From: Helicobacteraceae bacterium
GTDB taxonomy: Bacteria > Campylobacterota > Campylobacteria > Campylobacterales > SZUA-545
DNA length: 64,000 bases
Assembly: GCA_031258155.1 (NCBI GenBank)
Contig: JAIRNH010000019.1
Location: 1-64,000, forward strand
Direction: 5' to 3'
Made by a program: the position numbers and the translations under genes
The notes under the pieces: generated by a model
Told to the model about the DNA's origin: nothing
Database searches by the model: none
What the model saw: the letters and a program-made list of their open reading frames with translations, nothing else
Shown: one piece after another, positions 1 through 64,000 of the stretch
How positions within the stretch are numbered: the first letter of the stretch is position 1
How the letters are laid out: each line of letters starts with the position of its first letter

Positions 1-198
<198 letters not shown>

Positions 199-572
199 TG
201 CAACAATCTCCTTTCTTGATAAAATCAAAATTAGCGAATGTTAGATCGTCTCCGCTTAAATTAGTTTTTCTTGCCCAGCAAAACGCAACGTTTGCGCCGC
301 TTGGTAAGCCTAGAAACGCCGATTGCGGCGCCGCTTCAAAATAGGAGACGGGCGGGAGATCGCCGTTTGTTCTATTAGCGCGACTTGCGTCGGCGCCCAT
401 ATCCCCTACTCTCTTAAAATAGAGGGGGCGTTGAAAAAAACAGATAAACGCCTTGGCGCGCTTGCGGCGTTCGCTTAAAATTAGGGGCATGACCGCTTCC
501 AGAATTGCGCAGCCCCCCTTCAAGTTTGGAGATACGACCTAGCTTTTGCGCTTAGCGCGATCGCGGCGCGCC

Positions 573-695
573 CTAATCGCTCCGACGATCTTTGTTAGAG
601 ATGTTGCGAAGGCACAAATACGCGCCGAGCCATAGCGCCAAAACCGCGATCGCGGTAACTACGTTAAGCCAAATCGGAACCGGTTGGCTAAACAA
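573..695 (-). CDS. Small single-helix membrane protein overlapping ileS
   Basis: A 40-residue ORF starts at a TTG (695-693) that overlaps the last codons of ileS, with AAGGAG seven bases upstream. The product has a short polar start (MFSQPVPIW), one hydrophobic helix at about residues 10-29 and a basic, polar tail ending in KDRRSD, so it should sit in the inner membrane with the tail in the cytoplasm. The overlap and the Shine-Dalgarno site imply translational coupling to ileS. I recall a small membrane ORF after ileS in Campylobacter but cannot confirm homology. Function unknown. Confidence 0.6.
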   Translation of the reverse strand: MFSQPVPIWLNVVTAIAVLALWLGAYLCLRNISNKDRRSD

Positions 696-3447
696 CGCCG
701 CTCTCCTTCGCCAAAGCCGCGCTTAGCGCCTCGTTGCACCGATCGCACGGCTCGTTCTCTTTAGCGGATACATATTTCCAACAGCGCGGGCATTTATGCA
801 GATCGCTTTTAACCGCGATCGCTCCGTCGATCGAAACGATCGCCTCGCGATCTTGCGCGTCAGTTTTCGCCCACGAAATTGTCAGCCAATCGCACAGGTC
901 CTCAAGCGGCAGATCGAGTTTCAGCGCGGGATCGATAATAACTCCAAGCTCCAGCGTGTTTTTGACTACGCCGCTCTTTTTTAGCGCGTCGATCTGCGTA
1001 AAAAACCGCTCCCGTAAAGCTAAAAGCGCCGTAAAATCAAACGTTTCCGCGCCGCATTCGATCGGCTTATGCGTAAAATCAAAGATCGTTTCGCCCTCGT
1101 TTTTAATGATCTTCGGCGCGAACTCGACGGCTTCGTCGGCGGTGTAGGTCAGCGCGGGCGCGATCAGCGTCAGCAGATTTCTAACGATATAGTAGATCGC
1201 GCTTTGCGCCGATCGGCGGCGCGGCGAATCGAGCGGATCGCAGTAGATTCTATCCTTGATCATATCCAAATAAACGCCGCTAAGCTCGACTACCACGAAG
1301 CTATGAATTAGATGCAACGCTTTGGAAAAATCATACTCCTTAAACGCGCTTAACGCCTCGTCGCTTACCTTTTTGGCTATGAAAAGTATCCAGCGATCGA
1401 CTACGCCTAGCTTCTCGTAGGCGATCGGCGTTTGTAAATCCTCGATATTTGCCAGCATAAAACGCAACGTGTTGCGCAGTTTTTTATACTGATCGACGGC
1501 TTGGTTGAGGATATTTTGACTGATCTTGACCTCGGCGCGGTAGTCGCTCGTCGCCGCCCACAGCCGCAAAATCTCGCTCCCCATTTTGCCTACGACGTCG
1601 CTGGGATCAACGCCGTTGCCTTTGGATTTGCTCATCTTTTCGCCCTTTTCATCCACCGTAAAGCCGTGCGTCAAGATGGTTTTATACGGCGCCTCGCCGC
1701 GCGCGGCGCACGAGACCAATAGAGAGCTTTGAAACCAGCCGCGATGCTGATCGCTTCCCTCCAGATACATATCCGCGGGAGCCGCTCCGGCGTCGTAATC
1801 GCCGCTTCGCAAAACCGCCGATTGCGTCGAGCCGCTATCAAACCACACGTCGAGAATATCCGTTACTTTTTCGTATCGGGCGGGGTCGTAATCTTCGGTT
1901 AGGAAATCAGCGATCGGGCGCGTTACCCAGCTATCGCACCCCTCCTTTGCGAAAATCGCGGCGGTTTTGTCCAACACGCGATCGTCAAGTAGGATCGCGC
2001 CGCTTTTTGTATCGCGCAAAAAGGCGATCGGCACGCCCCAGTCGCGCTGGCGCGAGATACACCAATCGGGTCGCGTCGCTATCATCGATCGCAGGCGGTT
2101 GCGCCCGCTTTGGGGATAGAACTTCACGCCCTCGATCGCCGCGATCGCCGTTTCGCGCAGGGTTTTGCCGCCCAGATAAGGCTCGTCCATAGCAATAAAC
2201 CACTGCTTGGTGGCGCGGTATATGACGGGCTTGCGCGTGCGCCAGCAGTGCGGATAGCTGTGCGTAATTTTCTCGCGCCTTAGCAGCGCCGCGTCCAGCT
2301 TTTCGACGATAATCTCGTTTGCTTTGAATACGTGCGTTCCGACAAAACTTTGCGGATCGGGCAGTAGCTTCTCCTCGACAACGCTCCGATCAAAACAGCC
2401 GCGCTCGTCAACGGGCATAACTACGGGCAGATTGTATTTTAGCCCGACGCGGTAGTCCTCCTCGCCGTGTCCGGGCGCGGTATGCACCAGCCCCGTTCCG
2501 TCCTCCATGCTAACGTGATCGCCCAAAATCAACAGGCTTGCGCGGTTATTTAGCGGATTTACCGCCTCCAGCCGCTCGAAGGTTTTGCCCTCGAACTCCC
2601 TAACGATCGCGCCTTTGATTACGTCTTGCGCGATCAGGGCGTCGTAGCGGTCCTTGGCGACGATAAACTCGTCGTCCGTAAGCGCGTATATCGCGTCGCT
2701 TTTTAGCGCGATCGCCACGTTGGCGGGCAAAGTCCAAGGGGTGGTCGTCCAGATAACCGCTTTGGCGCTCTTGATCCCAAGTTTGGCGAGGCTTGCCTTG
2801 GTTAGATCGAAACCAACAAAGATCGAATCGCTCTCCTTGTCCTGATACTCCACCTCCGCTTCGGCTAGCGCCGATTGCGCCGCCCACGACCAATAGACCG
2901 GTTTTTTGCGCTCGATCAGCAAGCCCGCCTTTGCGACGCGCGCAAGCTCTTTGTATATTTCCGATTCAAATCTGTAGTCCATCGTGATGTAGGGTTTGTC
3001 CCAATCGGCGATCGCGCCAAGCGATATAAAACTCTCTTTTTGTATTTGCGCGTATTTCGCGGCGTGTTCCCTGCAAAGGCGGCGGATCTCCGCTTTGCTC
3101 GTTTGCGCCTTGTCTTTGCCGAGCGCGGTCTCCACCTGCTGTTCGATCGGCAGTCCGTGGCAGTCCCAGCCGGGGGTGAAGCGCGTATCAAAACCCTGAA
3201 AGTAGTAAAACTTGACGGTAATATCCTTTAGGATTTTATTAAGCGCGTGTCCGATATGGATCGCGCCGTTGGCGTATGGCGGTCCGTCGTGAAAGGTCCA
3301 TAGCGGCGCGCCTTTGCGGTTTGCCTTCATCTTTTCGTATATCTTGTTTTCAGACCATTTTTTATAGCGCTTAGGCTCGTTTTGCGTTAGATCCGCGCGC
3401 ATAGGAAACCGCGTCTGCGGCAGAAACAGCGTGCTTTTGTAGTCCAT
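688..3447 (-). CDS. ileS: Isoleucine--tRNA ligase
   Basis: This class I synthetase charges tRNA-Ile in the cytoplasm and edits misactivated valine. At 919 residues it has normal bacterial length. HIGH is at residues 64-67 within GPPYANGAIHIGH, the editing domain fills the middle, and KMSKS lies in GEKMSKSKGN in the C-terminal half of the catalytic core. The anticodon-binding helical domain follows. The C-terminus keeps the zinc-ribbon pairs CPRCW and CDRCN of the bacterial type. A small membrane ORF overlaps its 3' end, and the SDR gene lies 13 bases upstream, so it may be the distal part of a leftward unit. Confidence 0.97.
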   Translation of the reverse strand: MDYKSTLFLPQTRFPMRADLTQNEPKRYKKWSENKIYEKMKANRKGAPLWTFHDGPPYANGAIHIGHALNKILKDITVKFYYFQGFDTRFTPGWDCHGLPIEQQVETALGKDKAQTSKAEIRRLCREHAAKYAQIQKESFISLGAIADWDKPYITMDYRFESEIYKELARVAKAGLLIERKKPVYWSWAAQSALAEAEVEYQDKESDSIFVGFDLTKASLAKLGIKSAKAVIWTTTPWTLPANVAIALKSDAIYALTDDEFIVAKDRYDALIAQDVIKGAIVREFEGKTFERLEAVNPLNNRASLLILGDHVSMEDGTGLVHTAPGHGEEDYRVGLKYNLPVVMPVDERGCFDRSVVEEKLLPDPQSFVGTHVFKANEIIVEKLDAALLRREKITHSYPHCWRTRKPVIYRATKQWFIAMDEPYLGGKTLRETAIAAIEGVKFYPQSGRNRLRSMIATRPDWCISRQRDWGVPIAFLRDTKSGAILLDDRVLDKTAAIFAKEGCDSWVTRPIADFLTEDYDPARYEKVTDILDVWFDSGSTQSAVLRSGDYDAGAAPADMYLEGSDQHRGWFQSSLLVSCAARGEAPYKTILTHGFTVDEKGEKMSKSKGNGVDPSDVVGKMGSEILRLWAATSDYRAEVKISQNILNQAVDQYKKLRNTLRFMLANIEDLQTPIAYEKLGVVDRWILFIAKKVSDEALSAFKEYDFSKALHLIHSFVVVELSGVYLDMIKDRIYCDPLDSPRRRSAQSAIYYIVRNLLTLIAPALTYTADEAVEFAPKIIKNEGETIFDFTHKPIECGAETFDFTALLALRERFFTQIDALKKSGVVKNTLELGVIIDPALKLDLPLEDLCDWLTISWAKTDAQDREAIVSIDGAIAVKSDLHKCPRCWKYVSAKENEPCDRCNEALSAALAKESGVV

Positions 3448-3460
3448 GAATCGCTCGCCT

Positions 3461-4288
3461 TTAGGGTTTGTAAGGAAATTGCGGCGCCACCAGCGTGCGC
3501 GCGTAAACGTGGCTGTCGTCGGCGTTTACCCAATCGAGCAAATGACGCAGATAATTTGACGGAAAAGGCGTGTCTTTAAGGGCGGAACGCCTCGCGAAAG
3601 CCGAAGGCGCGCTTATAAGTTTCGGCTTTTTTATCGCCCTTCTGCGAAAGAGCATCTCTTCAAAGCTCATCGTTTCCGGTCCGCAAAGCGCGTAGGTTTC
3701 GTTCCAGCAGTCGTTATGTTCGATCGCGTAGCCGACGTTGGCTATCACGTCGAGAAGGTGAACGGGCGCGATGTGCGTATCCTCTTTCCAAAACTTCAGC
3801 AACACGGATCTGGAGAGCAAGGAATTGATCAAATACTCAAGCGGGCTATTTTCGCCGAAAATGACCGTCGGTTTAAAAACGATATAGCTGATCCCGCTGT
3901 TTTTTACCAGCCCTTCGGCGACAAACCTCGCCTGTTGATAGTCGTTCTCCACCGTGTTGATATGATTTACCGAAAAATGAATAAACTTGTTAATATCCCG
4001 ATCCTGCGCGTATTCCAGCAGATGGCGCGTCGCGGACATGCAAGCTCGCTTATTTTTTCCGTTGTCAACGTTATCTTCGTCGCGGCACTCCACGCAATTG
4101 ATAATCATATCGATCGGCTCGTCGAAATTCAAAAAATCAATCGATCGCGTTAGATCGACAAGCACGTTATTTACGGCTAACCCCGCTTGGCGAGTCAACG
4201 ATATATTTATAAAATCGTGCGTCAAGCAGTAGCGCTCGATAATGCCTCTTCCGACATATCCGCTCCCGCCCGCAATTAAAATTCTCAT
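3461..4288 (-). CDS. Atypical SDR / NAD(P)-dependent epimerase-like protein
   Basis: This 275-residue protein has an N-terminal Rossmann fold with the glycine motif GGSGYVGRG at residues 7-15, as in extended and atypical short-chain dehydrogenases (NmrA/NDUFA9-like). The middle strands contain IIN and FKPTVIFGENSP, the latter resembling the segment after the catalytic region in epimerases. A canonical YxxxK pair is not obvious, so catalysis is uncertain. The start overlaps the stop of the PPK2-like gene by one base (TGATG), implying coupled expression. The substrate cannot be inferred. Confidence 0.7.
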   Translation of the reverse strand: MRILIAGGSGYVGRGIIERYCLTHDFINISLTRQAGLAVNNVLVDLTRSIDFLNFDEPIDMIINCVECRDEDNVDNGKNKRACMSATRHLLEYAQDRDINKFIHFSVNHINTVENDYQQARFVAEGLVKNSGISYIVFKPTVIFGENSPLEYLINSLLSRSVLLKFWKEDTHIAPVHLLDVIANVGYAIEHNDCWNETYALCGPETMSFEEMLFRRRAIKKPKLISAPSAFARRSALKDTPFPSNYLRHLLDWVNADDSHVYARTLVAPQFPYKP

Positions 4289-5094
4289 CAGTATTTCACC
4301 TTAGGGGCGTAATTTCTCGCGACCCCGCTTTCAAGTTCGCCGATCGCTTTACGATCCTTGCCTTTATAGTCGATTTCGCCTAAAAGATGCGCTAACGCCC
4401 CCAATTCGGCTAAACGCTTATCGTCGCAATTAATCTCAAACCACGGCGCGTAAGGCGTATGCGTCCTTGATAGCGTTTCGGCTTCCGCCTTGGCGTATTC
4501 GTCGTAAAGTTTCGCCGATTTTAACTCTAGCTCGGTTAGCCTAAGCCTGCCTAACGGATCGTTTTTCTGTTTTTCTAGTCTAGCGCTCAACTCCTCCTTG
4601 CCAATTGTCAGCATATATTTATAAATTACAAAACCGTCTTCGTAGAGCGCCTGCTCGAAAAGAGGAATCTGGTGGATGTATCTTTCGTATTCGTCCGCGC
4701 TACAACGCCCGATCGCTCTTTCAAGCGTGGCTTTGCGATACCAGCCGCGATCAAACGCCGCTATTTCGCCGCTTCTTGGCAAACGCGAAACAAAATTCGC
4801 GAAATACCATTTTCCGTTTTGCGCGGTTTTTTGCCGCGCCACGCGGATTAAGCTCGCGTCTAATTTCTCGCTCAGCGCTCTGATCGCGCCGCCTTTGCCC
4901 GTTAGTTCGCCGCCTTCAAATAAAACGATCAGGCGGCTTTTGCTCTCGAATATCCATTTTTGCAACTTCAACAGCTCTATCTGCAACGTTCTTAGCCGCT
5001 CTTGGTAATAATCGGCTTTAAGTTTGCCCTTTTTGTTTAACCTTGCCGTATCTAATTCGGCTACGTTGACGGCGGTTTTATAGCTTTGGGGCAT
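4288..5094 (-). CDS. PPK2-family polyphosphate kinase/phosphotransferase
   Basis: Enzymes of this family move phosphate between polyphosphate and nucleotides in the cytoplasm. The 268-residue protein has the PPK2 P-loop region (FEGGELTGKGGAIR, about residues 60-73) and the lid motif FDRGWYRKATLERAIG, close to the family's FDRSWYNRAGVE. The usual acidic residue after FEG appears altered (EGGELTGKG rather than EGRDAAGKG). The C-terminal part, WFEINCDDK, matches family ends such as WxVVxADDK. Donor and acceptor preference (AMP, ADP or GDP) is not decidable by eye. It is transcribed leftward, divergent from the CinA-domain gene. Confidence 0.85.
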   Translation of the reverse strand: MPQSYKTAVNVAELDTARLNKKGKLKADYYQERLRTLQIELLKLQKWIFESKSRLIVLFEGGELTGKGGAIRALSEKLDASLIRVARQKTAQNGKWYFANFVSRLPRSGEIAAFDRGWYRKATLERAIGRCSADEYERYIHQIPLFEQALYEDGFVIYKYMLTIGKEELSARLEKQKNDPLGRLRLTELELKSAKLYDEYAKAEAETLSRTHTPYAPWFEINCDDKRLAELGALAHLLGEIDYKGKDRKAIGELESGVARNYAPKVKY

Positions 5095-5129
5095 AGCTGA
5101 CCTTGAAATCTCTTAGTAATGGTTTGTTT

Positions 5130-5813
5130 ATGTTAGAGCAAAACCGCTTAGTTTGTGTGAATCTCTTGGGATTTGACCCCGCCGCCGCCGTAATTTTAAC
5201 AAAATCTTGCGCCGATCGCTTCGGCGCGCGCGTAACGGCGCGGGAGCATATCGGCGGCTGGAGCGTCCTAGAGTGCGAGGCGAGCGCCGCGTCTTCGGCT
5301 TTCGCCGACGAAGTGTGCGCGCTATTTGCGCCAAAGGCGTTTATAGGCGATCCGTTCGCGCGCGCTATCGCTTTGCTCAAAAAACGCGGCGAAACAATCT
5401 CCTTCGCCGAAAGTTGCACCGGCGGACTGCTAGCGGCGCATTTCACCGCGATCGCGGGCGCTTCGGAGGTTTTTGACGGATCGTTCGTTACCTATTCCAA
5501 TCGCTTAAAAACTAGCTGGCTGGGCGTTCAACAAGAGACGCTGTTAAGTTTCGGCGCGGTTAGCGCGGAGTGCGTCGAGCAGATGGCTTTAGGAGCGCTA
5601 AAGCGAAGCGGCGCTAATTACGCGCTTTCGATTAGCGGCGTGGCGGGACCCGGCGGCGGCGGCGAGAAAAAACCGGTCGGAACGGTATTTGTCGGATACG
5701 CTTGCGATCGCGACGAAACCTTCGCCGAAAAGCTATTTCTGAAAGGCTCTCGATCGCGGGTGCGAAAACAGGCGGTTTTTCACGCTTTGCGCCTGTTTCT
5801 TTCGCGATCCTGA
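5130..5813 (+). CDS. CinA C-terminal-domain protein (NMN amidohydrolase family)
   Basis: The conserved C-terminal two thirds are of the CinA/PncC type, which deamidates nicotinamide mononucleotide in pyridine-nucleotide salvage. Visible motifs are SFAESCTGGLLAAHFT with the nucleophile-bearing SCTGG, VTYSNRLKTSWLGV, and SISGVAGPGGG near the C-terminus. About 80 N-terminal residues do not look like a full MoCF-type CinA domain. I prefer the ATG at 5130 (227 residues) over a TTG 27 bases earlier, although neither has a strong ribosome-binding site. It stands alone on the + strand, divergent from the PPK2 gene and convergent with the periplasmic-protein gene. Confidence 0.82.
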   Translation: MLEQNRLVCVNLLGFDPAAAVILTKSCADRFGARVTAREHIGGWSVLECEASAASSAFADEVCALFAPKAFIGDPFARAIALLKKRGETISFAESCTGGLLAAHFTAIAGASEVFDGSFVTYSNRLKTSWLGVQQETLLSFGAVSAECVEQMALGALKRSGANYALSISGVAGPGGGGEKKPVGTVFVGYACDRDETFAEKLFLKGSRSRVRKQAVFHALRLFLSRS

Positions 5814-5865
5814 CGGCGGCGCGATACCATTGTTTCGCCCTCCCCTTATGAAGCGCCGCGAAACG

Positions 5866-6948
5866 CTATTGCGTCTCCTCTTTTTTTACCCAGCCGATCT
5901 TCTGATCGGGCAAAAGCACCTTAATATACTCTTTAGTCTCCTTAAGCGCCACGGCTCGCGTGGGGCGATCGGTGACATAAAAGAGCGTGCTTGCGGCGAT
6001 CGGCAACAGCCTAATTTGCGCGCCGGTATTGATTGTTATCTCTTCGTCGCGCAACGCAAGCCAGAAAATTATCGCGACCGCGAGCGCGGCGGCGCCTAAA
6101 AAGGCTATTTTGCGCGTTTTGATCGAAACGCCGATAAACGCGACGCAAACAAGCGAAAGTAGCATAACGTTAAGCCACGGAAAAGAGCGTTTATTTGGGT
6201 TGATCTCCAGATTAGCGTCGGTTTTTCGTTCGATGGAGCTAAGGTCTAAAGCGAACTCGATTCGCTTAAAATCGCCGCTTGTCGGGTTAAAGTAGTTAAA
6301 CGCTATCTCTTCTAACGTCGATGGAATAATCGCGTAATAGAACATCTTTGTTTCGGGCAACTTGTTGTCTATCGACTCTATGCCCTGTTCTTGAGCGATT
6401 GAGCCTAACGTAAATTTATCGAGATTGGACTTTTCGCCTTGTATCTCTATCGCCGCGATATTTTGCGTCTCGCTATAACGTTCTACTTTATAGGATACGA
6501 CCCGCAAATCGTCGGCGATCACGCCGCAAAACTGCGGATTGGCGTTTAGCCTTGACGCGCCCGCTTTTATAGGCGGCGCGACCGCGACGTCTTTCTGTCC
6601 GTTAAGAAGGGTGATTTCGGTTTCAACCGGCGGAAAACTTACCCTAGGCGCGAGAATCTGATAATAGACGGTTAGACGGCGGCGATTTTCATCGACGCGC
6701 CGCCAGCTTGGATTGACGCTTATACGCTTGACTCCCGTGCCGTTGTCGTCGCCGCCTATGCGCGTTTCAATACGATCAAAGTTACGCTCGGTAATAACGG
6801 CGTTATATACGACGGGTATAACCTGTCCGACATAGAGCGAATCGGGCAAGGCTTCGGCGGAGACGTAAAGGATTTTCGGCGAAAAACTAGCTTCCGTCTC
6901 GGCAAATAGCGACGCGGCGATCGCGAGCGCGGCAAAAAACGCTCGCAC
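5866..6948 (-). CDS. Conserved periplasmic membrane-anchored protein at the purQ locus
   Basis: The 360-residue product starts with a Sec signal peptide (MRAFFAALAIAASLFAETEA). A long beta-rich periplasmic region follows, then two hydrophobic helices at about residues 255-300 and a C-terminal stretch of about 50 residues ending in a GWVKKE turn typical of SH3-like domains. It begins two bases after purQ, so it belongs to the ctp-pur operon. Campylobacter jejuni has, as I recall, an uncharacterised periplasmic protein in the same place (Cj0515 area). The beta-rich ectodomain with TM helices recalls BatD/oxygen-tolerance architecture, but that is a guess. Confidence 0.7.
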   Translation of the reverse strand: MRAFFAALAIAASLFAETEASFSPKILYVSAEALPDSLYVGQVIPVVYNAVITERNFDRIETRIGGDDNGTGVKRISVNPSWRRVDENRRRLTVYYQILAPRVSFPPVETEITLLNGQKDVAVAPPIKAGASRLNANPQFCGVIADDLRVVSYKVERYSETQNIAAIEIQGEKSNLDKFTLGSIAQEQGIESIDNKLPETKMFYYAIIPSTLEEIAFNYFNPTSGDFKRIEFALDLSSIERKTDANLEINPNKRSFPWLNVMLLSLVCVAFIGVSIKTRKIAFLGAAALAVAIIFWLALRDEEITINTGAQIRLLPIAASTLFYVTDRPTRAVALKETKEYIKVLLPDQKIGWVKKEETQ

Positions 6949-6950
6949 GG

Positions 6951-7625
6951 CTAAAACTCCAGCGCGTTTTTAATCAACGCGAGTCCGTCGTTCCCCGCGC
7001 TAAACGCGCTTGCGGCGCGTTCGGGGTGCGGCATCAAAGCGAAAACGTTTTTTTCTTTGTTCAATACGCCCGCTATAGAGTCGATCGAGCCGTTTACGTT
7101 CGCTTTCGCGCCGTCGGCGTCGCAGTAGGTCAGCGCGACTTGATCGTTGTCGTAAAGCTCTTTTAACCCGTTGGAATCGATGTAATACGCGCCTTCGGCA
7201 TGCGCTATCGGCATAGATAAAATTTGCGACTCTTTGAATTTGGATAAAAAAAGATTTTTCGCGCTCGCGACCTTTATATGAACGTCGCGGCTAATAAAGC
7301 GCTGATTTTCGTTTCTTAGCATCGCGCCCGGAAGCAGTCTCGCCTCAAGCAGTATCTGAAAGCCGTTGCATATTCCGAATACCTTGCCGCCGCTCTTAGC
7401 GAACGAGGCGACGGCGTTCATAATAGGCGCGAATTTAGCGATTGCGCCGCATCTTAGATAATCGCCGTAACTAAAACCGCCCGGAATAACGACGAGATCG
7501 GTTTTAGAAGGCAGATCGCGCTCGTCATGACGAACGATAACGCTTTTTGCGCCCGCCCGCTCAAACGCGCGCGCCGTGTCGCGTTCGCAGTTAGAGCCGG
7601 GGAAAAGCAGAATGGAAACGGTCAT
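6951..7625 (-). CDS. purQ: Phosphoribosylformylglycinamidine synthase subunit I
   Basis: PurQ is the glutaminase subunit of FGAM synthase and passes ammonia to PurL in purine synthesis. The 224-residue protein is a class I glutamine amidotransferase. The nucleophile is Cys86 in GICNGFQ, and the His-Glu pair is in MPHPERA near the C-terminus. IPGGFSYGDYLRCGAIA is diagnostic for PurQ. Its start overlaps the purS stop by four bases, so the PurS and PurQ subunits are coupled. PurL is not in this window. Confidence 0.96.
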   Translation of the reverse strand: MTVSILLFPGSNCERDTARAFERAGAKSVIVRHDERDLPSKTDLVVIPGGFSYGDYLRCGAIAKFAPIMNAVASFAKSGGKVFGICNGFQILLEARLLPGAMLRNENQRFISRDVHIKVASAKNLFLSKFKESQILSMPIAHAEGAYYIDSNGLKELYDNDQVALTYCDADGAKANVNGSIDSIAGVLNKEKNVFALMPHPERAASAFSAGNDGLALIKNALEF

Positions 7626-7864
7626 GGCTCTATATCGATCGAATAATCTTCGATCACCGCGTTGACAAGCGCCTCTTTAGCGATCTTATCAGCCTCCTCC
7701 TCCGCTTCGCCGATCGTTTCGGAAGACATTTGCAAAACAAACCGTTTGCCCGCTCTCGCGTCGCTCACGTTTGAAAACCCAAGCGCGGCGAGAGCGTGAA
7801 GCGTCGCTTTGCCTTGAGGGTCCAGAATGCCCTCTTTTAAAAATACGTTTACAATCGCTTTCAT
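7622..7864 (-). CDS. purS: Phosphoribosylformylglycinamidine synthase subunit PurS
   Basis: PurS is the small subunit that bridges PurQ and small-type PurL. The 80-residue length fits, as do [24 protein letters not shown] and the C-terminal YSIDIEP. Its start overlaps the purC stop by four bases (ATGA) and its stop overlaps purQ. A separate PurS implies the three-protein form of FGAM synthase, as expected outside the gamma and beta proteobacteria. Confidence 0.95.
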
Positions 7865-8577
7865 TTTAACGCCCCTTGAATACGTTTTAACACCTCTTCG
7901 TAAGCCAATTTCACGCCGCCCAAGTCTTGACGGAAACGATCCTTGTCGAGTTTTTCGCCGCTATTTACATCCCAGAAACGGCAGCTATCGGGGCTTATTT
8001 CGTCCGCGAGCAAAATGTTTCCCTCGCGATCGGCTCCGAATTCGGCTTTGAAATCCACCAGATTAAGATTTACCGATCGGAAAAACGGGCGTAGTATATC
8101 GTTGATTTTACGGACAAGCGTTTTTAGCGTTTTCAACTCGTTTTCGCTCGCCAATTTCATCAAAACGGCGTGTTCGTCGTTTAGGATCGGATCGCCTAGA
8201 TCGTCGTTTTTGTAGTAAAACTCCACTAGCGTAAAGTCAAGCTCCGTCCCCTCTTTGATCCCAAGCCGTTTAGAAAGGCTTCCGGTAGCGATATTGCGCG
8301 CTACGACCTCTATGGGAATAATCCGCGTTTTTTTGATCAGATGGCGCGTATCGTCTAGTTGTTTGACTAGGTGGGTTGCAACGCCGTTTTTTTCGATCAG
8401 CCCGAAAAGTTTTGCGCTGATCGCGGCGTTCAACGCGCCTTTGCCTTTTTCTTGCGACTTTTTTTGCGCGTTAAACGCCGTGAGATCGTCTTTGAACTCC
8501 GCGATTAACAGCGCGTCGTCGTCCGTAGCGAACAGTTTTTTGCCTTTGCCTTCGTATATTTGCTCTCTCTTATTCAT
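7861..8577 (-). CDS. purC: Phosphoribosylaminoimidazole-succinocarboxamide synthase
   Basis: This SAICAR synthase joins aspartate to CAIR with ATP in purine synthesis. I chose the ATG at 8577 (238 residues, [16 protein letters not shown]) because the nucleotide-binding YEGKGK motif usually lies within the first ten residues; the longer reading would overlap the ctp 3' end. Family motifs include [15 protein letters not shown], the SAICAR signature LVDFKAEFG, and [14 protein letters not shown]. It lies 13 bases after ctp and overlaps purS by four bases. Confidence 0.95.
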
Positions 8578-8590
8578 GCGCGTTCTCGAT

Positions 8591-9892
8591 TTAGTTTTTA
8601 AGCACAATTAACCCGCGTAAAATATCAAGCGCCGTTTTTAGTTGATAATCGGAGCTTAACTGCGCTTTGGTAATTACGCCGGAATCCTCGTCGCGCTCGT
8701 TTGTTTTGCGCGCGTCGTTCGTAGCGCTAAGTTGCGCCTCGAGATGACCTTTTAACTGCGCCTCTTTAATCTCAAATTCGTTGTCTATCTCCTTGACGCT
8801 GACGCGCCTTACCTCCACGTCCGGAACGATGCCCGTAGCCTGAATGCTCCGTCCGCTTGGCAGATAGTATCTCGCAATCGTCAGGCGAATCGCGTCGCCC
8901 CCGTCTCCCTCGAGCGGCAAAACCACCTGCACGCTCCCCTTGCCAAAGGTTTTTTCTCCGACGATCACGGCGCGTTTGTGATCTTGCAGGCTACCGCTGA
9001 CAATCTCGCTAGCGCTAGCGCTACCGCCGTTGACTAAAACCACTACGGGAATATCGGTAACGCTGCCCGTCTTGCTCGCGCGAAAAACCTGATTTTCGCT
9101 TTCAACGCGACCCTTTTGCGAAACGATAACGCCTTTATCGATAAAAATATTCGTCGTTTTAACCGCCTGATCCATTAAACCTCCAGCGTTATTGCGAAGA
9201 TCCAAAATAATGCCTTTAGTCTTGTCCTTGCGAGCGTCAATCTCCTTTTTCAAAGACGCCGCCACGTTCTTGTCAAAGCTGACGACGCGAAGATATAACG
9301 TATCCTCGTTGTAGGTTTTAGCGTACACCGACTGCACTTTTATAATCGCGCGGACAATCGGTATCTCCAGCGGTCTCTCCGCGCTTTTGCGCACAATCGT
9401 AAGCCTAACGTTCGTGTTGGGTTCGCCGCGCATCAAACCAACCGCCTCGTCGATATTCATTCCGATCGTGGACCTATCGTCGATTTTGAGGATAATATCG
9501 CCGCTTTCAATGCCGGCTTTGTCCGCCGGAGTGCCGTCCATAGGAGCTTCGACCGTCAGCGCGCCGTCGCGCATACTAACCGTGATGCCGAGCCCGCCGA
9601 ATTCGCCCTGCGTTTTGGCGTTCATGTCCCGATACTGCTTCGCCTCCAAATAGCCCGAATGCGCGTCAAGGTTCGAGAGCATTCCGTCCAGAGCCTTTTG
9701 GATTACCGTATCGATTTCCACTGGATCGACGTAGTATTTCTCCACCGTATTGACGACTTTTGTAAATTTCTCAAAAGCGTTAATCCGAGCCGTATCATAG
9801 TTCGCGCTTTTTGCTTCAAGCGTGTTATAAAGCCCGAGAGAGGCGCTCGCTACGACGACAAACGAGACAAACGCGATTATTCGCTGTTTCAT
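8591..9892 (-). CDS. ctpA: Carboxyl-terminal processing protease (S41)
   Basis: This periplasmic serine protease cuts proteins at their C-termini and usually acts on envelope proteins. I start it at the ATG at 9892 with GGAG upstream (433 residues), because it gives a clean signal anchor ([19 protein letters not shown]). A PDZ domain at about residues 90-180 contains GGLGITVS. The S41 core has [17 protein letters not shown] with the catalytic Ser and [11 protein letters not shown] with the catalytic Lys. It leads the pur operon, an arrangement I recall from Campylobacter, and a TACAAT -10 candidate lies upstream. Confidence 0.94.
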
Positions 9893-10016
9893 AAAAACTC
9901 CGTTTTGGTAAAAGAAAGGCTGTATTGTAAGAAACCGCCTCTTAATATATAGCCCGATTGGTTTGTTCCCGCGTAATTTAAGCGATATAATTGGCGAAAA
10001 ATTATTAGGAAGCGTT
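9893..10016. promoter_or_regulatory. Divergent promoter region between ctpA and glgB
   Basis: The 124 bases separate two divergent genes. Rightward, TATAAT at 9986-9991 lies 26 bases before the glgB ATG and is a good -10 box with no clear -35, as is usual in Campylobacterota. Leftward, TACAAT (9929-9924 on the minus strand) lies 32 bases before the ctpA start. No operator was recognised. Confidence 0.5.
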
Positions 10017-11930
10017 ATGGCGATCAAACGGATAAGATATGATTTTTCGCTTTGGGGCGAGCAGGATTCATACTACTTCAAGAGCGGCTCGCACTATAGG
10101 CTTTTTGACAAGCTCGGCGCGCACATAACGACGATAGACGGCGAAAGCGGCGCTTATTTTGCCGTCTGGGCGCCAAACGCCAAATATGTAAGCGTAATCG
10201 GCGATTTCAACGGCTATACGATCGGCGCGCACCCGCTAAAACTACGCGGCGACGGCAGCGGCGTGTGGGAGGGCTTTATCGCGGGCGTTAAAGAGGGGGA
10301 CGGCTATAAATACGACGTGGAGGCGCAAAGCGGCGCGCGAGAGCAGAAGTCCGATCCTTACGGCTTTTGGTGGGAGATACCGCCTTGTAGCGCGACAAGG
10401 GTTTATGAGTCAAAATATAAGTGGCGCGATCATAAATGGTTAAAGAATCGCGCCGCTAAAAACGCGCTTAACGCGCCTATGTGCGTTTACGAGGTTCATT
10501 TAGGCTCGTGGCGTTTTAACGCGGAGGAGAACCGCCCGCTGACCTACCGCGAATTAGCCGCTCTCCTGCCGAAATATCTAACCGATATGGGATATACGCA
10601 CGTAGAGTTTTTGCCGCCCATGGAACACCCGTTCGACGGCAGTTGGGGCTACCAGTGCATAGGATACTTCGCGCCTACCTCGCGCTTTGGCTCGCCCGAC
10701 GACTTCGCGTTTCTGATCGACGCGCTCCACCAAGCGGACGTCGGCGTTATCGTCGATTGGGCGCCGTCGCATTTCGCCGTGGATATGCACGGGCTTGCTA
10801 ATTTCGACGGCACAAACCTTTACGAGCACAACGATCCGCGCCAAGGCTTTCACCCGCAGTGGGGCAGCGCGATCTTTAACTGCGGGCGCAACGAGGTTAA
10901 GGCGTTTTTAATCTCGTCCGCGCTCTTTTGGTTTGAAAAATACCATATCGACGGCATTCGCGTGGACGCCGTGGCAAGCATGCTCTATCTCGATTACGGC
11001 AGAAAAGAGAGCGAGTGGATTCCAAACGAATACGGCGGCAAAGAGAACATCGCCGCGGTGCGGTTCTTGCAGACGCTTAACGCGGTCGCGTATGAAAAAT
11101 TTGGCGATTGCGTAATGATCGCCGAAGAAAGCACCGCGTGGTATGGCGTAACGAAACCGACCTATCTAGGCGGGCTTGGTTTCGGGCTTAAATGGAATAT
11201 GGGCTGGATGCACGACACGCTGAAATATCTCTCCTACGATCCGATCTATCGCCGCTATTATCACGATCGGATTACCTTTAGCCTCTGGTATGCCTTCCAC
11301 GAGAACTTTATGCTTTCGCTTAGCCACGACGAGGTGGTGCATATGAAGGGCAGCCTGATCGGCAAAATGCCGGGCGACGAATGGCAGCGTTTCGCCAACC
11401 TGCGTTTGCTGTTCGCCTATATGTTCGCGCACCCGGGCAAAAAGCTCATGTTTATGGGTATGGAGTTCGGGCAATACGCGGAGTGGAACTACAAGCTAAG
11501 CCTTGATTGGCATCTGTTGCAATACGACTATCACCGCAATCTGCAGACGTTTATCGCCGATCTCAACCGTTTCTACCGATCGCGCGACGCGCTCTACGAA
11601 GTTGATTTCGACCAAAGAGGCTTTGAGTGGATCGACGCGGGCGACTCGTCGCAAAGCGTTATTAGTTTTTTGCGCCGATCAAATTCTGGAGCGGTTTTGC
11701 TCGTCGTATGCAATTTTACGCCCGTATCGCGCTTCAACTACCGCATAGGCGTTCCGTTCGGCGGCGAGTGGCTGGAGGTTTTTAACTCCGACGCGGCGAT
11801 CTACGGCGGGAGCAACGTCGGCAATTTGGGGCGCGTTTACGCGAGCGACGCGCCCGCGCACGGCAGATCGCATAGCGTGTCGATCGCGTTAGCGCCGCTC
11901 GCGGCGGCGATTTTCGAGCCAAACGGCTAG
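10017..11930 (+). CDS. glgB: 1,4-alpha-glucan branching enzyme
   Basis: GlgB makes alpha-1,6 branches in glycogen. The protein has 637 residues from the ATG at 10017, which has AGGA upstream; the longer reading uses an unlikely TTG. An N-terminal CBM48 module holds FAVWAPNAKYVSVIGDFNG. The GH13 core has DGIRVDAVASMLYLDYGRK with the nucleophile Asp, MIAEESTAWYGVT with the acid/base Glu, and LSHDEVVHMKGSL. A C-terminal beta domain follows. No glgA, glgC or glgP is nearby. Glycogen genes are patchy in Campylobacterota, so this isolated glgB may serve a pathway encoded elsewhere or have been acquired. Confidence 0.95.
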   Translation: MAIKRIRYDFSLWGEQDSYYFKSGSHYRLFDKLGAHITTIDGESGAYFAVWAPNAKYVSVIGDFNGYTIGAHPLKLRGDGSGVWEGFIAGVKEGDGYKYDVEAQSGAREQKSDPYGFWWEIPPCSATRVYESKYKWRDHKWLKNRAAKNALNAPMCVYEVHLGSWRFNAEENRPLTYRELAALLPKYLTDMGYTHVEFLPPMEHPFDGSWGYQCIGYFAPTSRFGSPDDFAFLIDALHQADVGVIVDWAPSHFAVDMHGLANFDGTNLYEHNDPRQGFHPQWGSAIFNCGRNEVKAFLISSALFWFEKYHIDGIRVDAVASMLYLDYGRKESEWIPNEYGGKENIAAVRFLQTLNAVAYEKFGDCVMIAEESTAWYGVTKPTYLGGLGFGLKWNMGWMHDTLKYLSYDPIYRRYYHDRITFSLWYAFHENFMLSLSHDEVVHMKGSLIGKMPGDEWQRFANLRLLFAYMFAHPGKKLMFMGMEFGQYAEWNYKLSLDWHLLQYDYHRNLQTFIADLNRFYRSRDALYEVDFDQRGFEWIDAGDSSQSVISFLRRSNSGAVLLVVCNFTPVSRFNYRIGVPFGGEWLEVFNSDAAIYGGSNVGNLGRVYASDAPAHGRSHSVSIALAPLAAAIFEPNG

Positions 11931-11998
11931 CCGCGCAGACATTTTTAGGCATAATGCCGAGCGTTTCGTAAATAATTATTAACATTCAAAAGGCTATC

Positions 11999-12979
11999 GT
12001 GAGGTCCGTAGTTCGTCACTCGTTGTTCGTCTTTCCGTTGATGGCTCTGCTTGGCATCGCGCTTGCGTTGATAACTATGCGTCTAGACGACAAAAATTTA
12101 TCGCGCGAAAAGCTGTTAACAGCGCTTGATCGGCAAATTTCGCTGATTGGCGAAACGCCTAAAGAAGCGCTATTAAACGGCGCGTTGCTGGGGCTTGGAG
12201 ACGGCGCGCTGGAGAGAGCGATTAACGCCGTAAACGACCATTACAAACGCGACCTCTCGCCTTTGGTTTCGCCGGGGGAGCTTTCCAGCGACGCGATCGA
12301 CAAATTGAACGCGGCGGAAAAATTGTGGGAAGCTATGCAAATTAAGACGAGGCGAATTTCCGCCGCTAAAGCCGCGATCGCCAAAGAGAGCGAAACGTTT
12401 TTGCAACTTGCGCCAAAGCTAAGGCAATCCACTCAGGAGCTTGCGCAGATGATGGAAAATAGGCGCGTTTCGTTGCAGACTCTTCAGGACGCAAAAAAGC
12501 AGGTCGATCTTGCCGAAAGACTAAATTTTATCGCTTCCGTCTACTTAGCGGACGGCGGCAACGCGCGTTACGAGGAGCTTTTACGCGCGATCGATAACTA
12601 TTCGCAAACGCTTTACGGTTTTTCAAACGCGGATAATATGCAGGCTTCCGTGCTGGCGCTCGTCGGCGACAATCAACTCTCTTGGAAAGATTATCAAGAG
12701 TCGCTGACCAAAGCGATCGGCAACAGAAAACAGATGATTGACGACATTGCGGAAATATATCGCGAAAGCGACGCGCTATACGCGGAGCTAAATTCGGTTA
12801 AAACCGAGATTATCGGCGCAAGCAAGTCGTTTATGCGCTCCGCGCAGATCGCGCTGACGTTGCTGATCGCCGCGGCGATCGGATATGCGGTTTGCCTGCT
12901 TATACCGTTTCGCAAGGAGCGTCAAAGCGCGCGCAAAAAAGAGTTCGTCGGCGAAGAAAGCCAAGAAACGATCGCTTAA
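11999..12979 (+). CDS. Two-TM membrane protein with long helical periplasmic domain
   Basis: The start is a GTG with AAAAGG upstream. The 326-residue product has a TM helix at about residues 9-27, about 250 mostly helical residues with coiled-coil stretches (LAPKLRQSTQELAQMMENRR, AKKQVDLAERL), a second TM helix at about 278-298 and a short basic tail. This resembles the ligand-binding half of a chemoreceptor or PilJ-type sensor, but no HAMP, methyl-accepting or kinase domain follows. I do not recognise the family. A CATAAT -10 candidate is at 11950-11955. Confidence 0.65.
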   Translation: MRSVVRHSLFVFPLMALLGIALALITMRLDDKNLSREKLLTALDRQISLIGETPKEALLNGALLGLGDGALERAINAVNDHYKRDLSPLVSPGELSSDAIDKLNAAEKLWEAMQIKTRRISAAKAAIAKESETFLQLAPKLRQSTQELAQMMENRRVSLQTLQDAKKQVDLAERLNFIASVYLADGGNARYEELLRAIDNYSQTLYGFSNADNMQASVLALVGDNQLSWKDYQESLTKAIGNRKQMIDDIAEIYRESDALYAELNSVKTEIIGASKSFMRSAQIALTLLIAAAIGYAVCLLIPFRKERQSARKKEFVGEESQETIA

Positions 12980-13017
12980 AGCTAGATCTAATCAAGTTAA
13001 TCATAATTGTAGTGGAG

Positions 13018-13023
13018 TATAAT
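13018..13023 (+). promoter_or_regulatory. Probable -10 box of dapF
   Basis: TATAAT in an AT-rich context (GAGTATAATTAACG) ends 30 bases before the dapF ATG. There is no clear -35 element, which is normal for the vegetative sigma factor in Campylobacterota. It places dapF in its own transcription unit. Confidence 0.5.
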
Positions 13024-13053
13024 TAACGTTAAACGCAACTATAGGGTAACTAA

Positions 13054-13803
13054 ATGATTTACTGCAAATACAGCGCGAGCGGCAACGATTTTATTATAAC
13101 TACGGCGTTTAAGAGCGCAAATCGAAGCAAATTGGCAAAAAAATTATGCGATCGCCGACACGGAATAGGAGCCGACGGTATGATAGCGTTGTTGCCGCAT
13201 AACGATTATGACTTTACATGGGAGTTTTATAACGCGGACGGCTCATGCGCCGCAATGTGCGGAAACGGAGCGCGAGCCGCCGCTTTATACGCGTATCATA
13301 ACGCGCTGGCGGGGACAAAACAGCGGTTTCTAACCGGAGCGGGCGTGATTTCGGCGGAGATAAGCGCGAAGGGGATAGTTGAAGCGCAATTAACGGAGCA
13401 TAAAGTTTTGCGCGAGGAGGTCAAAGAGTTCGGCGCGACTTGGCGGCTAATCGACGTCGGCGTGCCGCACTTGGTCACAAGCGGCAGATTATCCATTTTC
13501 GATCGCTTTCCTTTAAGCGAGCTTAGGCGTAAATACGACGCGAACATAAGCGTTTATTCGTTACGAAACCGCGCGCTTAGAGTTCGCACTTTCGAGCGCG
13601 GCGTGGAGAGCGAAACGCTGGCGTGCGGCACGGGTATGGCGGCGTGTTTTATCGCGGCGTTTGATACGAAGAAGATCGCCACGCCATATATCGCTTACCC
13701 AAAAAGCGGCGAAAAAGTAACGCTTTCTATTATCGATAACCGCGTTCGCTTAAAAGGCAAAGTCGTTAGATTATTTAACGCGATAGTCGGCGACGACCTA
13801 TAA
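13054..13803 (+). CDS. dapF: Diaminopimelate epimerase
   Basis: DapF converts LL- to meso-diaminopimelate for lysine and peptidoglycan. The 249-residue protein has both active-site cysteines: Cys69 in AAMCGNGARAAA and Cys191 in ETLACGTGMAA. The N-terminus MIYCKYSASGNDF and HGIGADGMI are typical. It is slightly shorter than the 270-280 residues common in other proteobacteria. It stands alone, followed by the repeat-rich intergenic region. Confidence 0.95.
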   Translation: MIYCKYSASGNDFIITTAFKSANRSKLAKKLCDRRHGIGADGMIALLPHNDYDFTWEFYNADGSCAAMCGNGARAAALYAYHNALAGTKQRFLTGAGVISAEISAKGIVEAQLTEHKVLREEVKEFGATWRLIDVGVPHLVTSGRLSIFDRFPLSELRRKYDANISVYSLRNRALRVRTFERGVESETLACGTGMAACFIAAFDTKKIATPYIAYPKSGEKVTLSIIDNRVRLKGKVVRLFNAIVGDDL

Positions 13804-13959
13804 TCCTCGCGCGATTTGCGAAAAGTTAGCGCTTAGGCGGGCGAAAACAGATAACTCGCGTAAAATCATAAATAGAACGCGACGCTAAAACCGCTTTATC
13901 GATCTTCGCGCGCTACGTTGTTTCCCGCCGATTACGTTTATCGTTTGGCAACCCTTCCC

Positions 13960-14226
13960 GCGTCATACCCGCGCGAGAACGACAATGCGCGCCATATCGC
14001 GTCCCCTCCGTCATACCCGCGCGGAGCAAGCGCGAGCGCTTCGTAATCGCGAAGGAAGGCTGGTATGCTCTCGTCATACCCGCGTGGGCAGGTATCCATC
14101 TTTTTGATGATCGTTGTTGTGGGTTCTCACATTTTGTTAAGTCTAATAGAAATAGATTCCCGCTTTCCTACGCGCCTCGCGCCCCTATCAAAGCGGGCGT
14201 TTCGCGGGAACGACAGGGGGGGGGGG
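13960..14226. repeat. Cluster of REP-like elements
   Basis: At least three GTCATACCCGCG arms occur, with partner arms such as CGAGAACGAC (13974-13983) and CGGGAACGAC (14205-14214), so each unit is an imperfect hairpin. Related copies lie near 19565-19690, 27003-27032, 40440-40480 and 41090-41150. The type GTCATTCCCGCG...CGGGAATGAC is widespread in bacteria as a REP/MITE-like element. None is inside a gene. Confidence 0.75.
14216..14226. repeat. G11 homopolymer
   Basis: Eleven consecutive G follow a REP-like arm. Such tracts are hypermutable in Campylobacterota and often sit in contingency genes. This one is in non-coding DNA, about 310 bases beyond the 3' end of the lipoprotein gene. Confidence 0.9.
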
Positions 14227-14533
14227 CTGAAATATAAGCGGCGGTTGGCTTGCAGTTTGGCGGTTATGTCGCGTTACTTATTGGAGCGCGCATTGTCGTT
14301 CTCCGGACTTTGGCGCGCAACGCGAAAAACAGACGCTAGTCGCCCGATTGCCGTTATCCCAAGTTAACGAAGCGCTATATCGCCTTCTTTTGCCCTTTCC
14401 AATTTTCCCGCCCTCGTCTGTTTTCATTGTTTCGGCTACGCGAGCGCTAAGCGCCAAATTGGAACGAGACCATAGCCCCCGCCTTAGTCAAAGCGGGGTT
14501 AGCGCTAACGAAGGCTAGATCGCATAAAGCGGC

Positions 14534-15393
14534 TTACCATATTTTTGTAAAGTCCGTCGCTTTCGAAGCGTCCAAAATCCTGCCGTTCTCATTTACGCCA
14601 ATAATCGGCGTTACGGTTATGTTGCCGTCCGTCTTAGTCGCGTATTGAAAAGCTTCCGCTCCGTATGGCGGCAGAAAGATAAAGAATACGTCGTTAATCG
14701 TCGAGTATTGGAACTGCATAGACATATACGGATCAACCGACAAGTACTGATAGTCGCCGTTTGGCAAGAAGACCTGAATCGTCTTAGAGTAACCGTCGTC
14801 TTCGGTTTCTGGCGGCAGTAGCGCTTGCCACGCTCCGGTTAGATTATTGTCCGCGTTGGACGGCTTCGAGAGATCCGCGGCAATGTCTTGCTTAATAATC
14901 TGCGAGCTAGCTTTGCGCTTAAACGACGTCGTATTTTCAGCCGTAAAGCCTCCAACACCGTCAAACTCGCCCTCGGTAACGCTGATGGTATTGTTGTCGA
15001 TCACCGCGTAGGAATACGCGGCGATTCCCTCAAAGTCAAAGAAGGTTACTTGATAGCCGTCTTTAACGACATACGCGCCCGTAAAAACGCCCAAACCGGC
15101 GAAACTCACTTCGACGGTTCCGTTGGTTTCAAATTTGAAATCCGCCGTCGCGCTCATGCTGGGAATGTACGCGTTCCACTCGCCGAGAAACGGGTTTTCT
15201 AGCTCTGAAAGCCAGACCTCTTCGGTTTGGGAGTTACCCCCCCCCCCCCCCCCGTCAGATCGCAGCCTAACAGGGCGAAGCTCGCCGCAACTAAACCAAG
15301 CGCGGTAATCGTCGCGCCAATCGTTTTGAGGATAAAGACGCTTGCGAAAACGCTTTTCGCGCCAATCCTAAAAACGCGGCTACGCCAGATCAA
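14534..15393 (-). CDS. Phase-variable lipoprotein, OFF as sequenced
   Basis: Two reading frames form one gene when the C17 tract (15237-15253) changes length. The first part starts at TTG 15393 and encodes a lipoprotein signal (FILKTIGATITALGLVAASF, then the lipobox LLGC) followed by DLT and a poly-Gly run. As sequenced it shifts into a frame stopping at 15199. The second frame is open from the tract, reading NSQTEEVWLSELENPFLGEW and on to the stop at 14534, about 235 residues of beta-rich, lipocalin-like repeats. Fifteen or 18 C would join them. The mature protein would be a surface or periplasmic lipoprotein of unknown role. Confidence 0.8.
15237..15253. repeat. C17 tract (poly-G on the coding strand)
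   Basis: Seventeen C lie just after the lipobox region of the leftward lipoprotein gene and encode poly-Gly in any frame. Bookkeeping of frames shows 17 is out of frame, while 15 or 18 would restore one continuous protein. Tracts this long slip at high rates in Campylobacterota. Confidence 0.95.
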
Positions 15394-15671
15394 GTAATGA
15401 ATCGGCGCGAGCTACCGATCTCGCGCGGCGGGCGCGGCGTAAATTTAGCGGCGCGTTGGAGCGAATTGCGACCGAATAGATAGGACAAGCGGACTGCCGT
15501 TTGTCGGGGCGGCAAAGGGAAAATTGCGCGCTCGAATTCATAAGAGAAACGATTCGTAACTTAACGAGCGGGAGAAACAAACAATATTAGTTGTATAAAG
15601 GCTCGATTTAGGAATACTAGCGCGTTATTTATTCTTTCCGCGATATGGCGTTGCCTGTCGAAGCCGCATAT
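15394..15671. other. Upstream region of the lipoprotein, no gene seen
   Basis: About 280 bases lie between the nickel transporter operon and the lipoprotein start. I see no coding sequence with a credible start or known motif; the short open frame within it looks like chance. It should hold the lipoprotein promoter, but no clear TATAAT-like box stands out. Confidence 0.5.
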
Positions 15672-15697
15672 AAAAAAGGCGGCTAAGCGACGGCTTA
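15672..15697 (-). terminator. Probable terminator of the nickel-uptake operon
   Basis: On the minus strand CTAAGC-CGTC-GCTTAG forms a six-base-pair stem with a four-base loop, followed after CCGCC by six T. It overlaps the stop codon of the CbiQ-like gene, so the operon appears to end here with no ATPase gene beyond. Confidence 0.5.
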
Positions 15698-16423
15698 GAA
15701 CAGCGCGCCAAAGCGTAAAAACGATAGCGCCGCGATCGCGGCGAAGGTAAGAGGTATAAGCGATAAACGCGGTTTATTTAGCGTTAATATCTCGCCGTTA
15801 AATCCGCGCAGGATCATTGTTTTTCTAAGCGCTTCGGCGCGATCGAAACATTTAATCGCTAATAGCCCGGTGAAAGAGGCGATCAGACGATAGCTTGTCA
15901 TATTAGCCGTCAGTTTGTATCCGCGCAGATATAAAGCGCGTTTGAAGCGATCAAACTCCGTTTTTAATAATCGCGCGATCTTAGCTGAAAAAAACAGCGA
16001 CGATACCAACTTTCTATGCGCGCGCAACCTAGAAAAACCAAGCGCCACGCTCGATTCGTCCGCGCGGGCGAACAAGATCAGCGAAACGAACAGAAGCAAG
16101 TTAGACCGCGCGAAAACCAGTAGCGCAAGATCGTTTTGCCCGCCTACTAACAGGCTCGCTACCAAAACGGCGATAAATAGATTTAACGCGATCAACCGCT
16201 TCAAGGTTATTAACAGATCGCGCCGCATAATAACGCAAAGCGCTATTGGCAACGCGATCATCGGAAGGTATATCTTGTCGCTAGGCGCGACGGCGAGCGA
16301 ATAGACGATAAGAGTAATTATTCGCTCGGCGGAGGTCTCTTGCGTTTTACTAATCGTCGTCGTTTCTCTAAGCCTCTCGCGCTTGACTAGTCGCGCAAAA
16401 CGCGATCGCGGCGCGCGTATCAA
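15695..16423 (-). CDS. nikQ: ECF transporter T component (CbiQ/NikQ-like)
   Basis: This is the energy-coupling transmembrane subunit of a metal ECF importer. It has 242 residues and several hydrophobic helices. The paired signatures ALYLRGYK and MILRGFNG (about residues 165 and 210) correspond to the cytoplasmic motifs that contact the ATPases. The TTG start overlaps the stop of the preceding gene by four bases. The NikK/NikL-like neighbours point to nickel rather than cobalt. No ATP-binding subunit follows. Confidence 0.85.
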   Translation of the reverse strand: MIRAPRSRFARLVKRERLRETTTISKTQETSAERIITLIVYSLAVAPSDKIYLPMIALPIALCVIMRRDLLITLKRLIALNLFIAVLVASLLVGGQNDLALLVFARSNLLLFVSLILFARADESSVALGFSRLRAHRKLVSSLFFSAKIARLLKTEFDRFKRALYLRGYKLTANMTSYRLIASFTGLLAIKCFDRAEALRKTMILRGFNGEILTLNKPRLSLIPLTFAAIAALSFLRFGALF

Positions 16424-16851
16424 GCCGATCGCCCGCTTGCGGGCGCTTTTTCGCGTTTAATTAACCTTAGCGCCGCAAAAAACAGCGCGATCGCGCCAAG
16501 AGATAACGCGCCTTTAGCCAGCGAAATCCATAGCGGCGTTTCGGCTTCTTCGGCAAATTCGCCCGTAAGCTCATAATCAATCTGCGCTTGATGACCCATG
16601 CCGCCGTCAACGCGCACAATAATTTTGTTGGCGTTTATCGCGATCGCGGCTTTGCCGTTTTCGTCGGTTTTCGCGGTCGCGATCTCTTTTGCGTTTTGGT
16701 CAAAAATCCAGACGGCGCACTCTTTACACGGCGCGGATTTTGTGAAGTAACTTTGTATATAAATCGTGGCGTTTTCGTCGGTAACGAACAGATTTATCTT
16801 ATGGGCAAATCCGCACGCGGCAAGCGCCAAAACGAGCAAAATCGCTCTCAT
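16420..16851 (-). CDS. nikL: Nickel ECF accessory subunit NikL-like
   Basis: A 143-residue protein has a signal peptide (MRAILLVLALAACGFA), a periplasmic beta-sandwich resembling carboxypeptidase-regulatory domains (TKSAPCKECAVWIFDQNAK, TDENGKA) and one C-terminal TM helix. This is the layout of NikL/CbiL-type subunits that accompany CbiM/NikM in metal ECF systems. A CxxC pair lies in the periplasmic part. It overlaps its neighbours on both sides by four bases. Confidence 0.8.
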   Translation of the reverse strand: MRAILLVLALAACGFAHKINLFVTDENATIYIQSYFTKSAPCKECAVWIFDQNAKEIATAKTDENGKAAIAINANKIIVRVDGGMGHQAQIDYELTGEFAEEAETPLWISLAKGALSLGAIALFFAALRLIKREKAPASGRSA

Positions 16852-17474
16852 TTCGCCCTTTTCGCCGTCAGTTCAGGTCTGACCCGCTCGATAAAATCCA
16901 GCGCCAATAGAGTTATGACCCCTTCGATCGCCGCTATAGGCAGATGGGCTAAAAACGCCAGTTTCGCCGCGTCGATAAAACCTTCGCCGTTGATCGCCAA
17001 AACAAACGCGAGTAAAATCGCTCCCGATAACACGGGCAGAAAGCCTATCAAAAACCAAATAATCCGCTTGCGCCAGAAGCAAGCGTCGCGTCTGCCGAGC
17101 GCGGCTTGCGGGATTAGCGAAAATAGCGCCCATCCAAGTAGCGACGGAAGCGTTAGCACGCACAGATTTACCCCATAAACGCTTACGCCGCCGTAGCCAA
17201 ACAGCAGCGCCTGCATTATCAGCGCCGCGCCGATCGCCGCAAACGCTCTAAATCCGATTAACGCGCCGATAACGCCGTTAAGAATCAGATGAACGCTGGT
17301 AACGCCGATTGGTATATGGATAAACGACGCGACAAAAAAAAGCGCCGAACACGCCGCCGTTTTGGGAATCTCTTCGTTTTTTAAGGTCGCCAGCGAAGCG
17401 GCGAGCGCCGCCGCGCCCGCCGCCCAGCCGACGGCTAGTATTTCGGGGCGCAACGCGCCTTCGGCGATATGCAC
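16848..17474 (-). CDS. nikM: ECF transporter S component (CbiM/NikM-like)
   Basis: This is the substrate-binding membrane subunit of the metal importer. The family coordinates the metal through its extreme N-terminus, normally MHIxxG, and here it is MHIAEGALRPE from a GTG start. The 208 residues form about six or seven helices. PIGVTSVHLILNGVIGALIGF carries the second conserved His region. It follows the DUF4198 gene by 62 bases and overlaps the NikL-like gene by four. Confidence 0.88.
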   Translation of the reverse strand: MHIAEGALRPEILAVGWAAGAAALAASLATLKNEEIPKTAACSALFFVASFIHIPIGVTSVHLILNGVIGALIGFRAFAAIGAALIMQALLFGYGGVSVYGVNLCVLTLPSLLGWALFSLIPQAALGRRDACFWRKRIIWFLIGFLPVLSGAILLAFVLAINGEGFIDAAKLAFLAHLPIAAIEGVITLLALDFIERVRPELTAKRAK

Positions 17475-17536
17475 GAGCGCTTACGCTCTCGCGGCGTGTT
17501 TTGCCGCCGCGCCGAACAGGGGTTTAAGCCGCATTA

Positions 17537-18298
17537 TTATTTGTAGCTCTCCGTTTTTAGCCACAAAACCGCGCCTAATTCGATCGGGTATTTTTTGCCC
17601 TCGCGGGTTATCGTCTCGTCGTCGTCGATCAGCGCGGCGAAGCCCCACCACCCCTCAAGCGGCAGAACGGCGCGGAAAACGCCGTTCGCGTCGGTTTTCG
17701 TAACTAGCGTTACAAACGAATCGTTTGGCGCCTTTAACTTCTTGCCGTCGTTATAAAACTCGATTTCAACCTCCGTATCTGGCGCGATCTTGCCTTTATA
17801 CAGAACTTGCCCCTCGAATAAACCGCCCTTTAGTATGGAATACGGGCGGCTTAGCGGCACGATTTCGGCTTTCAAGCCTATGGGCGCGTCCCACTCCTCG
17901 TCCGCGCCGAAGGCATTTACAATAGTTTTCGTTTGATGGCGGATAAACTTCTCCTCCGCGGGCTCGAAATAGGGAACGGGATCGATATAGAACTGATACA
18001 CGGCGGGGCTTTTAACGGCATACGACGCGCTCCACACGCTCTGCTTGTCCTTTTTCGCCTCTTTGAGCGAATTTAAGAACGAAGTTTTTTTGCCGTCCGC
18101 AAACACGCCCGCGTCTTGCGGCTTGACCAGATTCATAAGCTCCTGCTCGAACGGGTGCGTAAATTCGTAAGCGATCGTAATTTCGGCTTTGTCGCCCTGC
18201 TCGATCACGCTCTTGTTGGTTTTCACCACCTGAAAATGCGCCGACAGCGGCGCGGTCAAAACGGCGATCGTAGCGATCGCCTTTATCGGAAAATTCAT
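17537..18298 (-). CDS. nikK: DUF4198 periplasmic protein (NikK-like)
   Basis: From the ATG at 18298 (GGAG upstream) the product has 253 residues, with a signal peptide ending at about APLSA. Next comes HFQVV, a His-first mature end common in metal-binding DUF4198/NikK proteins. A beta-rich domain and C-terminal TKTDANGVFRAVLPLEGWWG follow. Members sit beside nickel ECF transporters and are thought to bind the metal in the periplasm. It heads the nikKMLQ-like operon. Confidence 0.82.
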   Translation of the reverse strand: MNFPIKAIATIAVLTAPLSAHFQVVKTNKSVIEQGDKAEITIAYEFTHPFEQELMNLVKPQDAGVFADGKKTSFLNSLKEAKKDKQSVWSASYAVKSPAVYQFYIDPVPYFEPAEEKFIRHQTKTIVNAFGADEEWDAPIGLKAEIVPLSRPYSILKGGLFEGQVLYKGKIAPDTEVEIEFYNDGKKLKAPNDSFVTLVTKTDANGVFRAVLPLEGWWGFAALIDDDETITREGKKYPIELGAVLWLKTESYK

Positions 18299-18548
18299 CT
18301 TTGCTCCTTCACACCATTTGGTATTCCGTAATACTAAAGAAATAGAACTTAATAAAAAATTAAAACGGCTACCATTTTTCTCGATAAACCGCGCGCGCTT
18401 GAAAACTTGGCTTAAAAACCTTCGCGGTTCCGAATTGCGCAAGTCAAGGCTCGCGCCGCGCAACCCGCAAACGTTTCGGCGGCTTGCTAGACAAAGCGCG
18501 GGGGAAATCCCTGAAATTACGCGCTCGCAACGGAGCAAAGCGGCGCGG

Positions 18549-19409
18549 TTAATCGCGCAAGAGTTTATTTTCTCCCATATATTTCAACAAATCGCAAAAG
18601 CCGAGATCGCACGCGTTGCGAGCGTCTTTCGCGGCGTTTTTTAGATCGCCTAAATTATAGTAAGCGAGCCCGCGATTATTGTAAGCGTTCGCATAATCTG
18701 GATTGATCTTAATCGCTTGGTTGCAATCCGCGATCGCTTTGTTATGGTCGCCTAACCTATAGTAAGCGAGCCCGCGATTGTAGTAAGCGAACGCATAATC
18801 TGGATTGATCTTAATCGCTTGGGCGTAATCTACGATCGCTTTGTTGTAGTCGCCTAAATTATAGTAAGCGAGCCCGCGATTGTAGTAAGCGAGCGCATAA
18901 TCTGGATTGATCTTAATCGCTTGATTGTGATCGGCGATCGCTCTGCTTATGTCGCCTAAATTAGCGTAAACGTTTCCGCGATTATTGTAAGCGTTAGCAT
19001 AGTTTGGATCGATCTTGATTGCTTGCGCGTAATCGGCGATCGCTTTGCTTGTGTCGCCTAAATTTTTGTAAGCTTTTCCGCGACTGTTATAAACAATCGC
19101 ATTGTTTGGATCGATCTTGATCGCTTGGGTGAAATGTCTGATCGCCCCTTGAAAATCGTCGCGAATATACGCGTTCAGACCCTGATTAAACGCCTTCTCC
19201 GCGGCGCTTGCTCCAAATAAAGGTATAGAGGCGCATAGGTAAAGCGCGATTAGCGCGGTCGGCGCTATTTTTGAAAGTTTATCTATAACGCGGGCTTTTA
19301 TTTTTGGCTCCCCCGTTATAGGCGCAAAGAAACGCTTTATCCGATAACAAGCGCGAGCTAACAGGGAGATAGAACTTTTGGCTTCGCAAAGCCGTCGCCC
19401 AGCGATCAT
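18549..19409 (-). CDS. Sel1/TPR-type tetratricopeptide repeat protein
   Basis: The ATG at 19409 (AAGGGGAT upstream) gives 286 residues. After a basic N-terminus and a hydrophobic helix at about residues 50-68 (signal or anchor), seven or so 34-residue TPRs follow. Their consensus is AYYNRGLAYYNLGDYNKAI..YAQAIKINPDY. Several repeats are nearly identical in DNA, indicating recent tandem duplication. The C-terminus ends in a short helix (CDLGFCDLLKYMGENK) shared with two broken relatives at 19798-20028 and 55502-55790. A protein-protein scaffold in the periplasm is likely; partners unknown. Confidence 0.85.
   Translation of the reverse strand: MIAGRRLCEAKSSISLLARACYRIKRFFAPITGEPKIKARVIDKLSKIAPTALIALYLCASIPLFGASAAEKAFNQGLNAYIRDDFQGAIRHFTQAIKIDPNNAIVYNSRGKAYKNLGDTSKAIADYAQAIKIDPNYANAYNNRGNVYANLGDISRAIADHNQAIKINPDYALAYYNRGLAYYNLGDYNKAIVDYAQAIKINPDYAFAYYNRGLAYYRLGDHNKAIADCNQAIKINPDYANAYNNRGLAYYNLGDLKNAAKDARNACDLGFCDLLKYMGENKLLRD
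18640..19150. repeat. Tandem 102-bp TPR-coding repeats
   Basis: Units of about 102 bases share long identical stretches, for example AGCGAGCCCGCGATTGTAGT and ATCTGGATTGATCTTAATCG, seen three times each or more. They correspond one-to-one to protein TPRs and give the gene scope to gain or lose repeats by recombination. Confidence 0.8.
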
Positions 19410-19454
19410 CGTTTGATCCCCTTTTGCGCGTGAAATTGACAAATTATAGACCAT

Positions 19455-19797
19455 ATCAACATAAAAATATCAAAAAAGCGGCGACGCCCGTCGATTTTCG
19501 TATCGCCGATCGCTCTCCGCGCCCCCCGCGCTCTTCGTCGCCTTTGTTGTTGTTTGCGCCCTCTTTTATAATACCCGCGCGGAGCGATATGGCGGTTTAT
19601 CGCCCGTAATCGCGCAGGAAGGGGGTATCCATCTTTTTTATGATTGTTGGTATGGATTTCCGCTTGCGCGGGAATGACATTAAGTATATGGATTACCGTA
19701 TTTTACCGAGACCTGCGGGAATGTGTTGCCGCCGTCCTTAGCGCTTAGATTTGTTGTCAACGGATACTAACTTTTGCGGCGCTAAAGGTTATCGCGC
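19455..19797. other. Non-coding region with REP-like element
   Basis: No gene is visible. From about 19565 to 19690 lies a REP-like element: AATACCCGCGCGGAGCGATA, then AGGAAGGGGGTATCCATCTT, and a closing arm TGCGCGGGAATGACAT. The middle matches the copy near 14090. The rest shows nothing I recognise. Confidence 0.6.
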
Positions 19798-20028
19798 TCA
19801 ATCGCGTATTCGCGCATTTTGCCGCATATATTTCAACAAATCGCAAAAGCCGAGATCACACGCCTCGCGAGCGTCTTTCGCGGCGTTTTTTAGATCGCTT
19901 CAATTACAGTAAGCAATCCCGCGATTGCGGTAAGCGTTCGTATAATTAGGACTTAGCTTGATAGCTTGGTTGTAATCGCCTAACGCGGCATAAACAACCC
20001 CGCGACTGTTATAAGCGTCCGTATTCAT
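19798..20028 (-). pseudogene. Degraded TPR protein fragment
   Basis: From an ATG at 20028 the frame reads NTDAYNSRGVVYAALGDYNQ and a second TPR start, then hits an in-frame TGA where intact repeats have Leu-Gly. After it the same frame continues SDLKNAAKDAREACDLGFCD to a stop at 19798, matching the C-terminus of the TPR gene at 18549-19409. About 12 residues are missing inside the first repeat. There is no signal sequence. It looks like the decayed 3' end of a duplicated TPR gene. Confidence 0.75.
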
Positions 20029-20201
20029 ATAAAAGAGCCGACTTTGCCAATGCGAAAGCGCGGAAGTTAAGCGCCCAGCCGACCTTCGCCGACAAAAACG
20101 CGAAACAAAGCGCCCTCTTTGCTTCGCGACGGACGAAACGAGCGCGCCGCCAGATTTTGACGAGGACTCCTAAACTTCTTAGGCGAGCTATCGCGGTTTT
20201 G

Positions 20202-21224
20202 TTAGACGATTTCGCGCGTTATGTCGGGGTTTAATCTAACTAAGACCTCGTAGCTGATCGTCCCGCGAAGACGCGCTAGCTTTTCCGCGTCGTTTAAGAC
20301 GCAAACGCGATCGCCGTCGCCCTCGATCGTCATACTGTCCATGCTGACGCGCCCTAAAACTCTTTTGCCTTCGGGCGTTTCGTAGCCCTCAAAACCGTCC
20401 AGCCGCAAAAAGCCGTCGCCGTAACCCACGTCGTAAACGCTCGCCGCGAAATCGTTTTTCGCCTCGAAAACTCCGCCGTAGCCGACGCGATCGCCCGATC
20501 GTAAATCGCGGCGCGAAATGCGATCTCCCCAAAGCGATAGCACAGGTTTCAAATCGGCGCGATCAAAAGGGCGGCTTAGATCGCAGTAGCCGTAAAGCGC
20601 TATGCCGACGCGGACGAGATCGTATGGATCGGCGTTTTTGTTACGCAGGAGCGCGGCGGAGTTATATAGATGAAACTTCGGCGGATCGATCCCGTTTTTC
20701 GCGCATATTTTTTCGACGATCGCGCGAATTTTGCCGAAGTTTTTTTCCTGCCAGAAAAGCTCGGTCGATAGCGCGTCGGCGGAGCGCAAATGCGAGAAAA
20801 CGCCGCGCAAAATTAGCCCTCTACCGAGCGCCGTTTCGATTGTTCTTTCCGCCGCGTCGATAGCGACGCCGTTTCTGCGCATTCCGCAATCTATTTTAAG
20901 ATGAACTCTCGTTTCGCTTGCCCATTTCAGGGCGTTTCGCTCGTCGTTTAGCGCGAAACTAGCGTTTCTCGGCGCGTCGCTCGTAGGTTCGTCCGCTAAA
21001 ACTAAAATCTCGTCGAATAACGGCGCGATCGCCTTCGCCTCGTTTTGATTGCGGACTACGGCGTATTTGACGCCGTTTTCGGAGCATAACGCGGCGATCT
21101 CTTTTAGCCCGTGTCCATACGCGTTATCTTTTAACACGGCGGCGATCTCGGCTCCGCCGGCGCGGGCGCGTAGCAACGACAGGTTGCGAGTTAAAGCTGA
21201 TCTAGATAGACGAATTAAAGACAC
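20202..21224 (-). CDS. alr: Alanine racemase
   Basis: This PLP enzyme interconverts L- and D-alanine for peptidoglycan. The 340-residue product starts at a GTG. The PLP lysine is Lys32 in AAVLKDNAYGHGL; the second catalytic region has RVGIALYGY and VGYGDGFLR; RVSMDSMTIE is in the C-terminal beta domain. It is a little shorter than the usual 360-370 residues but the key motifs are present. It diverges from thrC. Confidence 0.93.
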   Translation of the reverse strand: MSLIRLSRSALTRNLSLLRARAGGAEIAAVLKDNAYGHGLKEIAALCSENGVKYAVVRNQNEAKAIAPLFDEILVLADEPTSDAPRNASFALNDERNALKWASETRVHLKIDCGMRRNGVAIDAAERTIETALGRGLILRGVFSHLRSADALSTELFWQEKNFGKIRAIVEKICAKNGIDPPKFHLYNSAALLRNKNADPYDLVRVGIALYGYCDLSRPFDRADLKPVLSLWGDRISRRDLRSGDRVGYGGVFEAKNDFAASVYDVGYGDGFLRLDGFEGYETPEGKRVLGRVSMDSMTIEGDGDRVCVLNDAEKLARLRGTISYEVLVRLNPDITREIV

Positions 21225-21356
21225 TGCGCGGCTTTCAGTAATATCGGACGTTCTCTTGGACTCGACTTGCTATTGTGCTATTTTTGCTCTTAAACGCTCA
21301 AACTTTTTAGGTTTCGGTTCGCGAATATAAACGCGCCGAACTCAAATCCTAATCGC

Positions 21357-21362
21357 TATAAT
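21357..21362 (+). promoter_or_regulatory. Probable -10 box of thrC
   Basis: TATAAT in the context AATCGCTATAATCCGC ends 29 bases before the thrC ATG. A similar context (GGCTATAATCGCG) precedes the Fur-family gene, and GGCTACAATCGCG precedes the PpiD-like gene. Confidence 0.5.
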
Positions 21363-21391
21363 CCGCTTCAGTTTTTTCAAAGGCTTTTTAT

Positions 21392-22846
21392 ATGCGGCTA
21401 TATCCTACGCGCGGCGGCGATCAGACGTTAAAGTTTAGCGAGGCGGTATTATCTCCGTCCGCGCCGTTTAGCGGGCTTTACGCGCCCGGAGAGATACCAA
21501 AGCTAGACGATTTCGAGGCTCTAAAAGCGCTAAGTTATATTGATCTAAGCAAAAGAGTTTTGAAACTTTTCGACGTCGATTTGGACGAAAAGACGATAGA
21601 CGAGGCGCTTGCGACCTATAGGCGTTTCGACGATCCCGACGAACCCGCGCCGCTCGTTTGCGTCGCCGATCGGCTCTTTGTCTCGGAGTTGTGGCACGGT
21701 CCCACCAGAGCGTTTAAGGACATGGCGTTGCAGCCGTTTGGCGTAATTTTGGCAAATCTTGCGCTACGGCGAAACGAAAGATATTTGATTTTGTCCGCCA
21801 CGAGCGGCGACACCGGTCCCGCGACGCTCGAAACCTTTGCTAACCGCCCCAATATCGAGGTCGTTTGCATTTTTCCCGAAGGCGGCACAAGTCAAACGCA
21901 GAAACTTCAGATGATTACGCAAACGGCGGACAATCTGAAGGTTATCGCGATCAAAGGCGACTTCGACGACGCGCAAACCGCGCTTAAAGGCTTGCTGGCG
22001 AATAAAAGTTTCAACGGCGCGATCGCGGCGAGCGGACGCAAAGTTAGCGCCGCGAATTCGGTTAATTTCGGACGGATTTTGTTTCAAATTATCTATCACG
22101 TTCGCGCCTATCTTGAGTTGTTAAAACGCGGCGCGGTTAAAGCGAACGAGCGGATCGATATTATCGTGCCTTCCGGCAATTTTGGCAACGCCTTAGGCGC
22201 CTATTACGCGCGGAAAGCGGGCTTGCCAATCGCGAAAATCGTTATAGCGAGCAACGACAACAACGTCTTAACCGACCTCGTCGCCGTCGGGAGTTACGAT
22301 CTTGTCAAACGAAAGCTGATCGCCACTAGTTCCCCGGCGATGGATATATTGAAATCTTCCAACGTCGAACGGGTTTTATTCGATCTTTTCGGCGCCGAGA
22401 GGACGAGATCGCTTATGGAAGAGATTGATAAAAAAGGCGCGTTCAAACTGCTCCCTTCGGAGTTGGCGGAGTTGCAAACGATTTTTGAGGCGGCTTGGTC
22501 AAACGAACGCGAGGTTTTTAAGGCTATAAGTTCCGGCGCGAACGGCGGATATATTATCGATCCGCATACGGCTACTTGTTTTAAAGCCGCCAAATTGGGA
22601 GACTCTCGCGTAAAGGTCGTTTGCTCAAGCGCGGAGTGGACGAAATTCGCGTCGACGACGCTAAAGGCGATCGACGGCGTTTGCGCGGACGACGAGAAGG
22701 CGCTTAACATTATCTCCGAACGCTTTAATCTCGCGGTTAGCCCGTCGATCGCGAACCTGTTTGCGAAAAAATCGATCGCGCCCGAACCAATCGCGCCCAA
22801 TATGATCGAAAGGGAGATCGGCGCGTGGCTTGCAAAACGGCGCTAA
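21392..22846 (+). CDS. thrC: Threonine synthase
   Basis: ThrC makes threonine from O-phosphohomoserine using PLP. The 484-residue length fits the longer fungal/proteobacterial type, and the N-terminus MRLYPTRGG is characteristic. The PLP Lys109 is in GPTRAFKDMALQ. Phosphate-binding and core motifs include LSATSGDTGPATLE and VPSGNFGNALGAYYARKAG. It is the only gene in its unit; a hairpin at 22998-23037 may end it. Confidence 0.95.
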   Translation: MRLYPTRGGDQTLKFSEAVLSPSAPFSGLYAPGEIPKLDDFEALKALSYIDLSKRVLKLFDVDLDEKTIDEALATYRRFDDPDEPAPLVCVADRLFVSELWHGPTRAFKDMALQPFGVILANLALRRNERYLILSATSGDTGPATLETFANRPNIEVVCIFPEGGTSQTQKLQMITQTADNLKVIAIKGDFDDAQTALKGLLANKSFNGAIAASGRKVSAANSVNFGRILFQIIYHVRAYLELLKRGAVKANERIDIIVPSGNFGNALGAYYARKAGLPIAKIVIASNDNNVLTDLVAVGSYDLVKRKLIATSSPAMDILKSSNVERVLFDLFGAERTRSLMEEIDKKGAFKLLPSELAELQTIFEAAWSNEREVFKAISSGANGGYIIDPHTATCFKAAKLGDSRVKVVCSSAEWTKFASTTLKAIDGVCADDEKALNIISERFNLAVSPSIANLFAKKSIAPEPIAPNMIEREIGAWLAKRR

Positions 22847-22997
22847 ACGCCGCCATTGATCGCAAACAAACCCTTTTCGCGAACTTCGCGCGCGAAAAGA
22901 CACTTTAAATCCGCGAGGCGCGCCGAATCAAGAATATATCGCGCTCGCTAATCGCTTAAACGGCAAAAAGCGCTAAGCCGGCGATGATTTTTAAAAC

Positions 22998-23037
22998 CGC
23001 TTGAACGCGGCGCGGGGAGGTTCAAGGCGCCGCTTTT
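22998..23037 (+). promoter_or_regulatory. Interleaved dyads before the flagellin promoter
   Basis: Two perfect 7-bp inverted repeats are interleaved: CTTGAAC (23000-23006) with GTTCAAG (23020-23026), and GCGGCGC (23007-23013) with GCGCCGC (23027-23033), then TTTT. Either stem can form in RNA and could end thrC transcription. As DNA, the block directly abuts the sigma-54 candidate and could bind a regulator. Confidence 0.45.
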
Positions 23038-23053
23038 GGAATAAAAACTGCTT
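23036..23053 (+). promoter_or_regulatory. Candidate sigma-54 promoter of the flagellin gene
   Basis: TTTTGGAATAAAAACTGCTT has GG at 23038-23039 and GC at 23050-23051, exactly ten bases apart, with TGCTT after as in sigma-54 -24/-12 elements. It lies 38 bases before the ATG. In Campylobacter sigma-54 drives flaB and the hook genes, while sigma-28 drives flaA. A matching site precedes flgC here. Confidence 0.6.
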
Positions 23054-23088
23054 GATGGCTTGCAATACACGTCAAGGAGCCGAAGGCT

Positions 23089-24588
23089 ATGGGCTTTCTA
23101 AAGATCAATACTAACGTCGCGGCGATGAACGCACAGGTCAATTCGACGGTTACTAGCCGCGAAATCGACAAGTCGGTTAGCAAGCTATCTTCGGGGCTAC
23201 GCATCAACAAAGCGGCGGACGACAGCTCCGGCATGGCGATCGCCGATAGCTTGCGAAGCCAAGCTAACGCGTTAGGGCAGGCGATTCGCAACGCCAACGA
23301 CGCGATCGGCATTATTCAGATCGCCGACAAAGCTATGGACGAGCAGATCAAGATATGCGACACTATCAAAACCAAAGCGATCCAAGCCGCGCAGGACGGG
23401 CAAAATCAAAAAAGCCGCACCGCGATACAGGGCGACATTAACCGCCTGATCGAACAGCTAAACAACATCGCCGTTCAAACGAGTTTCAACGGCATGAAGT
23501 TGCTCGCGGGCAGTTTTGTGAATAAAGAGTTCCAGATCGGCGCCTATTCCAACGAAACGGTCAAAGCCTCGATCGGTTGCACGATGGCGAGCAAAATAGG
23601 CGGCGTGCGGCTTGAGACGACGGCGACTATCACCGCGGCGAGCGAAACGGTTCTGACCTTTCAAAGTAGCACGGGCGCCGCGCCTATACGGCTTGAGAGC
23701 GTGAAAATTAGCTACGGCGCGGGAACGGGTTTGGGCGCGCTCGCCGAATCGATCAACAAATACAGCGACGCGATCGGCGCGAGGGCGACCTACAACGTGC
23801 AATCGACGGGCGCGAACGCGGTGCAAGAAGGAACGATCAGGGCGTTGGAGATCAACGGCGTGCTGATTGGCGACGTAGATAACGTGAGCGACAACGATCG
23901 CAACGGCAATCTGATCAACGCGATCAACTCTTTTACCATGCTAACGGGCGTGTATGCCAGCATAGACGAGGAGGGGCGTTTGAACCTCACCGCGCGCGAC
24001 GGGCGCGGCATATACGTAACCACCAGCGCGGGAGGAACGCTAACGGGGCTTGGCGCCACGAGCGCCGCCGCGCACGAAAACTACGGGCGGCTGACGCTTG
24101 TGCATAGCAACGCGCGCGACATAAACTACGAGGCTACGGGATCGCTTGTCGGCAAGATCAATTCGGGCGGCTATCAAGCCTTTACCAATATGCAGGACGT
24201 GATCGGCAATTTCACCGCGCAACAGGGCGCGGCGGGCGGCGCTTACGCCAACGCCGTTCAATCGGCGGCGGCGGGCAAATACTTGGGCGTAGGCGTTACG
24301 ACGCGGCAGGGCGCGATGATCACGATGGATATAGCCGACGCGGCGCTGGAGCTTCTCGATCAGATTCGCGCCGATCTAGGCGCCGTGCAAAATCAGATAA
24401 CGGTTACGGTCGATAACGTTTCCAATACGCAGGTAAACGTCCAAAGTTCCGAATCGACGATCCGCGATCTAGATTTCGGCGCGGAAAGCGCAAACTTTAG
24501 CAAACAATCTATTTTAGCGCAATCGGGCAGTTTCGCGCTTAGTCAAGCCAATCAGATTCAACAGCACGTATTAAGACTGCTTCAATAG
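23089..24588 (+). CDS. flaA: Flagellin
   Basis: This is the main filament subunit, exported by the flagellar type III system. The 499-residue product has the conserved N-terminal D0/D1 (GFLKINTNVAAMNAQVNST, SSGLRINKAADDSSGMAIAD) and C-terminal D1/D0 (SESTIRDLDFGAESANFSKQ, SFALSQANQIQQHVLRLLQ). The segment ADKAMDEQIKICDTIKTKA is of the Campylobacter/Helicobacter kind. It contains an uncommon Cys in D1. The variable middle (about residues 175-390) is shorter than in C. jejuni FlaA. AAGGAG precedes the ATG and maf follows six bases later. FlaA or FlaB assignment is not possible. Confidence 0.95.
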   Translation: MGFLKINTNVAAMNAQVNSTVTSREIDKSVSKLSSGLRINKAADDSSGMAIADSLRSQANALGQAIRNANDAIGIIQIADKAMDEQIKICDTIKTKAIQAAQDGQNQKSRTAIQGDINRLIEQLNNIAVQTSFNGMKLLAGSFVNKEFQIGAYSNETVKASIGCTMASKIGGVRLETTATITAASETVLTFQSSTGAAPIRLESVKISYGAGTGLGALAESINKYSDAIGARATYNVQSTGANAVQEGTIRALEINGVLIGDVDNVSDNDRNGNLINAINSFTMLTGVYASIDEEGRLNLTARDGRGIYVTTSAGGTLTGLGATSAAAHENYGRLTLVHSNARDINYEATGSLVGKINSGGYQAFTNMQDVIGNFTAQQGAAGGAYANAVQSAAAGKYLGVGVTTRQGAMITMDIADAALELLDQIRADLGAVQNQITVTVDNVSNTQVNVQSSESTIRDLDFGAESANFSKQSILAQSGSFALSQANQIQQHVLRLLQ

Positions 24589-24594
24589 CTTGTT

Positions 24595-26529
24595 ATGGTA
24601 AATAATTATCGCAAAAACCTAGCGGCGTTGCGCCAAGCGGATAGCGATTTATGGGACAAACTGCAAAAAATAGAGGGCAACGATCGGTTTGAGGTTTTTG
24701 CGGGAAGCGACCCCATAGATATTAACATTCTCGATCGCGACGCCAATATTCCGTTTTATGATTCGCCCGTCGGCGATACGGAGGAAAAATTGAAAGAGCT
24801 CGCGCCAAATATGGCGCGTCCGTTTTTGTGTTTTTTTGGGATCGGAAACGGGATACTGTTCAAAGCTCTACTAGGCAACCGCAGTTTTAATCATATCTTT
24901 GTTTTCGAGCCTGAAATCGAACTAATATATGTCGCGTTGCATATCAACGATTTTTCGCAAGATATAGGCGCGCAAAGGCTAATTATTGTCGATGCGAACA
25001 AGGTCGATTTTGTCAAGGCTATGCAACTGCTAAAACTTGACGATATGCTAGTGTATCTGAAACTTTACGATCTGATTATCACGCAACCTATATACGCCCG
25101 TTATCATTCGACGATAGAGAAAATCAATCAATTTATGATCGACGCGATCGTTCAGATCGTAAAGACGCACGGCAACGATCTAGAGGACGCGCTAATCGGC
25201 GTCGATCATTTCTTGCAAAACGCCGACGCTATGATAGAGAACGCGGCGTTTATCGATATGCGCGATCAAAAAAACTCCGATCTCGCCATAACCGTCGCCA
25301 CCGGACCTTCGCTTACCAAACAACTTCCGCTTTTGAAGGAAATCCAAGATTACGCGACCATTATCTCGGTGGACGCCTCCTTGCCGATACTGGAAAAACA
25401 CGGGATTATTCCCGATATTGTTACAAGTTTAGAGCGCGTTGAATTAACGGCAAAATTTTACGAAAACACAAGCGAAGAGTTTCAAAAACAGATCGGCTGT
25501 TTCGCTATTAGCGCGTTAGCGCATAAACGCTTAATAGAGTCGGTTAAAGGAACCAGATGTCTGATTATGCGCCCTTTTGGATATATGATGGTTTTCGGAT
25601 TGAATCGGCACGGCTACGCGGGCATTGGTATGAGCGCGGCAAATCTAGCTTACGAGTTGGCGTTTTTGCTCGGTTATAAACAAACGGCGTTAATCGGACA
25701 AGATTTAGCCTATAGCATAGACGGCAAAACCACGCACGCGGGCGATCATATATTCGGCGATCGCGATCCGAGCGTAGTAAAACATATGGACTCCGAAGAA
25801 AAAATCTATTTCCCCGCTTGGGGCGCCAAAGGCAAAATACGATCAAACTCCACTTGGGCGTTGTTTAGAAATTTTTTCATTCAAAATATATCCGACGCTA
25901 AACATAGAATGGCTACCTACAACTGCACGGAGGGCGGCTGCCATATCGACGGCGCTATCGATCGCCCGTTCGCGGAGGTTGTAGCCGAATTTGTCGATCG
26001 AAGCAAAGTAAAAAAGAGAATTGTTTTGCCGCCGGCAGACGCCAAGACGGTAAAAAAAGAAAAGGCGCAAGTAAGAAGCGTGATCAAAACAATGATTAAA
26101 ACCGGACGAAAAGCGCTCGATACAATTATTCCTTTGCAAAAAGCGACGGTTAAGCTGACGACAAAATTGGAGAAAAAAAGCAGAGACGATCAGATCAAAG
26201 AGGGCGATTTCGCCGCGATCGCGTCGATTAACGCGAGGATAGACAAAGCGAAAAAAATTTTGGAAGATTCGCTATTTATGAAATACTATTGGGACGCCCT
26301 GCGCTCTATGGTGGTAAATATGGAACTCAATATAGCCAAGATCACCACAAAAATACCGACCAACGAAACCGAACAAAAAGATAAGCATTTAGACTACCTT
26401 TTCGCTCATCGTTTTTGGCTTTTTAGCGTCAAAGGCGCGATCGAAACGCAATTAAAAATCCTTGCGAAATACGACGGTTCACAGCCTCGATCCGCTAAGC
26501 CGAAAGCGGCGTTAAAAGAGACTTCTTAA
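24595..26529 (+). CDS. Motility accessory factor (Maf/DUF115)
   Basis: Maf proteins transfer nonulosonic acids (pseudaminic or legionaminic acid) to flagellin in the cytoplasm before export. The 644-residue product shows the MAF/MptE-like core: VATGPSLTKQLPLLKE with the glycine-rich sugar-nucleotide loop, DASLPILEKHGIIPDIVTSL, and GQDLAYSIDGKTTHAGDH. A lysine-rich coiled tail follows. It lies six bases after flagellin, so its substrate is almost certainly that flagellin. Symbols vary (maf, pseE); the sugar cannot be told. Confidence 0.9.
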   Translation: MVNNYRKNLAALRQADSDLWDKLQKIEGNDRFEVFAGSDPIDINILDRDANIPFYDSPVGDTEEKLKELAPNMARPFLCFFGIGNGILFKALLGNRSFNHIFVFEPEIELIYVALHINDFSQDIGAQRLIIVDANKVDFVKAMQLLKLDDMLVYLKLYDLIITQPIYARYHSTIEKINQFMIDAIVQIVKTHGNDLEDALIGVDHFLQNADAMIENAAFIDMRDQKNSDLAITVATGPSLTKQLPLLKEIQDYATIISVDASLPILEKHGIIPDIVTSLERVELTAKFYENTSEEFQKQIGCFAISALAHKRLIESVKGTRCLIMRPFGYMMVFGLNRHGYAGIGMSAANLAYELAFLLGYKQTALIGQDLAYSIDGKTTHAGDHIFGDRDPSVVKHMDSEEKIYFPAWGAKGKIRSNSTWALFRNFFIQNISDAKHRMATYNCTEGGCHIDGAIDRPFAEVVAEFVDRSKVKKRIVLPPADAKTVKKEKAQVRSVIKTMIKTGRKALDTIIPLQKATVKLTTKLEKKSRDDQIKEGDFAAIASINARIDKAKKILEDSLFMKYYWDALRSMVVNMELNIAKITTKIPTNETEQKDKHLDYLFAHRFWLFSVKGAIETQLKILAKYDGSQPRSAKPKAALKETS

Positions 26530-26580
26530 AGCCAAGCTATTTATCCGTCGCGCCTATTTGAATTAAATGAAGTTTCGTTT

Positions 26581-26605
26581 CGCCTAGACGGTTAGGCGCC
26601 TTTTT
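26581..26605 (+). terminator. Rho-independent terminator after maf
   Basis: CGCCTA (26581-26586) and TAGGCG (26593-26598) form a six-base-pair stem with a six-base loop, followed by CC and five T. It lies about 50 bases after the maf stop and ends the flagellin-maf unit. Confidence 0.6.
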
Positions 26606-27204
26606 CGTCGCGTTCGCCCAACAATAAACGCTTGCGAGTTTGCGCAAAACTGTTTGCGGTTTTCTAAAATCGCGCCGCTTTTAATTTAGTCCAAAAGTTA
26701 CTTTTTGCGCTCGCCTAATCGCGTTTTACTTTTGTCCGTTTGTCGCGCCGCGTTTTATACTCGCCTAGTCGCGTTTCGATTTTGCCGTAACTCTCGTTTT
26801 TACTCGCTTTGCCGCGTTTTGCTTTTCTCCGTTTATCGCCAGCGCTTTGATTTTGCCTGAAAGCGTTTTTGCGCTCTCGCCAAACGTCGCCTTGTTTTTG
26901 TCTCCTTACGCGCGGAGCAAAACGACGCGTAACTAGCGCAATTCGTTCTATCGCAAGTCGCGCCCTCCAACGATCGCGCTATTTATTATTTTGCGCCCCC
27001 TCTCGTCATACCCGCGAAAGCGGGAATCCACAGATTAGGCGTTGCGAAATATCGGGGCGGCGCGAAAAACTTGGCGTTTCTCGCAAGGCGTTAAAGCGAT
27101 CGGGCGTTTCTCCCGCCGCGCCTTGCGTCGCCTTTTAGAACGCGGGTCGCGTTTATGCGAGCGAGCGATCGTCGCCGTCGAGATAAAGGCGGCAAAACAT
27201 GAAA
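26606..27204. other. Non-coding region with one REP-like copy
   Basis: About 600 bases hold no credible gene. From 26690 to 26900 the sequence repeats a loose pattern of CGCGTTTTnnTTTTG and CCGTTT words, too diverged to define a unit. At 27003-27032 is a clean REP-like hairpin, CGTCATACCCGCGAAAGCGG followed by GAATCCA. The rest is featureless to me. Confidence 0.6.
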
Positions 27205-27681
27205 CTACTTCTTAAAAAACCTTTTGTTTTCGGGGTTGTCTAAAAAACTTTGCATACTGCGATCCGCCGAAGCGTCGCCGCCCGTATTTGTCCGCGAAGG
27301 TTTGACTTTGCGATTTTGCGGCAACGCCGAAAGGTTAAGAAAAATCGCCGTATCCTCGACCAAAATCTGAATAATCGAGTCGATCGGAGCGCTGACGACC
27401 GAACCGAAATTCTGCTCGCCAAAGCCCGCCTCAAAACTTAACGTAAGCGTATCTTCGTCAATCTCGGCGCTTTCTAGCGTATAGTCGGACAGCACAAAAA
27501 GCGTTAGCGGCTTGAAAGATTGGTTTAGGCTTTCCGGAAGCGGCGGGTCAAAGACGATCTCGTTTAGATCGCATAATATTCCAAACGACGTTCCCGCGAG
27601 GATCAAATAGTCTAATATATCCGCGCAATGTTCTGCGATCATTTCGGCGAATTCGCCGTCTTTAATAATTTTGTTAATCAT
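27205..27681 (-). CDS. Conserved hypothetical, possible SspB-like (Sm-fold) protein
   Basis: I start this at the ATG at 27681 (158 residues, MINKIIKDGEF), which begins two bases beyond the pyrB stop; the longer reading overlaps pyrB. The N-terminal half is hydrophobic and acidic (EHCADILDYLILAGTSFGIL). The segment TLSFEAGFGEQNFGSVVSAP, then IDSIIQILVED, recalls SspB, the ClpXP adaptor, whose core reads IxFxARFGG...VPxxAVxxIxxxE. A polar C-terminal tail (NPENKRFFKK) could dock like the SspB tail, but its ClpX-binding motif is not evident. Role unproven. Confidence 0.6.
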   Translation of the reverse strand: MINKIIKDGEFAEMIAEHCADILDYLILAGTSFGILCDLNEIVFDPPLPESLNQSFKPLTLFVLSDYTLESAEIDEDTLTLSFEAGFGEQNFGSVVSAPIDSIIQILVEDTAIFLNLSALPQNRKVKPSRTNTGGDASADRSMQSFLDNPENKRFFKK

Positions 27682-27682
27682 C

Positions 27683-28564
27683 TTAATACTCCAAAACAAA
27701 TTTGCTTAATATAGCCATTCTTACCGCCACGCCGTTGTGCACCTGCCGCAAAACTAGCGATCTGGGATCGCTTAATACGCAGTCCTCCAGATCAACGTTG
27801 CGATGAACGGGTCCGGGATGCATAATAAAGATATTTCGATCGCCTAATAGCTCTTTTGTGATCTTGAAGTTTGCCGCGTAATCGCTAAGGCTGGCGTAGA
27901 TCGGTCTTTCGTGTCGTTCGGTTTGGGTTCTTAACGACATAATAGCGCTCGCGCCGTCTAGCTCGTCGCGGATATTCCATGTCGTTTTTATATTGGAGCG
28001 CTTGGGCAAAAAATGGGGAGGCGCCGCCAAAACCACCCGCATTCCAAAGCGCGTTAGCAGCTTGATATTGCTGTTTGCCACGCGGGAGTTTCTAATATCG
28101 CCCGCGATCAGAATTTTTTTGCCGCGCACGTCGCCGATCGCCTGACGCAGGGTAAACAGGTCTAGCAGCGCTTGCGTGGGGTGCGCGTGCGCGCCGTCGC
28201 CCCCGTTTATAACGCTCGCTTTAACGAATTTGGAAAGAAGTTTGGGCGCGCCCGCGTTTTTATGCCTGACCACGATCGCGCTCGCGCCCATCGCGTCGAG
28301 ATTGGCGGCGGTATCGTGTATCGTTTCGCCTTTGGATTCGCTGCTACTTGCCACGTCGAGGCTCACCACCTCCGCGCCAAGCCTTCTCGAGGCTACCTCG
28401 AAACTGCTACGGGTGCGCGTGGAATTTTCAAAAAAGATGTTTATTACCAGTTTGCCGCGCAACTTTTGGTTGGTTTCGCCGTTAAGATAGCCGCTGGCTT
28501 CGTCAAAAATCGCCTCTATCTCGTCGTCGGTTAAATCCGTCGTAGTTGTTAGGTGTCTTGCCAT
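27683..28564 (-). CDS. pyrB: Aspartate carbamoyltransferase catalytic subunit
   Basis: PyrB joins carbamoyl phosphate to aspartate, the first committed step of pyrimidine synthesis. The 293-residue product contains [13 protein letters not shown] (carbamoyl-phosphate binding), [13 protein letters not shown], and [12 protein letters not shown] near the C-terminus. It follows ftsI by four bases. No pyrI or dihydroorotase gene is adjacent. Confidence 0.96.
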
Positions 28565-28568
28565 AGCG

Positions 28569-30278
28569 TTATTTTATCGTTAGTCGGTTATGACGAATCA
28601 GCAGGCGCGCGGTATCGGCGAAGATCGGCGCGGCGCTCTGGCTGGCGCTTTGTTTTTTCTTAGGGTCGATCACTAAAACGCCAATCGAATAGCGTCTTTC
28701 GCCGTCGTTGGCAAAGCCAAAGAAGCTGTTGTGGTAGTCGTCTTTGTAGCCGCCGCCGCTGGCTATGCGCGCCGTGCCGGTCTTGCCCGCAATAAAAACG
28801 CCGTCGATCGCGGCGGTTTTAGCCGAGCCTCTAAGAACGGTTTTGCGCAGTATCTGCAACATTTTCATAGCCGTCGCTTCGCTTACGACTCTCGCGCTTG
28901 GCTCGCTATCGAGCGGCGGCGCGCCGTCGCCAATTAGGCGATCGACAAGGCGCGGCGAAACCATCGCGCCGTTGTTGTTGAACACGTTGTAGGCTTTTAA
29001 TAGCTGTATAAAAGTTACGCGCAGTCCGTAGCCGTAACCGGTAGTGGCGCGGTATATGTCGGCGCGGTAGCGGTGCAATCCCGCAAGCGAGCCTAACGAT
29101 TCGTAAGGCAGATCGATTCCCGTCGGGCGCGAAAAGCCAAACGCGGTTAAGCCGTCGAATAGTTTATACTCGCTAAGACGCATAGCAAGCTGCGCGATTC
29201 CGATATTGCTGGAATAGACGATTACGTCCTCGACGCTGAACCACTCGCGCGGCGCGGTGTCCGTGATTACGTCTTTGCCAAGCGTCCATCTGCCGTTGTA
29301 ACCGCGCACCAGATCGAACTGCCCCGCGATCCCCTCCTCGAATAGTAGCGCGACGATAAACGGTTTCATCACGCTTCCCGGCTCGAAAGGATATTGCACG
29401 GCGTTTATTCTCGCGTTCGGCAGAGTTTCGGGGGTGATGTTTTCCGCGTCGTAGCGGGCGCTGGTGGCAAGCGCGATAAGCCGTCCCGTGTCGCTTTCCA
29501 TGACCGCGCATAAAATCTCCGTCGCGTCGTATTCCGCTTGCGCTTTGTCTAAAAGCCGCTCTAAATCGTATTGAAAAAACGCGTCGATCGTCAGTTGCAA
29601 GCCAAAACCGTTTTTTGAGGGCGTATATTGCAAATGGTTGTTATAGATCATATTGCCGCCCGCGTCGCGCGACGCGCGAAAAGCGCCCTCTCTTAAAGGT
29701 TTGAGTTTGGATTCGTAGAACCTCTCCAGCCCCATATCCCCTTCGCCGCTAGATTTTTTCACGTAGCCCACGATCGGTTGCGCCAAAGAGCCGTATTCGT
29801 AAAGACGCGCCTGCGACGGCTCCGCCGGAACGATCTCAAGTCCTCGTCTAACGGGGGTCGAATTGGGTATAACGGTTTTAAAAGCGCCTTTGCGATCTAG
29901 CTCGGCGGAGAGGCGTTGCATATTTTTCGCCTCCAGCGCGTTTAGCTCTTTGGCTAGATAGACGCGCGCGTCGCGATTAAGAAGTTCCATAATATCCGCT
30001 TCGCTCTTGCCTGTGAACAGCGCGACCATTTTGGCGATCAGCGGCTTGTTTTCCGCGTCGCGCCCGTCGAAAGCTACGTTGAAGCGCCGATCGCTCTGCG
30101 CTAAGGTGCGCCAGTCCGACGTTACGATCGCGCCGCGATAGGAAGGAATCGTTTCGGTTTTGAGGTAGTCGCGATCTAGGCTCTCTTGCTTTAGCGCGCG
30201 AACGACGCTCGCGAAAAAGACGATAAAAAAGAAGCAGATGAACAAAAAGATCGCGAGGATTTTGCCGGTTTTTTCCAC
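28569..30278 (-). CDS. ftsI: Peptidoglycan D,D-transpeptidase FtsI (PBP3)
   Basis: This septal class B penicillin-binding protein cross-links peptidoglycan at division. It has 569 residues and an N-terminal membrane anchor ([18 protein letters not shown]). A pedestal domain holds [15 protein letters not shown]. The transpeptidase motifs are SVMK at GSVMKPF, SSN in YSSNIGIAQ, and KTGT in [11 protein letters not shown]. It lies between pyrB and fliE, as part of the flgC-fliE-ftsI(-pyrB) unit I recall from Campylobacter. Confidence 0.95.
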
Positions 30279-30280
30279 GA

Positions 30281-30589
30281 TTACATTTGCGTGCGGATAA
30301 TCTCTCTATACGCGCTTATAGCTTTATTGCGGATTTCAAGCATTAGTTTCATGCCGCTTTCGGCTTTGCCTAGAGCGATTGCCGCTTGATGCAGGTCTTT
30401 GACGGTTCCGGTCGCTATGTCTGTAGCGGCTTTTTCGCCCTCTTCTTGCAATAGGTTAGTTTCCTCAAACGAGTTTTTAAGCAGATCGGCAAAACTCAGA
30501 GAGCCGCTCTCCCCGATTTTTGCGGGCGTTCTGCCTAGCTCTTTTGGGAGTATCTCGCCAATTTTATTAAGTAAATCCGCCATCGCCAA
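30281..30589 (-). CDS. fliE: Flagellar hook-basal body protein FliE
   Basis: FliE links the MS ring to the rod. The 102-residue product ends in the family signature: LHQAAIALGKAESGMKLML, EIRNKAISAYREIIRTQM. SFADLLKNSFEETN marks the conserved N-terminal helix. It sits ten bases after flgC and three before ftsI, under the sigma-54 candidate before flgC. Confidence 0.95.
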   Translation of the reverse strand: MAMADLLNKIGEILPKELGRTPAKIGESGSLSFADLLKNSFEETNLLQEEGEKAATDIATGTVKDLHQAAIALGKAESGMKLMLEIRNKAISAYREIIRTQM

Positions 30590-30599
30590 ATCCTATTTT

Positions 30600-31097
30600 T
30601 TACGCTCTCATCATCTCAATCGCGCTATTAGCGAGCGTTTTAGCGCTTTGGAACGCCGCCGCGTTCGCTTGATACGCCCGACTCGCTTCAATCATATCGG
30701 CCATTTCCACCACCGGATTAACGTTGGGATAGGCAACGTAACCGTCTTTGTTCGCGTCCGGATGCGTAGGCTCGTAGCGCATTATCGGCGCTCTATCGTC
30801 GCGAACGACCTTATCCACAATTACGCTCATTATAGCGGGATTTAGTTTGCGCTCGTATCCTAGCTCCTCGTCGAGCGGGTCTTCGTAGCCTAGGGGACGA
30901 GTATTTTTTGCTAGTTGGGAGTTCAAGCGTTTATCAAAATCCGTCGCTTTAAAAACGACGGTTTGTCGGCGATACGGACCGCCTTCGTCGGTGCGAGTCG
31001 TATTGGCGTTGGCTATATTCGCGCTGATAAGATTTAGGCGAAATCGTTGCGCCGAAAGTCCGTAGCCGCTTATGTCAAACGAGTTTAGAAACGCCAT
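30600..31097 (-). CDS. flgC: Flagellar basal-body rod protein FlgC
   Basis: FlgC is a proximal rod subunit exported by the flagellar apparatus. The 165-residue protein has N-terminal SGYGLSAQRFRLNLISANIANANTT, quoted here in family form as a stretch of about 24 residues at positions 10-34 whose key parts are LSAQR and ANIANANTT. YVAYPNVNPVVEMADMIEA is next and the C-terminal helix is AFQSAKTLANSAIEMMRA. GGGAGG precedes the ATG. flgB, normally just upstream, is absent. Confidence 0.95.
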   Translation of the reverse strand: MAFLNSFDISGYGLSAQRFRLNLISANIANANTTRTDEGGPYRRQTVVFKATDFDKRLNSQLAKNTRPLGYEDPLDEELGYERKLNPAIMSVIVDKVVRDDRAPIMRYEPTHPDANKDGYVAYPNVNPVVEMADMIEASRAYQANAAAFQSAKTLANSAIEMMRA

Positions 31098-31132
31098 ATT
31101 TCGCCTCCCTTTGTTCGCTAATTAGCCGAACG

Positions 31133-31151
31133 TTAGCAATTTTCATTCCTT
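31133..31151 (-). promoter_or_regulatory. Candidate sigma-54 promoter of flgC-fliE-ftsI
   Basis: On the minus strand AAGGAATGAAAATTGCTAA has GG and GC separated by exactly ten bases, with TTGCT at -12. GC lies 39 bases before the flgC ATG, almost the same spacing as at the flagellin gene. Sigma-54 control of rod genes is established in Campylobacter and Helicobacter. Confidence 0.6.
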
Positions 31152-31208
31152 ACGCGCCCATTTAAAAGGATAGGGCGCCGCTAAACGCGATAAACGAAAG
31201 CGGCGGCG

Positions 31209-31655
31209 TTACACGCCCTCAAAAACCAGCGTAGCCGCCCCGCCGCCGGCGTTTTTAGTTGAAAGTTCTAGCTTGCCCGCGTTTAGTCTCCATTGGGCGG
31301 CGTTTCGTAGTAGCGAAAAAAATTCGCGCTCTTTTAACGCCTTAGGCTCTTTAATTGGCGCCGCTCGCGTAGAGGCGACGGTCGAGATATTTATCGCGTC
31401 CGTCTCGATCGCGTACGAGGCGAAAAAACGGTTAGCCGTTCCCGCGCCGGCTAAGCGATCGTTTTCAAAAACGACGATAAACGCGTTTGCGAAACCTTCG
31501 TCGGCAAGTTTCGCGCGGTCGATTTTAACGCCGTTCTCTCCTTGTTTAATTTCGACAAGACGCCACTCTTTGCTCGCGATTTCCGCGCGGTAATCGACTT
31601 TCGGCGCGCAACCAAGCGTCGCGGCGGCTAATAAAACGATAAAAAAGTATTTCAT
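31209..31655 (-). CDS. META-domain (HslJ-like) lipoprotein
   Basis: A 148-residue protein has a lipoprotein signal (MKYFFIVLLAAATLGC). One META/DUF306 domain follows: KEWRLVEIKQGENG, then VVFENDRLAGAGTANRFFAS, and the C-terminal strand ATLVFEG. The family includes HslJ, linked to heat and novobiocin resistance in E. coli, but its role is generally unknown. It is a single gene occupying the position where flgB is found in Campylobacter. Confidence 0.8.
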   Translation of the reverse strand: MKYFFIVLLAAATLGCAPKVDYRAEIASKEWRLVEIKQGENGVKIDRAKLADEGFANAFIVVFENDRLAGAGTANRFFASYAIETDAINISTVASTRAAPIKEPKALKEREFFSLLRNAAQWRLNAGKLELSTKNAGGGAATLVFEGV

Positions 31656-31865
31656 AATTTCTCCTGTTTAATTAAACCTTAAATTATTTTCCTTCGGATC
31701 GCCGCGCGATCGAATTAACGACTATTATATGCGCTATGAGGCGCCTTTACGGCAACTAGGATCAAAAAGCGCGCAAGCCGCTCCGATATAAGCTATCAAT
31801 CGAATTTGCCTACCGCGATCAAAAATTCGCGTTCGGCTTGTTAAGGAATCGGTATTCGTAAAACT

Positions 31866-32834
31866 TTAGATAACGCCGACGGCGGATCGTATCTTCGCCA
31901 TTTTCGCTTTTGCGATCGCGCGGGCTTTACCCGCTCCGATCGCCAGCGCTTTATCCGCTTTGGAAGGCTCGCGTTTTAGCTCGTCGTATTTAGCGCGCGC
32001 GTCGGCGAAATAATCCCATATCAGATCGGTCAAATAGGCTTTGAAATGACCGTGTCCTTCGCCGCCTCTTTCATAGCGCGACCGCAACGCCGCTTTGCCT
32101 CTTTCGTCCAAAAAAAGCGCGCATAGTTGATAAACCGCGTCGCCCTCCCATTTTTTTGGCTCGTCGAGCGATACGGGAGCGGTTACGATCTGCTTGATTC
32201 GTCTCTCTAGCGTTTTGCGATCGGTAAAAATATCGATCGTGTTGCCGTAGCTCTTACTCATCTTAGCGCCGTCTATGCCCGGCACGAGGGCTACGCTCTC
32301 CTCCGCGCGAAAATCGGGCAGTCGCAACAGATCGCAACCGACCGCGTTGTTAAACTTGATCGCTATGTCGCGGGCGATCTCCACATGTTGAATCTGATCT
32401 TTGCCGACAGGCACGACGTCCGTATCGTATAGCAGAATATCCGCCGCCATCAAAACGGGATAGCTAAATAAGCCGTGCGAGGGCGAAAGACCTTTGGCGA
32501 TCTTATCCTTGTAGCTGTGCGCGCGCTCCAAAAGACCGATCGGCGTATGTTGGCTTAGTATCCAATACAGCTCCAGCGTCTCCGCGACGGCGCTTTGAAG
32601 CCAAAAGGTCGATCGCGCGGGATCGATTCCAAGGCTCAAAAAAGCGATCGCCGCCTCGCGAGTTTGCTCCGCTAGACGAGCGCCATCAAAGACGCTCGTC
32701 ATCGCGTGATAGTTGGCGATAAAGGCGAAAACGTCCTCGTTTTCCTGCGCCTTTACAAGCTGGGCGATCATTCCAAAATAGTTGCCTATATGAAACGCGC
32801 CCGAAGGCTGAATGCCTGAAAGAGTCCTGCCCAA
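31866..32834 (-). CDS. trpS: Tryptophan--tRNA ligase
   Basis: This class I synthetase charges tRNA-Trp. The 322-residue product has the HIGN signature at residues 15-18 (GIQPSGAFHIGNYFG) and KMSKS in GAKMSKSYGNTID. PVGKDQIQHVEIARDIA is typical. It lies 20 bases downstream of the PilC/GspF-like gene. Confidence 0.96.
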   Translation of the reverse strand: MGRTLSGIQPSGAFHIGNYFGMIAQLVKAQENEDVFAFIANYHAMTSVFDGARLAEQTREAAIAFLSLGIDPARSTFWLQSAVAETLELYWILSQHTPIGLLERAHSYKDKIAKGLSPSHGLFSYPVLMAADILLYDTDVVPVGKDQIQHVEIARDIAIKFNNAVGCDLLRLPDFRAEESVALVPGIDGAKMSKSYGNTIDIFTDRKTLERRIKQIVTAPVSLDEPKKWEGDAVYQLCALFLDERGKAALRSRYERGGEGHGHFKAYLTDLIWDYFADARAKYDELKREPSKADKALAIGAGKARAIAKAKMAKIRSAVGVI

Positions 32835-32854
32835 AATAGTCTAATTCCGCGCTT

Positions 32855-34099
32855 TTATCTGTTTCTTCCCATAGCGGCGTTGGATATATCCCACATCGGT
32901 AGCATAATGCCTAGCGCGATAAACAATACAAGACCGCCGATAAATAGCAACAAGATCGGCTCTAGCAAAGCCGAGAAGTTGTCGATTAGGTGATTGAAGC
33001 GCATTCGATAGTATTCGCCGATACGTTCTAGCATCGTGTCTAGCTCGCCGCTCGATTCGCCCGATCTGACCATCTGCAACACCATCGGCTCAAACAGCGC
33101 GGTCTCCTCAAGCGCGGTGGATAGTTGTTTGCCCTGTCCGATACCTCTTCCCGCTTCGGCGAGTTTCAAACAAACGTAGCTGTTTTCAATCGTGCCGGCG
33201 GACGTAGCCATCGCCTCTGTCAACGGGATGCCCGATTTGATCAACTGACCGAAGATCATCATAAATCTGCTGTAAAAGCCAAGACTCATCATGCTACCGA
33301 TCAGATATACCTTCATAATATATCGATCGAAGGTAAGCTGGTATTTGGGACGGTTTTTCATCGCCCAACCATGCGCGAAAACCAGCGCGGCAATAGCGAC
33401 TATCATATGAATCCAGTATCCGGTTAGAAAACGTTCCGTCGCGATTAGAGCCAACGTAGGCATGGGCAAATCCGCGCCGAGTTTGTTGAATACGGATTGA
33501 AACTTAGGCACGACCACCATAATCAGCACCACGAAAGCCGCCGCCATCGCGATCAGCGTAATCGAAGGCATTCTGACCGCCTTTTTCACCTTCGAGCGGT
33601 TATCGCGAATCTCCTCGACCATGTCGGCGAGTTTCATTAGCGATTCGGCTAGCGTACCCGTTTTTTCGCCTAGCGTAACCAGCGCCATAGAGATCGAGCC
33701 TATTTGCGCTCTGCTTTTTTCCAGCGAAGCGGACAGGCTAAAACCCGCCTCCACGTCTTCAAGCGCCTGAAATAAGATTCGTTTAATTTTCTTATCCTGC
33801 GACGCGCTTGCCGCTTCGCCCAGCGCGTCGGAAAGCGAAATGCCGGCGTTTAGCATAACTCCCATCTGCCGTATCGACACAATCCATTCCTGCGCGTTGA
33901 CCGGACCGGTAAATATCTTGCTTTCGATCTGATCCTTTAGCACCTGCAGACGAGTGACGAGCGGCATCGCCACCTCTTTAACCTGCACCACCATACCGCC
34001 GCTTTGGGCGATGCTCATCGCCTCTTTGCGATCTACCGCCAAAAAGTTATGCACCTCTTTTTTGCCCCGTGCAATAAGGGTAGCCTCAAAGTACTTCAT
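32855..34099 (-). CDS. Type II secretion/type IV pilus inner-membrane platform (PilC/GspF)
   Basis: The ATG at 34099 gives 414 residues beginning MKYFEATLIARGKK. Two GspF domains are visible: the first with MGVMLNAGISLSDALGEAA, the second with FGQLIKSGIPLTEAMATSAG. There are three TM segments, the last IGGLVLFIALGIMLPMWDIS. Such proteins form the platform for pilus or pseudopilus assembly; in Campylobacter the homologue CtsF serves DNA uptake, so competence is a possible role. No other pilus genes are nearby. The longer ORF lacks support. Confidence 0.88.
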   Translation of the reverse strand: MKYFEATLIARGKKEVHNFLAVDRKEAMSIAQSGGMVVQVKEVAMPLVTRLQVLKDQIESKIFTGPVNAQEWIVSIRQMGVMLNAGISLSDALGEAASASQDKKIKRILFQALEDVEAGFSLSASLEKSRAQIGSISMALVTLGEKTGTLAESLMKLADMVEEIRDNRSKVKKAVRMPSITLIAMAAAFVVLIMVVVPKFQSVFNKLGADLPMPTLALIATERFLTGYWIHMIVAIAALVFAHGWAMKNRPKYQLTFDRYIMKVYLIGSMMSLGFYSRFMMIFGQLIKSGIPLTEAMATSAGTIENSYVCLKLAEAGRGIGQGKQLSTALEETALFEPMVLQMVRSGESSGELDTMLERIGEYYRMRFNHLIDNFSALLEPILLLFIGGLVLFIALGIMLPMWDISNAAMGRNR

Positions 34100-34151
34100 A
34101 ACTCGTAAGCATAGCGGACTTACAATTACAAACAAATTAGAAAACAAGCAA

Positions 34152-35879
34152 ATGCGGGATTTTTTTAAACAACTATCGTTTATTTTTGGAAAAAGAAGAA
34201 AAATTTTCTCTATCTTGCTCGTTTTTCTCAGCACGGCGCTCGCGCTGGCGGAGACGATCGGGCTTGGGGCGATTATGCCGTTTGTAGCGGCGGCTACTAA
34301 TCCGTCGATTGTCCAAGCCGACGCTCGCTACAAAGCGGTCGCGGACTTTTTCGGCTTTCAGAACGCGGCGGAGTTTGTTATCGCCTTTGGGTTGGCGTTG
34401 ATCGCCTTCTATCTCTTTCGCGCCGCGCTTTTGTTTGTCCACGCCTACTTATCCGCCCGTTTTGCCGTCGGCGCGGGCGAAGATATCAAAAGACGGCTTT
34501 TCGTTAAAACGCTGGAGCTTAGTTACGCCGATTTCGCGCGGCAAAACGCGGGCAAACTCGTTAAAAGCGTTATGGTCAATTCTCAAGCGATCGCTAGTTT
34601 ACTAAGGGCGCTTTTGGCTTTATTTGCCGAGCTATTTGTGTTTATCGCGCTTTACGCGACCGCATGGTTTGCGCATTGGAAAATTACGCTTGTTTTAAGC
34701 GCGATTTTGATCGTGAAAATCGCGATCGTGCTAAAGGCGATCTCTAGGCGCATTCATAAAATGGGCGTTAGGAGTTCCAATATAAATACCGTTATGCACG
34801 AGACGCTTCAATCGGCATTCGGCAATTTCAAATTTATCAAGATAACGGGGAACGCGCCAGAGATCGCGGACGGGTTTTCAAACCGCGGCGCGCAATTATG
34901 GAAAAATAGCGTCGCCGTTCAGACGCTAAGCGCTCTGCCGCGCATCTCGATCGAGACGCTAGGTTTTGTCGTCTTGTGTTCTTTGGTTATCTATGTGATC
35001 GCCAGATACCAAGACGCTTCGGCTATCGTGCCGATCGTTTCGATGTTCGCGCTGATTTTATACCGCCTGTTGCCCTCCGCGCAACGCATTACATCCGCTT
35101 TTAACGAGATTCAATCGTATCGGCACGCTTTGCTGCTCGTGTTTAGCGATCTGAGGGCGGACGCGCCAAAAGAGGGCGACGCGCCCGTATCTTTTGCGAA
35201 AGAGATAGCGTTGCAAGATATTGGCTTTCGTTTCGATCCGAAAAAACCGATTATAAATAAGCTGACGCTGACGATTCCAAAAGGGCGAAAAATAGGTTTT
35301 TGCGGCGCAAGCGGCGGCGGCAAAAGCACGCTTGTCGATCTAATTTGCGGCGTTTACGAGCCGCAAAGCGGCGCGATCTTAATCGACGGCGAGGCTTTAA
35401 CGCGCGAAAATATCAAAAATTGGCGCAAAAAGATCGGATATATTCCGCAAGACGTTTATCTGTTTGACGGAAGCGTAGCCGAGAATGTAGCTTTTGGGAA
35501 GCCTTACGACGAGGAGGGAGTTACGCACGTTTTGCGCCAAGCCAACATCTACGATTTTCTGCTTCAACACGAGGGCGTTAAAACCCGCGTGGGCGACGGC
35601 GGCATTCTGCTTAGCGGCGGGCAAAAACAGAGAATCGCGATCGCCCGCGCGCTATACGGAAACCCCGACGTTTTAGTGTTGGACGAAGCGACAAGCGCGC
35701 TGGATAACGAAACCGAAGCGAAAATTATGGACGAGATCTACGACGCGGCGAAAAACAAAACGCTTCTTGTCGTCGCGCACCGCTTAAGCACGCTCTCTCG
35801 CTGCGACGAGGTATATACGGTCAAAAACGGCGCGCTTTACCCGCGAAATCTTATGGCGGACGAAACGGCAAAGCCGTAA
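34152..35879 (+). CDS. ABC exporter, PglK-like flippase
   Basis: A 575-residue half-transporter begins at the ATG at 34152, divergent from the PilC-like gene. An N-terminal six-helix domain (residues 20-320) is followed by an ATPase with Walker A GASGGGKST, signature LSGGQKQRIAIARAL, Walker B VLVLDEATSALD and H-loop VVAHRLSTL. Size and layout resemble PglK (WlaB), which flips lipid-linked oligosaccharides for N-glycosylation in Campylobacter. No pgl genes are adjacent, so the substrate is inferred only. Confidence 0.85.
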   Translation: MRDFFKQLSFIFGKRRKIFSILLVFLSTALALAETIGLGAIMPFVAAATNPSIVQADARYKAVADFFGFQNAAEFVIAFGLALIAFYLFRAALLFVHAYLSARFAVGAGEDIKRRLFVKTLELSYADFARQNAGKLVKSVMVNSQAIASLLRALLALFAELFVFIALYATAWFAHWKITLVLSAILIVKIAIVLKAISRRIHKMGVRSSNINTVMHETLQSAFGNFKFIKITGNAPEIADGFSNRGAQLWKNSVAVQTLSALPRISIETLGFVVLCSLVIYVIARYQDASAIVPIVSMFALILYRLLPSAQRITSAFNEIQSYRHALLLVFSDLRADAPKEGDAPVSFAKEIALQDIGFRFDPKKPIINKLTLTIPKGRKIGFCGASGGGKSTLVDLICGVYEPQSGAILIDGEALTRENIKNWRKKIGYIPQDVYLFDGSVAENVAFGKPYDEEGVTHVLRQANIYDFLLQHEGVKTRVGDGGILLSGGQKQRIAIARALYGNPDVLVLDEATSALDNETEAKIMDEIYDAAKNKTLLVVAHRLSTLSRCDEVYTVKNGALYPRNLMADETAKP

Positions 35880-36119
35880 ACTCGCGGCGCGATTAAAATT
35901 AGTCTCGCCTACACAACCTTGCGATCGCGGTTAAATATACAAAAGCCGATAGACTTCGCTTGCAAGCCGTCGCCTTGGCGCGACGACGGTAAAAGATATT
36001 GGCGCGTTTAGCCCGATAAACGTTTTGCGCGCGCAACCTAGCCGCTAAACTTGGCTTGCAACGGGCGCGTCGTTTTTGCCAATTAATTCGCGTTTGTTCA
36101 AAACAAGCGCGCCCGCCTC

Positions 36120-37022
36120 TTAGACCACCTCGACATGCCACGGCTCAAAATATACGCCGTAAGGGTTTCCTCTGGGGTAGCGGATCGCTATATATCCAAG
36201 CTGCATAAGTTTTTCATACTCTTCGGTTTGCGCGAAATCCTGCGTAAAGTTCTTTTCGCCAAAACCTATTTTGCCCACGTCGAAATCGCCGATCCCATGA
36301 TAGGAGTAACCCGCCGGCGCCAATGAGTGCGAGGCTTCGGAGTAGTCGCCTTTACACTGCAACGTTTTCGCTAAAAACAGGTAAAATTGTTTGGGAACGC
36401 CGCGCACGCCGCTGGTCATTATTATCGTGTCGCCAATATCCTTTTTGACGCTCTCATAAACCTTCGCCGCCTGCCCTTTATAAAGGAAGTGTCCCGTATG
36501 CGGCGCTTTGAAAATATCTTTTTGCGTGATAACGGAGGTTAAGCTGTCGGTTACTTTAGAGCCGAAAAAGCCGTATTCTTTCGCGTCGCGAAAAAAGAGC
36601 GCCTCAAGATAGTCCAGCTCTTTTTGCGTAAAAGCGCCGATCGCGTTAGAGGTTTTCGCCACGCTGATCATCGCGTCAAAACTGATAACGTTAAAATTGC
36701 CAAAACCGATATATTTCTGAACGCTACTTAAGCGCGCAAACGTCGCTTTAAGCGCCTCTAACTCTTCGCCTTCGGCTACGACGGGCTTTAGGTTTTGCGC
36801 CTCCTCGATAATCGCTAGATGATCTTTTGGCGTATCGGCGCCTATGCCGTCTTCTATAGTTTCGTCGGTCTCGTCCGAAACGAACTCTTCCTCGCTTGGC
36901 GTAACCGGCGAAAGCGCTTGAGCGATTTTGGCTCGCTCGATCAAAGCGGCGTTTCTGTTAGCCACGCAACCGATCGCCGCCGCCGCTCCAAGCGACAACG
37001 CCAAAAAATCCCTTCTACGCAC
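36120..37022 (-). CDS. M15 (VanY-like) D,D-carboxypeptidase, probable Tat lipoprotein
   Basis: The 300-residue protein starts MRRRDFLALSLGAAAAIGC, which combines a twin-arginine motif with a lipobox Cys at residue 19, so folded export and lipid anchoring are likely. An acidic linker follows. The C-terminal half is a zinc peptidase of the VanY type: MTSGVRG, YSYHGIGDFDVG (metal His and Asp) and the ending EPWHVEVV (catalytic Glu and His). Substrates would be peptidoglycan peptides. It lies 54 bases after gltX in the opposite order, in its own unit. Confidence 0.82.
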   Translation of the reverse strand: MRRRDFLALSLGAAAAIGCVANRNAALIERAKIAQALSPVTPSEEEFVSDETDETIEDGIGADTPKDHLAIIEEAQNLKPVVAEGEELEALKATFARLSSVQKYIGFGNFNVISFDAMISVAKTSNAIGAFTQKELDYLEALFFRDAKEYGFFGSKVTDSLTSVITQKDIFKAPHTGHFLYKGQAAKVYESVKKDIGDTIIMTSGVRGVPKQFYLFLAKTLQCKGDYSEASHSLAPAGYSYHGIGDFDVGKIGFGEKNFTQDFAQTEEYEKLMQLGYIAIRYPRGNPYGVYFEPWHVEVV

Positions 37023-37076
37023 AGGAGTGTCCCTTTTTGTCCGTATATATCGACGTAATTGTAGAACAGAAATATT

Positions 37077-38444
37077 TTATTTCACGCATTCTAGCAGCAA
37101 ATTTACCCTAATTTTTGCTTCGTCTAGCCCCAAAATGTCTAATGTCGCGTCCAGACTAGCGCCTGTCGCCGACCCAAAAATCGCGATTCTAAGCGGCTTG
37201 GCGAGTTGCGGCATTTTAAGGTTTTCGATTTGCAAAAACTCCTCTATCGCCTTATGCGCGCTCTCCTTGCCCCGCGCGAAATCTAAAAACTTTAGCGCGA
37301 TCGCGATCGACTCCGTCGTAACGATCGGCAAATCCTTTTCTTCGTAGCCGCTTGGGCGCGAAACGAACTTTCTTGCCTCTCGCGCTAGCGCCTCTAGCGT
37401 TTGCGCCTTTTCTTTGCAAAGTCGCAACAGCGCCGATCGGTTTTCAAAGCCGCTTAAATCCAGATCGAAATCCGCCTTTAGCGACTCGATTAACCGCTCG
37501 TCGCTTAGCGCCTTGATATGCTCGTGGTTAATCCACAATAGTTTGCTCGCGTTAAACGCCGAAGCGGACTTGTTGATCTGCGATGGATCGAAAAAGCGTA
37601 GCATCTCCTCGCGGCTAAATATCTCTTGATCGCCCCAGCTCCAGCCTAAGCGCACAAGGAAATTTAGCAACGCTTCGGGCAGATAGCCCGCCTTTTTATA
37701 CTCCATAACGTCGGTCGCGCCGTCGCGTTTGCTGAGTTTTTTGCCTTCGGCGTTTAGGATCATCGGCACATGGTAAAACTTAGGCGTATCCCAACCGAAA
37801 GCGCGATAGACTACGATCTGTTTGGGCGCGTTGGAGAGGTGATCGTCGCCCCTTATCACGCAGGTTACGCCCGTTAGATAGTCGTCGATCGCCACAACAA
37901 AGTTATACGTGGGCGTTTGGTCTGATCGGGCGATGATAAAATCGTCTAGCTGGCTGGCGTCAAACTCCACCGCTCCTTTGATCCCGTCCTCAAAGGCGAT
38001 CGAGCCGCTTAGCGGCGCTTTGATCCGAACAACGGGAGCGATGCCTTCGCGCGGCGGCAGATCGCCGTTTCTGTAACGACCGTCGTAACGCGGTCTTTCG
38101 CCGCGTTTTTGCTGATCTTCGCGCAGAGCGTCTAACTCCTCCTTGGTCATATAGCAGTAATACGCCTCGCCGCGATCGAGCAGTTTTTGTATATATTCGG
38201 CGTAAATGTTAAATCGCTTGGATTGATACTCGATCGCGCCGTCATACTCCATACCCGCCCACTCGAAAGCCTCTAAGATCGCCTTCGTAGCCGCCTCGCT
38301 ATTGCGCGCTAGATCGGTATCCTCGATCCTAAGCAGAAACTTGCCGCCGTTTTTACGCGCCCAAAGGTAGGAAAACAGCGCCGTTCTTAAACCGCCGATA
38401 TGCAAAAACCCCGTGGGCGACGGGGCGAAACGAGTTACAATCAT
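37077..38444 (-). CDS. gltX: Glutamate--tRNA ligase
   Basis: This class I synthetase charges tRNA-Glu, and in this phylum a second copy often charges tRNA-Gln for amidation. The 455-residue product has HIGG at residues 15-18 (PSPTGFLHIGGLRTA) and KLSKR in EGKKLSKRDGATD. It lies upstream of the M15 peptidase gene and diverges from the rimI-like gene. Whether this copy is GltX1 or GltX2 is not clear. Confidence 0.95.
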   Translation of the reverse strand: MIVTRFAPSPTGFLHIGGLRTALFSYLWARKNGGKFLLRIEDTDLARNSEAATKAILEAFEWAGMEYDGAIEYQSKRFNIYAEYIQKLLDRGEAYYCYMTKEELDALREDQQKRGERPRYDGRYRNGDLPPREGIAPVVRIKAPLSGSIAFEDGIKGAVEFDASQLDDFIIARSDQTPTYNFVVAIDDYLTGVTCVIRGDDHLSNAPKQIVVYRAFGWDTPKFYHVPMILNAEGKKLSKRDGATDVMEYKKAGYLPEALLNFLVRLGWSWGDQEIFSREEMLRFFDPSQINKSASAFNASKLLWINHEHIKALSDERLIESLKADFDLDLSGFENRSALLRLCKEKAQTLEALAREARKFVSRPSGYEEKDLPIVTTESIAIALKFLDFARGKESAHKAIEEFLQIENLKMPQLAKPLRIAIFGSATGASLDATLDILGLDEAKIRVNLLLECVK

Positions 38445-38530
38445 CGGGCTAAAACTCCAAAACGGATAAACTTTTGCGCGCGATTATAGGCAAACAAGCC
38501 TCAAAACGACGCGAGACTTTAACGCCGACG

Positions 38531-39010
38531 ATGAAAATGAGCGAAAACCGAACGATTACCAGAGCCTCTATAGACGATTTATCCTCCCTTGCGGCGCTTG
38601 AAAACCGCTGTTTTACGCTTGACGACTGGCGCTTAAACAGACGCGCTTTTCGCTATCACCTAACGCGCGAAAACTATCTAATCAAAGCGGTTATCGACGG
38701 CGCGATCGCGGGCTACGCGCTGGTTTTCACGGCAAAAACCAGAGATTGGGCTAGGCTTTACGCGCTTGGAGTCGATCCCGTTTATCATAGGCTTGGCATA
38801 GGGCGCGCGTTGCTTGAAAACGCGATCGCGCACGCAAAGTCGCTTGATAAAAAACGGCTGTTTTTGGAGGTTAGGATCGACAATAGCGCCGCGATCGCGC
38901 TCTATGAAAAGTTTGGGTTTCGTAAAATCGCGCTTATAAAAGCCTACTATCCGCGCGGCGCGGACGGCTTAAAAATGAATCTGAGGCTGAGCGATGGGCG
39001 AATGGATTGA
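38531..39010 (+). CDS. GNAT acetyltransferase, RimI-like
   Basis: From the ATG at 38531 the product has 159 residues. The acetyl-CoA loop is VDPVYHRLGIGRALLENA (RxxGxG/A type). LEVRIDNSAAIALYEKFGFR matches RimI and other ribosomal or N-terminal acetyltransferases. A longer reading from 38474 lacks support. It overlaps the MscS gene by 17 bases. The exact substrate is uncertain. Confidence 0.8.
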   Translation: MKMSENRTITRASIDDLSSLAALENRCFTLDDWRLNRRAFRYHLTRENYLIKAVIDGAIAGYALVFTAKTRDWARLYALGVDPVYHRLGIGRALLENAIAHAKSLDKKRLFLEVRIDNSAAIALYEKFGFRKIALIKAYYPRGADGLKMNLRLSDGRMD

Positions 39011-39842
39011 TAAGATTTGGGAGTATCTTAACTATGTTTTTTTGGATATAGGCGACGCGCATATATCCGCGCTGGGCATATTTAAGTTCGTTTTTGTTTT
39101 CTGGTTCGGCTTTTTCCTAGGGCGGCTGTTTCGGCGGCGGATCGCGTCGTTATCGCAACTAACCCGCGAAAACAGACAACTGATCTCCAGTATCGGCTAC
39201 TACGCGATCGTAATCGGCGCTATCTTTATCGGTTTGTCCGCGCTTGGCGTAAATCTTTCGGCGCTCGCCGTGATCGCGGGCGCGATCTCGGTAGGCGTGG
39301 GCTTTGGTCTGCAAAATATCGTCTCTAATTTCGTCAGCGGAATAATTCTGCTCTTTGAAAAGACGATACGAGTGGGCGATCTGATAGAGCTTCCGACCAA
39401 AGAACGCGGCTGGGTCAGGCAGATCAATATGCGATCGACCGCCATTATTACGAGCGATAATATCGAGATTATCGTCCCGAATCAGACTTTTATCACGCAA
39501 AATATCGTCAATCTATCGTTTAGCGACGGCGTTCGGCGGATCATAATCCCCTTTAGCGTCGCTTACGGAAGCATTATAGACGAGGTAAAGCGCGTCGTGA
39601 TCGCAAAAGTTGAATCGAGCGATCTTAAATACGAGCGATCAAAACCGCTCTCCGCGCGGCTTGTCTCGTTAGGCGATAGCGCGTTGAACTTCGTTCTGGT
39701 CGTCTATATCGGCACGGGGATTAACGATCCCGTTCCGTATGACTATGATTTTCTACCGCTGATCTACGACGCGCTAAACGAGGCGAATATCGCTATCCCA
39801 TTCCCGCAACTCGATCTGCGCGTGAAAACGGAAACTTCGTAA
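38994..39842 (+). CDS. Small-conductance mechanosensitive channel (MscS)
   Basis: The 282-residue product has three TM helices, near the size of E. coli MscS. The pore helix is rich in Gly and Ala (LAVIAGAISVGVGFGLQNIV), followed by SNFVSGIILLFEKTIRVGD. The beta domain contains GWVRQINMRSTAIITSDN. It gates on membrane tension to release solutes. It overlaps the RimI-like gene, suggesting co-expression. Confidence 0.93.
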   Translation: MGEWIDKIWEYLNYVFLDIGDAHISALGIFKFVFVFWFGFFLGRLFRRRIASLSQLTRENRQLISSIGYYAIVIGAIFIGLSALGVNLSALAVIAGAISVGVGFGLQNIVSNFVSGIILLFEKTIRVGDLIELPTKERGWVRQINMRSTAIITSDNIEIIVPNQTFITQNIVNLSFSDGVRRIIIPFSVAYGSIIDEVKRVVIAKVESSDLKYERSKPLSARLVSLGDSALNFVLVVYIGTGINDPVPYDYDFLPLIYDALNEANIAIPFPQLDLRVKTETS

Positions 39843-39856
39843 AACGCGCCCGTTTT

Positions 39857-39982
39857 CTAATCGGCGATCGCTTTATTTATAATCGCCTCGTAATAGTAAA
39901 ACGCAAAAGCCGCCGCTATGCATAAAGCGAATCCAAACGCGACATAATATTCGCGGCGAGTTTGGCGGAGGCGGCGACCCAT
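39857..39982 (-). CDS. Small single-helix membrane protein
   Basis: A 41-residue ORF starts at ATG 39982 with AAAGGCG ten bases upstream. It reads MGRRLRQTRREYYVAFG, then a hydrophobic helix (FALCIAAAFAFYYY) and a short tail ending NKAIAD. The very basic N-terminus predicts a cytoplasmic N-terminus and one helix. It converges on mscS. I do not recognise it; coding support is the ribosome-binding site and the membrane-protein pattern only. Confidence 0.5.
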   Translation of the reverse strand: MGRRLRQTRREYYVAFGFALCIAAAFAFYYYEAIINKAIAD

Positions 39983-40539
39983 ATTTATTTTCGCCTTTCG
40001 CATCGGGCTTAAAACACAGATACGGTTCGCTTAGAGGCGCAACCAGCAACGCCGACGACGGAATACCTGTTGAAGGCAATGTCGCGCGGTTTGGTCAAAC
40101 CAGCCTGCTATATACGCCAAATATAACGCAACGATTAACGCTCCCTCAAAATCATATTAACGTATAGACCGAAACGATACGCAAAACGGCAATTTAACCG
40201 CCCGCGTTCGCGCGTCCAAGCTGGGCGCGTAAGTTGCCGTTTGCTTTTATAATGTTCTTTAAGCCCGCGCGCTTGCAAGGAGCGCGACTCTGACTTAAGC
40301 GCCTGCGCGTATTCAATCGCCGCGTTTCAATGAGCGCGATCGCTAAGGAACGCGACAAAGTTACCAAACGGCAAGACAACGCCGCCGATGTTTCAACCCG
40401 CGTTTATACCGCGCCCTTTTGTCGGATTCGCGATAGAAACGCTCGCGCTTCGTAATCGAAGGCGGGTTTCCGTCTTCAACCCCTTCGGCGCGTCTGCATA
40501 AACCAGCCTCTGTGCGAGAACAACAGCCCGCGCGGCGGG
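39983..40539. other. Non-coding region with REP-like remnant
   Basis: No gene with a credible start was found. A degraded REP-like piece lies at about 40440-40480, with CGCTCGCGCTTCGTAATCGA, then AGGCGGGTTTCC, matching the middle of the element near 14030. Other short open frames look accidental. Confidence 0.5.
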
Positions 40540-40806
40540 TTAATCGCTTAAAGCGCTAACTTCGGTAAAAGTATTGCTATCGGTAGCATCGCCTAAGCCA
40601 AGCTGACCATTTTTGTTGCGTCCCGTAGCATAAACTTTGCCGTCTTTTGATAGCGCTAAAGAGTGATTGCCGCCGGCGGATATGGCGATAATGTTGGATT
40701 TAATTTCGCCTTCGCCCCCTTCGTTTTCCGAGTTTTTCTTGCCGCAACCAACCAAAGCGAATGAACTAAGCGCAATTGTTAATAGTTTAGCAAAGATAGA
40801 AGCGGT
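40540..40806 (-). pseudogene. Truncated RCC1-repeat lipoprotein
   Basis: In one open frame the DNA reads a lipoprotein signal (KLLTIALSSFALVGC, lipobox LVGC) and an acidic linker (KKNSENEGGEGE). One and a half RCC1 repeats follow (AISAGGNHSLALSKDGKVYA, TGRNKNGQLGLGDATDSN), then the stop at 40540. A TAA lies just upstream and no ATG, GTG or TTG start precedes the signal helix. RCC1 propellers need about seven repeats, so both ends appear lost. It is probably the relic of a surface lipoprotein. Confidence 0.65.
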
Positions 40807-41718
40807 TTTTTAGGCGGCGCTAAAACCGCTAGTTTAGTTAAAAGCGATCGCTCGTTATCCATAGGCGACGGGTTTAACAATCCGCGATCGCCAATTGATT
40901 TAGATTACGTTAAACCGATTCTTTCGCAAAAAAAGACGATAACATAGCAAATTCCTTTATGGCTTCAAATAAAGCTTTTGGATAATAGCCGCCCATAACC
41001 TAAAACGCTTAACAAATCAAAATAACAATTCGCGCGATCAAACGGCGAACCAACCGCCGCCGTTTCAATGCGCGTTATACCGCGTATTTCTCGTCATACT
41101 CGCGCGAAGCAAGCGCGAGCGCTTCGCGGAAATGACGGGGGACGCTGGTTTTGGCAAAGCGTGATAAGGCGAGCGCGAGATGCGAGCGCAAAAGGCTAAA
41201 AGTAGCGTCGTTTTTGGTTTTATCGGCGTTTTAAGATTTTTGAAGCGTTTAGCGTTTGCAAAAATCACATTTTTTGGCGGCTGACGCGCCGTCTAACGGT
41301 TTTTTAGATTTATGGCTGTTTTATCGATTTTTTGGCGCGTTAAAGCTACTTTTCGCGCATTTTTATTAGTATTTTCGAAGCGGCGCATTGTTTTTAGTTT
41401 TTGAGGTCGAATGTCCTAATTCTAGCTTAATTTACAAAGAGCGCGGTAAACGGGACTTAAAAAGCCGATAAAACCATATCGCAAATAGTTGCGTATCGTT
41501 TTATTAAGTTTTATTCGCCCTTTTACATTGTATGCTTAAACGATCTACCGCGCGTTAATCTCGCCGCGATTAGCGCGCGATGTTTAGGGCGAAAACGTTT
41601 GCGCGCGGTATTTATTAACGACGACGATTTGGATTTTGCTTGGCGCGACGCCTTTGCGCGAATCTAGCGTTAAATTCGCGCTCGACGCGCTAACGACAAA
41701 AACTGGCGGCGCGGCGTT
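40807..41718. other. Long non-coding region
   Basis: About 900 bases lack a believable gene on either strand. A REP-like hairpin sits at 41090-41150 (TCGTCATACTCGCGCGAAGC, then AAGCGCGAGCGCTTCGCGGA, then AATGACGG). From 41200 to 41600 the sequence is T-rich with TTTTTnGnnTTT words. Nothing else is identifiable; it could be decayed coding DNA. Confidence 0.5.
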
Positions 41719-42060
41719 TTAATACTGTTCGCTTTGAATGCACATCGCGCGATATTTGTTTGCCTTGTGATCGACTAAATGCAAGCCCGAAGAGAAATCG
41801 TAGGCGTAGGCGCCTTCGATATCGGCTTGATCGCTCGTCCAGTAGATCTCTCTTTGGTAAGGGCTTTGACCTCTAGCCGAAAGATACGAATCCCTAAACG
41901 CCGCGTCCATCGCGTTTAGCGGCGGCACATACGCGTCAAGCGATCTGCAATACTCTACAGCGCTATCCCAATCCATTTTAACGCCCGAATCGTGCAAGCG
42001 CATACTCGCGCTAAGCAACGCGCAGGCGGACAAAGCGGCTAACAATACGAATCTGCTCAT
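41719..42060 (-). CDS. Small secreted Lcl/DUF1566-like protein
   Basis: The 113-residue product has a signal peptide (MSRFVLLAALSACALLSAS) and then a short domain with MDWDSAVEYCRSL, IYWTSDQ, AYDFSSG and a final Cys in AMCIQSEQY. This is the pattern of Lcl-C/DUF1566 domains, a C-type-lectin-like fold often found in surface proteins. Two Cys could pair. It lies ten bases after leuA and may be co-transcribed. Function unknown. Confidence 0.7.
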   Translation of the reverse strand: MSRFVLLAALSACALLSASMRLHDSGVKMDWDSAVEYCRSLDAYVPPLNAMDAAFRDSYLSARGQSPYQREIYWTSDQADIEGAYAYDFSSGLHLVDHKANKYRAMCIQSEQY

Positions 42061-42069
42061 TTTTGACCC

Positions 42070-43617
42070 TTAAACCGACGTTCGATCGACCTTTCTCAAA
42101 GCGTCTTTCATCGCCAGATAGCTGTTAAGCGATCCGACATAGGCTTCCGCCGACGCTTTCATGGTATCCACGTCTAGCCCGTGTCCCATTACGGCGGGCT
42201 TATTATCGTCGAACACCACCTTAACCAGCACTCTCGCCAGCGCGTCCTTGCCCTCGCTCACCGCGTCAACCTTGTAATCGAGCAACTCTCCCGAAAAGCC
42301 GCATACGCGATCGATCGCTTTAAACACAGCATCGATCGTTCCGCCTCCGATCGCCGCGTCCGTAACCTCCTCGCCGTTCGCTTTCCTGATCGTAACCGTG
42401 CTAAACGGCACGCCCCCGCTACAATCGGTAAGCTGCATATTTACCAGCGTAAATTCGGCTGGGACGTTGGCGCTTTCGCTAGTAAGCAGGGAGCGAATAT
42501 CCTCGTCATAGACGATCTTTTTGCGATCGGCAAGCTCCTTGAAACGATCGAAGGCGCGTTTAAACTCCTCTTCGCTCGGCTCGAAGCCAAGCTCTTTTAA
42601 TTTCTGTTTGAAGGCGTGCGATCCGCTTAGTTTCCCCAAAGTCAGGCGGTTGCGATCTAGTCCTATATCCTCCGCGCTCATAATCTCGTAAGTTTCGCGG
42701 CGCTTCAACACGCCGTCTTGATGTATGCCGCTTTCGTGCGCGAAGGCGTTTTTGCCGACGATCGCTTTGTTGGGTTGCGGTTCGATCCCGCAGGTTTCAG
42801 CTAATAAGCGGCTGGAGGCGTAGATCTCTTTGGCGTTAATTCGCGTGTCCGCGCCGTCAAATAGGTCTTTTCGCACTCTAAGCGTCATCGCGATCTCTTC
42901 TAGCGAGGCGTTGCCCGCGCGCTCGCCAAGTCCGTTGATCGTGCATTCCGTCTGCCCCGCGCCCGCTAAGATCGCCGCCAGAGAGTTCGCGCTGGCAAGC
43001 CCTAGATCGTTGTGGCAATGCACGCTCACAACCGCTTTGTCGCCCACAAAATCGACAATTTCGCCGATAAAGTTCCGATACTCGAACGGGATCGCGTAAC
43101 CGACCGTATCGGGAATGTTGATTGTGCTCGCGCCCGCCTCGATCGTAGCCGATATAATCTCTCTCAAAAACGGAAGTTCGCTTCGCGTCGCGTCCTCGCA
43201 GCTAAACTCTACGTCGTCAACTAGCGATCGCGCGAGTTTGACCGCCTCGATCGCGCGGCGGATCACCTCGTCGGGCTTCATCTTTAGCTTGTATTCCATG
43301 TGGATCGGGCTGGTGGCGATAAAGGTGTGAATACGCTTTCGCTTGGCGTCTTTAAGAGCCTCCGCCGCGCGTTCTATATCTTTGCTTGTCGCTCTAGCGA
43401 GCGAACACACGACGCTGTTCGTTACGATCTCGCTAATCTGCCTAATCGCGTCGAAATCGCCCGGACTTGCGATCGCGAAACCCGCTTCGATAATGTCCAC
43501 GCCCAGTTTTTCAAGTTGCTTCGCGATCCTGACCTTTTCCGGCGTGGTCATAGAGGCGCCGGGCGACTGTTCGCCGTCTCTTAACGTAGTGTCGAATATT
43601 TTAATAGCTCTAGCCAT
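42070..43617 (-). CDS. leuA: 2-isopropylmalate synthase
   Basis: LeuA condenses acetyl-CoA and 2-oxoisovalerate in leucine synthesis. The 515-residue product has the DRE-TIM signature [16 protein letters not shown] at the N-terminus and [16 protein letters not shown] for metal binding, plus [14 protein letters not shown]. The C-terminal LeuA dimer domain, which binds leucine for feedback control, begins near residue 385. It overlaps pssA by eight bases. Confidence 0.95.
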
Positions 43618-44344
43618 TGTTGCGAGCCTTTCGTTTGCGTAATATGATTGTCCATAACGTTCGGGCGGGACCCGCGAGCGCGTAAATAAGCGCGATAAAC
43701 GCTAAAAACTCAATCTGATATAGATAAAAAAGCGAACATGCCGCGATCAGCGCGATCAACGCCCGCAGAAAATAGCTCTTTTGAAAATGTATCTGCTTAA
43801 AACTGGGGTAACGTATATTGCTTACCATTAAAACCGCGATAATTGCCGAAGCGATCAGAAGCGCTAGTTTCGCGCCCCGCCCCGAATCGTAATTGACGAC
43901 AAGCATTGTCGCGCTTACGACGAAGAGCGCGGCGGCGGGAATAGGCAGCCCGATAAAAACGTTCGGTTCCGTCGAGGAGCTGATCACGTTAAAGCGCGCG
44001 AGCCTCACCGCGCCAAAAACGACGAACAGCGCCGCCGCTAAAACGCCCAATCTACCAAACTCGTCTCCCGCCGCGAAATAGAAAATAAACGCGGGCGCCA
44101 CGCCGAAAGCCACTACGTCGGCTAGGCTGTCGAACTCTTTGCCGAATTGGCTACTGGTTTTCGTAAGCCGCGCCACCCGCCCGTCTAGCGCGTCAAAGAT
44201 CGCCGAAAGCACGACGAACCAGAACGCCTTTTCAAAGGCTCCTTGTTCGGCGGCTACGATTGCTAACACCGCCAAAAACATACTGCCCGCCGTGAAAAGA
44301 TTGGGGAATAGATAGGCTATTTTAAGGTTTTTGATATTCACCAT
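43610..44344 (-). CDS. pssA: CDP-diacylglycerol--serine O-phosphatidyltransferase
   Basis: PssA makes phosphatidylserine in the inner membrane. The 244-residue product has several TM helices and the CDP-alcohol phosphotransferase motif DGxxARxxxxxxxxGxxxDxxxD, visible as [20 protein letters not shown] followed by FDSLAD. It lies between the Psd-like gene and leuA, in the cheY-prmA-ftsH-psd-pssA order known in Campylobacter. Confidence 0.95.
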
Positions 44345-44356
44345 TGCGATTCCTTA

Positions 44357-44944
44357 CTAAGCGGCTCTCGCGAAGCCGATCGCGCTTTCTCCCGCTCTAA
44401 TTTTAGCGCCGATCGCGACTTTTACCTCGCTATCCGTCGGCAACGCGATCTCCGCCGTCCCGCCGTAAAAAAAGCCGAGCCTCTCTCCTAAATACGATCC
44501 GTTGTTGGAATGGTAAAGACGACTTGGTCTGCGGTTTGGAATAAGCGTAAGCGAAACTTTATCGTTGAAGGAGAAGTTTTCCGCGTGCCTAAGGTAGTTC
44601 GTCGCGCCGGCGACGCCGTGCGAGACGGAAGAGGAAACGACGACGCTTTGAACGGGCGATCTAATTAGGCGCGCGTCAAAAAAACCCGTTTTGATCGAGA
44701 CCGTTACGCTATCGCTCGCGCTTTCTATCGATACGACCTCGCCGTCGATCGGCGCGATAAAAGCGAGCGAGTCGCGCTCGTCTGGAATGCGTTCGGGATT
44801 GCGAAAAAACCATAGACAATATATAAGCCCCAACGTTAGAACAAACGCCAAAAACTCCGCGCCGATCGCAACCGAGCCGATCGCTAACGCAGCCAAAATA
44901 CAAACGGGTAAAAATCCTTCACGCGCCAGAATCAGCGTTTTCAT
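44357..44944 (-). CDS. Phosphatidylserine decarboxylase-related protein, likely inactive
   Basis: From the ATG at 44944 (195 residues, overlapping the ftsH 3' end by 26 bases) the layout matches short-form Psd: two N-terminal helices, WFFRNPERIPDE, IAPIDGEVVSIE and a biotinyl-like C-terminus. Two hallmarks differ. The VHVNRxP segment reads FFDARLIRSP, without the His. The self-cleavage region near the end reads FFYGGTAEIALP, where FGS or GGST is expected, so the pyruvoyl-forming Ser is missing. A real Psd would have to be elsewhere, or this protein has another role near PssA. Confidence 0.75.
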   Translation of the reverse strand: MKTLILAREGFLPVCILAALAIGSVAIGAEFLAFVLTLGLIYCLWFFRNPERIPDERDSLAFIAPIDGEVVSIESASDSVTVSIKTGFFDARLIRSPVQSVVVSSSVSHGVAGATNYLRHAENFSFNDKVSLTLIPNRRPSRLYHSNNGSYLGERLGFFYGGTAEIALPTDSEVKVAIGAKIRAGESAIGFARAA

Positions 44945-46898
44945 TCTCTTTCGCCTCCGTAACCTCCTCGTCCTCTTTTTCGCGGACGATACCCATTTTT
45001 GCCTCAAACGCGCCGATAATCTCTTTGACTTTGGCGCCCTCGATCACCTCTTCGGCAAGCAACGCCGCGCCGATCTCGTCGATCGCCTCGCCGTATGTCG
45101 TTAAACGCTCCTTTACCGCCTCGTAGCGATCTGAAAGCGTCCGCTTAATATAAAAATCGGTCTCTTCGGCAAGTTTTTCGCTGTAATCCTTGCTCTTGCC
45201 AAACCCGTAAGGCGAACCCAAAAATCCGCTCGGGCGTTTTTCCATCACCATTAGCCCCGCGACGTCGCTCATGCCGTAGATCGTCACCATCGCCTTAATA
45301 ATATCGGTGGCGCGTTCTAGATCGTTTGCCGCGCCGGTGCTGATCTCGCCGATAAAGATCTCCTCAGCCGCGCGTCCGCCAAGCAACACGTCCACTTCGG
45401 CGATCAATTCGCTTTGCTGCATCAGATACTTGTTCTCTTCGGGCGTGTTTAGCGTGTAGCCCAAAGCCGCCAGACCGCGAGGAATAATCGAGACTTTATT
45501 AACCTTTTTCGCGCCCTTTGTCGTTTCGGCGATCAGCGCGTGTCCGCTTTCGTGGAAGGCTACGATTCGTTTTTCTTTTGGGCTGATACGACGCGATTTT
45601 TTCTCTAATCCCGCGATCGATCGCTCCACCGCTTCGCGCATATCGTCGTTATCGACGACGTCTTTCTCTTTACGCCCGGCGAGCAGAGTCGCCTCGTTGA
45701 CGATATTGGCTAAATCCGCGCCAGCCAGACCCGCCGTCATCTTAGCGATTATCTCCAGATCGACGCTTTCGGATAGTTTGACCGCTTTTACATGAACTTT
45801 CAAAATTTCCAGCCGCCCTTTGAAGTCGGGCTTGTCCACCAGCACCTGTCGATCGAAGCGCCCCGGGCGTAAAAGCGCGGGGTCGAGAATCTCTGGGCGG
45901 TTGGTAGCCGCCAATATAATGATCGGTTCGGTGGAGGCGAAGCCGTCCATCTCGGCGAGCAATTGATTTAGCGTCTGCTCGCGTTCGTCGTTGCCGCCAA
46001 AGCCGGAAGCCGCGCGGCTTTTGCCTAGCGCGTCAAGCTCGTCGATAAAGACGATCGCGGGCGCCTGCCTTTTTGCCTGCTCAAACAGATCGCGCACCCG
46101 CGCCGCTCCCACGCCTACAAACATCTCTATGAAACCGCTGGCGCTGACGGAGAAAAACGGCACGCTCGCTTCGCCCGCCACCGCTTTGGCAAGTAGCGTT
46201 TTGCCCGTGCCGGGAGGTCCCACCAGCAGTATGCCTTTGGGGATTTTCGCGCCGAGTTTGATATAGCGATCGGGATTTTTGAGAAAATCGACGATCTCTT
46301 TGACCTCCTCCTTCGCCTCCTCCGCGCCAGCCATATCGTCGAATTTGATCGCGGGTTTTTCGGCGCTTATCAGATTTTTGGCGCTTCCCATGCCTAGCAC
46401 GCTACCGCCGATGCTCTTTTGCATACGGTTTGTAAGTAGCATCCAAATGCCAAAAAAGATAAGAATAGGCAGCACCCAGCTAAAGAGAATGTCCGCGAGC
46501 CAGTTCTCCTCGCTCATACCGCCGTAAGGCACGTTGTTCTCTTCGAGCAGGGGCAGCAACGATTCGTCGGGGGCGACTCTACGGGCGTAGTAGTTGGTCT
46601 GCGTCGATCCGCTAACGCCGATCGCCTGAATCGAGTTTTTGCCAATCATCACCTGCGATATTTCGCCGTTTTTTAGTAATCTTTTAAAATCGGAATAAGG
46701 GACGTTGCGCGAGACGGTCTGCGTTATCGGCGCGCCGGTAATCGCGCCGTCCATAGCCGCGTCCGAGTTCGCGGATATATACTTGAATAACGCTATCGCC
46801 GCTATCGCGATGATCGCGAAGATCAGAAGCGGGTTGTTGTTAAAAAAATTGTTATTGCGCCCGCCGTTTTCGGAAGACGGCTGATTTTGGTTAGCCAT
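44919..46898 (-). CDS. ftsH: ATP-dependent zinc metalloprotease FtsH
   Basis: FtsH degrades membrane and regulatory proteins. The 659-residue product has a TM helix at about residues 25-42, a periplasmic domain, a second TM near 135-155, and an AAA+ domain with Walker [14 protein letters not shown] and [12 protein letters not shown]. The second region of homology is [20 protein letters not shown]. The zinc site HESGH is in [12 protein letters not shown]. It lies between prmA and the psd-like gene. Confidence 0.97.
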
Positions 46899-46910
46899 TA
46901 TCTCGCTTTC

Positions 46911-47678
46911 TTAAACATTGTTATACGCGATCGTTCGCCACTCGCCGCGTTTTACGACAAATAAGGTTTTCAGATCGCCGTAGCAGGCGTCAAAACGCTT
47001 TTCAAAACGCTCCAAAACGCCGGAGACGATCAGAATCGCGCCCGCTTTTAGAGCGCGGCGTAGATCGCTTTTTATCGCGATTAAAACGTCCGCGACTATG
47101 TTTGCCGTAATCAAATCATAATTGTTTGTAACTTTATCCACCGATCCGACCCATATCTCCTTTGGTTTCACGCCGTTGATCTCGCAATTTTCTTTAGCGG
47201 TTTTAACCGCCCGCTCGTCCGTGTCGCACAGGCTGATCATAGCGCCTTTTTTCGCCGCCGCGATCGCCAAAATCCCGCTGCCGCAACCTACGTCTAAGAC
47301 GCTCTTCGCGTTAAGCTCAAATCGGCTTAGCGCCTCCAAGCAGCTCGCGGTCGTCTCGTGGCGACCGGAGCCAAAAGCCGTAGCCGCGTCTATCGCCAGA
47401 TCGATTAGATCGCCGCGCCGCTTTTCTCGCGAAGGGCGGACGCGAAACTCGCCGATCTCGATAGGCTCAAAACTTTTTTCATACTCCGTTATCCACGCGT
47501 CGTCTCTTTCGCGCCACGATAAAACGGCGTTAGGCGCGATCGCGACGATCGCCTCTTCGATCGCCGCCTCTTTCTCGCTAAACGCGAAAATATACGCGCC
47601 GTTTTCGTCGATATACGGCGCGTTCAAGAGCGTCCCGACCGCGTAAGCCTCCTCTGGAGTAACGTTGTCAACGCTCAA
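46911..47678 (-). CDS. prmA: Ribosomal protein L11 methyltransferase
   Basis: PrmA trimethylates ribosomal protein L11 using S-adenosylmethionine. The 255-residue product has FGSGRHETTASCLEAL, SAM motif I VLDVGCGSGILAIAAAKKGA and the catalytic-region ITANIVADVL, which corresponds to NPPY-like motifs of this family. It lies between cheY and ftsH, as in Campylobacter. Confidence 0.92.
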   Translation of the reverse strand: MSVDNVTPEEAYAVGTLLNAPYIDENGAYIFAFSEKEAAIEEAIVAIAPNAVLSWRERDDAWITEYEKSFEPIEIGEFRVRPSREKRRGDLIDLAIDAATAFGSGRHETTASCLEALSRFELNAKSVLDVGCGSGILAIAAAKKGAMISLCDTDERAVKTAKENCEINGVKPKEIWVGSVDKVTNNYDLITANIVADVLIAIKSDLRRALKAGAILIVSGVLERFEKRFDACYGDLKTLFVVKRGEWRTIAYNNV

Positions 47679-47692
47679 TTCGACGTATCGAT

Positions 47693-48067
47693 TCAGGCGA
47701 CGGTTCCTAACACCGCTTCTAGTTTTTCTTTTAACACGTCGGGCGTAAAAGGTTTGACGATATAGTTGTTTACGCCCGCTTTAAGCGCCGTGATCACTTC
47801 GGTTTTGCCGCCTTCGGTAGTAACCATAATAATGGGCAAACCGACGTATTTCTGCTCGGCGCGAACCTTTTTGACCAGCTCTAAGCCGTTCATTTCCGGC
47901 ATATTCCAATCGGTAATCAACACGCCTACGTCCGTATTTTGCCCTAAAACCTCCCAAGCCTGAGCGCCGTTTTCCGCTTCTAGGAGATCCTTAAAATTGA
48001 GTCTGAGTAGCGTGTTTTTAATAATACGTCGCATCGTGGAACTATCATCAACGACTAAAATTTTCAA
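47693..48067 (-). CDS. cheY: Chemotaxis response regulator CheY
   Basis: CheY-P binds the flagellar switch and changes rotation. The 124-residue single receiver domain keeps Asp7 and Asp8 (LVVDDSSTMRR), the phosphorylated Asp in LITDWNMPEMNG (about residue 54), Thr in MVTTEGGK and Lys in NYIVKPFTP. There is no output domain. Other chemotaxis genes are outside the window. Confidence 0.95.
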   Translation of the reverse strand: MKILVVDDSSTMRRIIKNTLLRLNFKDLLEAENGAQAWEVLGQNTDVGVLITDWNMPEMNGLELVKKVRAEQKYVGLPIIMVTTEGGKTEVITALKAGVNNYIVKPFTPDVLKEKLEAVLGTVA

Positions 48068-48107
48068 AACGTCTCCTTCACGCCGCTTTCTAATCGACTA
48101 AGATTAT

Positions 48108-48812
48108 CTAAATTTGGTTAAAAAGTTCTTTAACGCTTATCGCGCCCTCGTAGATCGCCTTGCCCACGATCGCGCCGTCAACGCCGTTTGCGTTTAGCTC
48201 CTCTAGATCGCCTTTCGCTTTAACGCCGCCGCTCGCGACGGTAAAGCCGCCGAAAGCGTTTTTGATCGATTTTGTAAAAGCCGTATTTACGCCGCTTAAC
48301 GTGCCGTCGCGTCCGACGTCGGTGGTTATAACCGCTTCGGCTTTGCTGCCTTTAAAAAACGCCGCGAAGTCGATCGCGTCTATTACCGAGCTTTGCGTCC
48401 AGCCCTCTACGGCTACTTTGCCATCCAGCGCGTCGATCGCGATCGCGACGGGATATTTTTCCGCCGTTTTAATAGCCCAAACGGCGTTTCGCGCCGCCGC
48501 GCTACCCAGAATAACGCGGGATACGCCCAGATCCAGATAGGATTTAATCGTATCCTCGTCGCGGATTCCGCCGCCAAGCTGAATTTTCAGCTTCGTCTCC
48601 TTGACGATCTCTTTGATCGCGTTTAGATTTTTTGGCTTGCCCGCGATCGCGCCGTTTAGATCGACGACATGAAGCCATTTCGCGCCCGCTTCCTCGAAGC
48701 CTTTGGCGACCGCGCTAGGGTTATCGTCGTAAATTTTGGCGCTGCTCATCAGCCCTTTTGTAAGCCTAACGACTTTATCGTCTTTAAGATCAATCGCGGG
48801 GAAAACAATCAT
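48108..48812 (-). CDS. hisA: Phosphoribosylformimino-AICAR ribotide isomerase
   Basis: HisA catalyses an Amadori rearrangement in histidine synthesis. The 234-residue TIM barrel has catalytic Asp8 in FPAIDLKDDKVVRL and the second catalytic Asp in ITTDVGRDGTLSG. LQLGGGIRDEDTI (here starting KIQLGGGIRD) is the first phosphate-binding loop. It is alone, divergent from the Fur-family gene. Confidence 0.95.
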   Translation of the reverse strand: MIVFPAIDLKDDKVVRLTKGLMSSAKIYDDNPSAVAKGFEEAGAKWLHVVDLNGAIAGKPKNLNAIKEIVKETKLKIQLGGGIRDEDTIKSYLDLGVSRVILGSAAARNAVWAIKTAEKYPVAIAIDALDGKVAVEGWTQSSVIDAIDFAAFFKGSKAEAVITTDVGRDGTLSGVNTAFTKSIKNAFGGFTVASGGVKAKGDLEELNANGVDGAIVGKAIYEGAISVKELFNQI

Positions 48813-48956
48813 CTTTTCTCGCCCTTTGCTTTGATTAAGCTAAACGCATAATAACAAAAAAGCGGTTTTACGACCAACTTTAGCGCGTTGGCGCCGATAA
48901 AGCAAAAAACGAGCGGTTTACCGCCGTCGCGCCGTCGCGTTTTTGGCGAATGCGGC

Positions 48957-48962
48957 TATAAT
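48957..48962 (+). promoter_or_regulatory. Probable -10 box of the Fur-family gene
   Basis: TATAAT in GCGGCTATAATCGCGAAA lies 28 bases before the chosen GTG start. This box would be inside the coding sequence if the longer TTG start at 48943 were used, which argues for the shorter protein. Confidence 0.5.
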
Positions 48963-48990
48963 CGCGAAAGATTTACTGTTGGATAAAAAC

Positions 48991-52814
<3,824 letters not shown>

Positions 52815-52818
<4 letters not shown>

Positions 52819-53579
52819 GGGCGGCGGTTTTCGATAGCGGCGTAGGCGGTTTGAGCGTCGTTAAATCTCTGCTGGCGCACAGGTTCTTCGACGAGATTGT
52901 CTATTACGGCGACACGGCGCGGACGCCTTACGGCGCAAAGGATCAAAACACGATTACGCGCTACTCGTTGGAGGCGCTGGAGTTTTTAAGCGGTTTCGAG
53001 CCTAACGCGCTGATCGTGGCGTGCAACACGGCGAGCGCCTACGCGCTAGAGGAGTTAAGGCGCAAAGCCTCTTTTCTTGTCGCGGGCGTGATCGAGCCGG
53101 GCGTTATGGCGCTAAGAAACGGCGGCGTTAAGAGCCGAGATCGCGTTTTGGTGATAGCCACCCGCGCCACGATAAACTCCGGCGCCTACCAAAAACTGCT
53201 TGCCGCGCAAGGCTACGAAAACGTAACGGCGATCGCCGCGCCGCTTCTTGTCCCGCTTGTGGAAGAGGGGATTTTCGACGGCGCGATAGTAGATGAGACT
53301 TTTAAGCGCTATTTTGGCGATCTCGGCGCGTTTGACGCGGTTATTATGGGCTGCACGCACTATCCGCTGATGCAAGCGGCGCTTGGCGCTTGGTTTGGCG
53401 GCGCGAAACTCGTCCATAGCGGAGAGGCGATCGCGGAGTATCTTACCGCCAACGGCTTGGCGTCTGGCGGCGCGAACGAAACCGATCTTAGATTTTTCGC
53501 CTCCGAAAACGTAGGGCGCTTAAAAGAGGTCGCGTCAAAATGGCTGCATTTGCCGTCGATTACAAAGGATAGATCGTGA
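52815..53579 (+). CDS. murI: Glutamate racemase
   Basis: MurI supplies D-glutamate for peptidoglycan. The 254-residue product has FDSGVGGLSV at the N-terminus, the two catalytic cysteines Cys70 in VACNTASA and about Cys180 in MGCTHYPLM, and YYGDTARTPYG. It overlaps the MscS-like gene and trpG by four bases each. Confidence 0.96.
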
Positions 53580-54148
53580 TCGTTTTGATCGATAACTACG
53601 ACAGCTTCACCTACAATATCGCGCAGTATTGCTGGGAGCTTGGCGCGACGCTTAAGGTCGTCAGAAACGACGAGTTAAGCGTAGAGGAGATAGCCGCCCT
53701 AAAGCCCGAAAAGCTGATCCTGTCGCCCGGTCCAAGCGCGCCCGACGACGCGGGCGTAACGCTGGAGGCGATCGGTTTTTTTAAGGACAAAGCGCCGATT
53801 TTTGGCGTGTGCCTTGGACATCAGGCGATCGGGCAGGCTTTTGGCGGCAAAATCGTCCGCGCCCAAAAGCTAATGCACGGCAAGATCGATAAAATCGGCG
53901 TTATAAAGCCGAGTAGCGCGATCTTTAGCGGCGTTCCGAGCGAGTTTAACGCCACGCGCTACCATTCGCTGGCGATCGAGCGCTCTAGTATAAGCGACGA
54001 TATTGTCGTTACGGCGGAAACAAACGACGATCGAGAAATTATGGCGATCGAGATCAAAGATCGCCCGATTTACGGCGTTCAATTTCACCCCGAAAGCGTG
54101 ATGAGCGAATATGGACGCGAAATTCTGGGCAACTTTCTGCGCCTCTAA
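53576..54148 (+). CDS. trpG: Anthranilate/aminodeoxychorismate synthase glutamine amidotransferase
   Basis: This class I glutaminase subunit gives ammonia to TrpE or PabB. The 190-residue product has IDNYDSFTYNIAQY, LSPGPSAPDDAG, the catalytic Cys in FGVCLGHQAIGQAFGG and the His-Glu pair in VQFHPESVMSE. TrpG and PabA are alike, and no trpE or pabB is nearby, so the pathway is undecided. It starts at a GTG overlapping murI by four bases and overlaps the following gene by 38 bases. Confidence 0.92.
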   Translation: MIVLIDNYDSFTYNIAQYCWELGATLKVVRNDELSVEEIAALKPEKLILSPGPSAPDDAGVTLEAIGFFKDKAPIFGVCLGHQAIGQAFGGKIVRAQKLMHGKIDKIGVIKPSSAIFSGVPSEFNATRYHSLAIERSSISDDIVVTAETNDDREIMAIEIKDRPIYGVQFHPESVMSEYGREILGNFLRL

Positions 54149-55379
54149 AACGGCGCTCGCGTTATTTTTGGCGCTAGACGCGGCGTTTTTGCTCGCCTAC
54201 GCGCCGACGCTGGGCGCGAGCGCGGGCGAAGCGAGGCTGTTCTTTTACGACGAAGGGGCGCTTGGGCATATCCTGCGTTTTAGCGCGTCGCTGTTTGGGC
54301 AGAACAACTTCGCGATTCGCTTTCCGTTTATTCTGGCGCATATCTTTAACGCCGCCATGATCTATATCGTCGCCCGCCGCTCTCTGCGTCCTAGCGACGC
54401 TCTGATCGCGACGCTGCTGTTCGCGCTGTTGCCGGGGGTTAATAGCGCCGCTTTGGCGGCGAGCATGGCGCCTTTTGCGATGAGCGTCGCTTTGATCTAC
54501 GTCTGGCTCGACGATCGCTTCAAGCCTCTGGCGATCGCCGCGCTTTTTCTATCCGCGATCGCCGATAATCTGTTTATCGTCTTGAACCTAGCCGCCGCGT
54601 GCTACGAGATCAGCCGCAAGCGCTATCGGTTGGCGGTTTTACCGATTATATTTGTCGCGGCGTCGTTCGTTATGCACGGTTTTGATTTTGGCGGCAGACC
54701 GCGCGGCTATTTTCTGGATATTTTTGGGCTTTACGGCGCGATCTTTTCGCCGCTTATCCTTTGTTTTTTCATCTACGCGCTGTATTGGCATCTGTTCAAA
54801 AAATCGGAGAAATTGCCTTTGTTGTGGTTTGTTTCCTTCGTTCCTTTCGCGCTGTCGATCCTGCTAAGTATGCGCCAAAGCCTTCCGATCGAAGATTACG
54901 CGCCGTTTGCCGTTATCTCCGCGCCGCTGATCGTTCGGGCGTTTATGAACTCGTGGCGAATCCGCTTGCCGCAATTTCGCAAAGCCCACGCCGCGATCGC
55001 CGCCGTTACGATAATCTCGCTTCTGGCGCTCGCGGGGCTGACTTTTTTCAATAAGCCGCTCTACGCCGTTACAGACAAACATTTCGCGCGCGGTCATCAT
55101 TTTGCGCAAGAGCTTTCAGACCTGCTTAAAGCAAGAGGCATATACGCGCTTGAGTGTCGGTCAAAAAGTCTAGCCGTAAGGCTTCGTTTCTACGGGATTG
55201 AGAGCGGCGGCGACTATACGCTTAGCGCGACAAAACCCTCCGACGATCAGGCGGCGGAAGAGATCGAGTTTTTTGTGTTTAACGCGCGCGCGGCGGTTTT
55301 TTATCTAAGCGTCAAGCCGCCGCTAAACCCCTCCGAAAACGAGGATATAACTTCAAACCCCGACGACGAGCCGACGTAA
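54111..55379 (+). CDS. Membrane glycosyltransferase (GT39-like)
   Basis: The 422-residue product has about ten TM helices. After the first helix it reads ARLFFYDEGALGHILRFSAS, where a DE pair in the first periplasmic loop corresponds to the catalytic acid in GT39-type dolichyl- or undecaprenyl-phosphate sugar transferases. Then comes the region NNFAIRFPFILAHIFNA, similar to the conserved helix 3. A soluble tail ends with acidic residues. It overlaps trpG and ends the ligA operon. Its target could be lipid A, glycoprotein or a polysaccharide. Confidence 0.75.
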   Translation: MDAKFWATFCASKTALALFLALDAAFLLAYAPTLGASAGEARLFFYDEGALGHILRFSASLFGQNNFAIRFPFILAHIFNAAMIYIVARRSLRPSDALIATLLFALLPGVNSAALAASMAPFAMSVALIYVWLDDRFKPLAIAALFLSAIADNLFIVLNLAAACYEISRKRYRLAVLPIIFVAASFVMHGFDFGGRPRGYFLDIFGLYGAIFSPLILCFFIYALYWHLFKKSEKLPLLWFVSFVPFALSILLSMRQSLPIEDYAPFAVISAPLIVRAFMNSWRIRLPQFRKAHAAIAAVTIISLLALAGLTFFNKPLYAVTDKHFARGHHFAQELSDLLKARGIYALECRSKSLAVRLRFYGIESGGDYTLSATKPSDDQAAEEIEFFVFNARAAVFYLSVKPPLNPSENEDITSNPDDEPT

Positions 55380-55501
55380 GATTGTCCGCGTCAAAGAAGC
55401 GAGTAGCCGTATAGTTTGGCGGACGCGATCTCGCGAATAAACCCGTCGGCGGCGCAGCCTCTTGGCGCGAACAAAAAGCCGACGCGATTTCTCTTTGCCG
55501 A

Positions 55502-55790
55502 TCAATCGCGCTTCATATATTCCAACAAATCGCAATCGCCTAATTCGCGCGCTTTGCGAGCGTCTTTCGCGGCGTTTGCATAGTCGCCTAAATCAGCGTA
55601 AGCGTTTGCGCGGTTGTCGTAAGCGTCAGCGCATAATGCGCGATAGCCTCTTGCGGACGCCCGCGTTCATACGCGCTAAACGCCTCGTTAGCGGCGTTTG
55701 CGCCAAATAACGGCGTAACTACGCATAGGGCGATTAGCGCGATCGACGCTCTAGCTACAAAAACGTTTTTATCACGGTTTGATCTTAAGC
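55502..55790 (-). pseudogene. Frameshifted TPR lipoprotein-like relic
   Basis: One minus-strand frame reads a signal-like helix (VARASIALIALCVVTPLFGA) and NEAFSAYERGRPQEAIAHYA, then runs out of frame. In a second frame the sequence continues DAYDNRANAYADLGDYANAA to KARELGDCDLLEYMKRD and a stop at 55502. This is a one- or two-repeat relative of the TPR gene at 18549-19409. A single-base slip near 55640 breaks it, and no in-frame start codon lies upstream. It occupies the gap before rseP. Confidence 0.75.
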
Positions 55791-55950
55791 ATGAGATTAC
55801 ATAATTTTAGTTCGCGCCAATCTAAAATTGCTCGCGTCGCTAGAGCAAAATCTAGTATGCGGCGATCGATAACCGCAAAAAGGCGGCGGCGCTAAATCAA
55901 GCGTCGATCGCGCATAATTTGAAAACCAATTTAACGCGAAAAGAGACTAT

Positions 55951-57003
55951 ATGGGCATTATTACGGCGATTATCGTATTGTCGGCGCTTATTTTTTTTCA
56001 CGAATTAGGGCATTTTATCGCCGCGAGGGCGCTGGGCGTAACGGTGGAAACCTTTTCGATCGGTTTTGGCAAAAAGCTATGGGCGAAAAAAATCGGCGCG
56101 ACGGAATACGCGATCAGCGCGATCTGGCTTGGCGGCTACGTTAAGATGAAAGGGCAGGACGATAGCGATCCAACGCAAAGAAGCGGCGAACCCGACGCGT
56201 ATGACTCAAAAAAGCCGTGGCAGAGAATTATTATACTTTTCGCCGGACCTTTCGCCAATTTCGTTATCGCCTTCGCGCTTTTTTGGGCGACGGCGCTTAT
56301 GGGTTTCGACGCGCTCGCGCCTTCCATCGGCAAAGTCTTGGAAGATTCGCCAGCGCAACGAGCGGGGTTATTAGCGGGCGATCGCGTAGTAAAGATCGAC
56401 GGCAAACCCGTAACGTCGTGGAATCAGTTGAACGCGCTTATTCGAGAGAGCCAAAACGCGATTGTTCTAACGGTCGATCGCGGCGGCGAGACGCGCGATA
56501 TTATCTTAAATCCGGAGCTGACCGAAGGCGAAAACATTTTTGGCGAGAAAGAAAAGCGCAATATGATCGGCGTAGCCGCGAGCGGAGAGATTGTAACGCT
56601 TCGTTACGGTATCGCGGAAAGCCTCCGCGTCGCGCTGGATAAGACGATCGAAGCCGGCTCGCTTATTTTTCAAAGCGTAATAAAGTTAATAACCGGCGTA
56701 GTGGGGCTTGAAAACGTGGGCGGCATAGTATCCATCGTGGATTTTACCGCAAAAGCCAGCGCGATCGGTTTTAGCGCTCTGCTAACCTTTACCGCGCTGA
56801 TCTCCGTTAATCTTGGCGTATTAAACCTGCTGCCCATTCCCGCGTTAGACGGCGGGCATATTATCTTTAATCTCTACGAGCAGATCGCCCGTAAAGCCCC
56901 TAGCGAAAAGGTTTTATACAGCCTTACGTTAGGCGGTTGGGGAGCGCTATGCGCGTTGATGATCTTGGGGCTATACAACGATATTGTAAGACTAAGTCAA
57001 TGA
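55951..57003 (+). CDS. rseP: RIP metalloprotease RseP (site-2 protease)
   Basis: RseP cuts transmembrane segments of regulators such as anti-sigma factors and signal peptides. The 350-residue product has the zinc site HELGH at residues 17-21 in the first helix, one PDZ domain (about residues 105-185, GLLAGDRVVKIDG) and the C-terminal LNLLPIPALDGGHIIF, which contributes the third metal ligand. It overlaps yggS by four bases (ATGA). Confidence 0.95.
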   Translation: MGIITAIIVLSALIFFHELGHFIAARALGVTVETFSIGFGKKLWAKKIGATEYAISAIWLGGYVKMKGQDDSDPTQRSGEPDAYDSKKPWQRIIILFAGPFANFVIAFALFWATALMGFDALAPSIGKVLEDSPAQRAGLLAGDRVVKIDGKPVTSWNQLNALIRESQNAIVLTVDRGGETRDIILNPELTEGENIFGEKEKRNMIGVAASGEIVTLRYGIAESLRVALDKTIEAGSLIFQSVIKLITGVVGLENVGGIVSIVDFTAKASAIGFSALLTFTALISVNLGVLNLLPIPALDGGHIIFNLYEQIARKAPSEKVLYSLTLGGWGALCALMILGLYNDIVRLSQ

Positions 57004-57656
57004 CATGTTTAGAGGCGGCGATCGAGCGGATCGAAAAGGCGCGGCTCGCGTATGATAGCCGCCATATCGTTCGGCTCGTCGCCGTTAGCAAATACGCCTC
57101 GCGCGAGCAGATCGCTACGTTATACGGCGAGGGGCAGCGCGCTTTTGGCGAAAACAGGGCGCAAGCTCTGCAGTCCAAAGCCGCGGCGCTCTCCGCGCTT
57201 GCGATCGAATGGCATTTTGTAGGCGACTTGCAAACCAACAAGATCAACAAACTTATCGCCCTGCGCCCCGCGTTAATTCACTCGATCGACTCTTTGGATC
57301 TCGCGAAGGCTTACGACGATCGCCTTAAAAAAGCGGGCTTAACCCAGCGCGCGCTGCTACAGATAAACGCCGCGCGCGAGCCGACCAAAAGCGGCGTTTT
57401 GCCCGAAGCGGCGGCGGATATTTACGCCGAGATCGCCGCGAAACGCGCCGCTTTGAAACTAGAGGGCGTGATGACGATCGGCGCGCATACGGACGATAGA
57501 AAAACGATTCAAAAGAGTTTTGAAACGGCGCGGCGCGTTTATGATCGGATTAAGGGCGCGGTTACGCTGTCGATGGGCATGAGCGGCGACTTCGAGCTTG
57601 CGATCGCCTGCGGCGCGAATCTGTTGCGGCTTGGATCGATCCTCTTTAAGCGATGA
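57000..57656 (+). CDS. YggS-family pyridoxal-phosphate-binding protein
   Basis: YggS/PLPBP proteins bind PLP and maintain B6 homeostasis without a known reaction. The ATG at 57000 overlaps the rseP stop and gives 218 residues. The PLP lysine is in LVAVSKYASREQI, and FGENRAQ, WHFVGDLQTNK and the phosphate-binding LSMGMSGDFELAI are present. Upstream in-frame codons are part of rseP and were excluded. Confidence 0.93.
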   Translation: MTCLEAAIERIEKARLAYDSRHIVRLVAVSKYASREQIATLYGEGQRAFGENRAQALQSKAAALSALAIEWHFVGDLQTNKINKLIALRPALIHSIDSLDLAKAYDDRLKKAGLTQRALLQINAAREPTKSGVLPEAAADIYAEIAAKRAALKLEGVMTIGAHTDDRKTIQKSFETARRVYDRIKGAVTLSMGMSGDFELAIACGANLLRLGSILFKR

Positions 57657-58219
57657 AAAACGCCATAGTTCTTACGGGCGGAGTCGCAAGCGGAAAAAGT
57701 TCCGCCGCGCGATTTTTGAAAGAGCGCGGCTTTAACGTAATTGACGCGGACGAGATCGCGCGCGCGCTTTTCGTCGAGTTTTCAAAGAAGATCGAAGCGG
57801 TTTTTGGAACTCTAGATCGCGCGGCGATCGCAAAGCGTATCTTTTCAGACAAAAACGAACGGGCTAAATTAGAGGCGATTTTGCACCCGCCGATTCGCGC
57901 GCGCGTCTTTGCCGAAAGCGAGAAGCTAGAAAAGTTGAACAAACGATACTTTATCGACGTCCCGCTATTTTTTGAAAAACGCGACGAATATCCGATCGAC
58001 GACGTTTTATTGATCTACGCGCCGCGATCGACGCAGTTAAAAAGGCTTATTGGCGAGCGTAAAATCGGCGAGCTTGACGCGCTGGCTATGATCGACGCGC
58101 AGATTCCAATCGACGAAAAGAAAAAAAATGCGAAGTGGATTATAGACAACGACGGCGACCTCGATCGATTGCGCGATCAAATCGATCGCTTTATTGAAAC
58201 AGAAATTGGGATCCTCTAG
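57653..58219 (+). CDS. coaE: Dephospho-CoA kinase
   Basis: CoaE makes CoA from dephospho-CoA and ATP. The 188-residue product has the P-loop TGGVASGKSSA (Lys15), VIDADEIARALF for CoA binding and the lid-region motif RSTQLKRLIGER. It overlaps yggS by four bases, so rseP-yggS-coaE form one unit. Confidence 0.95.
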   Translation: MKNAIVLTGGVASGKSSAARFLKERGFNVIDADEIARALFVEFSKKIEAVFGTLDRAAIAKRIFSDKNERAKLEAILHPPIRARVFAESEKLEKLNKRYFIDVPLFFEKRDEYPIDDVLLIYAPRSTQLKRLIGERKIGELDALAMIDAQIPIDEKKKNAKWIIDNDGDLDRLRDQIDRFIETEIGIL

Positions 58220-58293
58220 CTTAATTTAGGCTTATTATTGACTTTTTGTCGTTAGTATCGCCCCTTAGCGCGGATATTTGAGCGCTAGTTGGC

Positions 58294-58299
58294 TACAAT
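58294..58299 (+). promoter_or_regulatory. Probable -10 box of the foldase-ftsA-ftsZ unit
   Basis: TACAAT in GTTGGCTACAATCGCGAAA lies 40 bases before the foldase ATG. The flanks match those before the Fur-family gene. It would drive the foldase and, by read-through, ftsA and ftsZ. Confidence 0.45.
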
Positions 58300-58339
58300 C
58301 GCGAAAATTTATTTCGCTCTCTAAAAAGGTATTTTACAG

Positions 58340-59785
58340 ATGATCGCCTCGTTGCAAAGACACAGAACTTTTCTGATCGCGGTGCTAACCCTAACCGTGG
58401 TCGCTTTTATCGGCTCTAGCGCCGTCGGTTGGGGCAGCTACAGTTACGGCTCTAGGGCGGGCGCGGTCGCTACGGCGGGAAACGAAAAAATTACCGTCGA
58501 AGAGTTCTCCAGATACTACGGTCAACTACGCGAGCTATACGTCGGCATGTTAGATCAGCCGCTAAACGAGGCGCAAGAGCGCGAAATACAAAACAGAGCG
58601 TTAGAGTCGTTGATCGGCGAGGCGTTATTTGTCGCTTACGCCCGCGATATTGGGCTACGCGCGAGCGAGGAGGAGATTTCGGAGACGATCGTAAATAACC
58701 CTCAATTTCAGGCTAACGGCGTTTTTAGCAAGAAACTCTACCTCGACTATCTCGGCTCCGTAAGAATGACGACCGCAAGCTACGAGGCGATGCTGGAAAA
58801 GCGGTTGCTAATTAGCAAACTAGACGCGGCGTTAAACCTGCCGGTTTCGCAAAGCGAGAAGGAGACGATCGCCGCGACGCGATACGGAGTCGATCGCCTG
58901 CAATACAAAATTATTAAAGCGCCCGCGAATATAGCGGTTTCGGACAAAGAGGCGCAAAGTTATTACGAGTCGAACAAACTTCAGTTTATGGGCGAGCCAA
59001 ATTACGATATTTCGTATATCAAGGTTTTAGTATCCGAGCAAAACGCTTCCGACGAGGAAGCGCTTAGCTACTACGAAAGAGCCAAAAGCGAGTTTATCGG
59101 GCAAGACGGAGAGATCAAATCTTACGACGAGGCTAAGCTCGAAGCGTTAAACGCGGTTAAGCTAACCAAAGCGCGACGAGCGGCGCTCTCCGCTAAGATC
59201 GCGTGGAGAGACGCTCAAGCGATCCCGGAGAGCTTAAAATCGATCGAGTTTCGCAACGATCTTTTTCCCATAGACGTTATGCAGGCTTTAGAGAACGCCC
59301 AAAGCCTTGAAATAGCCGGTCCGTTCGAGATCGGCGACGGTTTCGTAATCGCCAAGATCGACGCAAGACGCGCCGCCGAGCCGCTACCTTTTAACAAGGC
59401 GCGATCGGCTGTTCAAGAGGAGCTAAAGAGGCAAAAAACAGCCGAATATCTGAAAGAGGAAAGTAGAAAACAGCTACAGAACTTCAAGGGCAAAACGACA
59501 GGTTTTGTTTCTCGCGACGACTACGGCAAAATCCAGGATTTAAGCGAAAATGAAGCCGAGATTTTTTTAGAACGGGTTTTTGAATCCAAAGCGTCGGAGG
59601 GGGCGGTGGAGCTGACTGGAAAAGCCGTTATTTATCGCGTTGTGGAACAAAAGTTGTTTGAACCTAGCAAACTAGCCGAGATCGACGGCAGATTGGGCGA
59701 AGATGTATCAAGACTTAAGATCGGGCAGATCAGGCGTTCTTTATTGGAGGTTCTCCAAAAACGCTACGAAGTTACCGGCTATTAG
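58340..59785 (+). CDS. Periplasmic foldase with SurA N-terminal domain (PpiD-like)
   Basis: The 481-residue product has a single TM anchor (LIAVLTLTVVAFIGSSAVGW), then a SurA-N chaperone domain with EEFSRYYGQLRELY and LIGEALFVAYARDIG. A central part resembles a parvulin domain, and a C-terminal helical segment follows. It probably helps outer-membrane or secreted proteins fold. A comparable gene precedes ftsA in other Campylobacterota. Canonical parvulin catalytic residues are not obvious, so isomerase activity is uncertain. Confidence 0.85.
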   Translation: MIASLQRHRTFLIAVLTLTVVAFIGSSAVGWGSYSYGSRAGAVATAGNEKITVEEFSRYYGQLRELYVGMLDQPLNEAQEREIQNRALESLIGEALFVAYARDIGLRASEEEISETIVNNPQFQANGVFSKKLYLDYLGSVRMTTASYEAMLEKRLLISKLDAALNLPVSQSEKETIAATRYGVDRLQYKIIKAPANIAVSDKEAQSYYESNKLQFMGEPNYDISYIKVLVSEQNASDEEALSYYERAKSEFIGQDGEIKSYDEAKLEALNAVKLTKARRAALSAKIAWRDAQAIPESLKSIEFRNDLFPIDVMQALENAQSLEIAGPFEIGDGFVIAKIDARRAAEPLPFNKARSAVQEELKRQKTAEYLKEESRKQLQNFKGKTTGFVSRDDYGKIQDLSENEAEIFLERVFESKASEGAVELTGKAVIYRVVEQKLFEPSKLAEIDGRLGEDVSRLKIGQIRRSLLEVLQKRYEVTGY

Positions 59786-59803
59786 CTTGGCTAAAGGGCG
59801 CTG

Positions 59804-61123
59804 ATGTCGTCGCCTTATATCTTAGCGATCGACGTAGGCTCTCACAAAATTTGCGCTCTTGTCGCGCAGATTGGATCCGATAGAACCGCGCGCGTAATCG
59901 GGACCGGTTTAGCCAGATCGCAGGGACTGAAAAAGGGCGCGATTGTGGATATAACCAAAGCGTCGGAGGCGATCAAAGCGGTCGCTAACGACGCTTGCCA
60001 ATCCGCCGGTATCGCTTTGCAAAAAGCCGTAGTGTCCGTTTCCGGCGCCTATGCCGCTAGTCTTCAGAGCGTGGGCAAAGCCAATATACCGACCAAAGAG
60101 ATCGAGCCAAAAGACGTAAATCGTGTGATGCGCCTAGCTCTAGATAGCGCCGCTATGCCGCCGCCCGATCACGAGATACTTCACGTCCTGCCTTTTTCGT
60201 TTAAAGTGGACGATCAGCCAAACGTGCAGGATCCCGTCGGAATGAGCGGATCGCGGCTGGAGGTGCAGGTCAATATTGTTATCACGCAGAAGATGGCGCT
60301 AGACAACCTTCGCAAAGCGATCGCGGCGGCGGGAATCGAGATAGAAAACCTCGCGCTTTCTAGTTACGCCGCGTCGATCGCCGTTTTAGGAGAGGACGAA
60401 AAAGAGCTTGGCGCGTGCGTGATTGATATGGGCGCCTCCACCTGCAATCTGGCGATCTATCAAGGCGCCGCCCCTAGACATTGCGATTTTTTCGCCGTGG
60501 GGGGAGGTCATATCACTTCTGATCTGTCCATTTCGTTGCATACGCCGATTAACGCCGCCGAGCGAATCAAAATCGAATACGGATCGTTAAAACGCAGAGA
60601 GGGCGCGACGATCGAAATACCGGAGATCGGCGTAGAAAGCGCCACGCGCGCCGCGTCGCTAGAGACGATCTCGAACGTGATCGGCGCGCGAATGGAAGAA
60701 ACGCTTTTGATTCTCTCCGGACTGCTCGGCAAAAGCCGCCTGAAAAACGGCGCCGGCGCCGGCGTGGTGATCACCGGCGGCGCGTCGAAACTAGACGGCG
60801 TATCCGAAATAGCTCCGCCGATCTTCGGCAATATACCCGTTAGAATAGCGCGCCCAAAACCGCTTTCCGGTTTAACGGAAACCTTTCGCGATCCGGCTTT
60901 CGCCGTCGTTATAGGGCTTGTTCGTTATGGCGCGGGAGAATTTACTCCCTACGAAATTGACTCCACGAACGTTTTAAGAATCAAATCCGCCGCGCGAAAA
61001 CCGCCGCCCGAAGAGACGGCGCCGCCGCCTTTAACGGAGGATTCGACTATTATCGGTTTCCCAAAAGAAGGAGAGCCGAACGCGTTAAAGCGATTTTGGA
61101 ATTGGCTCTCGCAGATTTTCTAA
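59804..61123 (+). CDS. ftsA: Cell division protein FtsA
   Basis: FtsA is an actin-like ATPase that tethers FtsZ to the membrane. The 439-residue product has the phosphate-binding ILAIDVGSHKICALVA, the 1C domain (IPTKEIEPKDVNRVMRLA), GACVIDMGASTCNLAIYQ and VVITGGASKLDGVSEIA. The amphipathic C-terminal helix KRFWNWLSQIF, preceded by a Pro-rich linker, is the membrane-targeting sequence. AAAGGG precedes the ATG. Confidence 0.95.
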   Translation: MSSPYILAIDVGSHKICALVAQIGSDRTARVIGTGLARSQGLKKGAIVDITKASEAIKAVANDACQSAGIALQKAVVSVSGAYAASLQSVGKANIPTKEIEPKDVNRVMRLALDSAAMPPPDHEILHVLPFSFKVDDQPNVQDPVGMSGSRLEVQVNIVITQKMALDNLRKAIAAAGIEIENLALSSYAASIAVLGEDEKELGACVIDMGASTCNLAIYQGAAPRHCDFFAVGGGHITSDLSISLHTPINAAERIKIEYGSLKRREGATIEIPEIGVESATRAASLETISNVIGARMEETLLILSGLLGKSRLKNGAGAGVVITGGASKLDGVSEIAPPIFGNIPVRIARPKPLSGLTETFRDPAFAVVIGLVRYGAGEFTPYEIDSTNVLRIKSAARKPPPEETAPPPLTEDSTIIGFPKEGEPNALKRFWNWLSQIF

Positions 61124-61135
61124 AAAAGGCGCGCG

Positions 61136-61339
61136 ATGAACATAGCGGTTAATAACATATCGATTAGCTACAAAAACGCGGTTTTCAAAACGGCGGCGGC
61201 GATCAAAAGCTCGGCGTTCGCGTCGCGCGAAACCTTTAGTAAACGAGCGATAATCCGATTTATCAATGAAATTTTGGAGATCGCGTTTGCGAAACGACGA
61301 TTTGGTTTTCTTAAATTTTTAACAAAGGCGGCTAGATGA
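61136..61339 (+). CDS. Small ORF filling the ftsA-ftsZ gap
   Basis: A 67-residue ORF starts at an ATG with AAAGGCG upstream, twelve bases after ftsA, and its TGA overlaps the ftsZ ATG by four bases. The product is basic and amphipathic (FINEILEIAFAKRRFGFLKF), with no signal or clear TM helix. Codons look like those of neighbours. I do not recognise it. The tight fit suggests coupled translation with ftsZ, but an untranslated leader with chance openness remains possible. Confidence 0.5.
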   Translation: MNIAVNNISISYKNAVFKTAAAIKSSAFASRETFSKRAIIRFINEILEIAFAKRRFGFLKFLTKAAR

Positions 61340-62568
61340 GCAAAAGCAGCGTCAATAATCTATTTACGGTGGAAGAGTCGGAGCGACCGAATATAGTTAA
61401 TATAAAAGTGATCGGCGTGGGCGGCGGCGGCGCGAATATGGTTAATTATATGATACGCGAAGGGCAAAAAGGGATCGATATGATCGTCGCCAACACGGAC
61501 TATCAACATCTTGCCACCTCGCTCGCGTCAACCAAAATACAACTAGGCGAAAAACGCACAAGCGGACTTGGATCGGGCGGGCAGCCCGAAGTGGGCAAAC
61601 AAGCCGCCGAAGAGAGCTACGATCAAGTCAAAGAGGCTCTTAAAGGGGCGGATTTAGTGTTTATAGCGGTGGGGCTTGGCGGCGGCACGGGAACGGGCGC
61701 TTGCCCCGTAGTAGCGCAGGCGGCGAAAGAGAACGGCTCGCTTACGATCGGCGTCTGCACGCTACCGTTTTCCTTTGAGGGACCAAAACGAAGCAAGTTA
61801 GCCAAAAACGGTTTAGAGTCTTTAAGAGGCGAATGCGATTCGATGATTGTCGTTCCAAACGAAAAACTATTTTCTATCGTCGATAAGAGTATGAGTTACG
61901 CTGAAAGTTTCGCTATGGTTGACGCCGTATTGGCGCGCGCCGTAAGAGGCATTAGCTCCGTAGTGTTGCCTAGCGGTATGGACGGCATCAACACCGACTT
62001 TAACGATCTTAAAACCGTTATGGGGCATAGAGGCAAAGCGCTGATGGGTATGGGACACTCGCTAGAAGGAAACGATTCGGCTTACGACGCGCTGAAAGAC
62101 GCGATCGAATCGCCGCTGTTAGACAATCTCTCTATCAACGGCGCTATGGGCGTATTGGCGCACTTTCAATTTAATCCCGTCTATCCGCTCGTGGCTATTA
62201 ACCGCGCTATGCAGGTGGTTCACGACGCGGTTGGCGACGATTCCGACGTTATTTTCGGCACCTCGCTCGACGCTTCGCTAAAACCCGAAGAGGTGCGCGT
62301 AACTATTATCGCCACGGGTTTCTCGTCCGGAGAACCGGACGTGGAGATGAATTCGTCAAAAAGCGCGCGCGTTTCCGAAAGCAAACCCTCCGGCGGGACT
62401 ATGACTTACGATCCGCAAAAAGGCGGCTTTGTGTTTTCGGACGGCAGAATGGTCGATATGGACGAACCTAGCATAATTCGCAAGCGCGAAGCGCAACATA
62501 GAAAAGCTGTCGGCGATTTTGACGACGATCTCTCTAGCCCGACCTACCGCCGCCGGCAGATCGACTAA
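61336..62568 (+). CDS. ftsZ: Cell division protein FtsZ
   Basis: FtsZ is the tubulin-like GTPase of the division ring. The 410-residue product has GVGGGGANMVNYM, the tubulin signature GGGTGTGACPVVA, and the T7-loop region VDAVLARAVRGISSVVLPSG followed by NTDFNDLKTVM with the catalytic Asp. The C-terminal linker is short, and the end, DEPSIIRKREAQHRK and beyond, contains the conserved FtsA-binding peptide core DxPxxxR. It follows the small ORF with a four-base overlap. Confidence 0.97.
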   Translation: MSKSSVNNLFTVEESERPNIVNIKVIGVGGGGANMVNYMIREGQKGIDMIVANTDYQHLATSLASTKIQLGEKRTSGLGSGGQPEVGKQAAEESYDQVKEALKGADLVFIAVGLGGGTGTGACPVVAQAAKENGSLTIGVCTLPFSFEGPKRSKLAKNGLESLRGECDSMIVVPNEKLFSIVDKSMSYAESFAMVDAVLARAVRGISSVVLPSGMDGINTDFNDLKTVMGHRGKALMGMGHSLEGNDSAYDALKDAIESPLLDNLSINGAMGVLAHFQFNPVYPLVAINRAMQVVHDAVGDDSDVIFGTSLDASLKPEEVRVTIIATGFSSGEPDVEMNSSKSARVSESKPSGGTMTYDPQKGGFVFSDGRMVDMDEPSIIRKREAQHRKAVGDFDDDLSSPTYRRRQID

Positions 62569-62635
62569 ACCTGCGGGCAAATCGGCGATCGCGGCGCGTA
62601 GCGAAACCTCCGCGATCTAAAAAACGGGCGGGCGG

Positions 62636-63451
62636 TTAACGCTCGATCGTCTCCATAATCATTTTAGCGAAACTATCGCGGCGGGCGCGATCGGCGGCGA
62701 ATAAGCCGATATGCCCGCCGTTAAAAACGATTTTAAGCTCCTTAGGCTCTTTCGCCGCGTCAAAGAGATTGCGAGCGTGGCTAACGGCTACGATCGGATC
62801 GCGATCGCCGTGAATAATCAAGATCGGCAAGCCCTCCAGCGCGCCGATATTTTCAATCGGATCGTATCGCTTGGGCGCCACATCGCCCAAAAACGGCAGC
62901 GCGAGATAACCGATCCAGCTACGTTTGGCTATCTCTTTGGCGACGACCTCGTAGCTTGAAAATGCGCCTTCGGAGATCAGCGCGGCGATCTTGTCTTTGT
63001 AAGGGGCGATCGCGCTTATCGCCGCCGCGCCGCCTAACGACTGCCCAAAAACGACGATCGGCGTTCCTTCAAACTCGTTTAGCGCGTATTTGATTGTCGA
63101 GCGCGCGTCGATAATCAACCCCTCGATCGAAGGTTTGCCGCTTGAGGCGCCGTATCCGCGATAATCGACGCTTAGCACGTTAAAGCCTCGTTGCGCCAGC
63201 CAAAAAACGCTCGGCAGGTGTTCGCTGATATTGCCCGCGTTGCCGTGAAAAAAAACGATCGCGGCTTTTGGATTTTCCGCTTTAAGCAGCCACGCGAACA
63301 GCTTTTCGCCGTCGTCCGCGTCAATCGTCCTCGTTTCGTAATCCGTCTCGAAAAACTCCGGCGTAAAACGAACCTGTTTATCGGGGTGAAAAAAGAGCGA
63401 GGCGCACCCGCACAGGCTAAAAGAAATGATCGATAAAAATAAAAGCCTCAT
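62636..63451 (-). CDS. Alpha/beta-hydrolase lipoprotein
   Basis: The 271-residue product has a lipoprotein signal (MRLLFLSIISFSLCGC, lipobox LCGC) and an alpha/beta-hydrolase fold of the BEM46/ABHD13 type. HGNAGNISEHL forms the oxyanion region; the nucleophile Ser is in VFGQSLGGAAA, Asp in HGDRDPIV and His in NGGHIGLF. YRGYGASSGKPS is typical of the group. Substrate unknown. Its start overlaps the end of the DUF4105-like gene by 35 bases. Confidence 0.88.
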   Translation of the reverse strand: MRLLFLSIISFSLCGCASLFFHPDKQVRFTPEFFETDYETRTIDADDGEKLFAWLLKAENPKAAIVFFHGNAGNISEHLPSVFWLAQRGFNVLSVDYRGYGASSGKPSIEGLIIDARSTIKYALNEFEGTPIVVFGQSLGGAAAISAIAPYKDKIAALISEGAFSSYEVVAKEIAKRSWIGYLALPFLGDVAPKRYDPIENIGALEGLPILIIHGDRDPIVAVSHARNLFDAAKEPKELKIVFNGGHIGLFAADRARRDSFAKMIMETIER

Positions 63452-64000
63452 TTAGCTCCGATCCCTTTAGTTTTTCGCCCGCGAACTCAAACCTTAACGC
63501 TAAATTGGTTTCCAGCGCGTAACTCGCCTCCAGCTTCAGTTGCGTTCGCGGCTCGTTATGATCGGCAAGATCGTAATCTTGTTTGACTTCAAAACGCGCG
63601 CGCAATTTGTCAAACGGCGTTACGATCAGCCCAGCCGATCCGCCCGCGTAAAAGGCGCGCTCTTTGTATAGCCGCTTGCCCGTTTGCGCCTCGCCGTCCG
63701 CGCTTAGATACGCGATTATCGCTTCAAAGCCAAACGCAAGCCCCGCGCCGCCCTTAAAATAGCCGTATCCGTTTCGCGGCAGACTCGGCGGGTTCTCCTG
63801 CCAGCCCAGCGCGAAGCGCCACGAAATCGGGTTGAAAAAGCGATTTCTAGGCGTGAAGCTCTCCATATTCAGCAACGTCAATTTGCGAACGCGCGTCGAA
63901 TCGTCCGCGCTTTGAACCCACAGATCGAGCGCGTTTATCGAACTTCCAGCGGCGAAACCGCCGCTTGGATCGACCATATCGTGATAGCTGACGCGGATTC
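63417..64000 (-). CDS. 3' part of a DUF4105-type outer-membrane protein (Lnb-like)
   Basis: The frame is open to the window edge, with IRVSYHD reading into MVDPSGGFAAGSSI, so the real start lies beyond 64000. The visible 194 or so residues are beta-rich: LTLLNMESFTPRNRFFNPIS, WRFALGWQENP, then alternating strands and a final Phe-Phe (FIDHFF), as in outer-membrane barrels. DPSGGF...SLSPRxxFFxPxSW matches the C-terminal barrel of DUF4105 proteins, the group that includes the Lnb lipoprotein acyltransferase. The catalytic N-terminal domain is outside the window. Confidence 0.55.
   Translation of the reverse strand, partial: IRVSYHDMVDPSGGFAAGSSINALDLWVQSADDSTRVRKLTLLNMESFTPRNRFFNPISWRFALGWQENPPSLPRNGYGYFKGGAGLAFGFEAIIAYLSADGEAQTGKRLYKERAFYAGGSAGLIVTPFDKLRARFEVKQDYDLADHNEPRTQLKLEASYALETNLALRFEFAGEKLKGSELNEAFIFIDHFF

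Follow-up and report, generated by a model that had tools for sequence, protein, structure and literature searches.

A homopolymeric G tract separates two reading frames of a probable phase-variable lipoprotein gene in an uncultured Campylobacterales genus

The locus analyzed here raises the question of why a predicted lipoprotein should be encoded in two reading frames that meet at a run of a single base, and whether such a run switches the gene, results from an error of sequencing, or belongs to a gene that has been disabled. The stretch of DNA examined (64,000 nucleotides; hereafter the window) is from contig 19 of a 1.94-Mb assembly (71 contigs, 96.8% complete). Read along the minus strand, the coding order is signal peptide, lipobox LLGC, D-L-T, 17 G, and body, and the features are as follows:

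15254..15393, minus strand: signal-peptide segment; the TTG at 15393 is the sole in-frame start and has no Shine-Dalgarno match
15262..15273, minus strand: lipobox L-L-G-C, then Asp at +2 (GCDL or GCDI in all four orthologs)
15237..15253, minus strand: putative slippage-site tract, G17 on the coding strand (C17 on the plus strand), from the run scan and the same position in orthologs
14534..15236, minus strand: 233-residue body and stop, in the other frame at 17 G, from reading frames, models, and dN/dS
15300..15420, minus strand: counterpart of the orthologs' hairpin-like block, ribosome-binding site, and ATG or GTG, not detectable in the window copy
L071 (G9), L072 (G17), and L073 (G16): ortholog tracts at the same position

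The open reading frame that carries the signal and lipobox extends from the TTG at 15393 to a stop at 15199, ending in FALLGCDLTGGGGGVTPKPKRSGFQS, and the body frame is open from 15235 to 14534, reading NSQTEEVW...TKIW and a stop. These coordinates bear out the sequence-only reading, which had placed the meeting of the two frames at C17 and called 17 an out-of-frame length, although that length comes from a short-read consensus and may be off by one; the body it had put at 235 residues counts 233. Tract lengths of 15 or 18 join the anchor frame to the body frame, as is expected where a simple sequence repeat within the coding region governs translational phase variation. Such runs are rare in the window: apart from C17 and an intergenic G11 there is no G or C run longer than six, and C8 is matched at 14 overlapping positions, against 0.31 expected in shuffles.

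Other repeats were observed in the window. The G11 run (14216-14226) lies between dapF and the lipoprotein gene, amid CGTCATACCCGCG repeats and with no convincing open reading frame, and a perfect inverted repeat with arms of 18 nt is found in the same stretch (13975-13992 / 14286-14303). An (AG)19 run at 101-138, some 550 bases past the point where a minus-strand ileS-like gene (688-3447) terminates, lies in no open reading frame of more than 45 residues and is a further candidate repeat locus.

The anchor has the predicted features of a lipoprotein signal peptide, with a hydrophobic stretch followed by LLGC, LVGC, or LIGC in four orthologs, among which the Asp after the lipobox Cys is constant. 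In Escherichia coli, Asp at +2 after the Cys keeps lipoproteins in the inner membrane, so surface exposure of this lipoprotein is not certain. The tract lies three codons behind the predicted lipidated Cys, and its in-frame lengths encode glycine, supporting the proposal that it doubles as a Gly linker behind the lipid anchor. Two other lipoproteins in the genome have a Gly linker written in mixed GGA/GGC/GGT codons, with a tract before the signal peptide, so a linker of this kind does not require a homopolymer in the window gene.

Comparison with orthologs shows that the tract is conserved in position and varies in length. The ortholog in G003 (65% identity) has G9 in frame within a natural full-length open reading frame with ATG and ribosome-binding site; that in G002 (about 50% identity) has G17 in frame and a full open reading frame; and that in G006 (about 45% identity) has G16 and is out of frame. 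The series is thus G9 ON, G17 ON, G16 OFF, and window G17 OFF, a comparison made across species only, with one assembly per species. Since the run recurs in sister species at other lengths, of which some are in frame, we interpret it as an on/off switch. G001 retains a C-terminal part of the gene with a stop, the gene of G004 is truncated where its contig ends, and no copy was found in G005; six of the seven genomes of the genus have the gene. It was absent from the other genomes sampled in the order; one weak match outside the genus was lost in a profile search. A scan of named genomes with a single sequence gave no match, and with an alignment it returned five records, all of them MAGs titled Helicobacteraceae or Campylobacteraceae bacterium. 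Isolate names suggest that the sister MAGs may derive from insect gut (termite).

The sequence-only reading described the locus as a second contingency locus. The contingency locus stands, since the genome holds 51 runs, most of them in genes, and the orthologs have 9, 16, and 17 bases in mixed phase; “second” is too low, as some fifty such loci exist. The 51 G/C runs, each at least nine bases long (50 with a preceding base and one at a contig edge), have a median length of 14, many being of 14-16. Open reading frames of at least 150 residues cross 32 of them in some phase, the assembled length being in frame for 13 and out of frame for 19; this is a raw count, in which a few spanning frames are doubtful (contig ends, or a run late in the frame). 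Pfam matches were obtained for 17 of 20 bodies tested (counting L037, which falls below the curated cut-off) and mostly denote envelope functions: TonB receptors, glycosyltransferases, acyltransferases, O-antigen ligase, and FkbM and TylF methyltransferases, together with a subtilase, an RCC1-repeat lipoprotein, and a TetR regulator. All seven genomes of the genus carry 26-60 tracts; elsewhere in the family the counts are 26-53 for one genus and 0 or 1 for the others.

Indirect signs of changing tract length come from pairs of runs elsewhere than the lipoprotein locus. L052 and L063 have identical flanks (60/60 on both sides) and tracts of 14 and 15, and L032 and L047 have tracts of 16 and 15 with flanks 100% and 92% identical, although a single-base consensus error is possible for both of these pairs. 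L036 and L039 (14 and 11) share a right flank identical over 60 bases and differ on the left. L052:78 and L063:3017 mark the start of an outer-membrane-protein-like gene in two contigs of the assembly; as they differ farther upstream, they are either two copies or loci, or variants of one population. L031, L036, and L039 are different genes whose 5' parts directly behind the tract are nearly the same (GGG(G)LLALITAL...), which looks as though a leader with its tract had been copied between genes. Of the 51 runs, 18 are no more than 120 bp away from a contig end, against 0.45 expected, so that the assembly breaks at runs, through either mixed lengths or difficult reading.

The body is under purifying selection, with no relaxation on the window lineage. 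Its dN/dS is about 0.26 against G003 and 0.18-0.40 over all ortholog pairs, values that are rough because dS is near or above 1; lineage-specific nonsynonymous and synonymous changes number 43/31 in the window copy, against 40/39 for the sister whose gene is ON (p=0.42). The sequence-only reading had looked to lipocalin-like families. Body models (mean pLDDT 66 and 57) contain strands in two sets, with eight or nine to a set; sequence searches gave no Pfam or NCBIfam family above cut-off and no family from the PDB. The best fold matches, over the whole length of the body model, were DUF4822/lipocalin-like proteins of Enterococcus faecalis (PDB 4nw4, E 2.2e-5; 4kh8, E 1.7e-4), and the G002 ortholog model matched 4nw4 with E 3.4e-6; the likeness is limited to 10-14% identity and a TM of about 0.5 with a low-confidence model. 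The G002 ortholog also matched DUF5640 (E 0.0018), below the family cut-off. With modest confidence, we predict that the body consists of two tandem small beta-barrels of lipocalin-like form, which may serve in ligand binding or as an antigen. No paralogs were found in the organism's own genome.

The start of the gene is a different matter. Three orthologs share a conserved upstream block (AAGGTATTGATTGC..AATATC), which is followed by a Shine-Dalgarno sequence and by ATG or GTG, and local alignments of upstream DNA score 56-72 between ortholog pairs. The window upstream DNA scores 28.7-37.4 against the orthologs, which is chance level (shuffle means 32.5-33.3), and the core of the block was not found at the corresponding place in this genome. 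The joined frame of the window copy is devoid of ATG. A missing Shine-Dalgarno match is weak evidence taken alone, because a third of the long ATG open reading frames in the window (13 of 38 of 200 or more residues, by the same count) also have none. Searched as a repeated element, the window upstream DNA gave short chance-level matches only. The neighborhood of the gene differs as well: it is downstream of a cbiQ-like transport operon in the window, upstream of that operon in G003, and elsewhere in the other species compared. Expression by read-through from the cbiQ operon was considered and is not supported; the operon ends in a terminator-like stem (consensus match only). Together, the missing 5' block, the lack of a Shine-Dalgarno match at the TTG, and the changed neighborhood suggest that the gene has moved, leaving its start behind. 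L095 and L096 (1-420), contigs of two MAGs from the same sample, have the end of the gene in common: the lipoprotein contigs match exactly over their initial 119 bases, differ increasingly after that, and are unrelated in sequence beyond the stop codon, so that the same gene lies in different places; divergence just past the stop is expected for a gene that changes place.

We conclude that the gene, which belongs to an uncultured Campylobacterales genus, very probably encodes a phase-variable lipoprotein; it is OFF by frame in the window and probably also deprived of its native start signals. Slipped-strand mispairing in the G tract behind the lipidated Cys would shift the reading frame; fitting lengths would yield a lipid-anchored body whose Gly linker varies in length, and non-fitting lengths only a short peptide, exported and possibly lipidated. 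Support for phase variation by slippage is good, and slippage at the lipoprotein locus itself we infer; lipidation and a role at the surface are likewise presumed. The window allele is OFF by frame at 17 as assembled, its native start signals probably lost after a move beside the cbiQ-like operon, and slippage alone may therefore not turn it ON. The earlier proposal that 15 or 18 restores expression without other change thus holds for the joining of the frames; it may not hold for switching this allele ON, since the copy lacks the ancestral ribosome-binding site and start codon. The allele may be doubly silent, and the switch may at present be disconnected in the window species. An unlikely extension is that the tract both switches the protein and sets the length of the tether that holds the body to the membrane, so that display of the lipoprotein would be graded; in-frame Gly counts are 3 in G003 and 6 in G002.

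How far the silence of the window copy goes bears on a serious possibility, which we rate at somewhat under even: that it is a recently disabled allele, whose promoter, ribosome-binding site, and start were removed by relocation and whose tract then drifted, the genus as a whole still being phase-variable. The missing 5' block, the TTG with no Shine-Dalgarno match, the neighbors that differ among the species compared, the partial copy with stop in G001, and the lack of a copy in G005 all fit such a history, which is countered by the 233 intact codons, by a dN/dS of 0.26 and a ratio of changes (43/31) close to that of the ON sister, and by the frequency of long ATG frames that also have no Shine-Dalgarno match.

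The other alternatives deny an OFF state altogether. The sequence-only reading had itself raised the prospect of a true length fixed at 18, with 17 as a sequencing or assembly error in a plain constitutive lipoprotein gene. Homopolymers of such length are error-prone in a short-read MAG, and Gly linkers behind lipoboxes do occur in other lipoproteins of the genome; yet those linkers use mixed codons and need no pure G run, the ortholog lengths of 9, 16, and 17 cover both phases, and about fifty further runs are present, making a fixed length quite improbable. Programmed frameshifting or transcriptional slippage could, in principle, yield full-length protein at any tract length, as long homopolymers can make RNA polymerase slip. 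Nothing specific to this locus was found for or against such an explanation; the many tract lengths in the genome's envelope genes, some in frame and some not, resemble classical phasomes, and we regard it as highly improbable. A gene that is very probably phase-variable, and OFF by frame in the window, is the reading we retain.

The design is already known from HpuA, the haemoglobin-receptor lipoprotein of Neisseria, which has a poly-G from nt 57 after the ATG (PMC3783016). Both are lipoproteins switched by a poly-G in the N-terminal part of the gene, with a tract in some species and none in others; the window gene differs in having no adjacent TonB partner gene, a longer tract, and two small predicted barrels. 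HpuA was absent from the profile-search matches and from the fold matches listed, and no sequence relation was found. The same system at genome scale is the Campylobacter poly-G/C phasome, in which PhasomeIt finds 5-81 phase-variable genes per strain with tracts mostly of 9-10 bases, 13-15 being rare (PMC6321876). The genus studied here belongs to the same order and likewise has G/C tracts in envelope genes across the genome; its median tract is longer, and the lipoprotein gene is restricted to it. A literature search for phase variation in Campylobacterota of the termite gut brought up no paper.

The individual gene is thus an ordinary example of its kind, one lipoprotein that retains its switch through a divergence of half its sequence and a change of place in the genome. 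More broadly, an uncultured Campylobacterales genus, a relative of Helicobacter and Campylobacter, has a phasome that equals the one of Campylobacter in size, has longer tracts, and is directed at the same envelope functions; phase variation would become testable beyond the well-studied vertebrate-associated species.
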